Source: Cellulomonas sp. | Lineage (GTDB): Bacteria; Actinomycetota; Actinomycetes; Actinomycetales; Cellulomonadaceae | Assembly: GCF_017744555.1 (NCBI RefSeq) | Contig: NZ_JAGIBD010000001.1 | Span: 429,606-493,605, forward strand | Length of the DNA stretch: 64,000 nt | Direction of reading: 5' to 3' | Part shown: positions 1 through 64,000 of the stretch, in pieces | Numbering within the stretch: position 1 is the first letter of the stretch | Layout: every line of letters starts with the position of its first letter | Translations under genes and position numbers: made by a program | Notes under the pieces: model-generated | The model's database searches: none | The model's input: the letters and a program-made list of their open reading frames with translations, nothing else | What the model was told of the DNA's origin: nothing

Positions 1-170
1 CGTCGTCTTCGGCACAGGGCCAGTCAACCAGCCGCCGACGACACGGTCGCACCGGTCCGCCCCACGGGCGGCAGCGGGCCGGCGGGCGCGAACGGCCGGC
101 GGCGCGAGCGACCGGCGGGTGCGGTTCGCAGGTCGGAGTCGGCCGACCGGTCCCGGTGACGCCGTCTGGC

Positions 171-1478
171 TCAGTCCGTCGGCTCCCCGGCGACGGTCGC
201 GGCGAGCTCGCCGGCCGCGACCCGGATCCGCAGCGCGTCGCCCGACTCCACGTCCGCGGGGTCGCGGACCACGTGCCCGTCGGTGCGCTGCACGACCGCG
301 TACCCACGCTCGAGCGTCGCCGCGGGCGACAGCGCCCGGACCTGCGCCCGCAGACCGGCGATCTCCGCGAAGCCGTGGACGAGCCCGGTGTGCAGCGCGC
401 GCCGGGCGGTGTCCCGCAGCGTGTGCAGCCGCGTCTCGTGCGCGTCGACCAGCGTCGCCGGCTGGGCGAGCGCGGGCCGGCTGCGCCAGTGGTCCAGCCC
501 CGCCTGCTCACGCGTGAGCCGGTGCGTGATCGCGGCGCGGGCGCGCGTGCGTGCCTGCACGAGCCGGGCACGCTCCTCGGAGACGTCCGGCACGATGCGC
601 TTCGCGGCGTCGGTCGGCGTCGAGGCGCGCAGGTCCGCGACCAGGTCGAGCAGGGGCGAGTCGAGATGGTGCCCGATCGCGCTCACCAGCGGTGTCCGGC
701 ACGCGGCGGCCGCGCGGACCAACGTCTCGTTGCTGAACGGCAGCAGGTCCTCGAACGAGCCGCCGCCGCGCGCGACGACGATGACCTCGACGCGCGGGTC
801 CGCGTCGAGCTCGGCGATCGCGGCGCGCACCTCGGGCACCGCGCGCGGGCCCTGCACGGTGACCCGGCGGATCTCGAACTGCACCGCGGGCCAGCGGGCG
901 CGCGCGTTGGAGACGACGTCGTGCTCGGCGTCGCCCTGCTGCGCGCACACGAGCCCGACGACCGCGGGCAGGAACGGCAGCGGACGCTTGCGGTCGGCGT
1001 CGAACAGGCCCTCCGCGCCGAGCACACCCTTGAGGTGCTCGATCCGGGCCAGCAGCTCGCCGAGACCGACGAGCCGAAGGTCGTCCGCCGCGAACGTCAG
1101 GTCGCCCTTCTTCGCGTGGAACTGCGGCCGGGCGTGGACCACGAGGTGCGAGCCGTCGGCCAGCCGGTCCGCGATCGGCGCGATCGCCCGCGCCGGGGCG
1201 GTCACCGACAGCGACATGTCGAGGTCGGTGTCCCGCAGCGTGAGGAAGTACAGGGTGTTCCAGCGCTTGAGGTTGAGCACCTGACCCTCGACCCACACCG
1301 GGGGCATCCGGGCGATGTAGTCCGCGATCTTCGGCGCGAGATGGCGCACCGGCCAGGGGCGCTCGGGGGTGGTGTCGCCCGCCTTGAGCGGCAGCGGCCC
1401 CGCGGACGCCCGCACGGTGCCGTCGGGCGTGTCCGGACGGTCCAGCCGGTCCGACGCAGCGGCGGGTTCGATGCTCAC
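171..1478 (-). CDS. xseA: Exodeoxyribonuclease VII large subunit
   Basis: Large subunit of ExoVII, which with XseB degrades single-stranded DNA to acid-soluble oligonucleotides in the cytoplasm. The N-terminal OB-fold is visible (PWPVRHLAPKIADYI, PPVWVEGQVLNL), followed by the catalytic domain (ARGGGSFEDLLPFSNE, TPLVSAIGHH, STPTDAAKRIVP). The track begins at GTG 1502. I prefer GTG 1478, because a CAGGCT -10-like box ends 7 bases upstream, the leaderless spacing seen elsewhere here; conserved sequence begins further inside either way. xseB is expected just downstream, beyond position 1. I could not identify its start in bases 1-170, so the partner is unproven. Divergent from ispH. Confidence 0.95.
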   Translation of the reverse strand: MSIEPAAASDRLDRPDTPDGTVRASAGPLPLKAGDTTPERPWPVRHLAPKIADYIARMPPVWVEGQVLNLKRWNTLYFLTLRDTDLDMSLSVTAPARAIAPIADRLADGSHLVVHARPQFHAKKGDLTFAADDLRLVGLGELLARIEHLKGVLGAEGLFDADRKRPLPFLPAVVGLVCAQQGDAEHDVVSNARARWPAVQFEIRRVTVQGPRAVPEVRAAIAELDADPRVEVIVVARGGGSFEDLLPFSNETLVRAAAACRTPLVSAIGHHLDSPLLDLVADLRASTPTDAAKRIVPDVSEERARLVQARTRARAAITHRLTREQAGLDHWRSRPALAQPATLVDAHETRLHTLRDTARRALHTGLVHGFAEIAGLRAQVRALSPAATLERGYAVVQRTDGHVVRDPADVESGDALRIRVAAGELAATVAGEPTD

Positions 1479-1594
1479 CCGGCCAAGCCTGCCCCATGAC
1501 ACCGACAGCGTGCGGCCGTGTGCTCCGCGTGCAGGACGCGTGCAGGTGCACCGCCCGCCGGGGGCACGGGCCGGGTCGCGGGCTGCGGCGACCG

Positions 1595-1600
1595 TAGACT
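1595..1600 (+). promoter_or_regulatory. -10 box (TAGACT) of ispH, leaderless spacing
   Basis: TAGACT matches the actinobacterial TANNNT -10. Six bases separate it from the GTG at 1607, so transcription should begin at or next to the start codon and the mRNA should lack a 5' leader. No Shine-Dalgarno is visible, which agrees. Confidence 0.6.
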
Positions 1601-1606
1601 CACGAC

Positions 1607-2704
1607 GTGACGTCCTCGAACACCGGCGCGCCCGTCGCGCCGACCGACGCAGCCGGCGAGCCCCGCGCCGCCGCTGCCGCGACCGCCACCCCCGACCGCG
1701 CCAAGCGCGTGCTGCTCGCGGCGCCCCGCGGCTACTGCGCGGGCGTCGACCGCGCCGTCGTGGCCGTCGAGAAGGCGCTCGAGCACTACGGCGCGCCGGT
1801 GTACGTCCGCAAGGAGATCGTGCACAACAAGTTCGTCGTGGAGACGCTCGCCGCCCGCGGCGCCGTGTTCGTCGACGACACGGACGAGGTCCCCGAGGGT
1901 GCCCGCGTCGTGTTCTCCGCGCACGGAGTCTCGCCTGCCGTCCACGCCGCGGCCGCGGCCCGGTCGCTGCAGACGATCGACGCGACCTGCCCGCTCGTCA
2001 CCAAGGTGCACAAGGAGGCCGTGCGGTTCGCGGCCGACGACTTCGACATCCTGCTCATCGGCCACGACGGCCACGAGGAGGTCGAGGGCACGCAGGGTGA
2101 GGCGCCGGATCACATCCAGGTCGTGAACTCGCCCGACGCCGTCGAGCACATCGAGGTCCGCGACCCCGAGCGTGTCGTGTGGATCTCGCAGACCACGCTG
2201 TCGGTCGACGAGACCATGGAGACGGTCCGCCGCCTGCGCCAGAAGTTCCCGCACCTGCAGGACCCGCCGAGCGACGACATCTGCTACGCGACGCAGAACC
2301 GGCAGGTCGCCGTGAAGAAGCTCGCGCCCGAGTGCGACGTGGTCATCACCGTCGGCTCGGCGAACTCGTCGAACTCGGTGCGGCTCGTCGAGGTGGCGCT
2401 CGAGGCCGGTGCGCGCTCGTCGTACCGGATCGACACCGCCCAGGAGATCGACCCGGCGTGGCTCGTCGGCGCGACGACCGTCGGCGTCACGTCCGGGGCG
2501 TCCGTGCCGGAGATCCTCGTCCGTGACGTGCTCGACGCGCTCGCCGGGCACGGGTTCGGCCAGGTCGAGGAGGTGCGTACCGCGACCGAGGACCTCATGT
2601 TCTCGCTGCCCCGCGAGCTCCGCGCCGACCTCAAGGCCGCCGGCAACCCGGCGACCACGCCGCGTCGCGAGGGCCGCCGGTCCCTGGACGTCCAGCCCGC
2701 CTGA
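1607..2704 (+). CDS. ispH: 4-hydroxy-3-methylbut-2-enyl diphosphate reductase (IspH/LytB)
   Basis: Last enzyme of the MEP isoprenoid pathway; it reduces HMBPP to IPP and DMAPP with a [4Fe-4S] cluster in the cytoplasm. The three cluster cysteines are visible in [22 protein letters not shown] and [11 protein letters not shown]. The substrate-binding histidines lie in [11 protein letters not shown] and FSAHGVS, and the [10 protein letters not shown] loop is intact. At 365 residues it is longer than many family members because of an Ala/Thr-rich N-terminus of about 35 residues and a short basic tail. GTG 1607 fits the leaderless -10 upstream. It converges on rmuC, and its last codons lie in a 35-bp tandem repeat. 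Confidence 0.97.
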
Positions 2705-2793
2705 CGGCGTTCAGGCCGTCGGACGTCCAGCCCACGTGGCGGCGTTCGGGCCGTCGGCCGTCCAGCCCGCCTGGCGGCGTTCAGGCTGTCGTC
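2689..2793. repeat. Three 35-bp tandem repeats at the ispH/rmuC junction
   Basis: Units start at 2689, 2724 and 2759, each beginning CGTCCAGCCC. The first unit contains GCCTGA-N6-TCAGGC, which can form a hairpin and holds the ispH stop. The third holds the rmuC stop on the other strand. The copies differ at only a few positions, so the array looks like recent duplication of a bidirectional terminator together with the 3' gene ends. Confidence 0.85.
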
Positions 2794-4226
2794 GCGGTCG
2801 CGCCGCCCTCGTCGGTCGTGGCCGGTCGGACGGCGTCGCGGAGCGACTGCTCGTCGCGGTCCGCCCCCTCGGGACCGAGCGCGAGCCGGTCGAGCGTGTC
2901 ACGGTCCAGCATCGCGCGGTCGAGCGTGACGACCTGCTCCTCGGCCGACGCGACCAGCTCGGGCGCCGTCACGACGGACAGCTGCGGGTTCACGGGCGCG
3001 GGCGTCGGCAGGTCGCCGTCGACCACGTCGAGCGTCGCGAACCGCCGGGCGCTCACGAGCACGCGGGTCTCGAGCGACGACACCGTCTGGTTGTAGGCCC
3101 CCGCGGCGGAGTCGATCGCGCGGCCGAGGCGGGCGAGGTGCGCTCCCATGGTCGCGAGCCGGCCGTGCAGCTCCTTGCCGAGCGAGAGGACGGCCTGGGC
3201 GTTGTCGGCGAGGGCGTCCTGCCGCCAGGCGTAGGCGACCGTGCGCAGCAGGGTCAGCAGCGTCACGGGTGTCGCGATCACGACGTTGTGCTCGAACGCG
3301 TACTCGATGAGCCCCGGGTCCTGCTCGGCGGCGGCGTGCAGGAACGACTCGGCAGGCACGAACATCACGACGAGCTCGGGCGCGGGCGCGAACTGGTCCC
3401 AGTAGCGCTTCGCCGCGAGGTCGTCGACGTGCTTGCGGACGTGCCGGGCGTGCGCGGCGAGCCGGTCGGCCCGCACGGCCTCGTCGGTCGTCTGCACCGC
3501 GTCGAGGAACCCGAGGAACGCGACCTTGGAGTCGACCACGATCTGCTTGCCGCCCGCCAGGCGCACGACCATGTCGGGCCGCAGGAGGCCGTCGTCGGTG
3601 CGCACCTGCTCCTGCTCCACGAAGTCGACGTGCGCGAGCATGCCCGCGGCCTCGACAACGCGCCGGAGCTGGACCTCGCCCCACCGCCCGCGCACCTGCG
3701 AGGACCGCAGCGCGGTGACGAGCTGCGACGTCTCGCCGCGGAGCTGGTCGGACGCGGCGCGCATCGCCCGCACCTGCTCACCGAGCGCGGCGTGGCCCTC
3801 GGCGCGTGCCTTCTCGGCGGTCGACAGCTCGGCCCGGACGTGCTCGAGGGTGCGCGCGAGGGGCTCGACCATCGCCCGTACGGCCTGCTCGCGCTGCGCG
3901 AGCTCGCCGACCTGCGTCTGGTGGTCGGCGGCGAACCGCTGGTGCGCGAGGGCGAGGAACTGGTCGGTGCTCGTCGCGAGCGCGTCTGCGGCCAGGGCCC
4001 GGAACTGCTCCGCGAGCCGCTCGGAGTCGGCCCGCGCGGCGTCGAGCCGCTCGGCGGTCGCCGCCCGCTCGGCGTCGAGCGCCGCACGGGCGCGCGCGGC
4101 GTCCACCTCGGCGGCGCGCAGCCGGTCGGCGACCCCTGCCGCGGACCGCGACGACGCGAGGAGCCACGCGACGACACCGCCCACGACGAGGCCGAGCGCG
4201 AGGCCGACCAGCATCCCTGTGTCCAT
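2781..4226 (-). CDS. rmuC: DNA recombination protein RmuC
   Basis: RmuC-family nuclease-fold protein that limits recombination at inverted repeats; its exact activity is poorly known. An N-terminal membrane helix (LVGLALGLVVGGVVAWLLA) is followed by a long Ala/Glu/Arg-rich coiled coil to about residue 180. The RmuC domain follows, with RGRWGEVQLRRVVEAAGM, LAGGKQIVVDSKVAFLGFL and FVPAESFLHAA. I moved the start from the track's 4250 to ATG 4226 (MDTGMLVGL), preceded by a GAGAGGG-type ribosome site. The C-terminus (about 80 residues) is Asp/Ala-rich and variable. Its stop sits in the 35-bp repeat shared with ispH. Confidence 0.93.
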   Translation of the reverse strand: MDTGMLVGLALGLVVGGVVAWLLASSRSAAGVADRLRAAEVDAARARAALDAERAATAERLDAARADSERLAEQFRALAADALATSTDQFLALAHQRFAADHQTQVGELAQREQAVRAMVEPLARTLEHVRAELSTAEKARAEGHAALGEQVRAMRAASDQLRGETSQLVTALRSSQVRGRWGEVQLRRVVEAAGMLAHVDFVEQEQVRTDDGLLRPDMVVRLAGGKQIVVDSKVAFLGFLDAVQTTDEAVRADRLAAHARHVRKHVDDLAAKRYWDQFAPAPELVVMFVPAESFLHAAAEQDPGLIEYAFEHNVVIATPVTLLTLLRTVAYAWRQDALADNAQAVLSLGKELHGRLATMGAHLARLGRAIDSAAGAYNQTVSSLETRVLVSARRFATLDVVDGDLPTPAPVNPQLSVVTAPELVASAEEQVVTLDRAMLDRDTLDRLALGPEGADRDEQSLRDAVRPATTDEGGATATTA

Positions 4227-4308
4227 GGCCCGCACCCTCTCAGGCACCACCGACAGCCGCCCGGCCGGCGCACCCGGACGGGGGCCTGACCAGGCACGGG
4301 GCGGGTCC

Positions 4309-4314
4309 TATGCT
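4309..4314 (+). promoter_or_regulatory. -10 box (TATGCT), leaderless spacing
   Basis: TATGCT ends 6 bases before ATG 4321, predicting a leaderless transcript for the ABC ATPase/permease pair. Confidence 0.55.
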
Positions 4315-4320
4315 GGCCGG

Positions 4321-5121
4321 ATGCCGCCCGAGGACGCCCCCTCCACAGCGCCCGTCACGGCGCCGCCCGCCCTGCTGCTGCAGGGGCTGTGGCGGCGGTT
4401 CGGCCAGAAGATCGCGGTCGCCGGCATCGACCTGTCGGTGCCGGCCGGGTCGTTCTACGGGCTCGTCGGGCCGAACGGCGCGGGGAAGACGACGACGCTG
4501 TCGATGGCGACCGGGCTGCTGCAGCCCGACTTCGGCACGGTCCTGGTGCACGGCCGCGACCTGTGGGCGGACCCCGTCGGCGTCAAGGCCACCCTCGGCG
4601 TGCTCCCCGACGGTGTGAAGCTGTTCGACCGGCTCACGGGTGCGCAGCTCATCACGTACGCGGGCCTGCTGCACGGCCTGGACCGCGACACGACCGCGGC
4701 CCGCACGGCCGACCTGCTCGGCGCGCTCGACCTCGCGGCGGACGCGAAGACGCTCGTCGTCGACTACTCGGCGGGCATGACGAAGAAGGTCGCGCTCGCG
4801 TGCGCGCTCGTGCACGCCCCGCGTCTGCTGGTGCTCGACGAGCCGTTCGAGGCGGTCGACCCCGTGTCCGCGGCGAACATCCGGGACATCCTCGCGTCGT
4901 ACGTCGCGAGCGGCGGCACCGTGATCGTGTCGTCGCACGTCATGGACCTGGTCCAGCGCATGTGCGACCACGTCGCCGTGATCGCGGGCGGGCACGTGCT
5001 CGCGGCGGGCACGGTCGACGAGGTGCGCGGCGACGTCAGCCTGGAGGACCGGTTCGTCGAGCTCGTCGGCGGACGCGTCGGCGGGGAGGGGCTCGCGTGG
5101 TTGCGCACCTCGTCCGACTGA
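4321..5121 (+). CDS. ABC transporter ATP-binding protein (ABC-2 exporter type)
   Basis: ATPase of 266 residues that would energise the membrane protein encoded next. Walker A is GPNGAGKTTT, Walker B LLVLDEPFEAVDP, and the H-loop VSSHV. The signature motif is YSAGMTKKVAL, a variant of LSGGQ common in exporter-type ABC ATPases. The track ORF opens far upstream in rmuC antisense; ATG 4321 is chosen because of the TATGCT box six bases before it and because the conserved region begins shortly after. Its 3' end overlaps the permease start by 25 bases, so the two are probably translationally coupled. Substrate unknown. Confidence 0.92.
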   Translation: MPPEDAPSTAPVTAPPALLLQGLWRRFGQKIAVAGIDLSVPAGSFYGLVGPNGAGKTTTLSMATGLLQPDFGTVLVHGRDLWADPVGVKATLGVLPDGVKLFDRLTGAQLITYAGLLHGLDRDTTAARTADLLGALDLAADAKTLVVDYSAGMTKKVALACALVHAPRLLVLDEPFEAVDPVSAANIRDILASYVASGGTVIVSSHVMDLVQRMCDHVAVIAGGHVLAAGTVDEVRGDVSLEDRFVELVGGRVGGEGLAWLRTSSD

Positions 5122-6653
5122 AGCTGACGCTGCTGCGCAACGGCCTGCGGCGCAGCGCGTGGCAGATCGTGGGGCTCGTCGTCGCGGCGCTCTACGGGCT
5201 CGTCGTGCTCGTGCTGGGGGTCGCGGGGCTCGTCACCGCGAGCGCGACCCGCCCGGACCTGCTGCCGACGATCACCGTGCTGCTCGGGTCCGCGCTGGTG
5301 CTCGCGTGGGCGCTCGTGCCGCTGATCGCGTTCGGCGTCGACGCGACCGTGGACCCGGCCAGGTTCGTGCTGTTCCCCATCCCGCGGCGCGCCCTCGTGA
5401 CGGGCCTCGCGATCGGCGCCCTGGTCGGCGTGCCCGGAGCGGTGACCGCGGTGGTGGCGCTCGCCATGGGCGCCGTCTGGTGGCGTGACCCGCTCGCGCT
5501 CGTCGCCGGTGTCGTCGGCTCGGTCGTCGGTGTGCTCACGTGCATCGTCGCGAGCCGCACGACCACGACGCTGATGTCCGCCCTGCTCGCCAAGCGGCGG
5601 TTCCGGGAGGTCCTCGCGGCGCTCGTCGTGCTGCCGTTCATCCTGCTCGGCCCGCTGCTGAGTCAGGCGCACCGGATCGACGTCGGGCCGGGTGCGCTCG
5701 ACCGCGCGGTGCTCGTGCTCGGCTGGACGCCGCTGGGCGCCGCCTGGGCGGTCCCGGCGGCGGTCACCGACGGCGACCCGCTCGGGGCGCTCGCGCGGCT
5801 CGCCGTCGCGCTCGCCACGGTGCTGGTCCTCGCGGCTGTCTGGGACAAGGCGCTCGCGCACGCCGCGGTGAACCCGCCGCACGAGGAGGCGTCGACGAGG
5901 GCGCGCGGGCTGGGCTGGTTCGGCCGGCTCCCCGCGACACCGCTCGGCGCGGTCACCGCCCGCTGCCTCACGTACTGGGTCCGCGACCCGCGCTACGCGA
6001 TGTCGATCGTGTTCATCCCGGTGTTCCCGCTCATCCTGTGGGTCGTCGCCCCCGACAGCCAGCTGCTGCTGTTCGTCGGGCCGATCACCGCGTTCTTCCT
6101 GGGCTGGAGCATCTCGCAGGACGTCTCGTTCGACGGCACGGCCTTCTGGACGCACGTCGCCGCACCGCTGCGCGGGTGGACCGACCGGCTCGGCCGGGTG
6201 CTCGCGGTGTCGCTGCTCGGTCTCCCGGCGGTGCTCGTGTTCGCGGTCGTGCCGACGGTCGCGACCGGGCACGGTGCCGACCTGCCGACCGTGCTCGGGC
6301 TGTCCCTCGGGGCGTTCCTCACGTCACTCGGCGTCGCGAGCGTCGCCTCGGCACTCGTCGTCATGCCCGTGCAGAAGGTCGGGGAGAACCCGTTCGGGTC
6401 CCGCCAGGGCGGGTCCACGGCGGCGATGACGTCGCAGCTCGCGGGGTGGGGCGTCACGTTCGGTCTCACGCTGCCGACGATCGTGCTCGCCGTGGTCGCG
6501 GTGCGGCAGGGGTCGGCGCTGCTCGGCTGGCTCACCGTGCTCGTCGGGCTCGGGCTCGGCGCGACGGTCCTCGCGCAGGGTCTGCGGATCGGCGGCCGTG
6601 CCCTGGAGCGCAACCAGACCCGCCTGCTCAGCCGCCTCGTCTCGTTCCCGTAG
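5097..6653 (+). CDS. ABC transporter permease, polytopic membrane protein
   Basis: Membrane partner of the preceding ATPase, 518 residues. Many hydrophobic segments are visible (for example IVGLVVAALYGLVVLVLGV, VFIPVFPLILWVVA and LLGLPAVLVFAVVPTVATG), about 10-12 in all. I recognise no exact family. Architecture and pairing suggest an ABC-2-type exporter permease of the large actinobacterial kind. The start is GTG 5097, inside the ATPase gene, with GGGGAGGGG just upstream as ribosome site. No substrate can be read from the sequence; lipid, drug or peptide export are all possible. Confidence 0.85.
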   Translation: MVAHLVRLKLTLLRNGLRRSAWQIVGLVVAALYGLVVLVLGVAGLVTASATRPDLLPTITVLLGSALVLAWALVPLIAFGVDATVDPARFVLFPIPRRALVTGLAIGALVGVPGAVTAVVALAMGAVWWRDPLALVAGVVGSVVGVLTCIVASRTTTTLMSALLAKRRFREVLAALVVLPFILLGPLLSQAHRIDVGPGALDRAVLVLGWTPLGAAWAVPAAVTDGDPLGALARLAVALATVLVLAAVWDKALAHAAVNPPHEEASTRARGLGWFGRLPATPLGAVTARCLTYWVRDPRYAMSIVFIPVFPLILWVVAPDSQLLLFVGPITAFFLGWSISQDVSFDGTAFWTHVAAPLRGWTDRLGRVLAVSLLGLPAVLVFAVVPTVATGHGADLPTVLGLSLGAFLTSLGVASVASALVVMPVQKVGENPFGSRQGGSTAAMTSQLAGWGVTFGLTLPTIVLAVVAVRQGSALLGWLTVLVGLGLGATVLAQGLRIGGRALERNQTRLLSRLVSFP

Positions 6654-6686
6654 GGACCTCGCGCTCGGCCGGCCCCGGGCTCGCCG

Positions 6687-6692
6687 TAGACT
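6687..6692 (+). promoter_or_regulatory. -10 box (TAGACT) of ychF, near-leaderless spacing
   Basis: TAGACT ends 8 bases before GTG 6701, with no Shine-Dalgarno between. A leaderless or nearly leaderless mRNA is expected. Confidence 0.55.
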
Positions 6693-6700
6693 TTCCGCCC

Positions 6701-7786
6701 GTGGCTCTCACCATCGGCATCGTCGGCCTGCCCAACGTCGGCAAGTCCACCCTCTTCAACGCCCTGACCCGTGCGCAGGTCCTCGCGGCGAACTATCCGT
6801 TCGCGACGATCGAGCCCAACGTCGGCGTCGTCCCGCTGCCCGACCCGCGCCTGCAGGTGCTCGCCGACCTGTTCGGTTCGGAGCGGATCCTGCCCGCGAC
6901 CGTGTCGTTCGTGGACATCGCGGGCATCGTCAAGGGCGCGAGCGAGGGTGAGGGCCTCGGCAACAAGTTCCTCGCGAACATTCGTGAGGCCGACGCGATC
7001 TGCCAGGTCACGCGCGCGTTCGCCGACCCGGACGTCGTGCACGTCTCGGGCGCCGTGAACCCGAAGGACGACATCGAGATCATCTCGACCGAGCTGATCC
7101 TCGCCGACCTGCAGACCCTCGAGAAGGCGGTGCCGCGTCTCGAGAAGGAGGTCAAGGGCAAGAAGGCCGACCCGGCGCTGCTCGCCGCGGCGCAGGGCGC
7201 CCAGGCCGTCCTCGAGAAGGGCCAGACGCTGTTCGCCGGCGCTGCCGCGGCGGGTCTCGACCCCGAGTACGTCGACCAGCTCCAGCTCATGACGAGCAAG
7301 CCCTTCATCTACGTCTTCAACACCGACGACGCCGGCCTCGCCGACACCGCGATGCAGGACGAGCTGCGCGCGCTCGTCGCCCCCGCCGACGCGATCTTCC
7401 TCGACGCCAAGTTCGAGTCCGAGCTCGTCGAGCTCGAGCCCGACGAGGCGAAGGAGATGCTCGCGGAGAACGGCCAGGAGGAGGCGGGTCTCGACCAGCT
7501 CGCCCGCGTCGGGTTCCACACGCTCGGCCTGCAGTCGTACCTCACGGCCGGCCCCAAGGAGGCCCGCGCCTGGACGATCCACCAGGGCTGGACGGCCCCG
7601 CAGGCCGCCGGCGTGATCCACACGGACTTCCAGAAGGGGTTCATCAAGGCCGAGGTCATCTCGTTCGACGACCTCGTCGCCGCCGGGTCCGTCGCTGCCG
7701 CGCGTGCCGCCGGGAAGGCCCGGATCGAGGGCAAGGACTACGTGATGGCCGACGGCGACGTGGTGGAGTTCCGCTTCAACGTCTGA
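6701..7786 (+). CDS. ychF: Redox-regulated ATPase YchF (Obg family)
   Basis: Ribosome-associated P-loop ATPase of the Obg/TRAFAC group, implicated in translation and stress responses. P-loop GLPNVGKSTLFNALT lies at the N-terminus, and switch II is FVDIAGIVKGASEGEG. The specificity motif is FNTDD rather than NKxD, as in YchF proteins that prefer ATP. A coiled-coil arm and a C-terminal TGS domain (FQKGFIKAEVISFDDL) follow. The 361 residues match the usual length closely. Its reading frame in the track is fused to upstream noise; GTG 6701 gives the family N-terminus MALTIGIVGLPN. Confidence 0.97.
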   Translation: MALTIGIVGLPNVGKSTLFNALTRAQVLAANYPFATIEPNVGVVPLPDPRLQVLADLFGSERILPATVSFVDIAGIVKGASEGEGLGNKFLANIREADAICQVTRAFADPDVVHVSGAVNPKDDIEIISTELILADLQTLEKAVPRLEKEVKGKKADPALLAAAQGAQAVLEKGQTLFAGAAAAGLDPEYVDQLQLMTSKPFIYVFNTDDAGLADTAMQDELRALVAPADAIFLDAKFESELVELEPDEAKEMLAENGQEEAGLDQLARVGFHTLGLQSYLTAGPKEARAWTIHQGWTAPQAAGVIHTDFQKGFIKAEVISFDDLVAAGSVAAARAAGKARIEGKDYVMADGDVVEFRFNV

Positions 7787-7816
7787 CCTCCGCCGTGCCG
7801 GCCAGGACATCACGTC

Positions 7817-7832
7817 GAGCGGCGCGCCGCTC
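7817..7832. terminator. Palindrome between convergent ychF and binding-protein genes
   Basis: GAGCGGCGCGCCGCTC is a perfect 16-base palindrome in the 49-base gap between two convergent genes. It could fold as a cruciform or act as a weak bidirectional terminator; no T-tract follows. Confidence 0.4.
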
Positions 7833-7835
7833 CCG

Positions 7836-8846
7836 CTACCCCTCGGCGAGGATGAGGCCGGGGATGTCGACACGGTGCTCGATCATCCCGTTCGCCAGCA
7901 TGAACTCCTCCGTGGCCTTCAGGGAGGCGACGTCCGCGGCGGTCACTGTCGGGCTGAAGTCGTACTGCTGGAACATCCCGCGGACCGCGCCCAGGCTCAG
8001 GCCTGTCTCGTCGGCCGCCATCGCCAGCGCGTCGTCCGGGCGCTCCGCCATGTAGTCGAGCACGGCGTGGTGCGCCGCGACGAACGCGCTGACGACGGTG
8101 GGGTGCTCGGTGGCGAACGTCCGGCTGGTCGCGACGACGATCGTCGCGCCGACGAGCCCGGTCCCGTCGGTCACGGTCCGGTTGCCCTCGGCGACCGCCT
8201 GGTACGCGGCGGGGCCGGCCAGGAGCGCGGCGTCGACGCTGCCGCCGGCGAGCGCGGCATGAGCGTCCGGGATCGGCATGTCGACGAAGGTGACGTCCTC
8301 CGCCGTGAGACCGCCGCTGGCGAGGTAGGCCAGCAACAGCTGGTGCAGGATCGTGCCCTTCGGGCCGGCCACGGTCTTGCCCTTGAGCTCCGCCGGGGAC
8401 GTCGGACCGTTCGGCCCGGCGACGAGCTGGAAGGCCTCGGGTGAGCGGCTGTAGGTGTCGACGACGGCGATGTCGGCGCCGTTCGCGGCCGCCAGGATGA
8501 CGGACGTCGCACCGACGCCGAAGAGGAACTGGATGTCACCGGACGCGAGCGCGGCGGTCTGCTCGGGGCCGGTCGTGAGCTCCGAGTAGGTCACGTCGAT
8601 CCCGGAGGCCGAGAACGCGTCGGCGAAGATGCCCGCCTTCCGCTCGACGATCGACGGCACGTTGAGCGGCGCCGTCACGTAGGTCACGGCCACCTTGTCG
8701 ATCTCCGGCGCGGCGCTCGTGGCCGCGGCGCTCGGAGCCACAGGGTCGGTGCCGGACGCCCGGTCGGGGCCGGCCGCGCTGCAGCCCGCCAGCAAGGCGC
8801 CGGCGAGCGCGAGCGCGACGGCGAGCTTCGGCGTCTTCTTCGTCAT
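7836..8846 (-). CDS. ABC transporter substrate-binding lipoprotein, SsuA/TauA/THI5-like
   Basis: Extracytoplasmic receptor of an importer, 336 residues. A lipoprotein signal (LALAGALLAGC, lipid Cys near residue 22) is followed by an Ala/Ser/Pro spacer. The binding domain has family features: VTYVTAPLNVPSIVERKAG, GDIQFLFGVGATSVILAA, LKGKTVAGPKGT and AAYQAVAEGN. Nitrate, sulfonate, taurine and pyrimidine-precursor receptors share this fold, so the ligand is not determined. ATG 8846 overlaps the ATPase stop as ATGA. It is the last gene of the hydE-hydF operon, which is an unusual context for this receptor class. Confidence 0.88.
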   Translation of the reverse strand: MTKKTPKLAVALALAGALLAGCSAAGPDRASGTDPVAPSAAATSAAPEIDKVAVTYVTAPLNVPSIVERKAGIFADAFSASGIDVTYSELTTGPEQTAALASGDIQFLFGVGATSVILAAANGADIAVVDTYSRSPEAFQLVAGPNGPTSPAELKGKTVAGPKGTILHQLLLAYLASGGLTAEDVTFVDMPIPDAHAALAGGSVDAALLAGPAAYQAVAEGNRTVTDGTGLVGATIVVATSRTFATEHPTVVSAFVAAHHAVLDYMAERPDDALAMAADETGLSLGAVRGMFQQYDFSPTVTAADVASLKATEEFMLANGMIEHRVDIPGLILAEG

Positions 8847-9547
8847 GAGTGCTTCCTCTGCAGCGTGGCGCGGATGAGTTCTGCGAGCCTGCGGTCCGGC
8901 TCGCGTGTGCGGGGCCCCGCGTTCCGGGGCGACGAGTGGTCGGCCGCGATACGGCCGCCGTCGAGGACGACGATGCGATCGCCCAGGTAGAGGGCCTCGT
9001 CGAGGCTGTGCGTCACGAGCAGCACGTTCATGCCGGTCGTGCGCTGCACGTCGAGCAGCAGGTCCTGCATGTCCTCGCGGGTGTCCTGGTCGAGCGCGGC
9101 GAACGGCTCGTCCGCCAGGACGAGCGACGGGCCGTTCGCGAGCGCCCGGGCGAGCGCGACCCGGTGCCGCATGCCGCCCGAGAGCTGGTGGGGCAGGGCG
9201 TCCTCGAAGCCCGCCAGCCCCACGAGGGCCAGGAGCCCCGCACTCTCGCAGCGACGTCGCCGTTGGCCGAAGGCCACGTTCTGCGCAGCGCTGAGCCACG
9301 GCATGAGGCGGGGCTCCTGGAACACCATCCCGGTCCTGCCGTCGCCGCGGACGCGAACGACGCCGTCGTCGGGCGCCTCCATCCCGGCGACGATCCGCAG
9401 CAGCGTGGTCTTGCCGCACCCGCTGGGGCCGAGCACGACCGTGATCCCGTCGCGCTGGACGAAGTCCAGGCCGGTCAGGACGGGGACGGCGCGGCCCCGC
9501 AACCCGTAGCTCTTGTGCAGGTTCGCGATCTCAGCGCCAGCTGTCAT
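8843..9547 (-). CDS. ABC transporter ATP-binding protein, SsuB/TauB-like
   Basis: ATPase of the importer, 234 residues. Walker A GPSGCGKTTLL, Q-loop VFQEPRLMPW, signature LSGGMRHRVALARAL, Walker B LVLADEPFAALD and H-loop LLVTHSLDEAL are all intact, so it should be active. The start MTAGAEIANLHKSYG is ATG 9547, inside the 3' end of the permease gene (17-base overlap). The track's longer version runs back through the permease. The product would energise import of whatever the adjacent lipoprotein binds. Confidence 0.93.
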   Translation of the reverse strand: MTAGAEIANLHKSYGLRGRAVPVLTGLDFVQRDGITVVLGPSGCGKTTLLRIVAGMEAPDDGVVRVRGDGRTGMVFQEPRLMPWLSAAQNVAFGQRRRRCESAGLLALVGLAGFEDALPHQLSGGMRHRVALARALANGPSLVLADEPFAALDQDTREDMQDLLLDVQRTTGMNVLLVTHSLDEALYLGDRIVVLDGGRIAADHSSPRNAGPRTREPDRRLAELIRATLQRKHS

Positions 9548-10427
9548 CGATCCCCCAGCGGAGCGTGCGTCGCACGACGAGCGCGAAGAGCCGGTCGGCC
9601 GCGACGCCGACGAGGCCGATCGCGACGACGCCGACGATGACCCTGTCGGCGCGTGACATGTGCCCGGCGTCGACGATGAGGTAGCCGAGGCCGGAGGCGG
9701 CCGCGAACATCTCCGCACCGACCAGTGCTCGCCAGGCGTAGCCCAGGCTGATGCGCATGCCGACGAGCACGTCCGGCAGGGCGTGCGGCAGCTCGATGAG
9801 CGCGAAGGTGCGGCCCCGGGAGAAGTGGAGCGACGTGCCGACGTCGAGCAGCTCCTGGCCGCACGATCGCAGGCCCTTGGTGATGCTCATGGACATGGGG
9901 ACGAAGGCGGTGAGGACGATGACGACGAGCTTGGGGGTCTCGCCGATCCCGAACCACAGGATCAGCAGCGGGATGAGGGCGAGCGGCGGCACGTTCCTGA
10001 GGAAGTTGAGGGCCGGGCTCAGGTAGGCGTACATCCGGGGCCGCAGCAGGGCCAGGACCCCCACGGCGGACGCCACGGTGAACGCGATCGCGAACCCGGC
10101 CAGCACGCGGCCGACGCTGGCGAGGACGTGCTCGGCGAGCTCGCCGGATGCCGTCATCGCCACCGCGCTCGACCACACCCGGCCGGGCGACGGCAGGACG
10201 TAGGCACTGCGCAGCCGCAGCGCGCAGACCAGCCACCACAGCCCCACGACCGCGACCGTGACCACGACGCCGTACCGCGCCCCGACCAGCGCCCTGACCA
10301 GCGCCCGGACGACGGTCCGGGCAACCGGCCGCCGAAGCGCGCGGCCCGACGTGGGTGCGGCGACGTCGTGGGCCTCCGGTGGGGGCGCCCCGACGGGCGC
10401 AGGCGCCGCATCGGCGGTCTGCGTCAT
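9531..10427 (-). CDS. ABC transporter permease, SsuC/TauC-like
   Basis: Membrane subunit of 298 residues with about six helices. It has the coupling region of this class (MSMSITKGLRSCGQELLDVG, LGYAWRALVGAEM) and the preceding FLRNVPPLALIPLLILWFG. An N-terminal Ala/Pro-rich extension of about 40 residues precedes the first helix. ATG 10427 overlaps the hydF stop as ATGA, so translation of the transporter is coupled to the hydrogenase maturase. This is firm evidence that importer and maturation genes are one transcript. Confidence 0.92.
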   Translation of the reverse strand: MTQTADAAPAPVGAPPPEAHDVAAPTSGRALRRPVARTVVRALVRALVGARYGVVVTVAVVGLWWLVCALRLRSAYVLPSPGRVWSSAVAMTASGELAEHVLASVGRVLAGFAIAFTVASAVGVLALLRPRMYAYLSPALNFLRNVPPLALIPLLILWFGIGETPKLVVIVLTAFVPMSMSITKGLRSCGQELLDVGTSLHFSRGRTFALIELPHALPDVLVGMRISLGYAWRALVGAEMFAAASGLGYLIVDAGHMSRADRVIVGVVAIGLVGVAADRLFALVVRRTLRWGIDDSWR

Positions 10428-11620
10428 CGCGGGTCCGGCAGCGCGATCGAGTCCAGGATCCCGGACAGGTGCGCGATGGTGATCCCGTAGTTCGTGATGG
10501 GAACGCCCTGCTCGCGCGCCTCGTCGATGCGCGAGAGCACGTGCCTGCGGTTGAACATGCAGCCGCCGCAGTGGATGACCAGGTCGTACGAGCCGAGGTC
10601 CTCCAGCAGGCCGGGACCGCTGAGCATGTCGACGTGGAGCGTCTGCCCGAACCGCTTGCGCAGCAGCGCCGGGATCTTGACCCGGCCGATGTCCTCCTCG
10701 AGAGGCGCATGCGTGCACGACTCGGCGATGAGGACGCGCGACGTCGGGGTCAGCGCGTCGATCCCGCGCGCGCCGTCGACGAAGGCCCTGATGTCGCCCT
10801 TGTAGCTCGCGAACAGGACCGAGAACGACGTGAGGAGGCTCTCGGCGGGCTTCGCCGCGTGCACGATCGGGAAGACCTGCGAGTCGGTGATGATGAGCTT
10901 CGGCGGGCGGGCCAGCGCCGCGAGCGTCTCGGCGAGCTTGTCGGTCGTGCAGCTCATCACCAGGCACTTCTTGTCCAGCAGGTCGCGCAGCGTCTGGACC
11001 TGGGGCAGGATCAGCCGGCCCTTGGGCGCCTGGATGTCCTGGGGCATGACGAGCAGGACGAGGTCGCCCGGCTGCGCGAGGGCGCCGGTGATGCTCGCCG
11101 GCTCGTCGTCGGGCAGCGCGGCCACGATCGCCTCGCGGACCGCGTCGACGTTGTGCCCGGTGCGCGCACTGACGAGCACCGCGTCGAGGCGCAACCGCTC
11201 CTTGACCGCCGTGCGCACGGCGTCGGGGTCGGCGAGCTCGTCGGCCTTGTTGACCACGGCCACCACGGGGACGCCGCGCCGGCCGAGGTCGGCGACCCAC
11301 TCGGCCTCGACGTCGGGCTCGTCGGCGAACACGACGATCGCGAGGTCCGTCTTCTGCGCGGCCTCGCGCGTCTTGCCGACGCGCAGACCACCCAGGTCGC
11401 CGGTGTCGTCGAGGCCCGCGGTGTCGATGAACACGACCGGTCCGACGGGGTGCAGCTCCATCGCCTTGTACACCGGGTCGGTCGTCGTGCCGGCGACGTC
11501 GGAGACCACGGAGATCGACTGACCCGTGATCGCGTTGACCAGCGACGACTTGCCGACGTTGCGCTTGCCGTAGATGCCGATGTGCAGGCGGTTCGCCCGC
11601 GGCGTGTCGAGCAGGCTCAC
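10424..11620 (-). CDS. hydF: [FeFe]-hydrogenase maturation GTPase HydF
   Basis: HydF is the scaffold that assembles the two-iron subcluster of the H-cluster and delivers it to apo-hydrogenase. The 398-residue protein has an N-terminal GTPase domain (GKRNVGKSS at 18-26, IDTAGLDD, NKAD) and a dimerisation domain. The C-terminal cluster domain carries the family ligands CTH (ESCTHAPLEEDIGRVKIP) and HCGGC. All diagnostic residues are present. GTG 11620 has a GGAGGTGG ribosome site and overlaps the hydE stop as GTGA. The downstream importer is coupled to it. Confidence 0.95.
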   Translation of the reverse strand: MSLLDTPRANRLHIGIYGKRNVGKSSLVNAITGQSISVVSDVAGTTTDPVYKAMELHPVGPVVFIDTAGLDDTGDLGGLRVGKTREAAQKTDLAIVVFADEPDVEAEWVADLGRRGVPVVAVVNKADELADPDAVRTAVKERLRLDAVLVSARTGHNVDAVREAIVAALPDDEPASITGALAQPGDLVLLVMPQDIQAPKGRLILPQVQTLRDLLDKKCLVMSCTTDKLAETLAALARPPKLIITDSQVFPIVHAAKPAESLLTSFSVLFASYKGDIRAFVDGARGIDALTPTSRVLIAESCTHAPLEEDIGRVKIPALLRKRFGQTLHVDMLSGPGLLEDLGSYDLVIHCGGCMFNRRHVLSRIDEAREQGVPITNYGITIAHLSGILDSIALPDPR

Positions 11621-12729
11621 CGTGCCACCTCCGGGTGGTCGCCGCGGTCGACGACCATCGTGTAGCCGATCCGCTCGAGCGAGCGCTGGACCGCGTGCGT
11701 CATCTCGGCCACCTCTCCGGACACTGACTTGCCGTCGTACAGCAGGTACTTGGCACGTTGGTCCTGCGGGCTCAGGTTGAGCATCAGGACGTTCGCGCCC
11801 GCCTGAATGCCCTGCTCGCGGGCCCCCGGGCGGGCGGTCCCCAGTGCGGTCGTCGAGGGCAGCAGGACGGTCGGGAGCATGAGCCGGACGAGGCTCAGCA
11901 GGAACAGCGTGAGGTCGACCGACCCGGCCGACCGGTCGCCGAACGGCGTGCTCCGGTGGGGGAGGAACGGCCCGATGCCGACCATGTGGGGGCGGAGCTC
12001 GGCGAGCAGCGCCAGGTCCGCGGCGAGGTGCTCGGGCGTCTGGAACGGCGAGCCGACCATGAAGCCGGCACCCGTCTGGAACCCGATCTCCTTGAGGTCG
12101 GCCAGGCATCGCAGCCGGGTGGCGAGCTGCTGGCTCGGCGGGTGCAGCTGCGCGTAGTGGTCGGCCGTCGCGGTCTCGTGGCGGAGCAGGAACCGGTCCG
12201 CCCCGGCGTCGAGGAACCGCTGGTAGGCCTCGCGGCCACGCTCACCGATCGACAGGGTGATCGCGCAGTCCGGGTACGCCGCGCGGATCCGGGACACGAT
12301 GTCGACGACGACGTCCGTCGTGTACCAGGCGTCCTCGCCGCTCTGCAGCACGAACGTGCGGTAGCCGAGGGAGTAGCCCTGCGCGCAGCAGCGGAGGATC
12401 TGCTCGGCGTCGAGCCGGTAGCGCTCGACCGCGCGATTGCCCTTGCGGATGCCGCAGTACAGGCAGTCCTGGCGGCAGTGGTTGGAGAACTCGATCAGGC
12501 CGCGGACGAACACCCGGTTCCCGAAGTGCTCGTGCGCGACGGCGACCGCGCGGCGGCGCGCGTGCTCCTGGTCCGCCGCCGTCGCGGACGTGATCAGGGT
12601 GACGAGACCGTCGCGTCCGAGGCGGCAGCCGTCGGCCAGCGTGTCGATGAGGTCCGCGCACCGCGACCGGACCGAGGGGACGGGCGTCGGCTCGAGTGCG
12701 CGCAGCTCAGCTGTCTGGCGGAGGGGCAA
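11617..12729 (-). CDS. hydE: [FeFe]-hydrogenase maturation radical SAM protein HydE
   Basis: Radical SAM enzyme of 370 residues that converts the Fe(CO)2(CN)-cysteine product of HydG toward the [2Fe] precursor. The cluster motif is CRQDCLYC (Cys85, 89, 92), preceded by GLIEFSN, which separates HydE from biotin synthase. Further motifs are FVLQSGED, LRHETATADHYAQLHP, MVGSPFQTPE and NLSPQDQRAKYLLYDGK. The best start is TTG 12729, five bases after a perfect AGGAGG. It overlaps the upstream TM1266-like gene by 23 bases and hydF by 4. HydG, the third maturase, is not in the window. Confidence 0.95.
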   Translation of the reverse strand: MPLRQTAELRALEPTPVPSVRSRCADLIDTLADGCRLGRDGLVTLITSATAADQEHARRRAVAVAHEHFGNRVFVRGLIEFSNHCRQDCLYCGIRKGNRAVERYRLDAEQILRCCAQGYSLGYRTFVLQSGEDAWYTTDVVVDIVSRIRAAYPDCAITLSIGERGREAYQRFLDAGADRFLLRHETATADHYAQLHPPSQQLATRLRCLADLKEIGFQTGAGFMVGSPFQTPEHLAADLALLAELRPHMVGIGPFLPHRSTPFGDRSAGSVDLTLFLLSLVRLMLPTVLLPSTTALGTARPGAREQGIQAGANVLMLNLSPQDQRAKYLLYDGKSVSGEVAEMTHAVQRSLERIGYTMVVDRGDHPEVAR

Positions 12730-12991
12730 CGGGGCCTCCTGGGACGGTCTTGGCCATGAGAGACCGCACCTGGACCCCGGGGAGGTTGCCCAACTTGCCC
12801 GTGAGCGCGGACACGCGCTCGACGGAGGTGTCGACGACGACGGTGATGACGTTGACACCGCGTGCCGGATGGGGAAGTCCGAGCCGACCGATGATTCCGT
12901 CGCCGAACTGCGTGAGCAGGTCATTGACGTTCTCGACGGGGGCGACCGACCGATCCACGATGATCGACACCACACCAAGTCTCTTCTCCAC
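12707..12991 (-). CDS. TM1266-family iron-only hydrogenase system regulator-like protein
   Basis: Small 94-residue ACT-like protein (KRLGVVSIIVDR, VNDLLTQFGDGIIGRLGLPH, NVITVVVDTSVERVSALTGK) of the TM1266 family. The family is found almost only beside [FeFe]-hydrogenase maturation genes and is annotated as a putative system regulator; its biochemistry is not established. GTG 12991 is preceded by GGGAG six bases upstream. It opens the hydE-hydF-transporter operon after a 113-base gap from sulP. It may sense a small molecule, given the ACT fold, but that is inference. The long track ORF covering it belongs to another frame of sulP. Confidence 0.85.
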   Translation of the reverse strand: MEKRLGVVSIIVDRSVAPVENVNDLLTQFGDGIIGRLGLPHPARGVNVITVVVDTSVERVSALTGKLGNLPGVQVRSLMAKTVPGGPVAPPPDS

Positions 12992-13104
12992 CGGAGGCTC
13001 CCGTGAATCAGATGTGGTCTGGACTTTGCACGCCGATGCTCGCAGCGTGATCCGGGCCACACCCCGGACATACGTCCCAGGCCCCGCCCGCCGCGCGGCA
13101 GCGG

Positions 13105-14844
13105 TCAGCTCGCCGTCCGTCCGGTCTCGTCGGCCCGGAACGCGGTGAGCGCGTCGTCGAGGGTCGGGTACAGGTGCTGGCGCCCGATGGCGGCCACCAC
13201 GCCGAACTGCTCGAGCTCCCGGACGACGGCGTCGCCGGCCTCGGCCACGGCGAGCACGACGCCCCGTCCCGCGAGCTGGTCGGCGACCTCGAGCAGCGTC
13301 TTCCCACCGGTGTAATCGACGTCGTCGATCGCCTCGGCGAGCAGCACGAACCAGCGGGGAGGCTCGGCGGTCTCGACGAGGCCGAGGACCTCCTCGGTGA
13401 ACCGGCTCGCGTTGGCGTAGAACAGGCCGACGCCGAAGCGGTAGACGACGAGGCCGGGAGCGCTGACCACGCCGGGGGTGGCGGGCACGGCGCGGGGCCG
13501 CCCGCCGCCGTCGAGCGTCAGCACCAGGTCGTGCGGCATGTAGTGGCGCCGGACGTGCATGAGCAGCGACAGCACGATCGCCACCACGATGCCCTGCTCG
13601 ACACCGACACCGACGACGACGGCGGCTGTCGCGGCGGCGAGGTAGAACTCGCCGCGGCGCACCCGCGCGATCGCGCGCATGCCGCGGACGTCCACGAGCT
13701 TGAGGCCGATCACGAACACGACCGCCGAGAGGGCGGCGTCGGGGAGGTACTGCAGGGGCTCGGTCAGGAAGAGCAGCACGACCGCGGTCGTGGCGGCCAT
13801 CGCGAGCATCGCGATCTGGCTGCGGCCCTTGGCAGCGTCCGCCATCTCCGTCTTCGTGGGGCTCCCGTTGACCACGAACGCGCTGCTGAACGCTGCGGCG
13901 ATGTTCGCGATGCCGAGGCCGACGAGGTCGGTGTTCTCGTCGAACCTCTCGCGGTAGCGGACGGCGTAGGCCCGTGAGGTAGCGGCGCTCTGCGCGAGGA
14001 TGACGAGCAGCATCGACCCGCACACGGGGAACAGCGCCCTCGCCTCGTCCCACCCGACGCCCGACGGGAGACCGAGCGGCGGGAAGCCGCCGGGCACCGG
14101 TCCCAGCACGGCGACGCCCCGAGAGCCGAGGTCGAGCGCCCAGCTCGCCACGATGGCCCCGACGACGGCGACGAGCCCGCCGGGCACCCGCGTGACCCAC
14201 CGCTCGAAGACCACGAGGACCAGGATCACCGCGACCGCGACCGCGAGGGTGGCCGCCTGCACCTGGCTGAGCTCGTCGAGCGTCCTCCAGAAGGCGATGA
14301 CGGTGCCGCTCGCCCGGTCGGGTGCGACGTCGGGGGACGGCACGCCGAGCATGCCCGGCAGCTGCGAGAGGGCCACCTGGATGCCGACGCCCGTGAGGAA
14401 GCCGACGAGCACGGTCCTGGAGATGAACTCGGCCACGAATCCGAGCCGAGCCACGCGGGCGAGCAGCAGCAGACCCCCGGTGATCAGGGCGGCGATGCCC
14501 GCGAGCGCCAGCCACTCGTCGCTGCCGGGCGCCAGCTCCGCGATCCCGAGGGACGCGATTCCGGCGTACAGCATCGCCGCGGTCGCCGAGTCGCCACCCA
14601 CGACGAGGTGCCGTGAGGATCCCAGGAGCGCGAACGCGACGGCGGGCAGGAGGATCGTGTAGAGCCCGCTCACCACGGGGGTGCCCGAGATCCGGGTGTA
14701 CCCCATGACCTCGGGGATCGCCAGGGCGGCGAGGGTGACCCCCGCGACGACGTCCCGTGCCCGCTGGGTTCGGCCAGCAGGGCCGATGCCTTCCAGCACC
14801 GACAGGTAGAGGCCGCTGCGCCGCGCTGGCCCCGGGTCCGGCAT
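13105..14844 (-). CDS. SulP-family (SLC26) anion transporter with STAS domain
   Basis: Membrane transporter of 579 residues. The N-terminal half holds about 12-14 helices with SulP hallmarks (ALAIPEVMGYTRISGTPVVSGLY after the first helix, GSSRHLVVGGDSAT, FVVNGSPTKTEMAD). A C-terminal STAS domain begins near residue 445 (APGLVVYRFGVGLFYANASRF). Family substrates include sulfate, bicarbonate and dicarboxylates; the sequence does not decide which. ATG 14844 is chosen because upstream residues are not family-like. It lies 113 bases upstream of the hydrogenase maturation operon on the same strand, so read-through is possible. Confidence 0.93.
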   Translation of the reverse strand: MPDPGPARRSGLYLSVLEGIGPAGRTQRARDVVAGVTLAALAIPEVMGYTRISGTPVVSGLYTILLPAVAFALLGSSRHLVVGGDSATAAMLYAGIASLGIAELAPGSDEWLALAGIAALITGGLLLLARVARLGFVAEFISRTVLVGFLTGVGIQVALSQLPGMLGVPSPDVAPDRASGTVIAFWRTLDELSQVQAATLAVAVAVILVLVVFERWVTRVPGGLVAVVGAIVASWALDLGSRGVAVLGPVPGGFPPLGLPSGVGWDEARALFPVCGSMLLVILAQSAATSRAYAVRYRERFDENTDLVGLGIANIAAAFSSAFVVNGSPTKTEMADAAKGRSQIAMLAMAATTAVVLLFLTEPLQYLPDAALSAVVFVIGLKLVDVRGMRAIARVRRGEFYLAAATAAVVVGVGVEQGIVVAIVLSLLMHVRRHYMPHDLVLTLDGGGRPRAVPATPGVVSAPGLVVYRFGVGLFYANASRFTEEVLGLVETAEPPRWFVLLAEAIDDVDYTGGKTLLEVADQLAGRGVVLAVAEAGDAVVRELEQFGVVAAIGRQHLYPTLDDALTAFRADETGRTAS

Positions 14845-14979
14845 GAACGCAGATTCCCACCGCCCGGAGCGCGGGGCAACGAAGGCGTGGACCACGCCGG
14901 CTCGCGGGCGTGGGATCTCGCTGGTCCGTGCGGAACGCGGTTCAATCGCTGACCAGGTGAACCGACCGAAGGAGAGCAC

Positions 14980-15444
14980 GTGGCGTACGTCGTAGATTTC
15001 GAGAACGTCTCCACCGAGGGCCTGGAGTCGTCCCCGGTCGCCGAGGCCCTCGCCGGCCTGCGGGCGAACGAGGCCCGCTACTTCAAGAACAAGTACGACC
15101 ACGTCTTCACGGTCGAGCCGGCGTCGCAGGCGCAGGACGACGTCGCGTACGTGCACCGCATCCTGCAGGAGGAGCGCGACCTCGTCATCGCCTCGCGCCC
15201 CCTGGAAGCGACGCAGTTCGAGGTCGACGGCATCCGCTGGACGTACGTGTTCTACGAGTCGGGCCTGGCGATCAACGTGCTCTGGACGCTCGACGACGGC
15301 GGGAAGAGGGCCGTCGGGTTCAAGCTGTCCGACGGCATGGACGTCCCGGCCGAGCTCGCCGACCGGTTCAAGTTCGCGCGCCAGAAGTCGAAGCTCGCCG
15401 GGACGATCCGCGGGTCGTTCTTCGTGATCAAGGGCGAGTACTGA
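14980..15444 (+). CDS. Conserved-looking protein of unknown function
   Basis: I do not recognise this 154-residue protein. It starts at GTG 14980 with AAGGAG well placed upstream, and codon use is typical of the window, so it is very probably real. It is soluble, acidic and lysine-rich, with no signal peptide or membrane helix. Features include MAYVVDFENVSTEG, many aromatic residues in a central beta-rich part (GIRWTYVFYESGLAINVLW), and a basic C-terminus (RFKFARQKSKLAGTIRGSFF). It is divergent from sulP and converges on the sugar porter gene with 6 bases between stops. Confidence 0.75.
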   Translation: MAYVVDFENVSTEGLESSPVAEALAGLRANEARYFKNKYDHVFTVEPASQAQDDVAYVHRILQEERDLVIASRPLEATQFEVDGIRWTYVFYESGLAINVLWTLDDGGKRAVGFKLSDGMDVPAELADRFKFARQKSKLAGTIRGSFFVIKGEY

Positions 15445-15450
15445 CGCAGG

Positions 15451-16848
15451 TCAGTGCCCCCGCGGGCCTGACCCGGCGCCGGCGATGTCCTCCTCGCTGA
15501 GCTCGATCCCCAGGTTCTTCTCCATCTCCTCGAGCGGCACGCCCTTCGTCTCGGGCATCACGAAGATGACCCACAGCAGCTGCCCGACCATGCAGACGAA
15601 GAACAGCGCGAACGCGGTCCCTCCGCCCAGCGCGGACGCGATCCCGGGGAACGTCCACGACACGGCGGCAGCGAACACCCAGTGGGTCAGCGAGCCGAGG
15701 GACTGCCCGCGGGCGCGGATGCGGTTGGGGAAGATCTCGGAGATGAACACCCAGATCACCGACCCCTGCCCGAAGGCGTGGGACGCGATGAACACGACGA
15801 GCCCGGCGAGCACGAGCACGCTGGAGAACCCGGAGAACTCGCCGTCGAACGCGAAGAACACGATCGCGAGCGCGCCGAGGCTGACGAGGTACCCGATGGA
15901 CCCGACGAACATGAGCCGGCGGCGTCCGATGCGGTCGATCACGGTGAGCGCGGCCATGGTGGCGACGAGGTTCACGAGCCCGACGACGACGCTCTGCAGG
16001 GAGGCCGCGTTGTCGCCCGCGCCTGCCATCCGGAAGATGTCGGGCGCGTAGTAGAGGATCGCGTTGATGCCGGAGAGCTGGTTGAACGCGGCGATCGCGA
16101 AGGCCAGCAGGATGACCCGCCGGTTCTGGCCGACGAAGAACGGGACGCGCTTCGCGCCGTGCAGCTTCGCGAGCGCCTCCTCGATCTCGCCGATCTCGAA
16201 CCGGGCGTCCTCGGGCGAGCCGGTCGTGCGGTTGACGACGGAGACGGCCTCGTCGCGCCGCCCCACCGAGAACAGCCAGCGCGGCGTCTCGGGGACGGTG
16301 AACAGGAGCAGGAAGAAGAGGACGGCCGGGAACGCCATGACCATGAACATCCACCGCCACGCGATGTCCTGGGACAGCGTGTTCTCGATGATGAAGTTCG
16401 ACAGGTAGGCGAGCAGGATCCCGAGCACGATGTTGAACTGCACGAGCCCCACGAGCCGGCCGCGGTACCTCGGCGGGGCGATCTCGGCGGTGTAGATCGG
16501 AGCGACGACGGACGCGACGCCGACGCCGATTCCGCCGAGGAACCGGAACAGCATGAAGACCCACAGGTCCGTCGCGAGGCCGCTGCCGAGCGCGCCGACG
16601 AAGTACAGGATGCCGATGAGGAACAGCACCTTGCGGCGGCCGTACCTGTCGGCGGGCCTGCTGGCAGCGAGGGCACCCACGATGGTGCCGATGAGGGCGG
16701 TCGCCACGGTGAACCCGAGCATGAACCCGCCGATGTCGTAGACCCGTTCCAGGTCCTCGGTCGTCCCGGAGATGACGGCGGTGTCGAACCCGAAGAGGAG
16801 TCCGCCGAGGCCGGCGACGATGGCACTTCTCAGCACGAGCCCGTTCAT
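15451..16848 (-). CDS. Sugar porter, major facilitator superfamily
   Basis: Proton-coupled or facilitative sugar transporter of the XylE/GalP/Glf group, 465 residues, 12 helices. Signatures visible include LGGLLFGFDTAVISGT, RPADRYGRRKVL, RFLGGIGVGVASVVAPIYTAEIAPPRYRGRLV, VPETPRWL, FNQLSGINAILYYAPDIF, DRIGRRRLM and the C-terminal MPETKGVPLEEME. The QLSGINAILYY helix is the sugar-binding segment. Start ATG 16848 has AAGGGGG upstream. It stands alone, so the sugar cannot be inferred from neighbours; glucose or xylose are likely for this family. Confidence 0.93.
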   Translation of the reverse strand: MNGLVLRSAIVAGLGGLLFGFDTAVISGTTEDLERVYDIGGFMLGFTVATALIGTIVGALAASRPADRYGRRKVLFLIGILYFVGALGSGLATDLWVFMLFRFLGGIGVGVASVVAPIYTAEIAPPRYRGRLVGLVQFNIVLGILLAYLSNFIIENTLSQDIAWRWMFMVMAFPAVLFFLLLFTVPETPRWLFSVGRRDEAVSVVNRTTGSPEDARFEIGEIEEALAKLHGAKRVPFFVGQNRRVILLAFAIAAFNQLSGINAILYYAPDIFRMAGAGDNAASLQSVVVGLVNLVATMAALTVIDRIGRRRLMFVGSIGYLVSLGALAIVFFAFDGEFSGFSSVLVLAGLVVFIASHAFGQGSVIWVFISEIFPNRIRARGQSLGSLTHWVFAAAVSWTFPGIASALGGGTAFALFFVCMVGQLLWVIFVMPETKGVPLEEMEKNLGIELSEEDIAGAGSGPRGH

Positions 16849-17087
16849 GATGCCCCCTTGCGACGACGCGAGGCGGGGGGTGCGCTCCTGGCTCGACGTC
16901 GTGCTTCCCTGCCCCTGCCGTCATGGTCGACCCGCACGCCAGGGGGCGCACCTCGTCGCGACGTGGCCCGGGCCGCCTGACGGCCGGGCCGCCCAGCGGT
17001 TGCGGCCGGCGCCGGCGTCGTCGTCGAATGGCGGTGGGTCGCCGGCCGGTCCCGGCGGGGCGACGCCGCTCGCACTGGGGGGTCGCG

Positions 17088-20000
17088 ATGCTGCCTCGAC
17101 CGCGGACGCTCGCGATCGCGCTGACCGCTCTGGCGCTGCTCGCGGCAGGTGCGCCGCCCGTCGCCGCGCAGGTCGACCCGTCGGTCACCGGCCGGCTCTC
17201 GTTGTTCAAGCGGATCGAGAACCTCGACACGGGCGCGAGCGAGGGCCGTCGCGAGCTGTGGACGATGCACGCCGTCAACACCGAGGACCCCACCTACACG
17301 TTCTCCGGCAACGGGCTGAACGGCGTGCAGTCGCTCGAGGTGCCGGCCGGCGACTACACGATCAGCGAGTCCGACGGCGTGCCCGGCTACGCGTTCGTGA
17401 GCTGGGACTGCGGAGGTGCGGGCACGTTCACGACGCCGACGCCGACCATCACGGTCCCCGCGGGCGGCAACGTCACGTGCACGGTCCGCAACGACGCGCA
17501 GCAGGCCTTCCTCACGCTGCGGAAGGTCGTGGTGGGCGGCCCGTCGAGCCCGACCGCGTGGAACCTGTTCGCGAACGGCCCGACGAACGTCAAGGGCACC
17601 GACGGTGTGCGCGTCGCCGTGCGGATCGGTCAGTACCAGCTGTCCGAGTCGAGCGGTCCGAACGGCTACACCCCGAGCGACTGGGTGTGCACGGGCGGTC
17701 AGCAGGTGTCGGGCTCGTCGGTCGTCGTGGCGCTGGGCCAGGACGTCGTCTGCACGATCACGAACACCCGCGAGGTGGCCACGCCGCACCTGCTGACGCT
17801 CGTCAAGGACGTCGCGGGCGGCCCGGCGACCCCTGCGGACTTCCAGCTGACGGCGGCCGGACCGCAGACCGTGCAGGGCCCGTCGGGCTCGCCGACGGTG
17901 ACGCAGGTGCCGGTGCCGTCGGGCACGTACGCGCTCAGCGAGCTGCCGCTGTCGGCGCCGGCGTCGAGCGCGTACAGCGCGGGTGCGTGGAGCTGTACGG
18001 CGGGAACCGTCACGGGCGCGACGCTCACCCTCGCCGACAGCGACGGCGACGTCACGTGCCGCGTGACGAACACCTACACGGGCGGCTACCTCACGCTCGT
18101 CAAGGTCGCGCTCGGCGGCTCGGTCGTGCCGCAGGCGTGGACGCTGAGCGCGACGGGCGCCGGCGGGACGGTCGCGGGTGCCACGGGCAGCCCGGAGGTG
18201 ACGCACGTGGCGGTCCCCGCCGGCACGTACGCGCTCGCGGAGCAGGGTCCGACGAACTACTCGGCGTCCCCCTGGTCGTGCACGTCAGGCGGCGACGGAC
18301 CCGCCTCGGTGACGGTCGCGGCCGGCGCCGACATCACCTGCACGATCGTCAACACGATCGAGACGGCGAGCCTCACGCTCGTCAAGCAGGTCGACAACAC
18401 CGGCGGCGGCACGGCGGCCCCCGGCGACTTCTTCCTGCGGGCGGTGAGCGACCAGGGCGTGGTCATGGCCGGTCCGTCGGGCTCGCCCCTCGTCACGCAC
18501 GTGCGGGTCGCCACGGGGCAGACGTGGTCGCTGGGCGAGGACCCGGTACCCGGGTATGCCGCAGGCCCCTGGACGTGCGACGGCGTCGTGGCGGTCGACG
18601 ACGTCGTGACGATCTCCACGCCCGCGGACGTGACGTGCACGGTCACCAACACGTGGACCGGCGGCTACCTGACGCTCGTCAAGGAGGTCGTCGGCAGCTC
18701 GACCGACCCGAGCGCCTGGGACCTGTCCGCCACCGGTCCGGACGGCGTCACGCGCACCGGCCGCACGGGCGAGGCCGCGGTGACGCGCATCCCGGTCCCC
18801 GCGGGCGACTACACGCTGACGGAGGAGCAGGTCGCCGGGTTCACGGCCTCGCCGTGGGACTGCGGCGCCGCACCCGTCGCGGGCGCGGTCGTGAGCGTCG
18901 GCACGGGCGACGACGTCGTGTGCACCGTGACGAACACCGCGACCGAGCCGCACCTCACGCTGCGCAAGGTCGTCGACAGCACCGCGGGCGGCACGCTCGG
19001 CCCCACGTCCTGGCAGCTCACCGCGGACGGGCCGGTGCAGGTCAGCGGGGTCACCGGCACCGACGCCGTCACGCTCGTGGCCGTCCCGCCCGGCACGTAC
19101 GCGCTCAGCGAGTCGCCGGCCTCGACGCCCGACTACGACGCGTCGGCGTGGGTGTGCGTCAGCGGCCCGGGCACCACGCCGGTGGTGGGCGACTCCGTGA
19201 CGATCCCCGCGACGAACCTCGACGGCTCGCCGTGGACGGACGACGTCACGTGCACGGTCGTGAACACGGCGGTCGCGCCGCGCCTCACGCTGCGCAAGGT
19301 CGTCGACAACTCCGGCGGCGGCGAGGCGGCGCCGGGTGCGTTCGTGCTGCTCGGCGTCGGCCCGGACCTTCTCGTGGGGACCACGGGCGGCCCGGCGGTC
19401 ACGGACGTTCCGGTGCGGGCGGGCACGTACTCGCTGCTCGAGATCGGCCTGCCCCGCTACGCGCTCGACGGGTGGACGTGCGTCGACGACATCGGCGCCC
19501 CGGTGCCGGTGGTCGGCGGTGGCGTGACGCTCGACCTCGGCGACGACGTGACGTGCACGGCGACGAACCGGTGGACGGGTGCGCAGCTCCGGCTGACCAA
19601 GCAGGTGCTCGGCGGACCGTCGGTCGCGACCGACTGGACGCTCGTCGGCTCGCCGCCGATCGGCGGCTTCGGCGGCGTCTCGGGCCGCGGCGGCGTCGTC
19701 GGGGTCGTCGGGCCGGGGTCCGTCGAGCTGCACGAGATCGCGCAGACGGCGGTCGCCGAGCGGGGGTACGTCCGCGAGCGGTGGGACTGCGGAGAGGGGC
19801 ATCCGGTCACGGCCGGCGACCGGGTGGCCGTCGTGGCGAACGAGGAGGTGACCTGCACGGCCGTCAACCGGTGGGTCGGCTCGACGCTCACGCTGACCAA
19901 GGCCGTCGAGGGCGGCACTGCCGCTCCGGAGGACTGGACGCTCACCGCCCTCGGTGACACCGGCCCGGTCAGCGGTGCCAGCGGCTCGGTGGCCGTCACG

Positions 20001-20366
20001 CGGGCGTTCGTCGTGCCGGGCACGTACGCGCTCGCGGAGTCGGGCGGGCCGGCGGGGTACCGGTCAGAAGGGTGGGCCTGCACGGGCGCGACCGTGCTCG
20101 GCGACCTGTTGCTCGTCGAGGGCGAGCGGGACGTCGAGTGCACGGTGACGAACGTCGCGGTGCCGCCCGTCCCGCCGACGCCCGGGCCGACGCCCGATCC
20201 GACGGCGCCTCCCGCGGGCCCCGACGACCCCGGTGCGCCGACGGCGGCCGGCGGCCTGGTGCTGTCCGCGACGGGTGCGGAGACGGCGCCGGCGCTCCTG
20301 CTCGCCGGGGCGCTCGTCGCGCTCGGCCTGGGAGCGCTCGTCGCTGCCCGCCGCCGCAGGACCTGA
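17088..20366 (+). CDS. Surface protein of ten CnaB/SpaA-like repeats with sortase-type anchor
   Basis: Secreted 1092-residue protein. A signal peptide (TLAIALTALALLAAGAPPVAA) is followed by ten tandem domains of about 100 residues. Each begins LTLxK, has a central YxLSE-type Glu, then WxC, and ends CTxxN. The Lys, Glu and Asn match the positions that form a spontaneous isopeptide bond in CnaB domains, and all ten copies retain them. All ten also keep the two cysteines, predicting one disulfide per domain. A Pro-rich stalk, LSATG (sortase-like), a hydrophobic helix and RRRR end the protein. ATG 17088 follows GGGGGG. Likely a rigid cell-wall stalk or adhesin; the tip ligand is unknown. Confidence 0.88.
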   Translation: MLPRPRTLAIALTALALLAAGAPPVAAQVDPSVTGRLSLFKRIENLDTGASEGRRELWTMHAVNTEDPTYTFSGNGLNGVQSLEVPAGDYTISESDGVPGYAFVSWDCGGAGTFTTPTPTITVPAGGNVTCTVRNDAQQAFLTLRKVVVGGPSSPTAWNLFANGPTNVKGTDGVRVAVRIGQYQLSESSGPNGYTPSDWVCTGGQQVSGSSVVVALGQDVVCTITNTREVATPHLLTLVKDVAGGPATPADFQLTAAGPQTVQGPSGSPTVTQVPVPSGTYALSELPLSAPASSAYSAGAWSCTAGTVTGATLTLADSDGDVTCRVTNTYTGGYLTLVKVALGGSVVPQAWTLSATGAGGTVAGATGSPEVTHVAVPAGTYALAEQGPTNYSASPWSCTSGGDGPASVTVAAGADITCTIVNTIETASLTLVKQVDNTGGGTAAPGDFFLRAVSDQGVVMAGPSGSPLVTHVRVATGQTWSLGEDPVPGYAAGPWTCDGVVAVDDVVTISTPADVTCTVTNTWTGGYLTLVKEVVGSSTDPSAWDLSATGPDGVTRTGRTGEAAVTRIPVPAGDYTLTEEQVAGFTASPWDCGAAPVAGAVVSVGTGDDVVCTVTNTATEPHLTLRKVVDSTAGGTLGPTSWQLTADGPVQVSGVTGTDAVTLVAVPPGTYALSESPASTPDYDASAWVCVSGPGTTPVVGDSVTIPATNLDGSPWTDDVTCTVVNTAVAPRLTLRKVVDNSGGGEAAPGAFVLLGVGPDLLVGTTGGPAVTDVPVRAGTYSLLEIGLPRYALDGWTCVDDIGAPVPVVGGGVTLDLGDDVTCTATNRWTGAQLRLTKQVLGGPSVATDWTLVGSPPIGGFGGVSGRGGVVGVVGPGSVELHEIAQTAVAERGYVRERWDCGEGHPVTAGDRVAVVANEEVTCTAVNRWVGSTLTLTKAVEGGTAAPEDWTLTALGDTGPVSGASGSVAVTRAFVVPGTYALAESGGPAGYRSEGWACTGATVLGDLLLVEGERDVECTVTNVAVPPVPPTPGPTPDPTAPPAGPDDPGAPTAAGGLVLSATGAETAPALLLAGALVALGLGALVAARRRRT

Positions 20367-20373
20367 GACCGCA

Positions 20374-20841
20374 CTAGGCGACGGGCGTGAGGACGAACAC
20401 CCGGAGCTCGCGGACGGTGCGTGCGTCGTAGTCGTCGTACCCGGGCCAGATCGAGCGCAGCGAGTCCAGGAGCCGCGCGCGCTCGTCGCCCTCGGCGAGG
20501 TGTGCGACCACGTCGGTGCGCCGACCGCCGACGGTGACGGCGGCGCGGGGCTCGGCGAGCAGGTTGCCGGTCCAGGCGGGGTGGTGCTGCTGACCCCAGT
20601 TCGAGCCGATCACGACCCAGCGCTCGCCGTCGCGCGCGTACAGGAGCGCGGCGTCGCGCGGCTCGCCGGAGCGCCGGCCGGTGGTCGTGAGGATGAGGTG
20701 GGGGAGCGTGGGCCGGCCGAGCACGCTCCACCGCCCGGCGGTGGCCTTCTGGATGCGCCGGTCGAGCCGGGAGACGGCGCGGCCGAGGCGCGCGAACCAG
20801 CGGGTGCGGCCCGCTCGGCGCAGGGCGGCGGTGATGTCCAC
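20374..20841 (-). CDS. Ddn-like deazaflavin (F420)-dependent nitroreductase family protein
   Basis: Small split-beta-barrel protein (about 155 residues) of the Ddn family, which uses reduced F420 to reduce varied substrates; some members bind other flavins. Family motifs visible are LILTTTGRRSGEPRDAALLY, WVVIGSNWGQQHHPAWTGNL and WPGYDDYDART. GTG 20841 (VDITAALRR) is preferred because a CACACT box ends 7 bases upstream; GTG 20847 is an alternative and the track's 20928 start adds an unlikely Cys-rich tail. It converges on the surface protein gene. Physiological substrate unknown. Confidence 0.85.
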   Translation of the reverse strand: MDITAALRRAGRTRWFARLGRAVSRLDRRIQKATAGRWSVLGRPTLPHLILTTTGRRSGEPRDAALLYARDGERWVVIGSNWGQQHHPAWTGNLLAEPRAAVTVGGRRTDVVAHLAEGDERARLLDSLRSIWPGYDDYDARTVRELRVFVLTPVA

Positions 20842-21211
20842 GCCCACGAGTGTGCGGCACGGCCGCGGGTGCCGGTCCGCGGCGCTGACGGGCGCCCATA
20901 GCAGACACAAAGGTGCCGTGCATAGCACATAGGGGGTGCGCGGAGGGTCGAGATGTCCGATCTGCCTGCTCGGAGGCCAGATCCGGCACGTTTCCGGGAT
21001 GTTTCCGCAGGACCGTGTCTCGCATGTTGGACGGTACCGGCCAGTATCAATCAGGTAACGATCCGCCGTTCGGGGTCACCGTGCCCGATATGTCCGACCC
21101 TGCTTGACTAGCGTGTGCGCAACTCACGGCGGACGTGTATCTACGTGACATACCGGCGAGCAGTGCTGTAGCCGGACCGGAGGCACCGTCCACCCCTTCC
21201 CAGGAGGAACA

Positions 21212-23068
21212 TTGAAGATCAGGCGAATCAGCGCCGCCGCCGCGGTGGTCGCGGCCGGCGCGCTCGTGCTGGGCGCATGCTCCGGTCCGGCGGGCTCCAC
21301 CATCGAGGAAGACACCGCGGTCAACGTCGGTTGGAACGAGCCCTTCCGCTCGACCAACAACCTCACGTCGAACGGCAACGCGACGACGAACGCGAACGTT
21401 CTGTACCTGATGAACTCGTTCTTCAACTACTACGACGGCGACCTGAAGCTCGCGAAGAACGAGGACTTCGGCAAGTACGAGGTCGTCAGCGAGGACCCGT
21501 TCAAGGTCAAGTACACGATCAACGAGGGCGTCAAGTGGTCCGACGGCACGGCCGTCGACGCCGCGGACCTGATCCTCTACTGGGGCTCGCAGAACGACCA
21601 GTTCGACACCGTCACCGGTGACGACGTCGAGTACGGCGACGACGGCTCGATCGACGCGAAGGACGCCGCCGCGGTGTACTTCGACGGCTCGTCGCCGGCC
21701 ATGAACCTCATCACCGACTTCCCGGAGATCGGTGACGACGGCCGTTCCGTCACGCTGAGCTACACCGAGCCCCGCTCCGACTGGGAGGTCTCCTTCCAGG
21801 CGTCGCCGATCGCCGCCCACGCGCTGGCCAAGCTCGCGCTCGGCATCGACGACCCGAAGGAGGGCAAGAAGGCCGTCGAGGACGCGTTCAAGAACGACGA
21901 CAAGGCGGCTCTGGCGAAGCTCTCGAAGTCCTTCAACAACGACTTCAACTTCACCAAGCTCCCCGCCGAGAAGGAGAAGTACCTCTCCTACGGCGCGTAC
22001 GTCATCACGGACTACGTCGAGAACCAGTACCTGACGCTGTCCGCCAACAAGGACTACAGCTGGGGCCCGAAGCCCAAGGTCGAGTCGGTCACCATCCGCT
22101 ACACGGAGGACCCGCTCGCGTCCGTCACCGCCCTGCAGAACGGTGAGGTCGACCTCATCGCGCCGCAGTCCTCGGTGGACGTCCTCAAGACGCTCGACGG
22201 CATCCAGGGCGTCTCGTACACGACGGGCGACGAGGGCACGTTCGAGCACGTCGACCTGACCTTCAACAACGGCGGTCCGTTCGACCCGGCCACCTACGGC
22301 GGCGACGCCGAGAAGGCCAAGCTGGTCCGCCAGGCGTTCCTCAAGACGATCCCGCGCCAGGAGATCATCGACAAGCTCATCAAGCCGCTCAACCCGGACG
22401 CCAAGACGCGTGACTCGTTCACCGTCGTCCCGGGTGCCGCGAACTACGACGAGGTCATCAAGGCCAACGGCTCCGACGCGTGGACGAACGTCGACATCGA
22501 CGGTGCCAAGGCGCTCCTCGCGCAGGCCGGTGTCACGACCCCGGTCGACGTCCGCTTCCTGTACGGCAAGTCGAACGTCCGTCGTGCCAACGAGTTCCAG
22601 CTGATCTCGGCCTCGGCCGCGCAGGCGGGCTTCAACGTGCTCGACAACGGTGACGACGCCTGGGGCTCCAAGCTCGGCAACGGCACCTACGACGCGTCGC
22701 TGTTCGGCTGGCAGTCGACCAACACGTACGCCCTGAACTCCGAGGCGAACTACATCACCGACGGTCTGAACAACTTCGGTGGGTACTCCAACGAGAAGGT
22801 CGACGGCTGGTACAAGGACATGTCGACCAACACGGACGCGGACAAGGAGACCGAGCTCATCATCAACATCGAGAAGCAGATGAACGATGACGCGTTCGGT
22901 GTCAACATCTTCCAGTTCCCCGGTGTCGTCGCCCACCGCGACGTTCTGAAGGGCGTGTCGACGATCGCGCTGTCGCCGACCATCTTCTGGAACTACTGGG
23001 ACTGGGAGATCAGCGCGGACGACACCCTCGAGGGCCCGACGGAGACGCCGGCCCCCGCCGAGAGCTGA
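21212..23068 (+). CDS. Oligopeptide-type ABC transporter substrate-binding lipoprotein (family 5)
   Basis: Receptor of the DppA/OppA family, 618 residues, anchored as a lipoprotein (AGALVLGACSG). Family motifs include VKWSDGTAVDAADLILYW, SYGAYVITDY, NGEVDLIAPQSS and GPFDPATYGGDAEKA. Start TTG 21212 follows AGGAGGAAC closely. Compared with neighbours it uses more AAC, AAG and TTC codons and carries more Lys and Asn, consistent with high expression. A possible TAGCGT -10 lies at 21109. A strong hairpin follows the gene, so it may be expressed more than the permeases. Clearly paralogous to the receptor at 28758. Confidence 0.93.
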   Translation: MKIRRISAAAAVVAAGALVLGACSGPAGSTIEEDTAVNVGWNEPFRSTNNLTSNGNATTNANVLYLMNSFFNYYDGDLKLAKNEDFGKYEVVSEDPFKVKYTINEGVKWSDGTAVDAADLILYWGSQNDQFDTVTGDDVEYGDDGSIDAKDAAAVYFDGSSPAMNLITDFPEIGDDGRSVTLSYTEPRSDWEVSFQASPIAAHALAKLALGIDDPKEGKKAVEDAFKNDDKAALAKLSKSFNNDFNFTKLPAEKEKYLSYGAYVITDYVENQYLTLSANKDYSWGPKPKVESVTIRYTEDPLASVTALQNGEVDLIAPQSSVDVLKTLDGIQGVSYTTGDEGTFEHVDLTFNNGGPFDPATYGGDAEKAKLVRQAFLKTIPRQEIIDKLIKPLNPDAKTRDSFTVVPGAANYDEVIKANGSDAWTNVDIDGAKALLAQAGVTTPVDVRFLYGKSNVRRANEFQLISASAAQAGFNVLDNGDDAWGSKLGNGTYDASLFGWQSTNTYALNSEANYITDGLNNFGGYSNEKVDGWYKDMSTNTDADKETELIINIEKQMNDDAFGVNIFQFPGVVAHRDVLKGVSTIALSPTIFWNYWDWEISADDTLEGPTETPAPAES

Positions 23069-23093
23069 CGCTCTGATCCACACCGTGTGACAC

Positions 23094-23152
23094 CCACGCT
23101 CAGCGGGGGCACCACGGCGGTCAACCCGACCGTGGTGCCCCCGCTGGCGTGG
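23094..23152 (+). terminator. Strong stem-loop after the binding-protein gene
   Basis: A perfect 16-bp stem (AGCGGGGGCACCACGG and its complement, loop of 12) is extended by CCACGC/GCGTGG after a small bulge. No T-tract follows. It can terminate most transcription after the receptor gene or protect its 3' end. Confidence 0.7.
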
Positions 23153-23215
23153 CTCCGGAAAACCCGCCGCGACGGGTGCCGACCGGCGTGCCCACCTCGC
23201 GCGCGTAGAATTCGT

Positions 23216-23221
23216 CGGCAC
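23216..23221 (+). promoter_or_regulatory. -10 box (TAGAAT) for the permease genes
   Basis: TAGAAT lies about 30 bases before ATG 23252, after the stem-loop. It suggests the permease genes have their own promoter in addition to read-through from the receptor gene. Confidence 0.45.
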
Positions 23222-23251
23222 GAGCCCCGTCTCCAGGTCAAGGACCCCCTG

Positions 23252-24892
23252 ATGGCCACCACCACCACCTCCGGCAGCGCAGCAGCCGAGACCGACGCGC
23301 GATCCGCGTCGGACGTCGCTCCCGCTCCGGTCAGACGACAGCGCCGCGGCGCCCCCATGGCGACGTTCCTCGGTCGCCGGTTCCTGTCGTCGCTCATCGT
23401 CCTCGTCGGCGCGACGTTCATCGTGTACATGCTGCTGGCGTACGCGATCGACCCGCTCGAGGACCTGCGCACGAGCACCGCGCCGAACAAGCAGCAGCTG
23501 ATCGAGGCCCGCATCGCGGCGCTCAACCTCGACACCCCGCCGGCCCTGCGCTGGCTGCAGTGGCTGCGCGGCGCCGCCGGCTGCGTCGTCGGGAACTGCG
23601 ACCTGGGCACCAGCTGGGTCACGGGCGCCCAGGTCACCTCGATGCTGCAGGGCGCGGTCTACTCGACGGTGCAGCTCGTCGCCTCGGCGACGTTCCTGGC
23701 GATCGGCCTCGGCGTGGTCGTCGGCATCGTGTCCGCGCTGCGGCAGTACACCGGGTTCGACTACTCGGTGACGTTCGGCTCGTTCGTCCTCTACTCGCTC
23801 CCCAGCTTCTGGGTCGCCGTGCTGCTCAAGCAGTGGGGCGCCATCGGCTTCAACGACTTCCTCGCCGACCCCGTGGTGAAGACCGGGACGACCGTGCTCC
23901 TCGCACTGATCGCCGGCGTCGTCTGGTCGGCGATCATCGGCGGACCGCTGCGAAGGCGGCTCATCACGTTCGGCGTCGCCGGGGCGGCGACGGCCGCCGT
24001 GCTCGTGTTCATCTCCGAGACCGGCTGGCTGCTCGACCCGAGCCTCGGCCCCGTGGTCATCGGCGCGATCGGCGTCGGCATCGCCTACGCCGTCGTCGCG
24101 CTCGGTGCGGGCCTGAAGAACCGGCGTGCGCTGTACTCGGCGCTCACCACGGTCGCCCTCGGCGTCGCGCTCTACTACCCGCTGCAGTACGCGTTCGTGA
24201 ACGCGAGCTGGCCGCTCATCATCGGGCTCGCCGTCGTGGCGGTCGGCTCCGGCATCCTCATCGGCTACCTGTTCGGCGGGCCGGACCGCATCGTCTCGGC
24301 CCGGGCGGCGGCGATCACCGCGGTCGGCGTCGGCGTGCTGATCTTCGTCGACCGCGTCATGGCCGTCTGGTACACGTACTCGAACTCGACCCGCATCAAC
24401 GGCCGTCCGATCGCGACCATCGGGTCGCAGACGCCGGGCCTGCAGGGCGACTTCTGGGTCGAGGTGCTCGACAAGTTCACGCACCTGCTGCTGCCGACGA
24501 TCGCGCTCATCCTCATCTCGTTCGCGGCCTACACGCGGTACTCGCGGGCCAGCCTGCTCGAGGTCATGAACCACGACTACATCCGGACCGCGCGCGCCAA
24601 GGGCCTGCCCGAGCGCGTCGTCACGGTCCGCCACGGGTTCCGCAACTCCCTCATCCCGCTCGCGACCGTCGTGCCCCTCGACATCGCGGCCCTGTTCGGT
24701 GGCGCGATCATCACCGAGCGGATCTTCGCGTGGAGCGGCATGGGCACCATGTTCATCAAGGGTCTGCAGACGGCGGACGCGAACGTGGTCATGGGGTACT
24801 TCATCGTGACGGCCGCGCTGCTCGTCATCGCCAACATCGTCGTGGACTTCGTGTACGCGGCCCTCGACCCCCGGATCAGGGTGAACGCATGA
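23252..24892 (+). CDS. Oligopeptide ABC transporter permease, DppB-like, enlarged
   Basis: First permease, 546 residues, far longer than the usual 310-340 of DppB. The N-terminal FLGRRFLSSLIVLVGATFIVYML and the C-terminal core (SRASLLEVMNHDYIRTARAK, GGAIITERIFAWSGMG) are standard. Between LYSLPSFWVAVLLKQW and HLLLPTIALILISF lie about 230 residues with roughly six extra hydrophobic segments (for example FGVAGAATAAVLVFISE and PLIIGLAVVAVGSGILIGYL). ATG 23252 has AAGGA upstream. Its stop overlaps the next permease start as ATGA. The inserted region has no function I can name. Confidence 0.9.
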   Translation: MATTTTSGSAAAETDARSASDVAPAPVRRQRRGAPMATFLGRRFLSSLIVLVGATFIVYMLLAYAIDPLEDLRTSTAPNKQQLIEARIAALNLDTPPALRWLQWLRGAAGCVVGNCDLGTSWVTGAQVTSMLQGAVYSTVQLVASATFLAIGLGVVVGIVSALRQYTGFDYSVTFGSFVLYSLPSFWVAVLLKQWGAIGFNDFLADPVVKTGTTVLLALIAGVVWSAIIGGPLRRRLITFGVAGAATAAVLVFISETGWLLDPSLGPVVIGAIGVGIAYAVVALGAGLKNRRALYSALTTVALGVALYYPLQYAFVNASWPLIIGLAVVAVGSGILIGYLFGGPDRIVSARAAAITAVGVGVLIFVDRVMAVWYTYSNSTRINGRPIATIGSQTPGLQGDFWVEVLDKFTHLLLPTIALILISFAAYTRYSRASLLEVMNHDYIRTARAKGLPERVVTVRHGFRNSLIPLATVVPLDIAALFGGAIITERIFAWSGMGTMFIKGLQTADANVVMGYFIVTAALLVIANIVVDFVYAALDPRIRVNA

Positions 24893-25965
24893 CGCTCCAG
24901 CCCCCTCTCCAGCCCGCCGAGGCGCACCACGACCCGGCCGAGGCCGTGGAGCAGAACGAGAACGCCATCGAGCTCAAGGAGGTCGAGGGACTCTCGCAGG
25001 GCCGCATCGTCATGCGGCGGTTCCTCCGGCACCGCGGTGCCATGGTCTCGGCGTTCGTGCTGCTCTTCGTCATCCTCCTCGTGACGACGTCGATCGGCTG
25101 GGGTCCCATCCCCGGCTGGTGGAAGTACGGCTACAAGGAGCTCAACCCGATCACCAACGCGGGCGGCGCCCCGACCATGGGGTTCCACGACGGCGGCTTC
25201 ACGTTCGGTGAGCACCCGTTCGGCCAGGACAACATCGGCAAGGACGGCTTCGCGGTCGTCATGCGCGGCACGCAGCAGTCGCTCACGGTCATGTTCGTGC
25301 TCGGCATCGTCTCGACGCTCATCGGCATCATCGTGGGCTCGACGGCCGGCTTCTTCCGCGGCCGCACCGACAACGTGCTCATGCGCGTGACCGACATGTT
25401 CATCACGATCCCCGTGATCATGATCGGCGCGATCCTCGGCAAGTGGGTCGGCGGGGCGAGCCCGTGGGCGCTCGCGTTCGCGCTGGCGGTCATCTCGTGG
25501 ACCGGCATGGCGCGGCTCGTGCGTGGCGAGTTCCTGTCGCTGCGCGAGCGGGAGTTCGTCGACGCCGCGCGCGTCGCGGGAGCCAGCAACGGCCGCATCA
25601 TGTTCAAGCACATCCTGCCGAACGCGATCGGCGTGATCATCGTCAACGCGACGCTGCTCATGGCCGCCGCCATCCTGCTGGAGACCGCGCTCAGCTACCT
25701 CGGCTTCGGCATCACGAGCCCCGAGGTCTCGCTGGGCCAGCTCATCAGCGAGTACCAGACCGCCTTCGCGACGCGTCCGTGGCTGTTCTGGTGGCCGGGC
25801 CTGTTCATCGTGACGATCGCGCTGACGATCAACTTCATCGGTGACGGTCTGCGAGACGCGTTCGACCCGCGGCAGCGGCGCATCCCGACCCGTCGGGCGC
25901 TCGCGCGTGCCGACCGCCGTCGTGAGCACGCCGCGGCTCGTGCGGCCGCGTCGGCGAAGGCCTGA
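24889..25965 (+). CDS. Oligopeptide ABC transporter permease, DppC-like
   Basis: Second permease of 358 residues. The DppC N-terminal signature (MRRFLRHRGAMVSAFVLLFV) follows a hydrophilic head of about 40 residues. The periplasmic part carries GEHPFGQDNIGKDGFAVVMRG, and the coupling helix region is SLREREFVDAARVAGASN with KHILPNAIGVIIV. About six helices, as usual. ATGA overlap with the preceding permease indicates coupled translation. The C-terminus is Arg/Ala-rich. It heterodimerises with the DppB-like subunit and is powered by the fused ATPase downstream. Confidence 0.94.
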   Translation: MTLQPPLQPAEAHHDPAEAVEQNENAIELKEVEGLSQGRIVMRRFLRHRGAMVSAFVLLFVILLVTTSIGWGPIPGWWKYGYKELNPITNAGGAPTMGFHDGGFTFGEHPFGQDNIGKDGFAVVMRGTQQSLTVMFVLGIVSTLIGIIVGSTAGFFRGRTDNVLMRVTDMFITIPVIMIGAILGKWVGGASPWALAFALAVISWTGMARLVRGEFLSLREREFVDAARVAGASNGRIMFKHILPNAIGVIIVNATLLMAAAILLETALSYLGFGITSPEVSLGQLISEYQTAFATRPWLFWWPGLFIVTIALTINFIGDGLRDAFDPRQRRIPTRRALARADRRREHAAARAAASAKA

Positions 25966-25985
25966 TCCCATGAGCGGCTGCTCAG

Positions 25986-26002
25986 GGCGTCGCCCCGACG
26001 CC
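25986..26002. terminator. Hairpin between convergent permease and PH-protein genes
   Basis: GGCGTCG-CCC-CGACGCC forms a perfect 7-bp stem immediately before the stop of the minus-strand gene. It fits a bidirectional terminator, implying the fused ATPase downstream needs its own promoter. Confidence 0.5.
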
Positions 26003-26614
26003 TCAGAGCGCGAGCGTCAGCACGGACAGTGCGGCGAGGAACACCGCGGTCGCGATGAAGGCCACGTGCACGCGGACCACCGGGCGGCTGCGCTCGAGGC
26101 GCGGGTCGTCCAGCAGGCCGGCGTCGCGGACCTGCTCCCAGCGGGAGCGGACGAGCGCGGCGGCCTGCCCGGAGTCCGAGGACATGAGGTCGCCGGGGCG
26201 CACCGTCCCGCCGGAGCCGTAGGTGCTCGGGGGCAGGTGCGCCATGTCGTCGGGCCCGGCCGTGCGTGCACGCGTGCGGCTCGGGGCCGGTGCGGCCCAC
26301 GCGGAGTACGCGCCCCACGCGGTCTCGAGCGTGAGCGCGTACTTCACGTCCACGAGCTGGATGGTCGGCCAGGGCAGCTCGACGGTGCGCAGCACGTTGC
26401 GCAGCTCGACGCCCGCGGGCGTCACGATCACCGCCGGGTTCCAGTAGGCGCCCCACACGAGCAGCGCGGCGAGCGCGAGCAGCGGGAGCCACTGCCAGGT
26501 GGTCCCGGGCGAGCGCGCCAGGCCGCTGACCGCGACGAACGCGCAGCCGACCCACACCACCACCGACAGCCCGCGGCCGAAACCCGGCCGGAACACCACG
26601 ACGTCCGACGACAT
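26003..26614 (-). CDS. PH domain-containing membrane protein
   Basis: Small membrane protein of 203 residues. Two N-terminal helices (LSVVVWVGCAFVAVSGLA, WLPLLALAALLVWGAYW) are followed by a bacterial PH-like domain (AVIVTPAGVELRNVLRTVELPWPTIQLVDVKYAL). A hydrophilic stretch and a last helix (VAFIATAVFLAALSVLTLAL) end it. Function of such proteins is unknown. It lies antisense inside the oligopeptide transporter cluster, between the second permease and the ATPase. ATG 26614 has a GACGAT box six bases upstream, a weak leaderless candidate. Confidence 0.85.
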   Translation of the reverse strand: MSSDVVVFRPGFGRGLSVVVWVGCAFVAVSGLARSPGTTWQWLPLLALAALLVWGAYWNPAVIVTPAGVELRNVLRTVELPWPTIQLVDVKYALTLETAWGAYSAWAAPAPSRTRARTAGPDDMAHLPPSTYGSGGTVRPGDLMSSDSGQAAALVRSRWEQVRDAGLLDDPRLERSRPVVRVHVAFIATAVFLAALSVLTLAL

Positions 26615-26694
26615 GCGGCCATCGTCGCAGACCAGGACGGACGACCCGCTCCCGGGGCCAGGACCCCGGCACGGACGGAAGGAACCCCTCAGCC

Positions 26695-28587
26695 GTGAGC
26701 ACGCAGACCCTGGAGCCGGCAGGCGCCGACCCGCAGACGAAGGCCCCCATCCTCGAGGTGCGCGACCTGACGGTCGAGTTCTTCGTCGACGGCGCCTGGT
26801 ACCCCGCCGCGATCGACGTGACGTACGACGTGCGTCCCGGCGAGGTCCTCGCGATCGTCGGTGAGTCCGGCTCGGGCAAGACGCAGTCGTCGATGTCGCT
26901 GATCGGGCTCCTCCCGCCCAACGGCCGGTCGGCCGGCTCGGCGAAGCTCGGCGGCCGCGAGCTGCTGGGTCTGACCCACAAGCAGCTCAGCTCGGTGCGC
27001 GGCAAGGAGGTCGCGGTCATCTTCCAGGAGCCGATGACCGCCCTGAACCCCGTGTACACGGTCGGGTTCCAGATCATCGAGACGCTCCGCGTGCACTTCG
27101 ACATCGGCCCGAAGGAGGCGCGCGCCCGCGCGATCCAGCTGCTGCGGCTCGTCGACCTGCCCAACCCGGAGGCGGCGGTCGACAAGTACCCGCACCAGCT
27201 CTCGGGCGGTCAGCGGCAGCGCGCGATGATCGCGCAGGCGCTCGCGTGCGACCCCAAGCTGCTCATCGCCGACGAGCCGACCACGGCCCTCGACGTCACG
27301 GTGCAGGCCGAGATCCTCAAGCTCATGCGCGACCTGCGCACGCGCATCGACTCCGGCATCGTCCTCATCACGCACGACATGGGCGTGGTCGCCGACCTGG
27401 CCGACCGCGTCATGGTGATGAAGAACGGCAAGGTCGTCGAGCACGGCTCGGCCGACGAGATCTTCAACCGCCCGAAGCACCCGTACACGATCCAGCTGCT
27501 CGAGGCCGTGCCCCACCTGGGGTCGCAGGTCGAGCAGGACGCACCGGCGGACGGCGCGGCCGTCACGGACGCGCCCGTCGTCGCGGACCGTCCGGCCGCC
27601 ACTACGGCCCCGGTGACAGCGCCGGCGACCAGCACCGGTACGGGCGACGCGCTCGTCGCGAAGGACCTGATCATCGAGTACCCGTCGCGCGGCCGCGTGC
27701 CGGCGTTCCGGGCCATCGACGGGGTCGACCTGACGATCGCACGCGGCGAGGTCGTCGGGCTCGTCGGCGAGTCCGGCTCGGGCAAGACGACCGTCGGTCG
27801 TGCGGCCGTCGGTCTGCTGCCGGTGGCCGGCGGATCGCTGAGCGTCAACGGCGTCGAGCTTGCCGGAATCCGGCCGAAGGCCCTGCGCGCAGTCCGCCAG
27901 GACGTGTCGATCGTGTTCCAGGACCCAGGCTCGTCGCTGAATCCGCGCCTGCCGATCGGCGAGTCCATCGGCGAGCCGCTCAAGCTGCACAAGATCGCGC
28001 AGGGAGCCGAGCTGAGCCGGCGCGTCGAGGACCTGCTCGACCAGGTGCACCTGCCGCGCGGCATGCGCAACCGGTACCCGCACGAGCTGTCCGGCGGTCA
28101 GCGTCAGCGTGTCGGCATCGCCCGTGCGCTCGCGCTGAGCCCGAAGCTGCTCATCGCCGACGAGCCGACGTCCGCGCTCGACGTGTCGGTGCAGGCGCGC
28201 GTCCTGGACCTGTTCCAGGAGCTGCAGCGTGAGTACGGCTTCGCGTGCCTGTTCATCAGCCACGACCTGGCGGTCGTCGAGATCCTGTCGTCGCGCATCG
28301 CGGTGATGAACAAGGGCAAGCTCGTCGAGGTGGGGGAGCGCGACACGATCCTGCGCAACCCGCAGCAGGACTACACCAAGCGCCTGCTCGCCGCGGTGCC
28401 GGTGCCGAACCCCGCGGAGCAGAAGCTGCGCCGCGAGGTGCGCGACCGTCTGCTCGAGGAGGCGGCCGCGGAGCTCGCGGCGCGTGACTCCGAGATCGGG
28501 CACCAGGACGCCGTCGCCGAGAGCGACGCGGCCGAGGAGCAGGTCAAGGACTACGACGTGCGCGCGAAGCAGCGGCCCGGCGGCTGA
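26695..28587 (+). CDS. Oligopeptide ABC transporter fused ATPase (DppD-DppF)
   Basis: 630-residue protein carrying two nucleotide-binding domains. Domain 1 has GESGSGKTQSS, LSGGQRQRAMIAQAL and LLIADEPTTALD; domain 2 has GESGSGKTTVG, LSGGQRQRVGIARAL and LLIADEPTSALD. Both keep the peptide-transporter C-terminal region (KHPYTIQLLEAVP, QQDYTKRLLAAVP). An Ala/Thr/Pro linker of about 45 residues joins them. Both sites look catalytically complete. GTG 26695 follows GGAAGGAAC. The last 45 residues are acidic, charged and probably disordered. It serves the permeases encoded upstream. Confidence 0.95.
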   Translation: MSTQTLEPAGADPQTKAPILEVRDLTVEFFVDGAWYPAAIDVTYDVRPGEVLAIVGESGSGKTQSSMSLIGLLPPNGRSAGSAKLGGRELLGLTHKQLSSVRGKEVAVIFQEPMTALNPVYTVGFQIIETLRVHFDIGPKEARARAIQLLRLVDLPNPEAAVDKYPHQLSGGQRQRAMIAQALACDPKLLIADEPTTALDVTVQAEILKLMRDLRTRIDSGIVLITHDMGVVADLADRVMVMKNGKVVEHGSADEIFNRPKHPYTIQLLEAVPHLGSQVEQDAPADGAAVTDAPVVADRPAATTAPVTAPATSTGTGDALVAKDLIIEYPSRGRVPAFRAIDGVDLTIARGEVVGLVGESGSGKTTVGRAAVGLLPVAGGSLSVNGVELAGIRPKALRAVRQDVSIVFQDPGSSLNPRLPIGESIGEPLKLHKIAQGAELSRRVEDLLDQVHLPRGMRNRYPHELSGGQRQRVGIARALALSPKLLIADEPTSALDVSVQARVLDLFQELQREYGFACLFISHDLAVVEILSSRIAVMNKGKLVEVGERDTILRNPQQDYTKRLLAAVPVPNPAEQKLRREVRDRLLEEAAAELAARDSEIGHQDAVAESDAAEEQVKDYDVRAKQRPGG

Positions 28588-28647
28588 TCGTCCCGCCCGT
28601 GCCCGCGTGGCACGGGCGCTGCACCCGATTCGTCCGGCAGAGTTCAG

Positions 28648-28706
28648 TTCCGGGCGGCGATGACCGATATACCCCGAGGTCGGGGGCCGGTCATGGCCGC
28701 CCGGAA
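28648..28706 (+). terminator. Long stem-loop after the fused ATPase gene
   Basis: TTCCGGGCGGCGATGACCG pairs with CGGTCATGGCCGCCCGGAA (19 bp, one mismatch) around a 21-base loop. It fits a terminator or attenuator between the ATPase and second receptor genes. Confidence 0.65.
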
Positions 28707-28713
28707 CCTTTGT

Positions 28714-28737
28714 CCGGCCGGCGAGCACGCCGGCCGG
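28714..28737 (+). terminator. Second hairpin directly after the first
   Basis: CCGGCCGGCG-AGCA-CGCCGGCCGG is a perfect 10-bp stem with a tetraloop, ending 20 bases before the next start codon. It could extend termination or hide the ribosome site of the downstream gene. Confidence 0.5.
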
Positions 28738-28757
28738 CGCGACGATCGGGAGGCGCG

Positions 28758-30578
28758 GTGCGCAGGGCGTTCAGGCAGGGGGCGACCGCGGTCGCGGCGG
28801 TCGGGGGACTGGTCCTCACGCTCACGGCATGCACCGGACCCGAGCCCGACCCGGAGCGCGCCGGCACCGTCGTGGTGGCGGTGAGCGCACCGTTCCTCTC
28901 CCTCAACGGGGGCACCGTGGAGGGGCGCAGCCCGGGCAGCACGCTCGTCCGGAGCCTCGCGCAGGCGGGGTTCGTGGCGCTCGACGAGGACGGCACGGCC
29001 GTGCCCGACCCCGCGTTCGGCACGATCGAGAAGGTGTCGGACGCGCCGCTGACTGTGCGCTACACGATCGGCGAGGACGCGACGTGGTCCGACGGCACGG
29101 CCGTCACGCCCGCGGACCTGCTGCTGGAGTGGGCGGCCCGCAGCGGTCAGCTCGACACCGTGGTCCCCGAGCTCGACGACGAGGGTGAGATCACGAACAG
29201 GGACGCGCTCGACGCCGGGGTCGCGTTCGCGGCGACGTCGCCCGCGCTCGTGCACGTCGAGCAAGTACCCGTGGTCGACGGTGCGACCGTCACGCTCACG
29301 TACGCCTCTCCCGTCGCCGACTGGCAGACGGCCCTGGACGTCGGCGTGCCCGCGCACGTCGTCGGTGCCGCCGCGCTCGACATCGACGACCCCGCGGAGG
29401 CTGCGGCCGCGGTGACGACGGCCATCACGTCGGCCGACCCCGTCGCGCTGCGGTCGGTGTCGGCCGCGTGGCGCACGTCGTTCGACGCGACCCTGCTCGC
29501 CGACGACCCGTCGCGCGCCGTGACGACCGGTCCGTACAAGATCAGCGACGTGGTGCCCGACGGCCGCGTCGAGCTCGTCCGCAACGACGAGTACACCGGC
29601 CCGCGCCCGGCGGCGTTCGACACCGTGGTGGTCCGCAGCGACCTGCACCCGCTCGACGCGGTCGACGCGCTGCGGGACGGCGAGGCCGACGTCGTCGCCC
29701 CGCTCGACACCCCCGACGTGCTGGCCGCGCTGGACGAGGTCGAGGACGCGGTCGTCACGACCGGCGGGGACAGCACGCTGCAGCTGCAGCTGCAGGTCGC
29801 CGGCGGCGGGCCGTTCGACCCGGCGGCGTACGGCGGTGACGCCGCGAAGGCGAGCGCAGTGCGACGGGCGTTCCTGCTGGCCGTGCCGCGGGACACGGTC
29901 GTCGCCGACACCGTCGTGCCGCTGTGGCCGGACGCCGAGGTGTCCGACGCGATGCTGCCCTCGGTCGGGCCCGAGTTCGGCGAGGTGACGGCGTCGGCGG
30001 CGGCCGATCCCGACGCCGCCGCCGAGCTCCTCGACGGTGCGGGGGTGACGACGCCGGTCACGGTGCGCGTCCTCACCAACAGCGACGACCCCGTGCGGCA
30101 CGAAGCGCTCGACGCCCTGACGAAGGCCGCCGCGGACGCCGGGTTCACGGTGGAGCCGTACACCCCCGACCTCGGGGTCGCCGCCGACCTGCTCGGTGCG
30201 CCGGACGCGTGGGACGCCGCCCTCGTGCCCGTCACGCAGGGCGACCTGCCCGTCGCGTCGATCGTCGCCCGGTGGCGCACGAAGGGCGCGACGAACCTCA
30301 CGGGCTGGAGCGACCCGGCGCTCGACGCGGTGCTGGATGCGCTCGGCGCGACCGTCGACCCCGCGCAGGTGCCGACGGTGGGCCAGAGCGTCGCGCAGTC
30401 CCTCGCCGACGCAGGCGCCGCGATCTCCGTCGTACGCACCCCGGTCGTGGTGGCCACGCGCAAGGCCGACACCGAGACGGCTGACCGGCTGCCGACCGTC
30501 CCCGCGGTGCCGCCGCTGGCGCTCGGCCGGGCGGATCTCACGTCCTGGTGGGACTGGGCACGCACGCCCGCATCGTGA
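28758..30578 (+). CDS. Second oligopeptide-type substrate-binding lipoprotein (family 5)
   Basis: 606-residue lipoprotein receptor (GGLVLTLTACTGP). It is a diverged paralogue of the protein at 21212, sharing WSDGTAV, GPFDPAAYGGDAAKA and VRRAFL at equivalent places, but it is Ala/Asp/Val-rich with ordinary codon use. GTG 28758 with GGGAGGCGCG upstream is used; the track's earlier start lies before the hairpins. It probably widens the ligand range of the same permeases, or replaces the first receptor under other conditions. Two hairpins separate it from the ATPase gene. Confidence 0.9.
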   Translation: MRRAFRQGATAVAAVGGLVLTLTACTGPEPDPERAGTVVVAVSAPFLSLNGGTVEGRSPGSTLVRSLAQAGFVALDEDGTAVPDPAFGTIEKVSDAPLTVRYTIGEDATWSDGTAVTPADLLLEWAARSGQLDTVVPELDDEGEITNRDALDAGVAFAATSPALVHVEQVPVVDGATVTLTYASPVADWQTALDVGVPAHVVGAAALDIDDPAEAAAAVTTAITSADPVALRSVSAAWRTSFDATLLADDPSRAVTTGPYKISDVVPDGRVELVRNDEYTGPRPAAFDTVVVRSDLHPLDAVDALRDGEADVVAPLDTPDVLAALDEVEDAVVTTGGDSTLQLQLQVAGGGPFDPAAYGGDAAKASAVRRAFLLAVPRDTVVADTVVPLWPDAEVSDAMLPSVGPEFGEVTASAAADPDAAAELLDGAGVTTPVTVRVLTNSDDPVRHEALDALTKAAADAGFTVEPYTPDLGVAADLLGAPDAWDAALVPVTQGDLPVASIVARWRTKGATNLTGWSDPALDAVLDALGATVDPAQVPTVGQSVAQSLADAGAAISVVRTPVVVATRKADTETADRLPTVPAVPPLALGRADLTSWWDWARTPAS

Positions 30579-30586
30579 CGGGCGGG

Positions 30587-30592
30587 TAGAAT
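30587..30592 (+). promoter_or_regulatory. -10 box (TAGAAT) of typA
   Basis: TAGAAT ends 42 bases before the first ATG of typA, giving a short leader of roughly 35 bases. Confidence 0.5.
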
Positions 30593-30634
30593 CGGTCGGC
30601 GCCCGACGACGCGGCGCGCTCCCCACCTCCTGAG

Positions 30635-32587
<1,953 letters not shown>

Positions 32588-32601
32588 GGCCCGACAGGGA
32601 C

Positions 32602-33543
32602 ATGAGGCAGGTGGCCGGCGGTCTCGTCGCGGTGCACGCACACCCGGACGACGAGTCGCTGGCCACCGGCGCGTTGCTGGCCACCTGGGCGGCGTCGGGG
32701 CGGCCCGTCACGCTCGTAACCTGCACGCGCGGCGAGCGCGGCGAGGTGATCGGTGATGCGCTCGCGCACCTCGAGGGCGACGGGCCCGCGCTGGCCGCGC
32801 ACCGGGAGACCGAGCTCGCGGGGGCGCTGGCGGCGCTCGGCGTCACGGACCACGTATTCCTCGACTCCGTGGGCCCGGGCCGGGCCCACTACGAGGACTC
32901 CGGCATGGCCTGGCTCGGCGCCGGCCGCGCGGGGAGCGCCGACGACGTGCCCTCGGGGGCGTTCGTCGCCGTCCCGCTCGACGAGGCCGCCGCGCGGCTC
33001 GCGCACGTGCTGCGCACCCGGCGACCGGACGTCGTCGTGACGTACGAGCCGGCCGGGGGGTACGGGCACCCCGACCACGTCCGCGCGCACGACGTCACGA
33101 TGCGGGCCGTCGAGCTCGCCACCGAACCCGGCGACGGGCTGCCGGGGGTGCGGCCGCTGGTGCTCTGGGCCGCGCAGCGTGCGGGCGCGCTCCTGGGCGG
33201 GCGACGGGCGTTGGACCACGCCCGGGTGCGTGCGGCCCTCGGCGACGCGCGCGCCACGCTCACGCTCCCCGGAGCCGAGCTCCCGTCCGTCGCGGTGCCC
33301 GACGACCAGGTCGACCTCGTCGTCGACGTGCGGCCCGTGCGCGACCGCGTGCTCGACGCCCTGCGCGCGCACGCGACCCAGGTGCACGCCGTGCGGTCCG
33401 TCGACGGCCTGGACGCCCTCGTCGGCTGCTACGCACTCAGCAACGACGTGCTCGCACCGGTCCTGCCCACCGAGGACTACCGCGTCGCCGACGGCTCGTC
33501 CACGGCCGTCGTCTGGCCCACCGGCGTCCGGCCGGTAGCCTGA
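32602..33543 (+). CDS. mshB: N-acetyl-GlcN-Ins deacetylase MshB (mycothiol synthesis)
   Basis: Zinc deacetylase that forms GlcN-Ins in mycothiol biosynthesis, 313 residues. The metal site AHPDDE at the N-terminus and GGYGHPDHVRAH near residue 155 are intact; TCTRGERGEVIG is the family motif. The acidic and His residues needed for catalysis are all visible. ATG 32602 has AGGGAC upstream and lies 14 bases after typA. Mycothiol is an actinobacterial thiol, so this gene is a taxonomic marker. The following three genes are closely spaced and may be one operon. Confidence 0.95.
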   Translation: MRQVAGGLVAVHAHPDDESLATGALLATWAASGRPVTLVTCTRGERGEVIGDALAHLEGDGPALAAHRETELAGALAALGVTDHVFLDSVGPGRAHYEDSGMAWLGAGRAGSADDVPSGAFVAVPLDEAAARLAHVLRTRRPDVVVTYEPAGGYGHPDHVRAHDVTMRAVELATEPGDGLPGVRPLVLWAAQRAGALLGGRRALDHARVRAALGDARATLTLPGAELPSVAVPDDQVDLVVDVRPVRDRVLDALRAHATQVHAVRSVDGLDALVGCYALSNDVLAPVLPTEDYRVADGSSTAVVWPTGVRPVA

Positions 33544-33548
33544 CGCGC

Positions 33549-34016
33549 GTGCATCCCCTCAGCCCCCGCGCGGTCGTCAAGGCGCTCCTCGCGCTCGTGC
33601 TGGGCGCCGCCGTCGGCACGGTCGGCACGCTCATGCACCGCAGCGTGCAGCCGTGGGGTGTCGTCGTGTGCCTCGTGCTCGTCGTGGCCGCGGGCGTCGT
33701 AGCCCGCGCGTGGTCGGGCTGGACGGCGTTCGTCGCGTACGCGCTCGGCGTGCTCGGGTCGACGCAGCTGCTCGCGCGGGAAGGTCCCGGCGGTGACGTC
33801 CTGATGCCCGCGGGCCAGGCGATCGGCTGGGTCTGGGTGCTCGGTTCCGTCGTCGCGGTGCTCGCGGTCGCCGCACTGCCGCGACGGCTGTTCGTCGACC
33901 CGTCGGTCGCGCCGCCCGCCGCGCGGACGCCGGCCGCGGCCGCGACGTGGCCGACGGCACCCGTCGCCGAGCCGGGCGGCCCCGTGCTCGACGCGAAGGA
34001 CGACCCGGCGCCGTGA
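33549..34016 (+). CDS. Small membrane protein, DUF6113-like
   Basis: 155-residue protein with about four hydrophobic segments (VVKALLALVLGAAVGTVGTL, VVVCLVLVVAAGVVARAW, AFVAYALGVLGSTQLL, WVLGSVVAVLAVAAL) and an Ala/Pro tail. Position next to mshB and layout suggest DUF6113, an uncharacterised actinobacterial family; the assignment is from memory and moderate. GTG 33549 begins five bases after the mshB stop. Its stop overlaps the next gene as GTGA. Confidence 0.75.
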   Translation: MHPLSPRAVVKALLALVLGAAVGTVGTLMHRSVQPWGVVVCLVLVVAAGVVARAWSGWTAFVAYALGVLGSTQLLAREGPGGDVLMPAGQAIGWVWVLGSVVAVLAVAALPRRLFVDPSVAPPAARTPAAAATWPTAPVAEPGGPVLDAKDDPAP

Positions 34017-34516
34017 CCGCCGAGCAGCGCGGCGTCGCCCCCGACGACCTGCGCGCCGCCGTCGGGCGCCTGCCCGCCGGGGTGGCGGTCGTGACGCTCT
34101 CGTGGCGCGGGTCCGTGCACGCCACGACGGTCAGCTCGTTCGCGTCCGTGTCGCTCGAACCGCCGCTGGTGCTGTTCTCCGTGCACGCCGACGCCCGCCT
34201 GCGGGACGCCCTCGACGACGTCGACACCTGGGCCGTCAGCGTCCTCGCCGACGACCAGGGACCGACCGCCGACTGGCTCTCCTCCTACGGCCGGCCCACG
34301 ATCGACCAGCTCGCCCGCGTGCCCCACCGCACAGCGCCGGTGTCGGGCAGCGCCTGGATCGACGGTGCTGCCGCCTGGTTCGACTGCCGCACGTACGCCG
34401 TGCACAGCGCCGGCGACCACGACGTCGTCATCGGGCTCGTCGAGGCGGTCGAGCAGGGGCGACCCGGCGCCGGGGGACTCGTGCACCTCCGGGGACGCGT
34501 CCGCCCCGTCACGTGA
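34013..34516 (+). CDS. Flavin reductase-like protein (FMN-binding split barrel)
   Basis: 167-residue flavin-binding split-barrel protein. Motifs include LPAGVAVVTLSWRGSVHATTVSSFASVSLEPPLVLFSV, DDVDTWAVSVLADDQG, and AWIDGAAAWFDCRTY. The family supplies reduced FMN/FAD to monooxygenases or acts alone, so the partner is unknown. GTG 34013 overlaps the previous stop (GTGA), and the track's upstream start is rejected. A flavin reductase in a presumed mycothiol-gene transcript is suggestive of redox function only. Confidence 0.85.
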   Translation: MTAEQRGVAPDDLRAAVGRLPAGVAVVTLSWRGSVHATTVSSFASVSLEPPLVLFSVHADARLRDALDDVDTWAVSVLADDQGPTADWLSSYGRPTIDQLARVPHRTAPVSGSAWIDGAAAWFDCRTYAVHSAGDHDVVIGLVEAVEQGRPGAGGLVHLRGRVRPVT

Positions 34517-34632
34517 CCTCGCCTCACCTGACGGCTGCGCACGTCGTGGACGGGCCGGGCGGGTCGTGTGACGAGGAGGTGAGAACCCCGCCGCACCGGG
34601 TGCGAAGACCCAGGTGGCCGAGGTAGGGCCAC

Positions 34633-34638
34633 TAGAAT
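34633..34638 (+). promoter_or_regulatory. -10 box (TAGAAT) of the VanW-family gene
   Basis: TAGAAT lies 45 bases before ATG 34684 and is followed by an AGGGGAGC ribosome site next to the start. Confidence 0.5.
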
Positions 34639-34683
34639 CGCCCGGGCGCGGGGCACGCGCATCTTCAGCAGCAGGGGAGCACG

Positions 34684-37600
34684 ATGACCGACGGCACCGA
34701 CCTCGACGACGCCGCGCAGGCCGTTCGACCGGGTCCCGGAACCACGGACCCGTCGCGGAAGCCGGTCCCGCACAACGGGACGATGCCGCACCCCCACGAG
34801 CCTGAGTCCAGCACCGGTGCGTCGGACGAGGTCGCGGCGACGGACGGGACGGCATCGGACGAGACGGCGTCGGACGAGGTCGCGGCCACGGACGAGGCTG
34901 CGGCCACGGACGAGGTGGCAACCGGCGCGGCGGCACCGAGCGAGTCGTCGCCGGCCGGCGAGACCGCCCCGGCCGACGAGCCGGTGGCGACGGACGCGGC
35001 TTCGGCTACCGGCGACGTCGTGACCGACGAGCCGGTGGCCGCTGACGAGGCCGGCCCCCATGAGGTCGAGCCCGTCGAGGTCGAGCCCGTCGAGGTCGAG
35101 CCCGTCGATGCTGAGGCGACGGCGTCACTGGCGGCGGACGGCGCTGCGGACGCCGACGCGGGCGACCCGACTGCCGACCTCGAGGAGGCCTCGTCGACCA
35201 CCGACCCGGCGCCCGCCTCGAGCGGACCGGTCTGGCCCGTGTGGGGCGGTTCGGCCGGTGCCGCGCCGGCCCCGACCTCGGACCGCACGGACGATGCGTC
35301 CGACGAGAGCGCGTCCGACGCGATTGCGGCAGTCGAGACTGCATCAGTCGAGAACGCGTCCGGCGAGACTGGATCCGACGGGAGCGCGTCCGACGAGTCT
35401 GGGTCCGACGAGTCTGGGTCCGACGAGACTGCGTCCGACGAGACCGCGTCCGACGAGACTGCGTCCGATGAGACTGCGTCCGACCGCCCGACGCCCGAAG
35501 TGTTCACGTCGGAGGAGGCCTCGTCGGACGAGGTCGCCTCGGACAAGGTCGCCTCGGACGAGGCGGTGTCGACCGCGACCGACGACGTCGACGCCGCCGC
35601 TGACGCGCCCTCCGGACTCGTCGACGAGACGGCCACCGAGACGGTCGCGCCGGCGACGCCCGAGCCGACCGCAGCCCAGGCCGACGCGCGCGCCGTCGAG
35701 GACGACTCCACCCTCGACGCGACCGTGGCGGACGTGCCCGACGCCGCCGTGGCCGACGCCGCCGTGCCCGCGGCTGCCGTGCCCGCGGCTGCCGCGCCCA
35801 GCGCGAACGCCCCCGTCGCCGCCGCGTCCGCCGCCTCCGCCACCGACGCGCCGCCCGCCGCCGAGACCGCTCCGGCGGCCTCGTCCGCTGCGGTCGTCGC
35901 GCCGACGCCGGAGCCGAAGCCCGCCCCGACCGCTCAGAGCCCGTCGGCTCCGAACCCGTCGGCTCCGAACCCGTCGGCTCCGAACCCGTCGGCTCCGAAC
36001 CCGTCTGCTCCGAACCCGTCCGCTCCAGCCTCGTCCGCTCCGGCTGCGCCCGCCTTGACCGGCGCCGCACCGCCCGCGCCGACCTCGGCACCTCCGGCCG
36101 CCGCGATGCCGGCTCCGCCCGCGGCCCCGCCGCAGCGCCCCGTCGCGGCTCAGGCGCCCGCCACCGCACCGGCACCGGTCGCCCCAGAGCGCGCCGCCAC
36201 GGCCGCGTTCGCTCCGCCGACCTCCACGCAGCCGCCCGTCACGCCGCCGCCGGCGCCGCCGGTCCGGCCCCCGCTGACGGCGGCACCGACCCCGGCCGCG
36301 CCTCGGGGCCCGTTCTCGCCGGTCGACAGCGGTGCGCCGACGTCGGGACCGCGGATCCCCTCGGGCCCGGTCGCCCCCGACGCGAGCGGCCCGGAGCGGC
36401 CCGCGTCCCCGCTCGACGACTTCGACGCCGAGGACGGCACCCGCCGCTGGCCGCGCCGCCTGCTCGTCACTGCCGGCGTGGTGGTCGTGCTGGGGGCGGC
36501 GTACGTCGGTGCGTCGTACGCGCTCGCGGACCACGTGGCGCGCGGCGCGACAGTGGCGGGCGTCGACATCGGTGGCCTGTCGTCGTCGGCTGCGGTCGAC
36601 CGCCTGGAGTCGGAGCTCGCCGACGCGACGACGCAGCCGATCCCCGTCGTGGCGAACGACGTGCAGGCGACGATCGACCCGACGGCGGCAGGTCTCGAGC
36701 TGGACGCGGAGGCGACCGTCGCGACGTTCACGGGCCCGCACATCGCGAACCCGCTGCACCTGTGGCGACAGATCGTCGGCGAGGGCGAGCACCTCGCGAA
36801 GGCGAAGGTCGACGAGGACAAGCTGGCCGCCGCGGTCGAGGACCTGACGTCGTCGCTCGCGCTCGCGCCGGTGGACGGCACGGTCGTGTTCGTCGACACC
36901 GTCCCGAAGTCGACCGCCGCGGTCGACGGGTGGAAGCTTGACGAGGACGGCGCCGTGCAGACGCTCACCGACGGCTGGATCAGCGCGGAGCGTCCGGTCG
37001 TGCTCCCGACCGAGGTCGTCGCACCGGCGGTCACCCAGGAGGAGACCGACGCGGCGATGACCGGTGCCGCACGCAGCCTCACGTCGGGTCCGGTGTCCGT
37101 CCTCGTGGCGGACCGGTTGGCGATGCTGCAGCCGGCGACCCTCGCGGCGAACGCGTCGTTCGCTCCCAAGGACGGCGCGCTGGTCCTCGAGCTGAACGGC
37201 GACGGGCTCGTCGAGGACGTGCTGAAGCAGCTGCCCGACCTGCTGACCGAGTCGGCGGACGCCCACTTCGAGTTCCAGAACGACGCCCCGGTGATCGTGC
37301 CCGGCACCCCGGGCACGTCGCTGGACCCGGCGGCGCTGGCGGCGGCGGTGACGACGGCGTCGACCGCGAGCGACCGGACCGCGAAGGTGGACCTCGTGCA
37401 GGCCGACCCGGCCGAGTCGACCGCGGAGCTCGAGGCGCTCGGCATCAAGGAGATCGTCACGGAGTTCTCGACGCCGCTGACGTCGGAGCCGCGCCGCACC
37501 ACGAACATCTCGAACGGTGCCGCCAAGATCACGGGCACGCTCGTCAAGCCGGGCGAGACGTTCAGCCTCACCGAGGCGCTCGGCCCGGTGGACGCGGCGC

Positions 37601-38127
37601 ACGGCTTCGTCCAGGCCGGCGCGATCATCAGCGGCGAGCACACGGACGCGTGGGGCGGCGGCCTGTCGCAGCTGTCGACGACGACGTTCAACGCCGCCTA
37701 TCTGGCGGGCATGGAGGACGTGGCGCACACGCCGCACAGTGAGTGGTTCGCCCGGTACCCGGAGGGCCGTGAGGCGACGATCTTCACGGGCTCGATCGAC
37801 ATGAAGTGGAAGAACACCACCCCGTACGGCGCGCTCGTGCAGGCCTGGACGGCGAACGGACGCACCTACGTCCGGCTGTGGGGCACGAAGTACTGGACGG
37901 TCGAGTCGACCACGAGTGCCCGCTCAGGCGTCGTCTCCCCGACGACGGTCTACTCGCAGTCGCCGACGTGCGAGGCGTCCTCGGCCGGCAACCCGGGCTT
38001 CAGCGTGACGGTGACGCGCAAGATCTTCCTCAACGGCGACCTGCAGAAGACCGAGGCGAAGACGACGCGGTACAAGCCGCAGAACAAGGTGGTGTGCGGC
38101 GCGCCCCCGGCCGCACCGACGCCGTAG
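34684..38127 (+). CDS. VanW-family protein with repeat-rich N-terminus and peptidoglycan-binding domains
   Basis: 1147 residues. Residues 1 to about 590 are low complexity: acidic Thr/Ser/Asp/Glu, an SDETA-type block, then Ala/Pro with APNPS repeats. A basic segment and membrane helix (RRLLVTAGVVVVLGAAYVGA) follow. The external part has two PG_binding_4-like modules (GATVAGVDIGGLSSSAAVDRL, and a second one) and a VanW domain (NISNGAAKITGTLVKPGETFS, GGGLSQLSTTTFNAAYLAGM). The long N-terminus is therefore cytoplasmic. VanW function is unknown; these modules occur with L,D-transpeptidases, so a cell-wall role is likely. Start ATG 34684 has a good ribosome site. Confidence 0.9.
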   Translation: MTDGTDLDDAAQAVRPGPGTTDPSRKPVPHNGTMPHPHEPESSTGASDEVAATDGTASDETASDEVAATDEAAATDEVATGAAAPSESSPAGETAPADEPVATDAASATGDVVTDEPVAADEAGPHEVEPVEVEPVEVEPVDAEATASLAADGAADADAGDPTADLEEASSTTDPAPASSGPVWPVWGGSAGAAPAPTSDRTDDASDESASDAIAAVETASVENASGETGSDGSASDESGSDESGSDETASDETASDETASDETASDRPTPEVFTSEEASSDEVASDKVASDEAVSTATDDVDAAADAPSGLVDETATETVAPATPEPTAAQADARAVEDDSTLDATVADVPDAAVADAAVPAAAVPAAAAPSANAPVAAASAASATDAPPAAETAPAASSAAVVAPTPEPKPAPTAQSPSAPNPSAPNPSAPNPSAPNPSAPNPSAPASSAPAAPALTGAAPPAPTSAPPAAAMPAPPAAPPQRPVAAQAPATAPAPVAPERAATAAFAPPTSTQPPVTPPPAPPVRPPLTAAPTPAAPRGPFSPVDSGAPTSGPRIPSGPVAPDASGPERPASPLDDFDAEDGTRRWPRRLLVTAGVVVVLGAAYVGASYALADHVARGATVAGVDIGGLSSSAAVDRLESELADATTQPIPVVANDVQATIDPTAAGLELDAEATVATFTGPHIANPLHLWRQIVGEGEHLAKAKVDEDKLAAAVEDLTSSLALAPVDGTVVFVDTVPKSTAAVDGWKLDEDGAVQTLTDGWISAERPVVLPTEVVAPAVTQEETDAAMTGAARSLTSGPVSVLVADRLAMLQPATLAANASFAPKDGALVLELNGDGLVEDVLKQLPDLLTESADAHFEFQNDAPVIVPGTPGTSLDPAALAAAVTTASTASDRTAKVDLVQADPAESTAELEALGIKEIVTEFSTPLTSEPRRTTNISNGAAKITGTLVKPGETFSLTEALGPVDAAHGFVQAGAIISGEHTDAWGGGLSQLSTTTFNAAYLAGMEDVAHTPHSEWFARYPEGREATIFTGSIDMKWKNTTPYGALVQAWTANGRTYVRLWGTKYWTVESTTSARSGVVSPTTVYSQSPTCEASSAGNPGFSVTVTRKIFLNGDLQKTEAKTTRYKPQNKVVCGAPPAAPTP
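35356..35475 (+). repeat. Eight 15-bp tandem repeats in the VanW-family gene
   Basis: Units follow GCGTCCGACGAGACT, encoding A/G-S-D-E-T/S. Several neighbours are identical or differ by one base, which suggests slipped-strand change in steps of five residues without frame loss. Confidence 0.85.
35941..36045 (+). repeat. Seven 15-bp tandem repeats (APNPS) in the VanW-family gene
   Basis: CCGTCGGCTCCGAAC occurs four times exactly, then three degenerate copies follow. They encode P-S-A-P-N. Exact copies at DNA level indicate recent expansion. Confidence 0.88.
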
Positions 38128-38130
38128 CGC

Positions 38131-38403
38131 TCAGCCGCCGGTCCGGTCCCTGCGGGGCGGGGCCGGCGGCACCGTCTTGGCGAGGCTGATGGCGGCTGCG
38201 GGGACGTGGACGTCGCCGTTCCGGGTCCGGACGAGCACGCCGTCGTCGTCGACCGCGAGGAGGTCGCCGAGCACGTCGGTGAACCGGGGCTCGCCGCCGG
38301 CCCGGGCGGGCAGAGCACCGTCAGGCACGTCGTCGCGACGCCGCCGCACGACGACCCGGACCCCCGGGGCCCAGCCGCGCCAGACGTCGTCAGGGGTGCT
38401 CAT
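38131..38403 (-). CDS. Stand-alone SH3-like protein related to the Rv0428c N-terminal domain
   Basis: 90-residue protein whose sequence (GWAPGVRVVVRRRR, FTDVLGDLLAVDDDGVLVRTRNGDVHVPAAAISLAKTVPP) resembles the N-terminal SH3-like domain of Rv0428c-type GNAT acetyltransferases. Here it ends after PPAPPRRDR with no acetyltransferase domain. Start ATG 38403 is chosen over the track's 38472. It is antisense between the VanW gene and fdxA. It may be a truncated relic or a functional single-domain protein; the family link is from recognition, not a search. Confidence 0.75.
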   Translation of the reverse strand: MSTPDDVWRGWAPGVRVVVRRRRDDVPDGALPARAGGEPRFTDVLGDLLAVDDDGVLVRTRNGDVHVPAAAISLAKTVPPAPPRRDRTGG

Positions 38404-38498
38404 GCGCGCCGACCTCGGGTCGCGGTGCTGGTGGCAGGGGGTGTACGGCCGTCGGTGGACGGTCGTGGACACCGCGTCACGGCGGCGAGCATGTGAGG

Positions 38499-38504
38499 GA
38501 TAAT
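38499..38504 (+). promoter_or_regulatory. -10 box (GATAAT) of fdxA
   Basis: GATAAT (or the overlapping TAATAG) lies about 30 bases before GTG 38534 and stands out as the only A/T-rich patch there; GGAGGA precedes the start as ribosome site. Confidence 0.45.
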
Positions 38505-38533
38505 AGGACCCCCTGCTCAGTGGAGGACCTGCC

Positions 38534-38860
38534 GTGACCTATGTGATCGCCGAACCCTGCGTGGACGTCAAGGACAAGGCGTGCATCGAGGAGTGTCCGG
38601 TCGACTGCATCTACGAGGGCAAGCGCTCGCTGTACATCCACCCGGACGAGTGCGTCGACTGCGGTGCGTGCGAGCCGGTGTGCCCCGTCGAGGCGATCTA
38701 CTACGAGGACGACGTCCCGGAGCAGTGGAGCGAGTACTACAAGGCGAACGTCGAGTTCTTCGACGACCTCGGGTCGCCGGGCGGTGCCGCGAAGATGGGC
38801 GAGATCGACAAGGACCACCCCATCATCGCGACGCTGCCGCTGCGCGTGCACGACGCCTGA
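38534..38860 (+). CDS. fdxA: 7Fe-type ferredoxin FdxA
   Basis: Small acidic electron carrier of 108 residues with [3Fe-4S] and [4Fe-4S] clusters. By comparison with Azotobacter FdI, Cys9, Cys17 and Cys50 bind the 3Fe cluster; Cys21, Cys40, Cys43 and Cys46 bind the 4Fe cluster. The C-terminal half (YYEDDVPEQWSEYYKANVEFF) is typical of actinobacterial FdxA. GTG 38534 follows TGGAGGACC. It lies ten bases before dapC, a common actinobacterial pairing. It might accept electrons from FprA at 59511, but that is inference. Confidence 0.97.
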   Translation: MTYVIAEPCVDVKDKACIEECPVDCIYEGKRSLYIHPDECVDCGACEPVCPVEAIYYEDDVPEQWSEYYKANVEFFDDLGSPGGAAKMGEIDKDHPIIATLPLRVHDA

Positions 38861-38870
38861 CGCACCCCGG

Positions 38871-40016
38871 ATGGGCCTGCTGACCGGCACGCTGCCGGAC
38901 TTCCCGTGGGACACGCTCGTGCCGTACGCCGAACGGGCGCGCGCGCACGAGCGTGGTGTCGTCGACCTGTCCGTCGGCACGCCGGTGGACCCGACCCCGA
39001 CGGTCGTGCGCGACGCGCTCGCCGGGGCCGCCGACTCGCCGGGCTACCCGCTCACGCACGGCACGCCCGCGCTGCGGGAGGCCGTGGTGCGGTGGTTCGC
39101 CCGACGGCGCGGCGTGCCCGGTCTCGACCCTGCGGCGGTGCTGCCGACGGTGGGCTCCAAGGAGCTCGTCGCGCTGCTGCCGTCCCTGCTGAGCCTCGGC
39201 GACGGCGACGTGGTGCTGCACCCGGCTGCGGCGTACCCCACGTACGACGTGGGCGCCCGGCTGGCGGGTGCGACGCCCGAGCCGACGTCCGACCCGGTCG
39301 CTCGGCTCGCGCAGGGCGGTGTCCGGCTCGTCTGGCTGAACTCGCCGGGCAACCCGGACGGCCGCGTGCTCGGGGTCGACGAGCTCCGGGCGGTGGTCGA
39401 CGCGGCGCGGGCGGCCGCCGAGCGTGAGGGCGAGCCGGTCGTCGTCGCCTCCGACGAGTGCTACGCCGAGCTGGCGTGGGACGAGCCGTGGGCGTCGTCG
39501 GGCGTGCCGAGCGTGCTCGACCCACGCGTCACGGGCGGCGACCTCACGGGTCTGCTCGCGGTCTACTCGTTGTCGAAGCAGTCGAACCTCGCCGGCTACC
39601 GCGCGGCGTTCGCCGCGGGGGACCCGGAGCTCGTCGCTCGGCTGCTCGAGACGCGCAAGCACGCCGGGATGATCGTGCCCGGACCGGTGCAGGCGGCGAT
39701 CGAGGCGGCGCTCGCGGACGACGCGCACGTGGGCGAGCAGCGCGAACGGTACCGGCGTCGACGTGAGGTGCTGCGGGCGGCGTTCGAGGGCGCGGGGTAC
39801 AAGGTCGACGGGTCGCACGCCGGCCTGTATCTGTGGGTGCGGCCCGAGCACGGCGCCCAGGACTGCTGGGTCACGGTCGCCGACCTCGCCGAGCTCGGGA
39901 TCCTCGTGGCGCCCGGCGAGTTCTACGGCGCCCAGGCCGCGGGGCACGTCCGCGTGGCGCTGACGGCCACCGACGCGAAGGTCGCCGAGGCCGCCGCGCG
40001 ACTGACCGGGGCCTGA
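38871..40016 (+). CDS. dapC: Succinyldiaminopimelate transaminase
   Basis: PLP-dependent class I/II aminotransferase, 381 residues, making N-succinyl-LL-DAP from the keto acid in lysine/peptidoglycan synthesis. PLP-site features include NSPGNPDG, SDECYAELAW and the Schiff-base lysine in SLSKQSNLAGYRAAF. The head DFPWDTLVPYAERARAH matches actinobacterial DapC. ATG 38871 is ten bases after fdxA; the track's start lies inside fdxA. Together with dapD and dapE nearby it covers three consecutive steps of the succinylase pathway. A short hairpin includes its stop. Confidence 0.93.
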   Translation: MGLLTGTLPDFPWDTLVPYAERARAHERGVVDLSVGTPVDPTPTVVRDALAGAADSPGYPLTHGTPALREAVVRWFARRRGVPGLDPAAVLPTVGSKELVALLPSLLSLGDGDVVLHPAAAYPTYDVGARLAGATPEPTSDPVARLAQGGVRLVWLNSPGNPDGRVLGVDELRAVVDAARAAAEREGEPVVVASDECYAELAWDEPWASSGVPSVLDPRVTGGDLTGLLAVYSLSKQSNLAGYRAAFAAGDPELVARLLETRKHAGMIVPGPVQAAIEAALADDAHVGEQRERYRRRREVLRAAFEGAGYKVDGSHAGLYLWVRPEHGAQDCWVTVADLAELGILVAPGEFYGAQAAGHVRVALTATDAKVAEAAARLTGA

Positions 40017-40033
40017 CGCTGTGAGCGGCGTCA
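40014..40033 (+). terminator. Short hairpin at the dapC stop
   Basis: TGACGC-N8-GCGTCA forms a 6-bp stem that includes the dapC TGA. It may terminate transcription; weak because it lacks a T-tract. Confidence 0.35.
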
Positions 40034-40196
40034 CACCGAGGCGGACTGTCCGAGGATTCGTCACGGCGCACCAGCCGCAGGTACCGTCGAGCCTGGCCAA
40101 CGAGGGCCCCCGAGCCGCCGGCCACCGGCCGCCGTCATCGACCACCGGCTCCACGCGGCACCCCCGCCACAGCCGTTCGTCGCAGGAAGGAACACC

Positions 40197-41495
40197 ATGT
40201 CGGACGTCGTGACCGCGCCGGTGCAGCTGATCGTGGACGGGCAGTCGCGGGACCTCCCGATCGTGCCCGCGACCGAGGGGAACGACGGCATCGTCGTCTC
40301 GTCGCTCCTGCGCGACACCGGCCTGGTCACCGTGGACCCCGGCTTCATGAACACCGCGTCCTGCGAGTCGAAGATCACCTACATCGACGGCGACGCGGGC
40401 ATCCTGCGCTACCGCGGCTACCCCATCGAGCAGCTCGCCGAGCAGGCGACGTTCCTCGAGGTGGCCTACCTCCTGATCCACGGCGCGCTCCCGACGCCGA
40501 CGGAGCTCGACGCGTTCACGGAGCGGGTCAACCGCCACACGCTCGTCCACGAGGACTTCCGCACGTTCATGGGGACGTTCCCGCGCAACGCGCACCCCAT
40601 GGCCGTGATGTCGTCGGCGATCAACGCGCTGTCCACGTTCTACCCGGAGTCGCTCGACCCGCAGGATCCCGAGACCGTCGAGCTCGCGACCGTCCTCATC
40701 CTCGCGAAGACGCGGACCATCACGTCGTACGTGCACCGCGCCTCCAAGGGCGAGCCGCTGCTCTACCCGGACTACTCGCGCGGGTACGTCGAGGACTTCC
40801 TGCGGATGACGTTCGCGGTGCCCTACCAGCAGTGGGACCCGGACCCGGTCGTGGTGCAGGCGCTCGACAAGCTCCTCATCCTGCACGCGGACCACGAGCA
40901 GAACTGCTCGACGTCGACCGTCCGCATCGTCGGCTCGTCGCAGGCGAACCTGTACGCGTCGGTCGCCGCCGGCATCAACGCGCTGTCCGGCCCGCTGCAT
41001 GGCGGGGCCAACGAGGCCGTGCTCAAGATGCTCACCGAGATCCAGAAGAACGGCGGCGACGCCACCGACTTCATGCGCCGGGTCAAGGACAAGGAGCCGG
41101 GCGTCCGGCTCATGGGCTTCGGGCACCGCGTCTACAAGAACTACGACCCGCGCGCGGCGATCGTGAAGAAGAGCGCCGACGCCGTGCTCGCGGCCCTCGG
41201 CAAGGACGACGAGCTGCTCGACCTGGCCCGCGGCCTCGAGGAGATCGCGCTCAGCGACGACTACTTCATCTCGCGCAAGCTGTACCCGAACGTCGACTTC
41301 TACACGGGCCTCATCTACAAGGCCATGGGCTTCGACGAGCGGATGTTCACGCCGCTGTTCGCGCTCGGCCGGATGCCGGGCTGGATCGCCCAGTGGCGCG
41401 AGATGATGCTCGACCCGCAGACGAAGATCGGCCGGCCGCGGCAGATCTACACGGGGGAGACAGCTCGCGACTACGTGCCGGTCGACGCCCGCTGA
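40197..41495 (+). CDS. gltA: Citrate synthase
   Basis: Condenses oxaloacetate and acetyl-CoA in the TCA cycle; 432 residues. Type II signatures are visible: FMNTASCESKITYIDGDAGILRYRGYPIEQLA at the N-terminus, the His-containing SGPLHGGANEAVLKML, GFGHRVYKNYDPRA, and a C-terminal RPRQIYTG. The N-terminal beta domain is typical of NADH-sensitive hexameric enzymes. ATG 40197 has AGGAAGGAAC upstream. The 180-base upstream gap holds a weak TACCGT box near 40082. Its TGA abuts the TCA stop of the next convergent gene. Confidence 0.97.
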   Translation: MSDVVTAPVQLIVDGQSRDLPIVPATEGNDGIVVSSLLRDTGLVTVDPGFMNTASCESKITYIDGDAGILRYRGYPIEQLAEQATFLEVAYLLIHGALPTPTELDAFTERVNRHTLVHEDFRTFMGTFPRNAHPMAVMSSAINALSTFYPESLDPQDPETVELATVLILAKTRTITSYVHRASKGEPLLYPDYSRGYVEDFLRMTFAVPYQQWDPDPVVVQALDKLLILHADHEQNCSTSTVRIVGSSQANLYASVAAGINALSGPLHGGANEAVLKMLTEIQKNGGDATDFMRRVKDKEPGVRLMGFGHRVYKNYDPRAAIVKKSADAVLAALGKDDELLDLARGLEEIALSDDYFISRKLYPNVDFYTGLIYKAMGFDERMFTPLFALGRMPGWIAQWREMMLDPQTKIGRPRQIYTGETARDYVPVDAR

Positions 41496-42401
41496 TCAGC
41501 CCGCGAGCGTCACGACGACGCTGCCCGGGCCGACGGGCTCGGCGTCGGTGATCGTCGTCCACGTGTCGCCGTCGGACCGATCCCACACCTGGTCGGCGAC
41601 CTCGACGCGCGTGACGGCGAGCGGCTGCGCGACGGCGACGGCCCACTGCGCGACGGCCCAGCCGAGCCGGGTGCGGTCGGTCTCGGGGCCGAGCGGCCCG
41701 GCGTCGAGCGCGACGTCGATCTCCCCGTCAGCGCTGGGCTGCACCTGCGCGGGTAGGTCGCCGAGGTCGCGCTGCACGCGTGCGACGAGCGCCTGCGCGG
41801 ACCCGCTGCCCGGCGCGGCCTCCGCGAGCGTGCAGGTCAGCGCGTTCGGTGACCACCCGGTGAGTGCGGAGGCGTAGGCGCGGGCGACGCCCTCGTGCTG
41901 GGCGTACGCGTCGGGGAAGCCGGAGCGCTGCACGGCCTGGGCCGCCTCGGTGATGGGCAGCTGTTCGTAGCCGTCGACCTGGGCGAGCCCGTCGTAGAAC
42001 CGGCCCGTCGCGTACACGGGGTCGAGGATCTCCTCGGGAGTGCCCCAGCCCTGTGAGGGCCGCTGCTGGAAGATGCCGAGCGAGTCGCGGTCGCCGCCGG
42101 ACAGGTTGCGGAGCTTGGACTCCTGCAGCGCGGTGGCGAGGGCGATCGTCACGGCCCGCGCGGGGAGGGTACGGCGCACGCCGACGGCCGCGACGAGCGC
42201 GGCGTTGTCGGACTGGTCGGGGGCGAGGAACCAGCGCGTCCCGTCGATGCTGGCCGCGCACCGTTCGGCGACCGGGCTCGCGTCGTGCTGCCGCAGGACG
42301 GTCACCACCAGGGTCACGGCCGCGGCGAGCACGACGAGCACGACGACCAGGCCGCAGCCGGCGCGCGCGGCGCGGCTGCGGCGTGACCGTCGACGAGCCA
42401 C
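41496..42401 (-). CDS. Membrane-anchored lysozyme/transglycosylase-like protein
   Basis: 301 residues. A basic head and one helix (GLVVVLVVLAAAVTLVVTVL) anchor an external domain. The block ALATALQESKLRN...GDRDSLGIFQQRPSQGWGTPEEILDP resembles the lysozyme-like fold of actinobacterial proteins often annotated as heavy-metal transporter; Glu in ALQES is the likely catalytic acid. The C-terminal 100 residues are unrecognised. GTG 42401 starts three bases after the dapD stop, so both are one operon. Peptidoglycan cleavage is inferred from the fold only. Confidence 0.75.
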   Translation of the reverse strand: MARRRSRRSRAARAGCGLVVVLVVLAAAVTLVVTVLRQHDASPVAERCAASIDGTRWFLAPDQSDNAALVAAVGVRRTLPARAVTIALATALQESKLRNLSGGDRDSLGIFQQRPSQGWGTPEEILDPVYATGRFYDGLAQVDGYEQLPITEAAQAVQRSGFPDAYAQHEGVARAYASALTGWSPNALTCTLAEAAPGSGSAQALVARVQRDLGDLPAQVQPSADGEIDVALDAGPLGPETDRTRLGWAVAQWAVAVAQPLAVTRVEVADQVWDRSDGDTWTTITDAEPVGPGSVVVTLAG

Positions 42402-42404
42402 GGG

Positions 42405-43346
42405 TCAGTTGGCGTGCAGGGCGGCGTTTAGCTCGACGCCCGACCCCTGACGGCCGACCGCCTCGACGCCGCCCGTGAGGGAGTTCCGGCGGAACAGCAC
42501 GCCGTCGACGCCGGCGAGCTCACGGGCCTTGACGACCTTGGGCTCGTCCCCGCCGACGAGCGTGACCTTGGTGCCGGCGGTGACGTAGAGGCCGGCCTCG
42601 ACCACGCAGTCGTCGCCGAGGGGGATGCCGACGCCGGCGTTCGCGCCGAGCAGGCTGCGGCGGCCGATGGACACGACCTCGCGACCGCCGCCGGACAGCG
42701 TGCCCATGATCGACGCGCCGCCGCCGATGTCGGAGCCGTCGCCGACGACGACCCCGGCGGAGATCCGGCCCTCGACCATCGAGGTGCCGAGCGTGCCCGC
42801 GTTGTAGTTGACGAAGCCCTCGTGCATGACGGTCGTGCCGGGGGCGAGGTGGGCGCCCAGCCGGACGCGGTCGGCGTCGGCGATCCGGACGCCGCTGGGG
42901 ACGACGTAGTCCACCATCCGCGGGAACTTGTCGACGCCGAGGACGGTCACGGGCACGCCGGTCGCGGCGCGCAGCCGGGCGCGGGTCGTCTCGAACCCGT
43001 CGACCGCGCACGGCCCGCGGTCGGTCCACACCACGTTGGGCAGGACCGCGAAGATGCCGTCGAGGTTCTGCCCGTGCGGGGCGACGAGCCGGTGCGAGAG
43101 CAGGTGCAGCCGCAGGTACGCGTCGGCGGTGTCGGCGGGCGGGGTGTCGAGGTCCACGACGGTCCGCACGACCTCGACCCGTACGCCGCGCAGGTCGTCG
43201 GTCCGCTCGGCGGCCGTGAGGTCGGCCGGTGCGACCGCGTCGTCGGCGGGTGCGCCGAGCTCCGGGGCGGGGTACCAGACGTCGAGCGTGGTGCCGTCGT
43301 GGGTGAGCGTGGCGAGGCCGAAGCCCCACGCCGTGCGCGCAGTCAT
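42405..43346 (-). CDS. dapD: Tetrahydrodipicolinate N-succinyltransferase (actinobacterial type)
   Basis: Left-handed beta-helix acyltransferase that succinylates tetrahydrodipicolinate, 313 residues. Features of the M. tuberculosis-type enzyme are present: [95 protein letters not shown]. Start ATG 43346 is preceded by TAGGGT at leaderless spacing. It diverges from dapE across 118 bases, and both promoters look alike. Confidence 0.96.
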
Positions 43347-43353
43347 GGCGACA

Positions 43354-43359
43354 ACCCTA
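43354..43359 (-). promoter_or_regulatory. -10 box (TAGGGT) of dapD, leaderless spacing
   Basis: Read on the minus strand, TAGGGT ends 7 bases before the dapD ATG. It mirrors the TAGGGT of divergent dapE. Confidence 0.55.
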
Positions 43360-43451
43360 GGTCAACGGCGACCGCGTCCCGCGCGGTCCGCGCGACCGTC
43401 GCGGCGAGTCCGACGACCCTCGCGACGGCGGAGCCGGGCGGTCGTCCCGGC

Positions 43452-43457
43452 TAGGGT
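43452..43457 (+). promoter_or_regulatory. -10 box (TAGGGT) of dapE, leaderless spacing
   Basis: TAGGGT ends 7 bases before GTG 43465, with no ribosome-binding sequence between. Confidence 0.55.
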
Positions 43458-43464
43458 CGCTCGT

Positions 43465-44583
43465 GTGACGGAGACCGACGCGCGCACCGACCCCACGCCC
43501 GTGCACCTGGACCTGGAGGGCGACCTGGTCGACCTGACCCGGGCACTGTGCGACCTGCCGTCGGTCAGCGGCGACGAGCGGCGGATCGCGGACGCCGTCG
43601 AGACGGCCCTCCGGGCCTACCCGCACCTCGAGGTGCTGCGGGACGGCGACGCGGTCGTCGCCCGGACGTCGACCGGCCGGCCGACGCGTGTCGTGATCGC
43701 GGGGCACCTCGACACGGTGCCGATCGCCGACAACCTGCCGACGCGCGTGGTCGGCGAGGGCGTGCACGCCGAGGTCTGGGGTCGCGGCACGGTCGACATG
43801 AAGGCGGGTGTCGCCGTCCAGCTCGCGCTCGCCGCCGAGCTCGACGCACCGACGCACGACGTCACGTGGGTGTTCTACGACCACGAGGAGGTCGCCGCGG
43901 ACCTCAACGGCCTCGGTCGTCTGGCGAGCCAGCACCCCGACTGGCTCGCGGCCGACTTCGCGGTGCTGTGCGAGCCGACCGCCGGCGGCCTGGAGGGCGG
44001 CTGCAACGGCACGATGCGCGTCGAGGTGCGGCTCGCGGGCGTCGCGGCCCACTCGGCGCGCGCCTGGACGGGCGTGAACGCCGTGCACGCCGCCGGCGAG
44101 GTGCTGCGCCGGCTCGAGGCGTACGAGCCGCGGTCCGTCGAGGTGGACGGGCTGGTGTACCGCGAGAGCCTCAACGCGGTGCTCATCTCGGGCGGCACCG
44201 CGACGAACGTCATCCCCGACGCCTGCGTCGTCACCGTGAACTACCGGTTCGCCCCGTCGGCGTCCGTCGAGCAGGCCGAGGCGCACGTCCGCGAGCTGTT
44301 CGAGGGCTACGACGTGGTGGTCGTGGACGCGGCCCCCGGCGCCCGTCCGGGGCTCGACGATCCCGCGGCACGCGACTTCGCCGCCGCGGTGCTCGCCGTG
44401 ACGGGCGGTGCACCGGCGCCCAAGTACGGCTGGACCGACGTCGCCCGGTTCTCGGCGATGGGCATCCCCGCCGTGAACTTCGGCCCAGGCGACCCGCTGC
44501 TCGCGCACAAGGCCGACGAGCGCTGCCCGGTGGCGCAGATCGCCGTCACGCACCTCGCCCTGCGGGCCTGGCTGACCGCCTGA
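43465..44583 (+). CDS. dapE: Succinyl-diaminopimelate desuccinylase
   Basis: M20 zinc peptidase-fold enzyme releasing LL-DAP, 372 residues. Metal and catalytic motifs are visible: [28 protein letters not shown] and [14 protein letters not shown]. The dimerisation/lid domain has [14 protein letters not shown] and [14 protein letters not shown]-terminal [14 protein letters not shown] carries the last metal His. GTG 43465 follows the TAGGGT box by seven bases; the track's earlier start lies inside dapD promoter DNA. Acts after DapC in lysine and cell-wall precursor synthesis. Confidence 0.96.
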
Positions 44584-44675
44584 CGGAGGTGTCGTCCCGG
44601 CCACGGGCGGGTGACGAACAGGCGGCAGCCGTGGATCACCCACGTCGTCCGACGCGTCAGCGCCGGTGACGCGCC

Positions 44676-44681
44676 TACAGT
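44676..44681 (+). promoter_or_regulatory. -10 box (TACAGT), leaderless spacing
   Basis: TACAGT ends 7 bases before ATG 44689 and supports that start for the LOG-family gene. Confidence 0.5.
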
Positions 44682-44688
44682 CGAGCGC

Positions 44689-45510
44689 ATGAGCGACGAC
44701 GGTCAGCCCGCCCCGGGCCACGGGTACCGCAAGGGTCCGGTGCTGCTGCGCGGGCAGCAGATCCCGACCACCACGTCCGACCAGAGGTTGCTGAGCCGGA
44801 CCGACCCGGCCAGCTGGCTGCACGACGACCCCTGGCGCGTCATGCGGATCCAGAGCGAGTTCGTCGAGGGCTTCGGCGCCCTCGCCGAGGTCGGCCCGGC
44901 GGTGAGCGTGTTCGGCTCGGCGCGGGTGCCCGCGGACCACCCGGACTACGCACTCGGCGTCGAGGTTGGCAGCCGGCTCGCGGAGGCCGGCTACGCGGTC
45001 ATCACGGGTGGCGGTCCCGGGATCATGGAGGCCGCGAACTGCGGCGCGAAGAAGGCGGGTGGCCTGTCGGTGGGGCTCGGCATCGAGCTGCCGTTCGAGC
45101 AGGGCATGAACGACTACGTCGACCTGGGCGTGAACTTCCGCTACTTCTTCGCGCGCAAGACGATGTTCGTGAAGTACTCCGAGGGCTTCGTGGTGCTGCC
45201 CGGCGGGTTCGGCACGTTCGACGAGCTCTTCGAGGCGCTCACCCTGGTGCAGACGCACAAGGTGATCAGCTTCCCGATCGTGCTCGTCGGCTCGGACTAT
45301 TGGAGGGGCCTCATCGAATGGGCCTCCGGACCGGTGCTGGCGCGCGGCATGATCTCTCCCGTGGACCTGGACCTCATCAAGATCGTCGACACCGCCGAGG
45401 AGGCGGTCGCGATCGTGCTCGAGCGTGGCGCGGAGCTGCGCGCCGAGGAGGAGAGCGCCGCCGCGGCGACGGCGCAGGCCCAGCAGGCGGCCGAGAGCTC
45501 CACGCGGTGA
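44689..45510 (+). CDS. LOG-family (TIGR00730) nucleotide-binding protein
   Basis: 273-residue Rossmann-fold protein. Motifs are VSVFGSARVPADHPDY, VITGGGPGIMEAAN, GLGIELPFEQGMNDYVD and VVLPGGFGTFDELFEALT; the last holds the PGGxGTxxE signature of cytokinin-activating phosphoribohydrolases. Bacterial members may hydrolyse nucleotide 5'-monophosphates, with varied roles. Start ATG 44689 is chosen over the track's 44611 because of the TACAGT box. The C-terminal Ala/Gln tail is disordered. Its stop overlaps folP2 as GTGA; the same neighbours occur in mycobacteria. Confidence 0.92.
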   Translation: MSDDGQPAPGHGYRKGPVLLRGQQIPTTTSDQRLLSRTDPASWLHDDPWRVMRIQSEFVEGFGALAEVGPAVSVFGSARVPADHPDYALGVEVGSRLAEAGYAVITGGGPGIMEAANCGAKKAGGLSVGLGIELPFEQGMNDYVDLGVNFRYFFARKTMFVKYSEGFVVLPGGFGTFDELFEALTLVQTHKVISFPIVLVGSDYWRGLIEWASGPVLARGMISPVDLDLIKIVDTAEEAVAIVLERGAELRAEEESAAAATAQAQQAAESSTR

Positions 45511-46469
45511 CGGCGCCGCCCGCGGCCGCGGTCGAGCCGGTGCCCGGCGGGGTCCCTGCCGCGGGTGCGCCGCTGCGGCTGCGGGACCGGGTGATCGGCC
45601 CGGAGCGACCGGTCGTGATGGCGGTCGTCAACCGCACCCCGGACTCGTTCTACGCGCCCGCCCGGTACGACGACGCCTCGGCCGACGCCGCCGTCGCGCG
45701 GGCGGAGGAGGAGGGCGCCGACATCGTCGACCTCGGCGGGGTCCGCGCCGGTCGCGGGCCGAGGGTCGAGCCCGACGAGGAGATCGCCCGGGTCGTCCCG
45801 CTCGTCGCACGCGTCCGGCGACGCCACCCCGGTCTGCTCGTCAGCATCGACACGTGGCGTGCGGACGTCGCGCGTGCGGCGGCCGACGAGGGCGTCGACC
45901 TGGTCAACGACACGTGGGCCGGGCACGACCCGCGGCTTGTCGAGGTGGCCGCGGAGCGCGGGCTCGGCGTCGTGTGCTCCCACACGGGCGGGGCCCGCCC
46001 GCGGACCGACCCGTTCCGCGTCGCGTACGCGCGGACCGGGCCGGGCACGGGGGACCGGTTCGACGAGGTGGACGGCGTTCTCGACGACGTCGTCGCGACC
46101 GTCTCGGCCGCCGCGGCGCGCGCCGTCGCGCTGGGGATCGACCCCGGCAGCGTGCTCGTCGACCCCACGCACGACTTCGGCAAGAACACGTGGCACTCGC
46201 TGCACCTCGTCCGTCGCACGCAGGCGCTGGTCGCCCTGGGGCACCCTGTCCTCATGGCGTTGTCGCGCAAGGACTTCGTGGGCGAGTCCCTCGACCTGCC
46301 CGCCGAGGAGCGGCTCGAGGGCACGCTCGCCGCGACGTCGGTGGCGGCCTGGCTCGGCGCCCGGGTGTTCCGTGCGCACGACGTCGCCGCGACCCGGCGG
46401 ACCCTCGACATGGTCGCGACGATCCGCGGCGACCGCCCGCCCGTGCGCGCCGTGCGGGGTCTGGCATGA
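45507..46469 (+). CDS. folP2: Dihydropteroate synthase-like protein (FolP2 type)
   Basis: 320-residue TIM barrel of the DHPS family. The usual DHPS motifs appear in altered form: MAVVNRTPDSFY, LVSIDTWRADVARAA, LVNDTWAG, VLVDPTHDFGKNTWHSLHL and MALSRKDFVGE. The DPTHDFGKN variant matches mycobacterial FolP2, which sits in the same gene order and does not complement DHPS deficiency, rather than FolP1. Its true reaction is unknown. GTG 45507 overlaps the LOG gene stop, and its own stop overlaps the next ATG. A separate canonical folP is expected elsewhere. Confidence 0.88.
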   Translation: MTAPPAAAVEPVPGGVPAAGAPLRLRDRVIGPERPVVMAVVNRTPDSFYAPARYDDASADAAVARAEEEGADIVDLGGVRAGRGPRVEPDEEIARVVPLVARVRRRHPGLLVSIDTWRADVARAAADEGVDLVNDTWAGHDPRLVEVAAERGLGVVCSHTGGARPRTDPFRVAYARTGPGTGDRFDEVDGVLDDVVATVSAAAARAVALGIDPGSVLVDPTHDFGKNTWHSLHLVRRTQALVALGHPVLMALSRKDFVGESLDLPAEERLEGTLAATSVAAWLGARVFRAHDVAATRRTLDMVATIRGDRPPVRAVRGLA

Positions 46470-47731
46470 GCGCGCCCGCCGAGCTGCCCACGACGCAGGA
46501 CGACGAGCGCCCGTCGGCCGTCATGCCGCGCTGGGACCCGCGCAGGTGGCCGTGGTGGGTGCAGGCGCTCGCCGTGTACGGCGCCGCGCGACTGTTCAGC
46601 GGCATCGCGTTCGTCGTCACCGCGCAGCACCAGGTCGAGAGCTACTTCGGTCCCGCGGACCCGTCGTACCTGCGGTTCACGGGCGGCTGGTGGGACGCGC
46701 TGTGGTACCAGCAGATCGCCGAGGGCGGGTACCCGTCCGAGCTGCCGCGCGACGAGCAGGGGGTCGTGCAGCAGAACCCGTGGGCGTTCTTCCCGCTGTT
46801 CCCGTTCCTCGTCCGCGGGCTCATGACGATCACGACGGCGCCGTGGCACGTGGTCGCGCCGCTCACCGCGCTCGTGCTCGGCGGCGCCGCGATGGTCGTC
46901 ATCCACCGGCTCGTCGAGCGTGGTGCGCCGCGGGCGGTCGCCGCGCGGCCGGGCCTGCCGCTCGCGACGGTGCTGCTCGTCAGCGTGTTCCCCACGGCCG
47001 TCGTCCTGCAGGTCGGGTACACCGAGTCGCTCGCGCTCCTGCTCATCGCGTCGGCGCTCCTCCTGCTCGTCCAGCGGCGTTACCTGCCGACGGCCCTGGT
47101 GGTGCTGGCCCTCGGGTTCACGCGCGCGGTGGCCCTGCCGATGGCCGCCGTGATCGTCGTGCACGCGGTGGTGCGCTGGTGGGGGAGCCGTCGTGGCACC
47201 GACCACCTGGGCCTGCGGGACGCGGCCGGCCTGGTCGCGCTCGCGGCCTCGGCCGTCGTCTCGGGCGTCGCGTGGCCGCTCATCTGCGGGTGGGTGACCG
47301 GCGAGAAGGACGGGTACCTGCTCACGCAGGAGTCGTGGCGCGGCGTGCACGAGGTCGTGCCGTTCGGCGCGTGGGGATATGTGTCACATTTCTGGTTCCA
47401 CGAGTGGGCCTGGTGGGTGGTCGGTGCGGGTGCGCTGCTGGTCCTCGCGACGCTCGTCGTGCCCGCGGCGTGGCGGCTCGGCAACGAGCTGCACACGTGG
47501 CCGGCCGCCTACGTGCTGTACATCGCAGCGGCCATCGAGCCGGGCAGCAGCCTGGCCCGGTTCCTGCTGCTGGCCTTCCCGCTCGGCGCCGTGACCGCGG
47601 GCGTCGTCACCCGGCCGACCGTCGCGCGGCGCGTCTGGCTGGGCGCGGTCGTCGTCGTGATGCTCGGGCTGCAGCTCGTCTGGATCTGGAACACGTGGCG
47701 GCTCACGCCGCCGTACGGCTGGCCGCCGTGA
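46466..47731 (+). CDS. PIG-V-like mannosyltransferase, polytopic membrane protein
   Basis: 421-residue membrane protein with about 9-11 helices. A lumenal loop near the N-terminus has WWDALWYQQIAEGGYP and NPWAFFPLFPFLVRGLM, resembling PIG-V/GPI mannosyltransferase II family proteins in actinobacteria, which use polyprenyl-phosphate mannose. The acceptor is unknown. ATG 46466 overlaps the folP2 stop (ATGA). In mycobacteria the gene after folP2 is gpgS, so this is a different glycan-related gene at the same position. Confidence in the exact family is moderate. Confidence 0.82.
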   Translation: MSAPAELPTTQDDERPSAVMPRWDPRRWPWWVQALAVYGAARLFSGIAFVVTAQHQVESYFGPADPSYLRFTGGWWDALWYQQIAEGGYPSELPRDEQGVVQQNPWAFFPLFPFLVRGLMTITTAPWHVVAPLTALVLGGAAMVVIHRLVERGAPRAVAARPGLPLATVLLVSVFPTAVVLQVGYTESLALLLIASALLLLVQRRYLPTALVVLALGFTRAVALPMAAVIVVHAVVRWWGSRRGTDHLGLRDAAGLVALAASAVVSGVAWPLICGWVTGEKDGYLLTQESWRGVHEVVPFGAWGYVSHFWFHEWAWWVVGAGALLVLATLVVPAAWRLGNELHTWPAAYVLYIAAAIEPGSSLARFLLLAFPLGAVTAGVVTRPTVARRVWLGAVVVVMLGLQLVWIWNTWRLTPPYGWPP

Positions 47732-47823
47732 CGATCCGCTCGGGGCTGGACGCGCGTCCGGTCGTACGCCCGGTCGGGGGTCGCGGCGTGCGTCAGCCGA
47801 GGTGGGGGCCCTCGCGGTGAACT

Positions 47824-47829
47824 AGGATG
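47824..47829 (+). promoter_or_regulatory. -10 box (TAGGAT) of the DUF3117 gene
   Basis: TAGGAT lies about 95 bases before ATG 47924, giving a leader of moderate length ending in AAGGAGAGG. Confidence 0.45.
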
Positions 47830-47923
47830 AGCGCGGACAACCGGCAGCTCGGGCCGTTCACCCGTGCGCGTCAGCGCACGGCGAGGCCTGGTCGGGACGC
47901 ACGAGGCGAAGGAGAGGCCCCGC

Positions 47924-48091
47924 ATGGCCGCGATGAAGCCGAGGACCGGTGACGGACCGCTCGAGGTGACCAAGGAGGGACGAGGCATCGTGATGCGCGT
48001 CCCGCTCGAGGGCGGCGGACGGCTGGTGGTCGAGCTCAACGCGACCGAGGCCGCCGAGCTGGGCGAGGCTCTGACGTCCGTCGTCTCCTGA
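47924..48091 (+). CDS. DUF3117 family protein
   Basis: 55-residue protein, the usual size of DUF3117, a family widespread in actinobacteria and of unknown function. The whole sequence is family-like: MAAMKPRTGDGPLEVTKEG, IVMRVPLEGGGRLVVEL and ATEAAELGEALTSVV. ATG 47924 is preceded by AAGGAGAGG; the track starts too early at 47864. It has its own promoter-like box and lies before the aminopeptidase. It is compact and acidic, without membrane segments. Confidence 0.93.
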   Translation: MAAMKPRTGDGPLEVTKEGRGIVMRVPLEGGGRLVVELNATEAAELGEALTSVVS

Positions 48092-48107
48092 CGGCGGACC
48101 TAGTCGT

Positions 48108-49730
48108 ATGGCACGGACGGCGGACTCGCGACCTCGGTCGGCAGACGCGGTGATCGGCCGGACCCCGCCGGCCGTCGTCCTCGACGGCGCCGCGCTGGCC
48201 GGCTCGCCCCTCCTCACGGACGGCACGGTGGACGCCGTCGCCGTCCCGGTCGCTCCCGCGGGACCGGGTGACGAGGGCGTCCAGCCGCGCCCGGGCTCGG
48301 CGCAGGCCGCCGCCCGGTACGGCGTCGACCTCGCCGAGATCGCCGAGCGCGTGCACCTCACGGGAGCCGCGGGCGAGGCGTACGTGCTCCAGCTGCCGCG
48401 ACCCGTCGGGTCGGCCGTCGTCCTGCCGTGGTCCGACCTGCCGCCCCGGCTGGTGCTCGTCGGCGTCGGCGACGGCACGCCGGGCGACCTGCGCCGGGCC
48501 GGTGCCGCGCTCGCCCGGGCCACGCGAGGGCTCGGCCGGGTCGTCACGACCCTCGGCGCGCACCGAGGCCAGTCGGCGTCGGACCAGGCGACTGCCGCGC
48601 GTGCCCTCACCGAGGGCTTCCTCCTCGCGGCGTACACGCCCCCGACCGCCGCCACCAAGTCGTCACCCGAGACACCGCCCGCCGAGCTCGTCCTGCTGGA
48701 GCGGGACGGCGGCCGCGCGGGTGCCGCGGTGGAGGCGGGCCGCGTCGCCGCCCAGGCCACCTGGCTCGCGCGCGACCTGGCGACCACCCCGTCGAGCACC
48801 AAGAACCCCGCGTGGATGGCCGACCAGGCCGTCCGGCTCGCCACGGCGGCCGGGCTCGACGTCGACGTGCGCGGGCCGCGTGAGCTCGAGGCCGGCGGGT
48901 TCGGCGGCATCCTCGCCGTCGGCGCCGGCTCGGCGTCGCCGCCGCGGCTCGTCACGGTCACGTACACGCCGTCGACGGGCGGGCGGGGCGCCGGCGTCCG
49001 GCACGTCGTGCTCGTCGGCAAGGGCATCACGTACGACACGGGTGGCCTGTCCATCAAGCCGCGCGAGGCCATGGTGCCCATGAAGACCGACATGACCGGC
49101 GCCGCCGTCGCGCTGGCCACCGTGCTCGGTGCCGCTCAGGCCGGCGTCGGGCACCAGGTGACGGCCGTGCTGCCGCTCGCCGAGAACCACTTCGGCGGTG
49201 CGTCGTACCGGCCGGGCGACGTGCTGCGGCTGTTCGGCGGCACGACCGTCGAGATCGCGAACACGGACGCCGAGGGGCGGCTGGTGCTCGCGGACGCGCT
49301 CGCGTGGGCCGACGCGACGCTCGACCCCGACGTGGTCATCGACGTCGCGACGCTGACCGGGGCGGCGACGCTCGGGCTCGGCAAGCAGCACGCCGCGTTG
49401 TACGGCACGGACGACGACCTCGTCGCGGCCCTCGCCGACGCGGGGGAGCGGTCCGGTGAGCTCGCGTGGCACATGCCGCTGGTCGACGAGTACGAGGAGG
49501 CCGTTCGCTCGGACGTCGCCGACCTGCGCCACGTGCCGTCCGACAAGCACATCGGCGGCGGGTCGATCACCGCGGCGCTGTTCCTGCGGCACTTCGTCGG
49601 GCAGCGCCGGTGGGCGCACCTCGACATCGCGGGACCGGCGCGCGCCACAGCGGACCGCCACGAGGTGACCGAGGGGGCGACCGGGTTCGGTGCCCGGCTC
49701 CTGCTGCAGTACCTGACCGACCTCACCTGA
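48108..49730 (+). CDS. pepA: Leucyl aminopeptidase (M17 family)
   Basis: 540-residue cytosolic M17 aminopeptidase that removes N-terminal residues using two zinc or manganese ions. The catalytic domain is complete: GKGITYDTGGLSIKPREAMVPMKTDM, NHFGGASYRPGDV, and NTDAEGRLVLADAL with the metal ligands. The N-terminal domain is variable. Start ATG 48108 lies 16 bases after DUF3117; TAGTCG just before it is too close to act as its -10. At its 3' end a nested hairpin separates it from the convergent methyltransferase. A role in peptide turnover fits the nearby oligopeptide importer, though this is only inference. Confidence 0.93.
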   Translation: MARTADSRPRSADAVIGRTPPAVVLDGAALAGSPLLTDGTVDAVAVPVAPAGPGDEGVQPRPGSAQAAARYGVDLAEIAERVHLTGAAGEAYVLQLPRPVGSAVVLPWSDLPPRLVLVGVGDGTPGDLRRAGAALARATRGLGRVVTTLGAHRGQSASDQATAARALTEGFLLAAYTPPTAATKSSPETPPAELVLLERDGGRAGAAVEAGRVAAQATWLARDLATTPSSTKNPAWMADQAVRLATAAGLDVDVRGPRELEAGGFGGILAVGAGSASPPRLVTVTYTPSTGGRGAGVRHVVLVGKGITYDTGGLSIKPREAMVPMKTDMTGAAVALATVLGAAQAGVGHQVTAVLPLAENHFGGASYRPGDVLRLFGGTTVEIANTDAEGRLVLADALAWADATLDPDVVIDVATLTGAATLGLGKQHAALYGTDDDLVAALADAGERSGELAWHMPLVDEYEEAVRSDVADLRHVPSDKHIGGGSITAALFLRHFVGQRRWAHLDIAGPARATADRHEVTEGATGFGARLLLQYLTDLT

Positions 49731-49759
49731 GCCCGGCGCTCGGCCGGGGCGCGTCAGGT
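49725..49759. terminator. Nested hairpin between convergent pepA and methyltransferase genes
   Basis: ACCTGA/TCAGGT arms enclose CCCGGC-N5-GCCGGG, placing both gene stops in or next to the stem. It fits a bidirectional terminator. Confidence 0.55.
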
Positions 49760-50391
49760 CAGCGGCGGACGGCCACGAGGAGCCCGTCGCCCGACGGGAG
49801 CATCGCGGGCAGCAGGCGGTCGTCGCCGCGCACGGTCCGGCCGACCTCGCGGATGATCGTCGTCAGCTCGTCGCGGCGGGCCGGGTCGGCCACACGGTCG
49901 TGCCACAGGGCGTTGTCCACGGCGAGGACCCCACCGGGCCGTAGCAGGCGAACCGCCTGCTCGACGTACCCGGGGTACGACTCCTTGTCGGCGTCGACGA
50001 ACACCATGTCGTACCCGCCGTCGGTCAGGCGCGGGAGCACGTCGAGCGCGCGACCGGAGATCGTCCTCGTGCGCGTCGGCCGCAGCCCCTCCTCGGTGAA
50101 CGCCTCCTTCGCGGCGCGCTGGTGCTCGACCTCGAGGTCGATCGTCGTGAGCACGCCGTCCGACGGCATGCCGCGCAGCAGGTAGAGCGAGCCGACGCCC
50201 GTCCCGGTGCCGATCTCGACGACGGCACGCGCACCCGCGGCCGCCGCGAGCACCGACAGAGCCGCGCCGGCACCGGGCAGCACGGGGGAGCAGCCGAGCT
50301 GCGCGGCGCGCTCCCGGGCACGCAGCAGCACGTCGTCCTCGGGGAGGAACTCCTCGCTGTAGACCCAGCTCTGGGCCTTGTCGGTGGAGAT
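49759..50391 (-). CDS. SAM-dependent O-methyltransferase, probable ATC start
   Basis: Class I methyltransferase next to sigE, like Rv1220c in mycobacteria. SAM site VVEIGTGTGVGSLYLLRGM, TTIDLEVEHQRAAKEAF, MVFVDADKESYPGYVEQAVRLLRPGGVLAVDN are visible. The track starts at GTG 50331, which removes the family head ISTDKAQSWVYSEEFLPE. That head is in frame but no ATG/GTG/TTG exists before the upstream stop. GGGAGG stands 5 bases before ATC 50391, so I propose ATC as start codon (210 residues). If wrong, the protein is 190 residues from GTG 50331. Substrate unknown. Confidence 0.85.
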   Translation of the reverse strand: MSTDKAQSWVYSEEFLPEDDVLLRARERAAQLGCSPVLPGAGAALSVLAAAAGARAVVEIGTGTGVGSLYLLRGMPSDGVLTTIDLEVEHQRAAKEAFTEEGLRPTRTRTISGRALDVLPRLTDGGYDMVFVDADKESYPGYVEQAVRLLRPGGVLAVDNALWHDRVADPARRDELTTIIREVGRTVRGDDRLLPAMLPSGDGLLVAVRR

Positions 50392-50550
50392 GGCGGCCTC
50401 CCGGCGGTGCTGGTGGTGCGGTGGGAACTCGTCTGGCGAGGTGCGGCGACCGTGCCGCGAAAGCGCTGGTGGGCGCTGGTCGCGGCCAGCCTATCGGCCG
50501 GTGCCCCGGGACAACGGCAGGCGGGACCGCCGGCGCAGTGGCCACCGGGC

Positions 50551-50576
50551 GGAACTTCTGAGGGTCCGGCGGCGTT
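50551..50576 (+). promoter_or_regulatory. ECF-type promoter of sigE (GGAAC-N17-CGTT)
   Basis: GGAAC at 50551 and CGTT at 50573 have the spacing of SigE-like ECF promoters. The site is 79 bases before sigE ATG, so SigE probably activates its own operon. Confidence 0.6.
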
Positions 50577-50654
50577 GCTCCCGTTCGTACAGGTCGGCCC
50601 GACCTGGGACACTGAGGACCCGCACCACCGCAGCCCCGAAGGAGAACCGAGGAC

Positions 50655-51236
50655 ATGACCGCGCAGCCGGCTGCCTGGCAGCCGCCGACGTGGGAGCAGA
50701 TCGTGCGCGAGCACTCCGCGCGCGTCTACCGCCTCGCGTACCGCCTCACGGGCAACCAGCACGACGCCGAGGACCTCACGCAGGAGACCTTCGTGCGGGT
50801 GTTCCGGTCGCTCGGCACGTACACCCCCGGCACGTTCGAGGGATGGCTGCACCGCATCACGACGAACCTGTTCCTCGACCAGGCTCGCCGCAAGCAGCGG
50901 GTCCGGATGGACGCCATGGGCGAGGAGCAGGAGCGCTACGCGTCGACCGACCAGCTCGCGACGCCCGAGCGGGCCTTCGAGCACGCGCACCTCGACCACG
51001 ACGTGCAGCGCGCGCTCGACGAGCTGCCGCCCGAGTACCGGGCCGCGGTGGTGCTGTGCGACATCGAGGGGCTCTCGTACGAGGAGATCGCGGTGACGCT
51101 GGGCATCAAGCTCGGCACCGTGCGTTCCCGCATCCACCGGGCGCGCGCCCGGCTGCGCGAGTCGCTCGGCCACCGCGCGCCCGGCGCCGCCGCCGACGCC
51201 CCTGCCGCTCTCGAGCCCGTGCGGGCGGCGCGATGA
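50655..51236 (+). CDS. sigE: ECF RNA polymerase sigma factor SigE
   Basis: 193-residue group IV sigma factor for envelope stress. Region 2 ([51 protein letters not shown]) and region 4 ([46 protein letters not shown]) are complete. ATG 50655 has AAGGAG upstream. The operon order sigE-anti-sigma-htrA, with an O-methyltransferase divergent, matches mycobacterial sigE. The anti-sigma gene overlaps its stop (ATGA), allowing stoichiometric synthesis. A matching ECF promoter lies 79 bases upstream. Confidence 0.96.
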
Positions 51237-52234
51237 CGCACCTCGGGTCGTGGATCAGCGCGCTGGTCGACGGTCAGCTGTCCGTCGCCGCGACCGAGCG
51301 TGCGCTCGCGCACGTCGCCCTGTGCCCGCAGTGCGCGGCGGACCTCGCCGCGGCGCGCGCGGCACGCACGGCCCTGTCGTCGTCCGCGACCGAACCGATG
51401 CCGACCCCCGACCTGACGGCACGCCTGCTGTCGCTCGCGCCGGCGGCGGATGGGCCCGTCCGGTTCGGCGCCGACCCGTTCGCGCCGCCGGCGCGACGCA
51501 GCCGGCCGGAGCTCGCGTCGTACGGGCTCACGGGTGGTGTCGCCGCGCGTGCGTGGGCCGGACGCACGGGAGCACCGCTGCGGGGCCAGGTCGGCCCGCG
51601 CCGCTCACCCGTGCGCCTCGCCGCCGGGTCGGTCGCCGGGCTCGGCGCGGTCGCCGCGATGCTCTTCGTGCTCGGTGAGCGGCCCGACGTGGTCCCCGTG
51701 GGCAGCCCCGGGGCGGATCTCGAGGCGCTCGCGGACGCCACGCCCGTCGACCCCGGCGTCACCCTCTCGACACGGCTGGCCGCGGACGCCGCGCCCTCCG
51801 GCGCCGTCGACGACGACACCCTCGGCTGGCTCCGGTCCCACGGCTGGTCGGTCCCTCAGGCGCTGCCGGCCGGGTGGGCCGTGTCCGCAGTCCGCTGGTC
51901 GGGTGACGACTCCACGGTCCTCGAGGTCGACGTCGCGACGCCCACCGGCTCGGTCGTCGTGACCGAGCAGCAGGGCAGGCTCGACACCGACCAGCTCGCT
52001 GACGTGCCCGTCCAGCAGGTGCAGGGGCGCGACGTGTACGTGCTCGCGCTCGAGCCGTGGCACGTGGCGTGGCAGGCCGACGCGACCGTGGTCCAGGTGA
52101 TCGGCTCGGCGCAGGACGACGCGGACGTCGACGCTCTCGTGGGAGCCCTTCCCGGTGGCACCTTCGACGACGGGGTGCCGGCGCGGATGACGCGCGGCTG
52201 GGACACGGTGACAGGAGCTTGGCAGCGCCCATGA
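51233..52234 (+). CDS. rseA: Membrane anti-sigma factor of SigE (RseA-like)
   Basis: 333-residue anti-sigma factor. The N-terminal ZAS motif HVALCPQC (His27, Cys31, Cys34) should bind zinc and SigE. One helix near residues 126-147 ([21 protein letters not shown]) places the C-terminal 180 residues outside. That outer domain ([48 protein letters not shown]) is much larger than in M. tuberculosis RseA and looks like a sensor. ATGA overlaps occur at both ends. Proteolysis by the downstream HtrA or others may release SigE, by analogy. Confidence 0.88.
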
Positions 52235-53871
52235 CGAACCCCGACGACGACGCCGTGCACCGTCCCGCGCCGCTGCCGGAGCACCAGCCGGGGTCCTCCC
52301 CGGACGTCCGGCCGGAGCTGCAGGAGGCGGCACTGTCGACGCAGGACCGCAACGGCCCGGGCGCCGCACATGGTGCTGCTCCGGGCGCCGCGCCGACGCC
52401 GGCCGTCGAGCCGGCCCGGTCGCCCGTGCCGCCCGCAGAGCCGGCACCGCTGTTCGCGCCGCCGGGGCCGCGCACGTGGTCGCCCTCACCGACCGGCGCA
52501 CCGAGCGCGGCGGCCACCGGGGCGCCGACGGCCGACAACCCGTTCGCGGCGCCGCACCGGGCGTCCGCGCACGCACCGGCCCAGCAGCACGCGACCCACG
52601 CGCCCACCTCGCCCCGCGCGGGCCAGCACGCTCCTGAGCAGCACGCACCGGGGTCGCACGTCCCGGTCGGGCCGGCGTCCGGTGCGGCGCACGACCCGTA
52701 CGCGACCGCCCCGCACGCCCAGGGTCACCACGTGCCTGGCACGCCGCCGGTCGTCGTGCGCCGTCGTCGACGGACGCTGTCCGTCGCGTGGGTCGTCCCG
52801 CTGGTCGCGCTCGCGCTCGTCGCGGGCGTCGTCGGTGGCGTGCTGGGTTCCCGGATCGACCCGGGCACGCACCTCGCCGACGCGGGTCTGCCGGTCGCCG
52901 CCGCGGGCTCGGGCGCGCAGGACGTCGACCGGGCGCCCGAGTCGGTGGCGGGCATCGCGTCGAAGGTGCTGCCGAGCGTCGTCTCGATCCAGGTCGACGG
53001 GCCGTCGGGCACGGGGACGGGGTCGGGATTCGTGCTGCGGCAGGACGGCTACATCGTCACGAACAACCACGTGGTCGCGGACGCGGCGGAGGCGGCGACG
53101 TCGATGACGGTGACGTTCTCCGACGGGAGCGAGAAGGCCGCGACGATCGTCGGGCGCACCTCGGAGTATGACCTGGCGGTCGTCAAGGTGGAGGTCGACG
53201 GCCTGACGCCGCTGCTGCTGGGCGACTCGGACACGGTGGTCGTGGGCGACCCGGTCGTCGCGATCGGTGCGCCGCTCGGCCTGGCCGGCACGGTGACGAC
53301 GGGCATCGTGAGCGCGCTCAACCGCCCGGTCTCCGCGGGCGACGACCAGGACACCGCGTTCATCAACGCGATCCAGACCGACGCGGCGATCAACCCCGGC
53401 AACTCGGGCGGTCCGCTGGTCGACGCGGCGGGCGCGGTCATCGGCATCAACTCGGCGATCGCCCAGCCGCCGGGCTCGCTCAACGAGGTCGGCGGCAGCA
53501 TCGGCCTCGGGTTCGCGATCCCGTCGAACCAGGTGCGCCGGACGGCGGAGCAGCTGATCGAGACGGGCCACGCGACGTACCCGGTGATCGGTGTCCTGCT
53601 CGACCAGCGCTACGAGGGCGAGGGCGTGGCCGTCGCCGCGGCCGACCGCGACGGCACCCCGGCGATCACCCCGGACGGCCCCGCCGACCGGGCGGGCATC
53701 CACCGGGGCGACATCATCCTGGCGATCGACGGCCGGCCCGTGACCGATCCCGACGAGCTGATCGTCGCGATCCGGGCCCGGACGCCGGGCGAGACGGTCG
53801 TGCTGCACGTGCGCACCGGGTCCGACGAGCGGGACGTGCGCGTGCGGCTCGACGAGGGCCCCGCGAGCTGA
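52231..53871 (+). CDS. htrA: Membrane-anchored HtrA/DegP-family serine protease with PDZ domain
   Basis: 546 residues. A Pro/His-rich cytoplasmic head of about 170 residues precedes one helix (SVAWVVPLVALALVAGVVGGVLG). The trypsin-like domain has His in NNHVV, Asp in YDLAVVKVE and Ser in GNSGGPLVDA, so it should be active; a PDZ domain (TPDGPADRAGIHRGDIILAIDGRPV) ends it. ATG 52231 overlaps the anti-sigma stop. It would degrade or refold damaged extracytoplasmic proteins under SigE control. Confidence 0.95.
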   Translation: MTNPDDDAVHRPAPLPEHQPGSSPDVRPELQEAALSTQDRNGPGAAHGAAPGAAPTPAVEPARSPVPPAEPAPLFAPPGPRTWSPSPTGAPSAAATGAPTADNPFAAPHRASAHAPAQQHATHAPTSPRAGQHAPEQHAPGSHVPVGPASGAAHDPYATAPHAQGHHVPGTPPVVVRRRRRTLSVAWVVPLVALALVAGVVGGVLGSRIDPGTHLADAGLPVAAAGSGAQDVDRAPESVAGIASKVLPSVVSIQVDGPSGTGTGSGFVLRQDGYIVTNNHVVADAAEAATSMTVTFSDGSEKAATIVGRTSEYDLAVVKVEVDGLTPLLLGDSDTVVVGDPVVAIGAPLGLAGTVTTGIVSALNRPVSAGDDQDTAFINAIQTDAAINPGNSGGPLVDAAGAVIGINSAIAQPPGSLNEVGGSIGLGFAIPSNQVRRTAEQLIETGHATYPVIGVLLDQRYEGEGVAVAAADRDGTPAITPDGPADRAGIHRGDIILAIDGRPVTDPDELIVAIRARTPGETVVLHVRTGSDERDVRVRLDEGPAS

Positions 53872-53948
53872 CCCGTCGCGCGGTGCGGACCCCCGACGAG
53901 CCCGCGCTCGACGGGGGACAACGCCCCCGGCGGCCCAGGAGCGAGGGG

Positions 53949-53954
53949 TACCCT
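53949..53954 (+). promoter_or_regulatory. -10 box (TACCCT) of tatB, leaderless spacing
   Basis: TACCCT ends 6 bases before ATG 53961, supporting this start and a leaderless transcript separate from the sigE operon. Confidence 0.5.
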
Positions 53955-53960
53955 GACCGG

Positions 53961-54359
53961 ATGTTCGGGATCAACGGCGGTGAGCTCGTGGTGCTCCTCG
54001 TCGTGGCGGCGCTCGTGATCGGGCCCGAACGTCTGCCCGCGTACGCCGAGCAGCTCGGCACGTGGGTGCGCCGTGCGCGCCGGTTCGCGCAGGACGCCAA
54101 GGCCCGCGTCGACGAGGAGCTGGGCGAGGAGGCCCGCGACATCGACTGGGCGTCGCTCGACCCCCGCCGGTACGACCCTCGGCGCATCGTGCGCGAGGCG
54201 CTCCTGGAGGACGTCGTCCCCGCGCGCCCGGTCACGGTGCCGGCGACGACGCGCCCGACGGCCGGTCGTGTGCCGGGTGGGCTCGCCGCCGGGGCGACGT
54301 CGACCGCGGTGGGCGGCGAGCCGAGCTGGCGGGCCCCGTTCGACGACGAGGCGACCTGA
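53961..54359 (+). CDS. tatB: Sec-independent protein translocase TatB
   Basis: 132-residue TatB. The single N-terminal helix with the hinge (MFGINGGELVVLLVVAALVIGPERLPAYAEQLG) is diagnostic, followed by an amphipathic helix (WVRRARRFAQDAKARVDEELG) and a variable tail. GPERLP is the TatB signature. It forms the substrate receptor with TatC, which is not in the window. The same htrA-tatB order exists in mycobacteria. ATG 53961 replaces the track's 53883. Confidence 0.95.
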   Translation: MFGINGGELVVLLVVAALVIGPERLPAYAEQLGTWVRRARRFAQDAKARVDEELGEEARDIDWASLDPRRYDPRRIVREALLEDVVPARPVTVPATTRPTAGRVPGGLAAGATSTAVGGEPSWRAPFDDEAT

Positions 54360-54416
54360 CGCCGACGTCACCCGACCACCCGAGCGCGGACCCCCGCCGA
54401 CGCTCGAGGCTCCTGA

Positions 54417-56194
<1,778 letters not shown>

Positions 56195-56203
56195 GGTCGT
56201 CGC

Positions 56204-57247
56204 ATGGCGGGAGGTGGCGGCCGACGGCCGGACGACGACGTCGCCGGCCCGGCGGTCGGCGAGGGCTCTGCACACGTCCACGCCGCCGCCGCCGTACCGG
56301 ACCCGCCGGTCGCCGCGAGCACGCACCCGTCGCTCGTGGACCGGGTCAAGGCGCTCCTGGAGTGGTGGAAGCAGTCGCGCCCCGGGCGCGCGAACGCCCG
56401 GTTCGGGGCGCGGGGCGGCGGTCTGCTCACGGGTGGGATCGCGTACGCGGCGCTGTTCTCGGTGTTCGCCGGCCTGACGATCGGCTACACGATCTTCATG
56501 GCGGTGCTGGGCGGCAACGACGAGCTGCGTCAGAAGGTCCTCGACTCGCTCGCGGCGTCGCTGCCCGGCCTCCTGCAGACGGGTGACGGCAAGGGCCTGC
56601 TCGACCCCGACGCCCTCGTCCTGAGCCCCGCGCTCACGGCGGCGGGTCTCGTCGCGCTCGTCGTGCTCGTGCTGAGCGCGCTGTCGGCGACGTCGGCGCT
56701 CCGGACGGGGGTGCGGGCGATGTTCGGAGAAGTCGGCGGCGAGAACGCCGTGATGACCAAGCTGCGGGCGCTCGTCGGCTTCGTCGGGATGGCGTTCGCG
56801 GTGCTGCTGTCGGCGCTGCTGACCACCGCGGTGGGTGCTGCGACCGAGTGGCTGCTGCGGGTCGTCGGGTGGACGGGCACGTCGAGCGTCGCTGTCCGGG
56901 TGGTCGGCATCGCGGTGGCGTTCGTCGTCGACGTCGCGACGTTCTTGCTGGTGGTGAAGGTCTTGGCGGGGGAGAACCCCCGCTGGCGCGACCTGTGGTG
57001 GGGGTCGGTCATCGCCGCCACGGGCATCGGCGTGGTGCGGATCCTCGGCACGTCGGTGGTCGCGGGCAGTGCGAGCCGGAACCCGTTGCTCGCGTCGTTC
57101 TCGGTGATCGTCACGCTGCTCGTCTGGATCAACCTCATCGCGCGCATCGTGCTGCTCGCGGCGGCGTGGACGGCGGACCCGCCGCTCGAGGAGCCCGCCG
57201 GCCAGGACGCGACACCGGCGGGCGACGCCCAGCCGCGCCCGGCCTGA
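56204..57247 (+). CDS. YihY/BrkB family membrane protein
   Basis: 347-residue polytopic protein of the YihY/BrkB family; function unresolved, no enzymatic motif. Family pattern is visible: RFGARGGGLLTGGIAYAALFSVFAGLTIGYTIF, then helices LVALVVLVLSALSATSAL, LVGFVGMAFAVLLSALLTTAVG, VVGIAVAFVVDVATFLLVVKVL and LLVWINLIARIVLLAAAWTADP. About six helices with hydrophilic ends. ATG 56204 fits the leaderless TAGGGT box. Confidence 0.9.
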   Translation: MAGGGGRRPDDDVAGPAVGEGSAHVHAAAAVPDPPVAASTHPSLVDRVKALLEWWKQSRPGRANARFGARGGGLLTGGIAYAALFSVFAGLTIGYTIFMAVLGGNDELRQKVLDSLAASLPGLLQTGDGKGLLDPDALVLSPALTAAGLVALVVLVLSALSATSALRTGVRAMFGEVGGENAVMTKLRALVGFVGMAFAVLLSALLTTAVGAATEWLLRVVGWTGTSSVAVRVVGIAVAFVVDVATFLLVVKVLAGENPRWRDLWWGSVIAATGIGVVRILGTSVVAGSASRNPLLASFSVIVTLLVWINLIARIVLLAAAWTADPPLEEPAGQDATPAGDAQPRPA

Positions 57248-57337
57248 CGCGGAGGTCGTCACCCGTCCGGGGGGACCGCCCGGTGCGGCGCGCCGCCGAC
57301 CGGGGTCGTGGGCGCTGACCTCGGCCCTCGCGCTGAC

Positions 57338-57343
57338 TATGCT
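57338..57343 (+). promoter_or_regulatory. -10 box (TATGCT) of the phosphatase gene
   Basis: TATGCT spans the ATG that the ORF track uses as start (57339), so that start is unlikely. Transcription from here gives a leader of about 110 bases before ATG 57459. Confidence 0.5.
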
Positions 57344-57393
57344 GACCGACGACTCACGCGGACCGGCCCGCGCCGGCGCACCGAAGGACGACG

Positions 57394-57462
57394 ATGACCA
57401 GCCCGACCTCGTGCTCGACCGTCGCCGGGTCGCGCCGTCGCAGGGACGGGGCCGTCCGATGA
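57394..57462 (+). other. Possible 22-codon upstream ORF coupled to the phosphatase gene
   Basis: ATG 57394 has AAGGACGACG in front and runs 22 codons to TGA 57460-57462, overlapping the phosphatase ATG as ATGA. It lies in the leader made from the TATGCT promoter. It may couple or control translation; no proof that it is translated. Confidence 0.3.
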
Positions 57463-58193
57463 CCGGCGGCGAGGTGCGCGTCGAGGTCGGCGTCGCGACG
57501 GACCGCGCGCGGCGTGCGACCAACGAGGACACGGCGCTCGCGCTGCACGGGGTGTACGTCGTCGCGGACGGCATGGGCGGGCACGAGGCCGGCGAGGTCG
57601 CGAGCGGCATGGCGATCGAGACGGTCCGGGCGCTCGCGGGCACCACCCCGGACCTGGACACGGTCCGCACGACGCTGCGCGCGGCGCACGCCCGCCTGCG
57701 TGACCTGCCCTCGTCGACGGGCCGTCGTCCTGGCACCACGATGACGGGCGTGATCCTCACGGAGCACGAGGGCCTGCCGTGCTGGATCGTGCTGAACGTG
57801 GGCGACTCGCGGACCTACCGGATGGCCGGCGGCGTGCTCGAGCAGGTCACGCACGACCACTCGGAGGTCGCGGAGCTCGTCGCGAGCGGTGTCGTGGCGG
57901 CCGAGGAGGCGTCACGCTACCCCCGCCGGCACGTCGTGACCCGGGTGCTGGGCGGCGGCGCGTCGGAGGTCGACCCCGACCTGTGGATGTTCCCGGTGAG
58001 CCCGGGCGACCGGATGCTCGTGTGCTCCGACGGCCTGACGGACGAGCTCACGGATGCGCGGATCGAGGCGGCTCTGCGCGCGACGCCCGACCCGCAGGAC
58101 GCGGCGGACCGGCTGGTCGGCGAGGCCCTGGCGGCCGGGGGAGCCGACAACATCACCGCGGTCGTGGTGGACGCGACGCTCGTCCGGTCTTGA
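57459..58193 (+). CDS. PP2C-family protein phosphatase
   Basis: 244-residue metal-dependent Ser/Thr phosphatase. PP2C motifs: RRATNEDTALAL, VVADGMGGHEAGEVAS (metal Asp and Gly), GTTMTGVIL, NVGDSRTYRM, VCSDGLTDEL and GADNITAVVVDA. All metal ligands seem present. No Ser/Thr kinase is nearby. I prefer ATG 57459 to 57339, because the latter lies in the -10 box; the intervening 40 codons are charged and not family-like. The 3' end enters a 17-bp repeat array. Confidence 0.9.
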   Translation: MTGGEVRVEVGVATDRARRATNEDTALALHGVYVVADGMGGHEAGEVASGMAIETVRALAGTTPDLDTVRTTLRAAHARLRDLPSSTGRRPGTTMTGVILTEHEGLPCWIVLNVGDSRTYRMAGGVLEQVTHDHSEVAELVASGVVAAEEASRYPRRHVVTRVLGGGASEVDPDLWMFPVSPGDRMLVCSDGLTDELTDARIEAALRATPDPQDAADRLVGEALAAGGADNITAVVVDATLVRS

Positions 58194-58242
58194 CGCTCGT
58201 CCGGCCCTGACGGTCAGACGGCCCTGACGGTCAGACGGTCGC
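58175..58242. repeat. Four 17-bp tandem repeats at the phosphatase/rarD junction
   Basis: Degenerate units start with GACG at 58175, 58192, 58209 and 58226. They cover the phosphatase TGA (58191-58193) and the rarD stop (58231-58233). Units three and four begin GACGGTCAGACGG exactly. Confidence 0.8.
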
Positions 58243-59160
58243 GACGGCTCTCCGCGACCGTCCGCTCGTCCGCAGCCCGTCCACGGTGAGCACCACGAGC
58301 GCCGTCCAGACGAGCCCGAACCCCCACCACCGGGCGGGCGGCATCTGCTCGTGCAGCACGACGACGCCGATGAGGAACTGCAGCACGGGGGTGATGTACT
58401 GCAGCAGCCCGATGACGGTGAGCGGCAGCCGTCGTGCGGCGGCGCTGAACAGGAGCAGCGGCACTGCGGTGACGATGCCCGACGACACGAGCAGCAGGCT
58501 GTGCGCGGCCCCGTCGGTGCCGAACGTGCCGGTGCCCTGCACCCCGATGACGACGAGGTAGCCGAGCGCGACGGGTGCGAGGACGAGCGTCTCGGCAGCG
58601 AGCCCGGGCACGGCCTCGACGGAGCGTCCGACGCGGTTCTTGATGAGCCCGTAGACCCCGAAGCTGGCCGCGACGGTGAGCGCGATCCACGGCAGCCGCC
58701 CGTACCCGGCGGTGATGACGACGACCGCGGCGGCGCCGAACCCGAGTGCGACCCACTGCACGGGTCGCACGCGCTCGCGCAGCACGAGCACGGCGAGCGC
58801 GACGGTGAACAGCGGGTTGATGAAGTAGCCGAGCGCGGCGTCGACGACGCGGTCCGTGAGCACGCCGATGACGAAGGCGAGCCAGTTGATCGCGAGGAGC
58901 ACGCCGGCGAGCGCGAGCAGGCGCATGGTGCGCCGGTCGTGCAGGGTCGTGCGGAACGCGGGCCACGTCCGGGTCACGGAGAGCAGCACGAGGCAGAACA
59001 GCAGGGACCACACGACCCGGTGCGCGATGATCTCGACCGCCCCGGCCGGCTGGAGCAGCGGGAAGTAGAGGGGCAGCGTGCCCCACAGGACGTACGCGCC
59101 GATGCCTGTGCCGAGGCCGAGCCGGTCGAGTGCGGTGGGGGCGGGGGAGGGCGCGGGCAC
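58231..59160 (-). CDS. rarD: RarD-like EamA family transporter
   Basis: 309-residue drug/metabolite-transporter superfamily protein with ten helices. RarD features include GIGAYVLWGTLPLYFPLLQPAGAVEIIAHRVVWSLLFC, NWLAFVIGVLTDRVVDAALGYFINPLF, LPWIALTVAASFGVYGLIKN and LLQYITPVLQFLIGV. Substrate is unknown; chloramphenicol-related roles of E. coli RarD are only by name. GTG 59160 has TACGCT ending six bases upstream, fitting a leaderless start and rejecting the track's 59322. Confidence 0.92.
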   Translation of the reverse strand: MPAPSPAPTALDRLGLGTGIGAYVLWGTLPLYFPLLQPAGAVEIIAHRVVWSLLFCLVLLSVTRTWPAFRTTLHDRRTMRLLALAGVLLAINWLAFVIGVLTDRVVDAALGYFINPLFTVALAVLVLRERVRPVQWVALGFGAAAVVVITAGYGRLPWIALTVAASFGVYGLIKNRVGRSVEAVPGLAAETLVLAPVALGYLVVIGVQGTGTFGTDGAAHSLLLVSSGIVTAVPLLLFSAAARRLPLTVIGLLQYITPVLQFLIGVVVLHEQMPPARWWGFGLVWTALVVLTVDGLRTSGRSRRAVATV

Positions 59161-59510
59161 CCGACGAGCGTAAGCGGCGGTCGACGGGGTTCCGGTCTGC
59201 GCTGCACGACGCACGTCCGAGGGCTGCTCCGGACCGCAGCGTCGTCCACACCCACCCGGCCGGGCGGGCGTCCGTGACCCGCCCGCGTGGATCGTCGCGT
59301 GCCTGGACGTGTGCGACGCCACGCCTGACCCCGGGTCGGGACCGTCTCACGTGTGTCCAGATGCTGGCGACGGGCTGAGGATCCCCTCACCGGCCGCCCT
59401 ACACTGGCCCGAGCACAGCTCTGTCGTGCCGTCCGACAGGCCCGCGAGAACCGCGGCCGAGGCGACGCACCCGTCCGCAGGGCTCCCTTGATCGGAAGGC
59501 ACCGCGTCCC
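59161..59510. other. Divergent promoter region, rarD to fprA
   Basis: 350 bases without a convincing gene. On the minus side TACGCT (59167-59172) serves rarD. On the plus side TACACT at 59400-59405 could serve fprA with a leader of about 100 bases, ending in GGAAGG before the GTG. No repeat or RNA structure stands out. Confidence 0.5.
59167..59172 (-). promoter_or_regulatory. -10 box (TACGCT) of rarD, leaderless spacing
   Basis: On the minus strand TACGCT ends 6 bases before GTG 59160. Confidence 0.45.
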
Positions 59511-60896
59511 GTGAGCACCCCGACCTTGCGCGTCGCCGTCGTCGGCGCCGGACCGGCCGGCATCTACGCGGCCGACATCCTGTCGAAGACCGACCTCGAC
59601 GTCAGCATCGACTTGTTCGAGCGCCTGCCCGCGCCGTTCGGCCTCGTGCGCTACGGGGTCGCGCCGGACCACCCGCGCATCAAGCAGATCATCGTCGCGC
59701 TGCACAAGGTCCTCGAGCGTGGTGACATCCGCCTGCTCGCGAACGTCGACTACGGCACGGACCTCAAGCTCGACGACCTGCGCCAGTTCTACGACGCGGT
59801 CATCTTCTCGACGGGCTCGATCCGCGACGCCGCGCTGCCCGTCCCCGGCATCGACCTCGAGGGCTCGTACGGCGCGGCCGACTTCGTGTCCTGGTACGAC
59901 GGGCACCCCGATGTGCCGCGCACGTGGCCGCTCGAGCACCAGCACGTCGCCGTCCTCGGTGCCGGCAACGTCGCGCTCGACGTGGCGCGCATCCTCGCCA
60001 AGCACGCGGACGACCTGCTCCCGACCGACGTCCCGGCCAACGTGTACGACGTGCTCAAGCAGAACCCGGTCACCGACGTGCACGTGTTCGCTCGCCGCGG
60101 CCCGGCGCAGGTCAAGTTCTCCCCGCTGGAGCTGCGCGAGCTCGGCCACGTGCCGGACGTCGACGTGATCGTGTACCCCGAGGACTTCGAGTTCGACGAG
60201 GGCTCGATGGCCGCGATCCACTCCTCGAACCAGACCAAGCAGGTCGTCAAGACCCTCACGGACTGGACGCTCAAGGAGCCTGAGGACCTCACGGCGAGCC
60301 GCCGCATCCACCTGCACTTCCTGCACAAGCCGGTCGAGCTGCTCGGCGAGGACGGCAAGGTCGTCGGGCTGCGCACCGAGCGCACGGCCCTCAACGGCGA
60401 CGGCAACGTGACCGGCACCGGGCAGACGCACGACTGGGCCGTCACGGCCGTCTACCGCGCGGTCGGCTACTTCGGCTCGCCGCTCGTCGACATACCGTTC
60501 GACGACGTCGCCGGCGTGATCCCCAACCGCGAGGGCCGCGTGGTCGACGTCGACGGCGACCACATCCCGGGCGTGTACGCGACGGGCTGGATCAAGCGCG
60601 GCCCGGTCGGCCTCATCGGCCACACCAAGTCGGACGCGTCCGAGACCATCCGCCACCTCGGCGAGGACGTCGCGGAGGCCGGCGACGCGTTCTACACGGC
60701 CACCGACCGGGACCCGTCCGCGGTCACCGACTTCCTCGCCGGCCGCGGCGTCGAGGTCGTGCAGTGGTCCGGCTGGGAGCTGCTCGACGCGTACGAGAAG
60801 GAGCTCGGCGAGCCGCACGGCCGCGAGCGCATCAAGGTGGTCCCGCGCGAGGACATGGTGCACGTGGCGCTCGGGCGGGGGATCCCGACGGCCTGA
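59511..60896 (+). CDS. fprA: NADPH-ferredoxin reductase, FprA/adrenodoxin reductase type
   Basis: 461-residue flavoenzyme that moves electrons between NADPH and ferredoxin. FAD site VVGAGPAGIYAADIL, substrate segment RLPAPFGLVRYGVAPDHPRIK, NADPH site AVLGAGNVALDVARIL, and the C-terminal ATGWIKRGPVGLIGHTKSDA are all typical of FprA. GTG 59511 follows GGAAGG. FdxA at 38534 is a plausible partner. With the hydrogenase maturation genes it could belong to fermentative or reductive electron flow, but nothing here shows that. Confidence 0.95.
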   Translation: MSTPTLRVAVVGAGPAGIYAADILSKTDLDVSIDLFERLPAPFGLVRYGVAPDHPRIKQIIVALHKVLERGDIRLLANVDYGTDLKLDDLRQFYDAVIFSTGSIRDAALPVPGIDLEGSYGAADFVSWYDGHPDVPRTWPLEHQHVAVLGAGNVALDVARILAKHADDLLPTDVPANVYDVLKQNPVTDVHVFARRGPAQVKFSPLELRELGHVPDVDVIVYPEDFEFDEGSMAAIHSSNQTKQVVKTLTDWTLKEPEDLTASRRIHLHFLHKPVELLGEDGKVVGLRTERTALNGDGNVTGTGQTHDWAVTAVYRAVGYFGSPLVDIPFDDVAGVIPNREGRVVDVDGDHIPGVYATGWIKRGPVGLIGHTKSDASETIRHLGEDVAEAGDAFYTATDRDPSAVTDFLAGRGVEVVQWSGWELLDAYEKELGEPHGRERIKVVPREDMVHVALGRGIPTA

Positions 60897-60962
60897 CGTC
60901 GGGAACCTGCGACGTCCGGCGCGCGTTCCACCGTGTGCACGGACGTCCAGAAGGAGCACCAG

Positions 60963-61847
60963 GTGGGTCACCAGCACTACAACGGCTTGAAGACGGCAGC
61001 GCTGTTCGGCGCCATGTGGGCGGTGCTGCTCGGCGTCGGCTGGCTGCTGGGCGGCGGGACGCCCAAGTTCCTGCTGTTCTTCACGGCGCTCGGCCTGCTC
61101 ATGACGGCGTACTCGTTCTGGAACTCCGACAAGATCGCCATCAAGGCGATGCGGGCGCGGCCGGTGAGCGAGCTCGAGCAGCCGGTGATGTACCGGATCG
61201 TCCGGGAGCTCTCGACGGCGGCCCGGCAGCCGATGCCGCGCCTGTACGTGTCGCCGACGGCGGCGCCGAACGCGTTCGCGACGGGCCGCAACCCGCAGAA
61301 CGCCGCCGTGTGCTGCACCGAGGGCATCCTGCAGCTGCTCGACGAGCGCGAGCTGCGGGGCGTCCTGGGCCACGAGCTCATGCACGTGTACAACCGCGAC
61401 ATCCTCACGTCGTCGCTCGCCGCCGCGGTCGCGGGCGTGATCACGTCGCTGGCACAGTTCGCGCTGTTCTTCGGCGGCGGCAGCGACCGGGACCGCGGCG
61501 GCAACCCGATCGCCGGCCTCCTGCTCGTGCTCCTCGCGCCGCTCGCGTCGACCCTGATCCAGCTGGCCATCAGCCGCACCCGGGAGTACGACGCCGACGA
61601 GGACGGCGCACGCCTGACGAACGACCCGCTCGCGCTCGCGTCGGCGCTGCGCAAGCTCGAGGCCGGGACGAAGGCACGCCCGCTGCCGCAGGACCGCGAG
61701 CTCACCAACGTCTCGCACCTGATGATCGCGAACCCGTTCCGCGGTCAGGGCCTGGCGAAGATGTTCTCGACGCACCCGCCGATGCAGGACCGGATCGCCC
61801 GGCTCGAGGCCCAGGCCGGGCAGCAGGGCGGCATCACCCGCTACTGA
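60963..61847 (+). CDS. htpX: Membrane zinc metalloprotease HtpX
   Basis: 294-residue M48B protease for damaged membrane proteins. The zinc site HELMH is in VLGHELMHVYNRDI, with the third ligand in RTREYDADEDGARL. Two N-terminal helices and two central ones (AAAVAGVITSLAQFALFFGG, LLLVLLAPLASTLIQLAI) match the family. A THPPMQDRIARLE end is also conserved. Start GTG 60963 has AAGGAG upstream; the track's 60933 lacks it. It complements the SigE/HtrA envelope-quality system encoded nearby, though no ECF promoter was seen before it. Confidence 0.95.
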   Translation: MGHQHYNGLKTAALFGAMWAVLLGVGWLLGGGTPKFLLFFTALGLLMTAYSFWNSDKIAIKAMRARPVSELEQPVMYRIVRELSTAARQPMPRLYVSPTAAPNAFATGRNPQNAAVCCTEGILQLLDERELRGVLGHELMHVYNRDILTSSLAAAVAGVITSLAQFALFFGGGSDRDRGGNPIAGLLLVLLAPLASTLIQLAISRTREYDADEDGARLTNDPLALASALRKLEAGTKARPLPQDRELTNVSHLMIANPFRGQGLAKMFSTHPPMQDRIARLEAQAGQQGGITRY

Positions 61848-61990
61848 GCGGCCCCTGAGCGCGCTCGGATGAGGCAACTCTCACCGAACCTGCACGCTCA
61901 GGACATGAGATCGAACCACCACATACCGGACGAAACCCTAGGCTGCTGGCCGCGAGGGGGCGCGGTGCCCGCTCGCGGCGAGGAGGCAGC

Positions 61991-63145
61991 GTGGCCCAGG
62001 ATCGGTACGACGTCGCGGTGGTCGGGGGCGGAGCCACGGGCTCGGCGACGGCCTGGGCCCTGGCGCGCAGCGGGCACCGCGTGGTGCTCGTCGAGGAGCG
62101 GACGTCGCCGGCTGACTCGGGCCTCGACCTCGTCCGGCTCGGGCACGCCGACCCCGACCGCACCCGCCTGGCGCTCCTGACGCACCAGTGGTGGCAGATC
62201 CTCGAGCAGGAGTCCGGCGCCGAGCTCCTCACGCTCACCGGTTGCGTCGAGCACGGGCCCGTCGAGGCCCTGCGGCCGCTCGTCGAGACCCTGCTGGTCT
62301 CCGACATCCCGTTCGAGTACCTGACGGGGCCCGAGGCGTCCTTGCGCTGGCCGTGGCTCGCGTTCGACGACCGCGTCGTCGTCCAGCCCGTCGCGGGCGT
62401 GGCCGACGCCGGCCGGACGATCCTGACGTGCCAGGAGCAGGCCGCCCTGCACGGCGCGGAGATTCGCCGGGGCACGCGCGCGGTGCGCGTCGAGCGGCTC
62501 GACGACGGGGTCCGGGTGCACGTCGCGGGCGCGAACCCGGAGAAGGCCGCGGGGTGCGCGACGATCGAGGCGGCGGCCGTCGTCGTCGCGGCGGGTCCGG
62601 CCTCCGCCGAGCTGCTCGCGGAGATCGTCGAGCTGCCCTCGAGCCGACCGGTGCGGGACCACCGGACGCAGGGAGCGAGCACGGAGCCGGTCCCCGGGGA
62701 TCGAGGTCCGGCGTTCGTCCACCGCGTCGACGCGGTCGCGCACGGCGCCGCGCGCGGCCCGCTGGGGCCCGACGACGGGTACCCCGTCGACGGCGTCCGC
62801 GGGTACCACGAGCCGGACGGGTCGCTCACCGTCGTGAGCCGCACCGAGGACCTCGACCGCACGGTGCTCGACGAGTACGTCGCGGCCTGGCTGCCCGGTG
62901 TCACGCTGGCCGACCAGCCGGTCCCGGTGACGACCCGGCACGACGGCCCGCTCGTCCTCGACCGGCTGGGTCGCGTGGTCGTCGGCGTGGGGCTCGGGGT
63001 GCACGGCGTCGCGTTCGCCCCCGGGGCCGGTCACGTGCTGGCCACGCTCGCGGAGGACGCCCTCGGGCATGCCCGCCTCTACGACGACCCGGAGGCGTTC
63101 GACCGGGCGCCGTTCGCGCTCACCGCGCTGGTGCCCACGCCGTAG
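61991..63145 (+). CDS. FAD-dependent amine oxidoreductase, MSOX/N-methyltryptophan oxidase-like
   Basis: 384-residue DAO-family flavoenzyme. The FAD site is VAVVGGGATGSATAWALARSG, with EER after it, and the C-terminal FAD segment is GVGLGVHGVAFAPGAGHVLA. In monomeric sarcosine oxidase a cysteine before the latter anchors FAD covalently; here the segment reads TTRHDGPLVLD, without Cys, so FAD is probably non-covalent. Substrate unknown, likely a secondary or N-methyl amino acid. GTG 61991 has GAGGAGG upstream; a TAGGCT box lies 46 bases before it. Confidence 0.85.
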   Translation: MAQDRYDVAVVGGGATGSATAWALARSGHRVVLVEERTSPADSGLDLVRLGHADPDRTRLALLTHQWWQILEQESGAELLTLTGCVEHGPVEALRPLVETLLVSDIPFEYLTGPEASLRWPWLAFDDRVVVQPVAGVADAGRTILTCQEQAALHGAEIRRGTRAVRVERLDDGVRVHVAGANPEKAAGCATIEAAAVVVAAGPASAELLAEIVELPSSRPVRDHRTQGASTEPVPGDRGPAFVHRVDAVAHGAARGPLGPDDGYPVDGVRGYHEPDGSLTVVSRTEDLDRTVLDEYVAAWLPGVTLADQPVPVTTRHDGPLVLDRLGRVVVGVGLGVHGVAFAPGAGHVLATLAEDALGHARLYDDPEAFDRAPFALTALVPTP

Positions 63146-63146
63146 T

Positions 63147-63180
63147 CGCCGTGGGCGGCTCGTGAGGTCCGCCCACGGCG
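63147..63180. terminator. Perfect 12-bp hairpin between convergent oxidoreductase and yajQ
   Basis: CGCCGTGGGCGG-N10-CCGCCCACGGCG begins just after the TAG stop of the oxidoreductase and ends before the yajQ stop. It fits a bidirectional intrinsic-like terminator without T-tract. Confidence 0.65.
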
Positions 63181-63187
63181 CGCGCGG

Positions 63188-63691
63188 TCAGCGGTAGTTG
63201 ACGAACTGCAGGGCCGCGTCGACGTCGGCCCCCTTGAGCAGCGCGATGGTGGCCTGGAGCTCGTCGCGGCTCTTCGCGGACACGCGCAGCTCGTCGCCCT
63301 GGATCTGCGTCTTGACGCCCTTGGGGCCCTCGTCGCGCACGATCTTGGCGAGCTTCTTGGCGACCTCGCTGCTCAGGCCCTCCTTGATGAGCGCCTCGAG
63401 GCGGTACTCCTTGCCCGACGGCTTGGGCTCGGGGCCGTCCTCGCCGGTGTCGAGGGACTTGAGCGAGATGCCGCGCTTGATGAGCTTCGACTGGAACACG
63501 TCGAGCACCGCGAGCACGCGCTCGGAGGAGTTGGCGACCATGAGGATCTTTTCGCCGCTCCAGCTGATCGACGCGCCGACCCCCTTGAAGTCGTAGCGCT
63601 GGGCGATCTCCTTCGCCGCCTGGTTCAGGGCGTTGTCGACCTCCTGGCGGTCGACCTTGCTGACGACGTCGAACGACGACTCGCTCGCCAT
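63188..63691 (-). CDS. yajQ: YajQ-family nucleotide-binding protein
   Basis: 167-residue protein of the YajQ/UPF0234 family. Motifs are [35 protein letters not shown], and the repeated second half with [29 protein letters not shown]. Some members bind cyclic di-GMP or nucleic acid; in this organism the ligand is unproven. ATG 63691 has a GGAGGAGAGC ribosome site. It is divergent from tRNA-Tyr. Confidence 0.95.
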
Positions 63692-63811
63692 GTGCTCTCC
63701 TCCTGCCGCCCGGCGCTCGCCGGGGCCTGTCCGTGCGTGGTGACGCCCTCGCGGGTCGCACACCACCGTGCTGCATCTCGGGCCGTTTCGCGAGCACTGC
63801 CCGCGGCTTGC

Positions 63812-63817
63812 TATCCT
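63812..63817 (+). promoter_or_regulatory. -10 box (TATCCT) before tRNA-Tyr
   Basis: TATCCT lies 61 bases before the mature tRNA 5' end; the region between would be removed by RNase P. No clear -35 is seen. Confidence 0.4.
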
Positions 63818-63878
63818 TCCACCCGCACGCCGCTCGCGGTGTCGGCCTCCGGGTCGACCGTGGAGGTGCGCCGACCCT

Positions 63879-63960
63879 GGCGGGTTACCCGAGTGGCCAA
63901 AGGGGGCTGACTGTAAATCAGCTGGCAACGCCTACGGGGGTTCGAATCCCTCACCCGCCA
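63879..63960 (+). tRNA. tRNA-Tyr (GUA)
   Basis: An 82-base cloverleaf with acceptor GGCGGGT/ACCCGCC and discriminator A. The anticodon arm is GCTGA-CTGTAAA-TCAGC, with GUA in the loop. A long variable arm (class II) and GGTTCGAATCC T-arm follow. CCA is not encoded. A 16-bp hairpin follows at the window end. Confidence 0.97.
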
Positions 63961-63965
63961 CGCAC

Positions 63966-64000
63966 CGAAGGGGACGTCCTCCACGAGGACGTCCCCTTCG
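63966..64000 (+). terminator. Terminator hairpin after tRNA-Tyr
   Basis: A perfect 16-bp stem (CGAAGGGGACGTCCTC and complement) with a 3-base loop ends at the window edge, so any T-tract would lie outside. Position right after tRNA-Tyr suggests a terminator. Confidence 0.75.

Follow-up and report, generated by a model that had tools for sequence, protein, structure and literature searches.

A ten-domain, probably sortase-anchored surface protein of Cellulomonas with a predicted isopeptide bond and disulfide in every domain

Introduction

Some bacterial surface proteins contain CnaB-like domains in which a Lys and an Asn are joined by an intramolecular isopeptide bond. Here we ask what kind of surface protein is made when ten such domains follow one another in a single chain and each also carries a pair of Cys residues. 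The gene in question lies in a stretch of 64,000 nucleotides from Cellulomonas sp. (NCBI RefSeq assembly GCF_017744555.1, contig NZ_JAGIBD010000001.1, positions 429,606 to 493,605) that we call the window. The original prediction, made from the sequence of the window, was that this gene encodes a rigid surface fiber that is locked twice in every domain, by an isopeptide bond and by a disulfide, and is completed by a Pro stalk and a sortase-like LSATG anchor.

Both kinds of cross-link have been described in related domains. A survey of fibrillar adhesins gave rise to the SpaA_2 family (PF19403), which was built for a stalk domain (PMC8286594), and a 2025 survey of intramolecular isopeptide bonds predicted that SpaA_2 domains form this bond and found disulfides to be prevalent among them (PMC12617251). 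An isopeptide bond and a disulfide in one CnaB domain have precedents in FimP (PMC3485203) and in a Mobiluncus adhesin (PMC10619420), with the Cys residues at other sites.

Results

The open frame on the forward strand begins with an ATG at 17088, ends with a stop codon at 20366, and encodes a protein of 1,092 amino acids. Sequence and prediction show ten tandem domains extending from a signal peptide to a sorting signal, and the product is a predicted secreted, wall-anchored protein (Table 1). Pfam identified ten copies of SpaA_2 (E 9e-172) and only SpaA-type domains in this protein; all ten domains score above the cut-off of 25 bits (37.4-77.5 bits).

Table 1. Features of the ten-domain protein and their positions in the window.
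Feature	Residues (aa)	Position	Strand	Lys, Glu, Asn	Cys pair	Remarks	Basis
Whole gene	1,092 in all	17088..20366	+				Open frame; Pfam SpaA_2 x10; LPXTG_anchor over cut-off
Sec signal peptide, predicted	about 1-28	17088..17171	+			MLPRPRTLAIALTALALLAAGAPPVAAQ	Reading of the sequence
Domain 1	37-135	17196..17492	+	K41, E94, N135	108/131	Most conserved; proposed tip	
Domain 2	142-226	17511..17765	+	K146, E187, N226	201/222		Motifs, alignment, Pfam
Domain 3	236-328	17793..18071	+	K240, E285, N328	303/324		Motifs, alignment, Pfam
Domain 4	335-422	18090..18353	+	K339, E385, N422	398/418	Structure predicted	
Domain 5	429-521	18372..18650	+	K433, E484, N521	497/517	Structure predicted jointly with domain 4	
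Domain 6	528-616	18669..18935	+	K532, E579, N616	592/612		Motifs, alignment, Pfam
Domain 7	623-726	18954..19265	+	K627, E675, N726	690/722		Motifs, alignment, Pfam
Domain 8	733-827	19284..19568	+	K737, E785, N827	798/823		Motifs, alignment, Pfam
Domain 9	834-927	19587..19868	+	K838, E883, N927	901/923	Weakest SpaA_2 match, 37.4 bits	
Domain 10	934-1022	19887..20153	+	K938, E984, N1022	998/1018		Motifs, alignment, Pfam
Pro-rich linker	1023-1058	20154..20261	+			Wall-spanning stalk	Reading of the sequence
Sorting motif	1059-1063	20262..20276	+			LSATG	
Hydrophobic segment and RRRR tail of sorting signal		20277..20363	+				TIGR01167, 17.4 bits vs cut-off 15.9

The motifs LxLxK, WxC, and C[T/R]xxN each occur ten times. 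Every one of the 20 Cys residues lies within a WxC or C[T/R]xxN motif, and 10 of the 11 Lys residues are motif Lys. With the same residue counts placed at random, the probability of this arrangement is approximately 1e-23 for Lys and 1e-42 for Cys. Thus, the placement is not due to chance. Alignment of the ten copies showed that L1, L3, K5, G40, V49, G52, E58, W70, C72, C95, and N99 are invariant columns. The mean column identity is 46% and the mean pairwise identity between copies is approximately 40%, so the copies are strongly diverged, as had been claimed. The coordinates, the number and type of domains, and the invariance of the Lys and of both Cys in all ten copies also agreed with the original prediction. 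Two of its motifs were drawn too narrowly. The Glu is present in 10/10 domains, but the YxLS preceding it is not constant (the motif ends in SE, AE, GE, TE, LE, or HE, and reads VELHE in domain 9). Likewise the Asn is present in 10/10 domains, but domain 3 has CRVTN in place of CTxxN.

The Lys, Glu, and Asn had been read as the residues of an isopeptide bond. In the published SpaA_2 example, A0A086ZQG5, the domain spans residues 489-625 with Lys 497, Glu 571, and Asn 627 (PMC12617251). The Pfam match at residues 138-224 of the window protein has K146 eight residues after its start and N226 two residues beyond its end, which are the published offsets, and a Glu between them. This correspondence of positions supports the assignment of these three residues as a putative isopeptide triad.

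AlphaFold2 was used to model two of the ten domains. Domain 4 alone, with an alignment of 20 domains as input, gave a pLDDT of 93.4 and a pTM of 0.85; domains 4 and 5 modeled together gave 95.1 and 0.78. In the domain 4 model, K8 lies in the first strand (2-11), E54 in the strand 48-55, C67 in a short strand (66-67), and both C87 and N91 in the last strand (84-93). The top PDB fold match of domain 4 was 5u6f (probability 1.00, TM 0.61), followed by streptococcal CnaB pilins; the E-values of this single-domain search were weak, 0.03 at best, and speak to the fold level only. The two-domain model matched CnaB pilins and adhesins with E-values down to 4.9e-6. Nothing in the PDB matched the window protein by direct sequence search, and a profile search of the PDB gave weak matches only, to CnaB pilins. 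Based on these models, we are confident that the predicted fold of the domain is a CnaB/transthyretin-type β-sandwich. Sequence and models together support a double lock in each domain, in which an isopeptide bond and a disulfide are both predicted to form.

The ten-domain protein is encoded in ten of the 82 genomes of the genus, that of the window and nine more from Cellulomonas. The orthologue from Cellulomonas chitinilytica, found in a single-protein search, shares 65% identity with the window protein over residues 1-1085. All 100 domains of the ten orthologues retain the Lys, the Glu, both Cys, and the Asn, and in 100/100 cases the best match of a domain in another species was the domain at the same position. 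Therefore, the ten domains predate the split of these species and were never shuffled. The mature orthologous chains contain exactly 20 Cys and either 10 or 11 Lys, with the extra Lys at no single conserved position. Genes neighboring the window gene were not found beside the orthologues, whose own flanking genes agree only among close relatives, and we dropped the idea of conserved operon partners on this account.

Elsewhere in the window, on the reverse strand, the frame at 11617-12900 was identified as that of HydE, the [FeFe] hydrogenase maturase (TIGR03956, 498 bits vs cut-off 254.6). Adjacent to it are a frame at 10424-12109 (reverse strand) that by eye resembles the GTPase HydF and one at 12707-13000 (reverse strand) for a TM1266 family iron-only hydrogenase system putative regulator (TIGR03959, 84.7 vs 60.8). 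With the HydE and TM1266 family frames, this Cellulomonas has a cluster for [FeFe] hydrogenase maturation.

The original prediction did not note how much more strongly domain 1 is constrained than the other domains. Among orthologues the mean identity of domain 1 is 86%, compared with 57-68% for domains 2-10, and 74 of its 110 columns are invariant in the ten species. Two genomes of another family in the same order encode ten-domain proteins of 1,152 and 1,145 amino acids. Domain 1 shares 62% and 57% identity with their first domains, and most of their later domains have no clear one-to-one match to the window protein. (An eleventh match to the domain pattern, the string CSGEN in genome G117, was discounted.) In domain 1, 43 of 110 columns do not vary across all twelve proteins, including LSLFKR, ENL, TG, GLNG, and PAG. 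This pattern points to domain 1 as a functional distal tip that is under its own selection and is carried on a nine-domain stalk. Pfam detected no known adhesive domain in the window protein, so it is from conservation that we draw the putative tip role. Fibrillar adhesins are recognized by at least one known adhesive domain together with stalk repeats, and here only SpaA-type domains were found. The window protein thus appears to work like a stalk, and we offer adhesion as a proposal.

That missing adhesive domain would also be expected if all ten domains were a plain spacer, with domain 1 conserved for secretion or folding and not for ligand binding; domain 1, also of the SpaA_2 type, is the neighbor of the signal peptide. 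We consider this rather unlikely, since the constraint extends over all of domain 1, both within the genus (74/110) and with the other family included (43/110), which is beyond what a secretion signal needs.

SpaA_2 was found in 26 of the 82 genomes of the genus; across the class, 25 of 395 genomes have it. To set beside the orthologues, we have a wider sample of 240 other actinomycete SpaA_2 domains from 36 loci with letters in all five columns; it was collected with a profile that contains the five residues and is biased toward their retention. All five residues are kept in 238 of these 240 domains. One exception lacks the second Cys, and the other lacks the Lys and the Asn and keeps both Cys, so that the two Cys occur together in 239/240. 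The predicted pairing of isopeptide bond and disulfide belongs to SpaA_2 as a whole and is not peculiar to the window protein. These counts bear on whether the Lys, Glu, and Asn could be structural relics, with disulfides alone stabilizing the fiber and the isopeptide bond not formed in all domains. The N-domain of FimP has a complete triad and no bond in the crystal (PMC3485203), and in SpaD the isopeptide bond is reported to form slowly (PMC4014117). Yet the triad is intact in 100/100 orthologous domains and in 239/240 others, and the sole domain without the Lys is also without the Asn, which makes relics a very improbable explanation of what we take to be doubly locked domains.

The predicted LSATG anchor was borne out by a sorting signal (LSATG, a hydrophobic run, and RRRR) that scores over the cut-off of NCBIfam TIGR01167. 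LSATG departs at one position from LAXTG, the motif recognized by class E sortases of soil actinobacteria (PMC5148588). The orthologues have LATTG or LAATG in six cases, LGATG in one, and IAATG in two. A search for sortase genes had been suggested as a check, and the genome (4.3 Mb, 89.9% complete) yielded two, neither adjacent to the window gene. One is a class E sortase on another contig, C56 (258.6 bits vs cut-off 160). The second, at locus L114 (about 9038-9844, forward strand), is class F-like with a score of 109.9 against the class F cut-off of 166, and its frame resembles a lipoprotein. A class E sortase scores over the cut-off in 79 of the 82 genomes of the genus; therefore, it is a general sortase and not a dedicated partner. 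From its sequence, the LSATG anchor would fit a class E sortase. We found no class C (pilin) sortase in this genome, which is 89.9% complete. It also contains candidates for oxidative folding, one VKOR and two Thioredoxin_4 (DsbA-like) proteins, making oxidative folding outside the membrane plausible.

Although CnaB domains, an E-box, and a sorting signal are common to pilins and the best fold matches include pilins, we rejected as scarcely credible a sortase-assembled pilin, with subunits that a class C sortase polymerizes into a long pilus, because the sortases are one class E and one class F-like (a class C gene could have been missed at 89.9% completeness), ten of the 10-11 Lys of mature orthologues occupy isopeptide sites and leave no conserved nucleophile for polymerization, and no pilin gene cluster is adjacent. 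Since no class C sortase turned up in this 89.9% complete genome and hardly any Lys is free, the protein is probably a monomeric wall-anchored fiber and not a polymerized pilus.

Discussion

We propose that the window protein is a sortase-anchored, non-polymerized surface fiber of ten CnaB-type domains locked by isopeptide bonds and disulfides, in which domains 2-10 would be the stalk and domain 1 the tip. We estimate the probability of this reading at about 0.82. As the exported domains fold, the Lys of the first strand would be joined to the Asn of the last strand in a reaction that is catalyzed by the E-box Glu and releases ammonia. The disulfide would then clamp the strand of the WxC motif to the last strand, through the Cys that precedes the Asn by four residues. 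Cleavage of LSATG and attachment of the chain to peptidoglycan would be the work of the class E sortase. Because the isopeptide bond would tie the first strand to the last, a pulling force may bypass most of each domain. The disulfide would be off the main load path and is likelier to guard the last strand against fraying or proteases, or to position the Asn for the isopeptide reaction; by keeping the last strand in register it may resist unfolding and proteolysis. Domains 2-10 could form a stiff stalk that presents domain 1, at the distal end, to a target.

More tentatively, and with somewhat less than even confidence, we suggest that domain 1 is an adhesive or sensing tip derived from a SpaA_2 stalk domain, with the stalk fixed at nine domains. 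Nearly all Lys and Cys would be cross-linked, which would leave almost no exposed amine or thiol and prevent polymerization by a pilin sortase.

At the level of the domain we see no difference from SpaA_2 (prealbumin-like, Transthyretin clan); as a whole, the window protein stands apart in having SpaA_2 domains only, ten of them, without a recognized adhesive domain. This type of domain and both of its bonds are in print for SpaA_2, so the window protein is a well-kept new example and not a new kind. We add to this that the architecture is fixed at ten domains, that all five residues are kept in 100/100 domains, that the first domain is especially conserved, and that a monomeric fiber anchored by a class E sortase is probable.

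The giant adhesin of Mobiluncus mulieris (5u6f/5u5o, PMC10619420) is likewise an actinobacterial protein of tandem Ig-like domains, and its domain 47I has an isopeptide bond and a disulfide. However, its disulfide joins strands 2 and 5, whereas that predicted for the window protein joins a late short strand to the last, and the Mobiluncus adhesin, with its 51 domains, also contains ester and thioester bonds (PMC10619420). The shaft pilins FimP of Actinomyces and SpaA of Corynebacterium also have CnaB domains, and the C-domain of FimP contains both bonds (PMC3485203). They differ in having three domains, other Cys positions, and polymerization by a pilin-specific sortase, whereas for the window protein we found neither a class C sortase in the genome nor a spare conserved Lys.

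Cellulomonas also has other proteins with SpaA_2 arrays and sorting signals. These carry heads, VWA or the ice-binding-like pAdhesive_15, and a variable number of repeats (1 to about 20), in contrast to the fixed ten of the window protein. A second class of SpaA_2 proteins (loci L102-L110, in Cellulomonas genomes G397 to G474) is 1,988-3,176 amino acids long, with about 10-20 repeats in numbers that vary by species; L103, the one member scanned with Pfam, has a VWA domain. Loci L080 and L111 encode short proteins in which pAdhesive_15 is combined with one SpaA_2 domain and a sorting signal.

Each chain has ten copies, ten species share it, and none of the 500 cross-link positions checked is an exception; this protein is therefore a clean natural test case for the need for an isopeptide bond and a disulfide together, and its domains could serve as small, double-locked building blocks. 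Since the number and order of domains are fixed and the first domain is conserved, the tip-and-stalk model can be tested directly, and in a soil genus that is not pathogenic.
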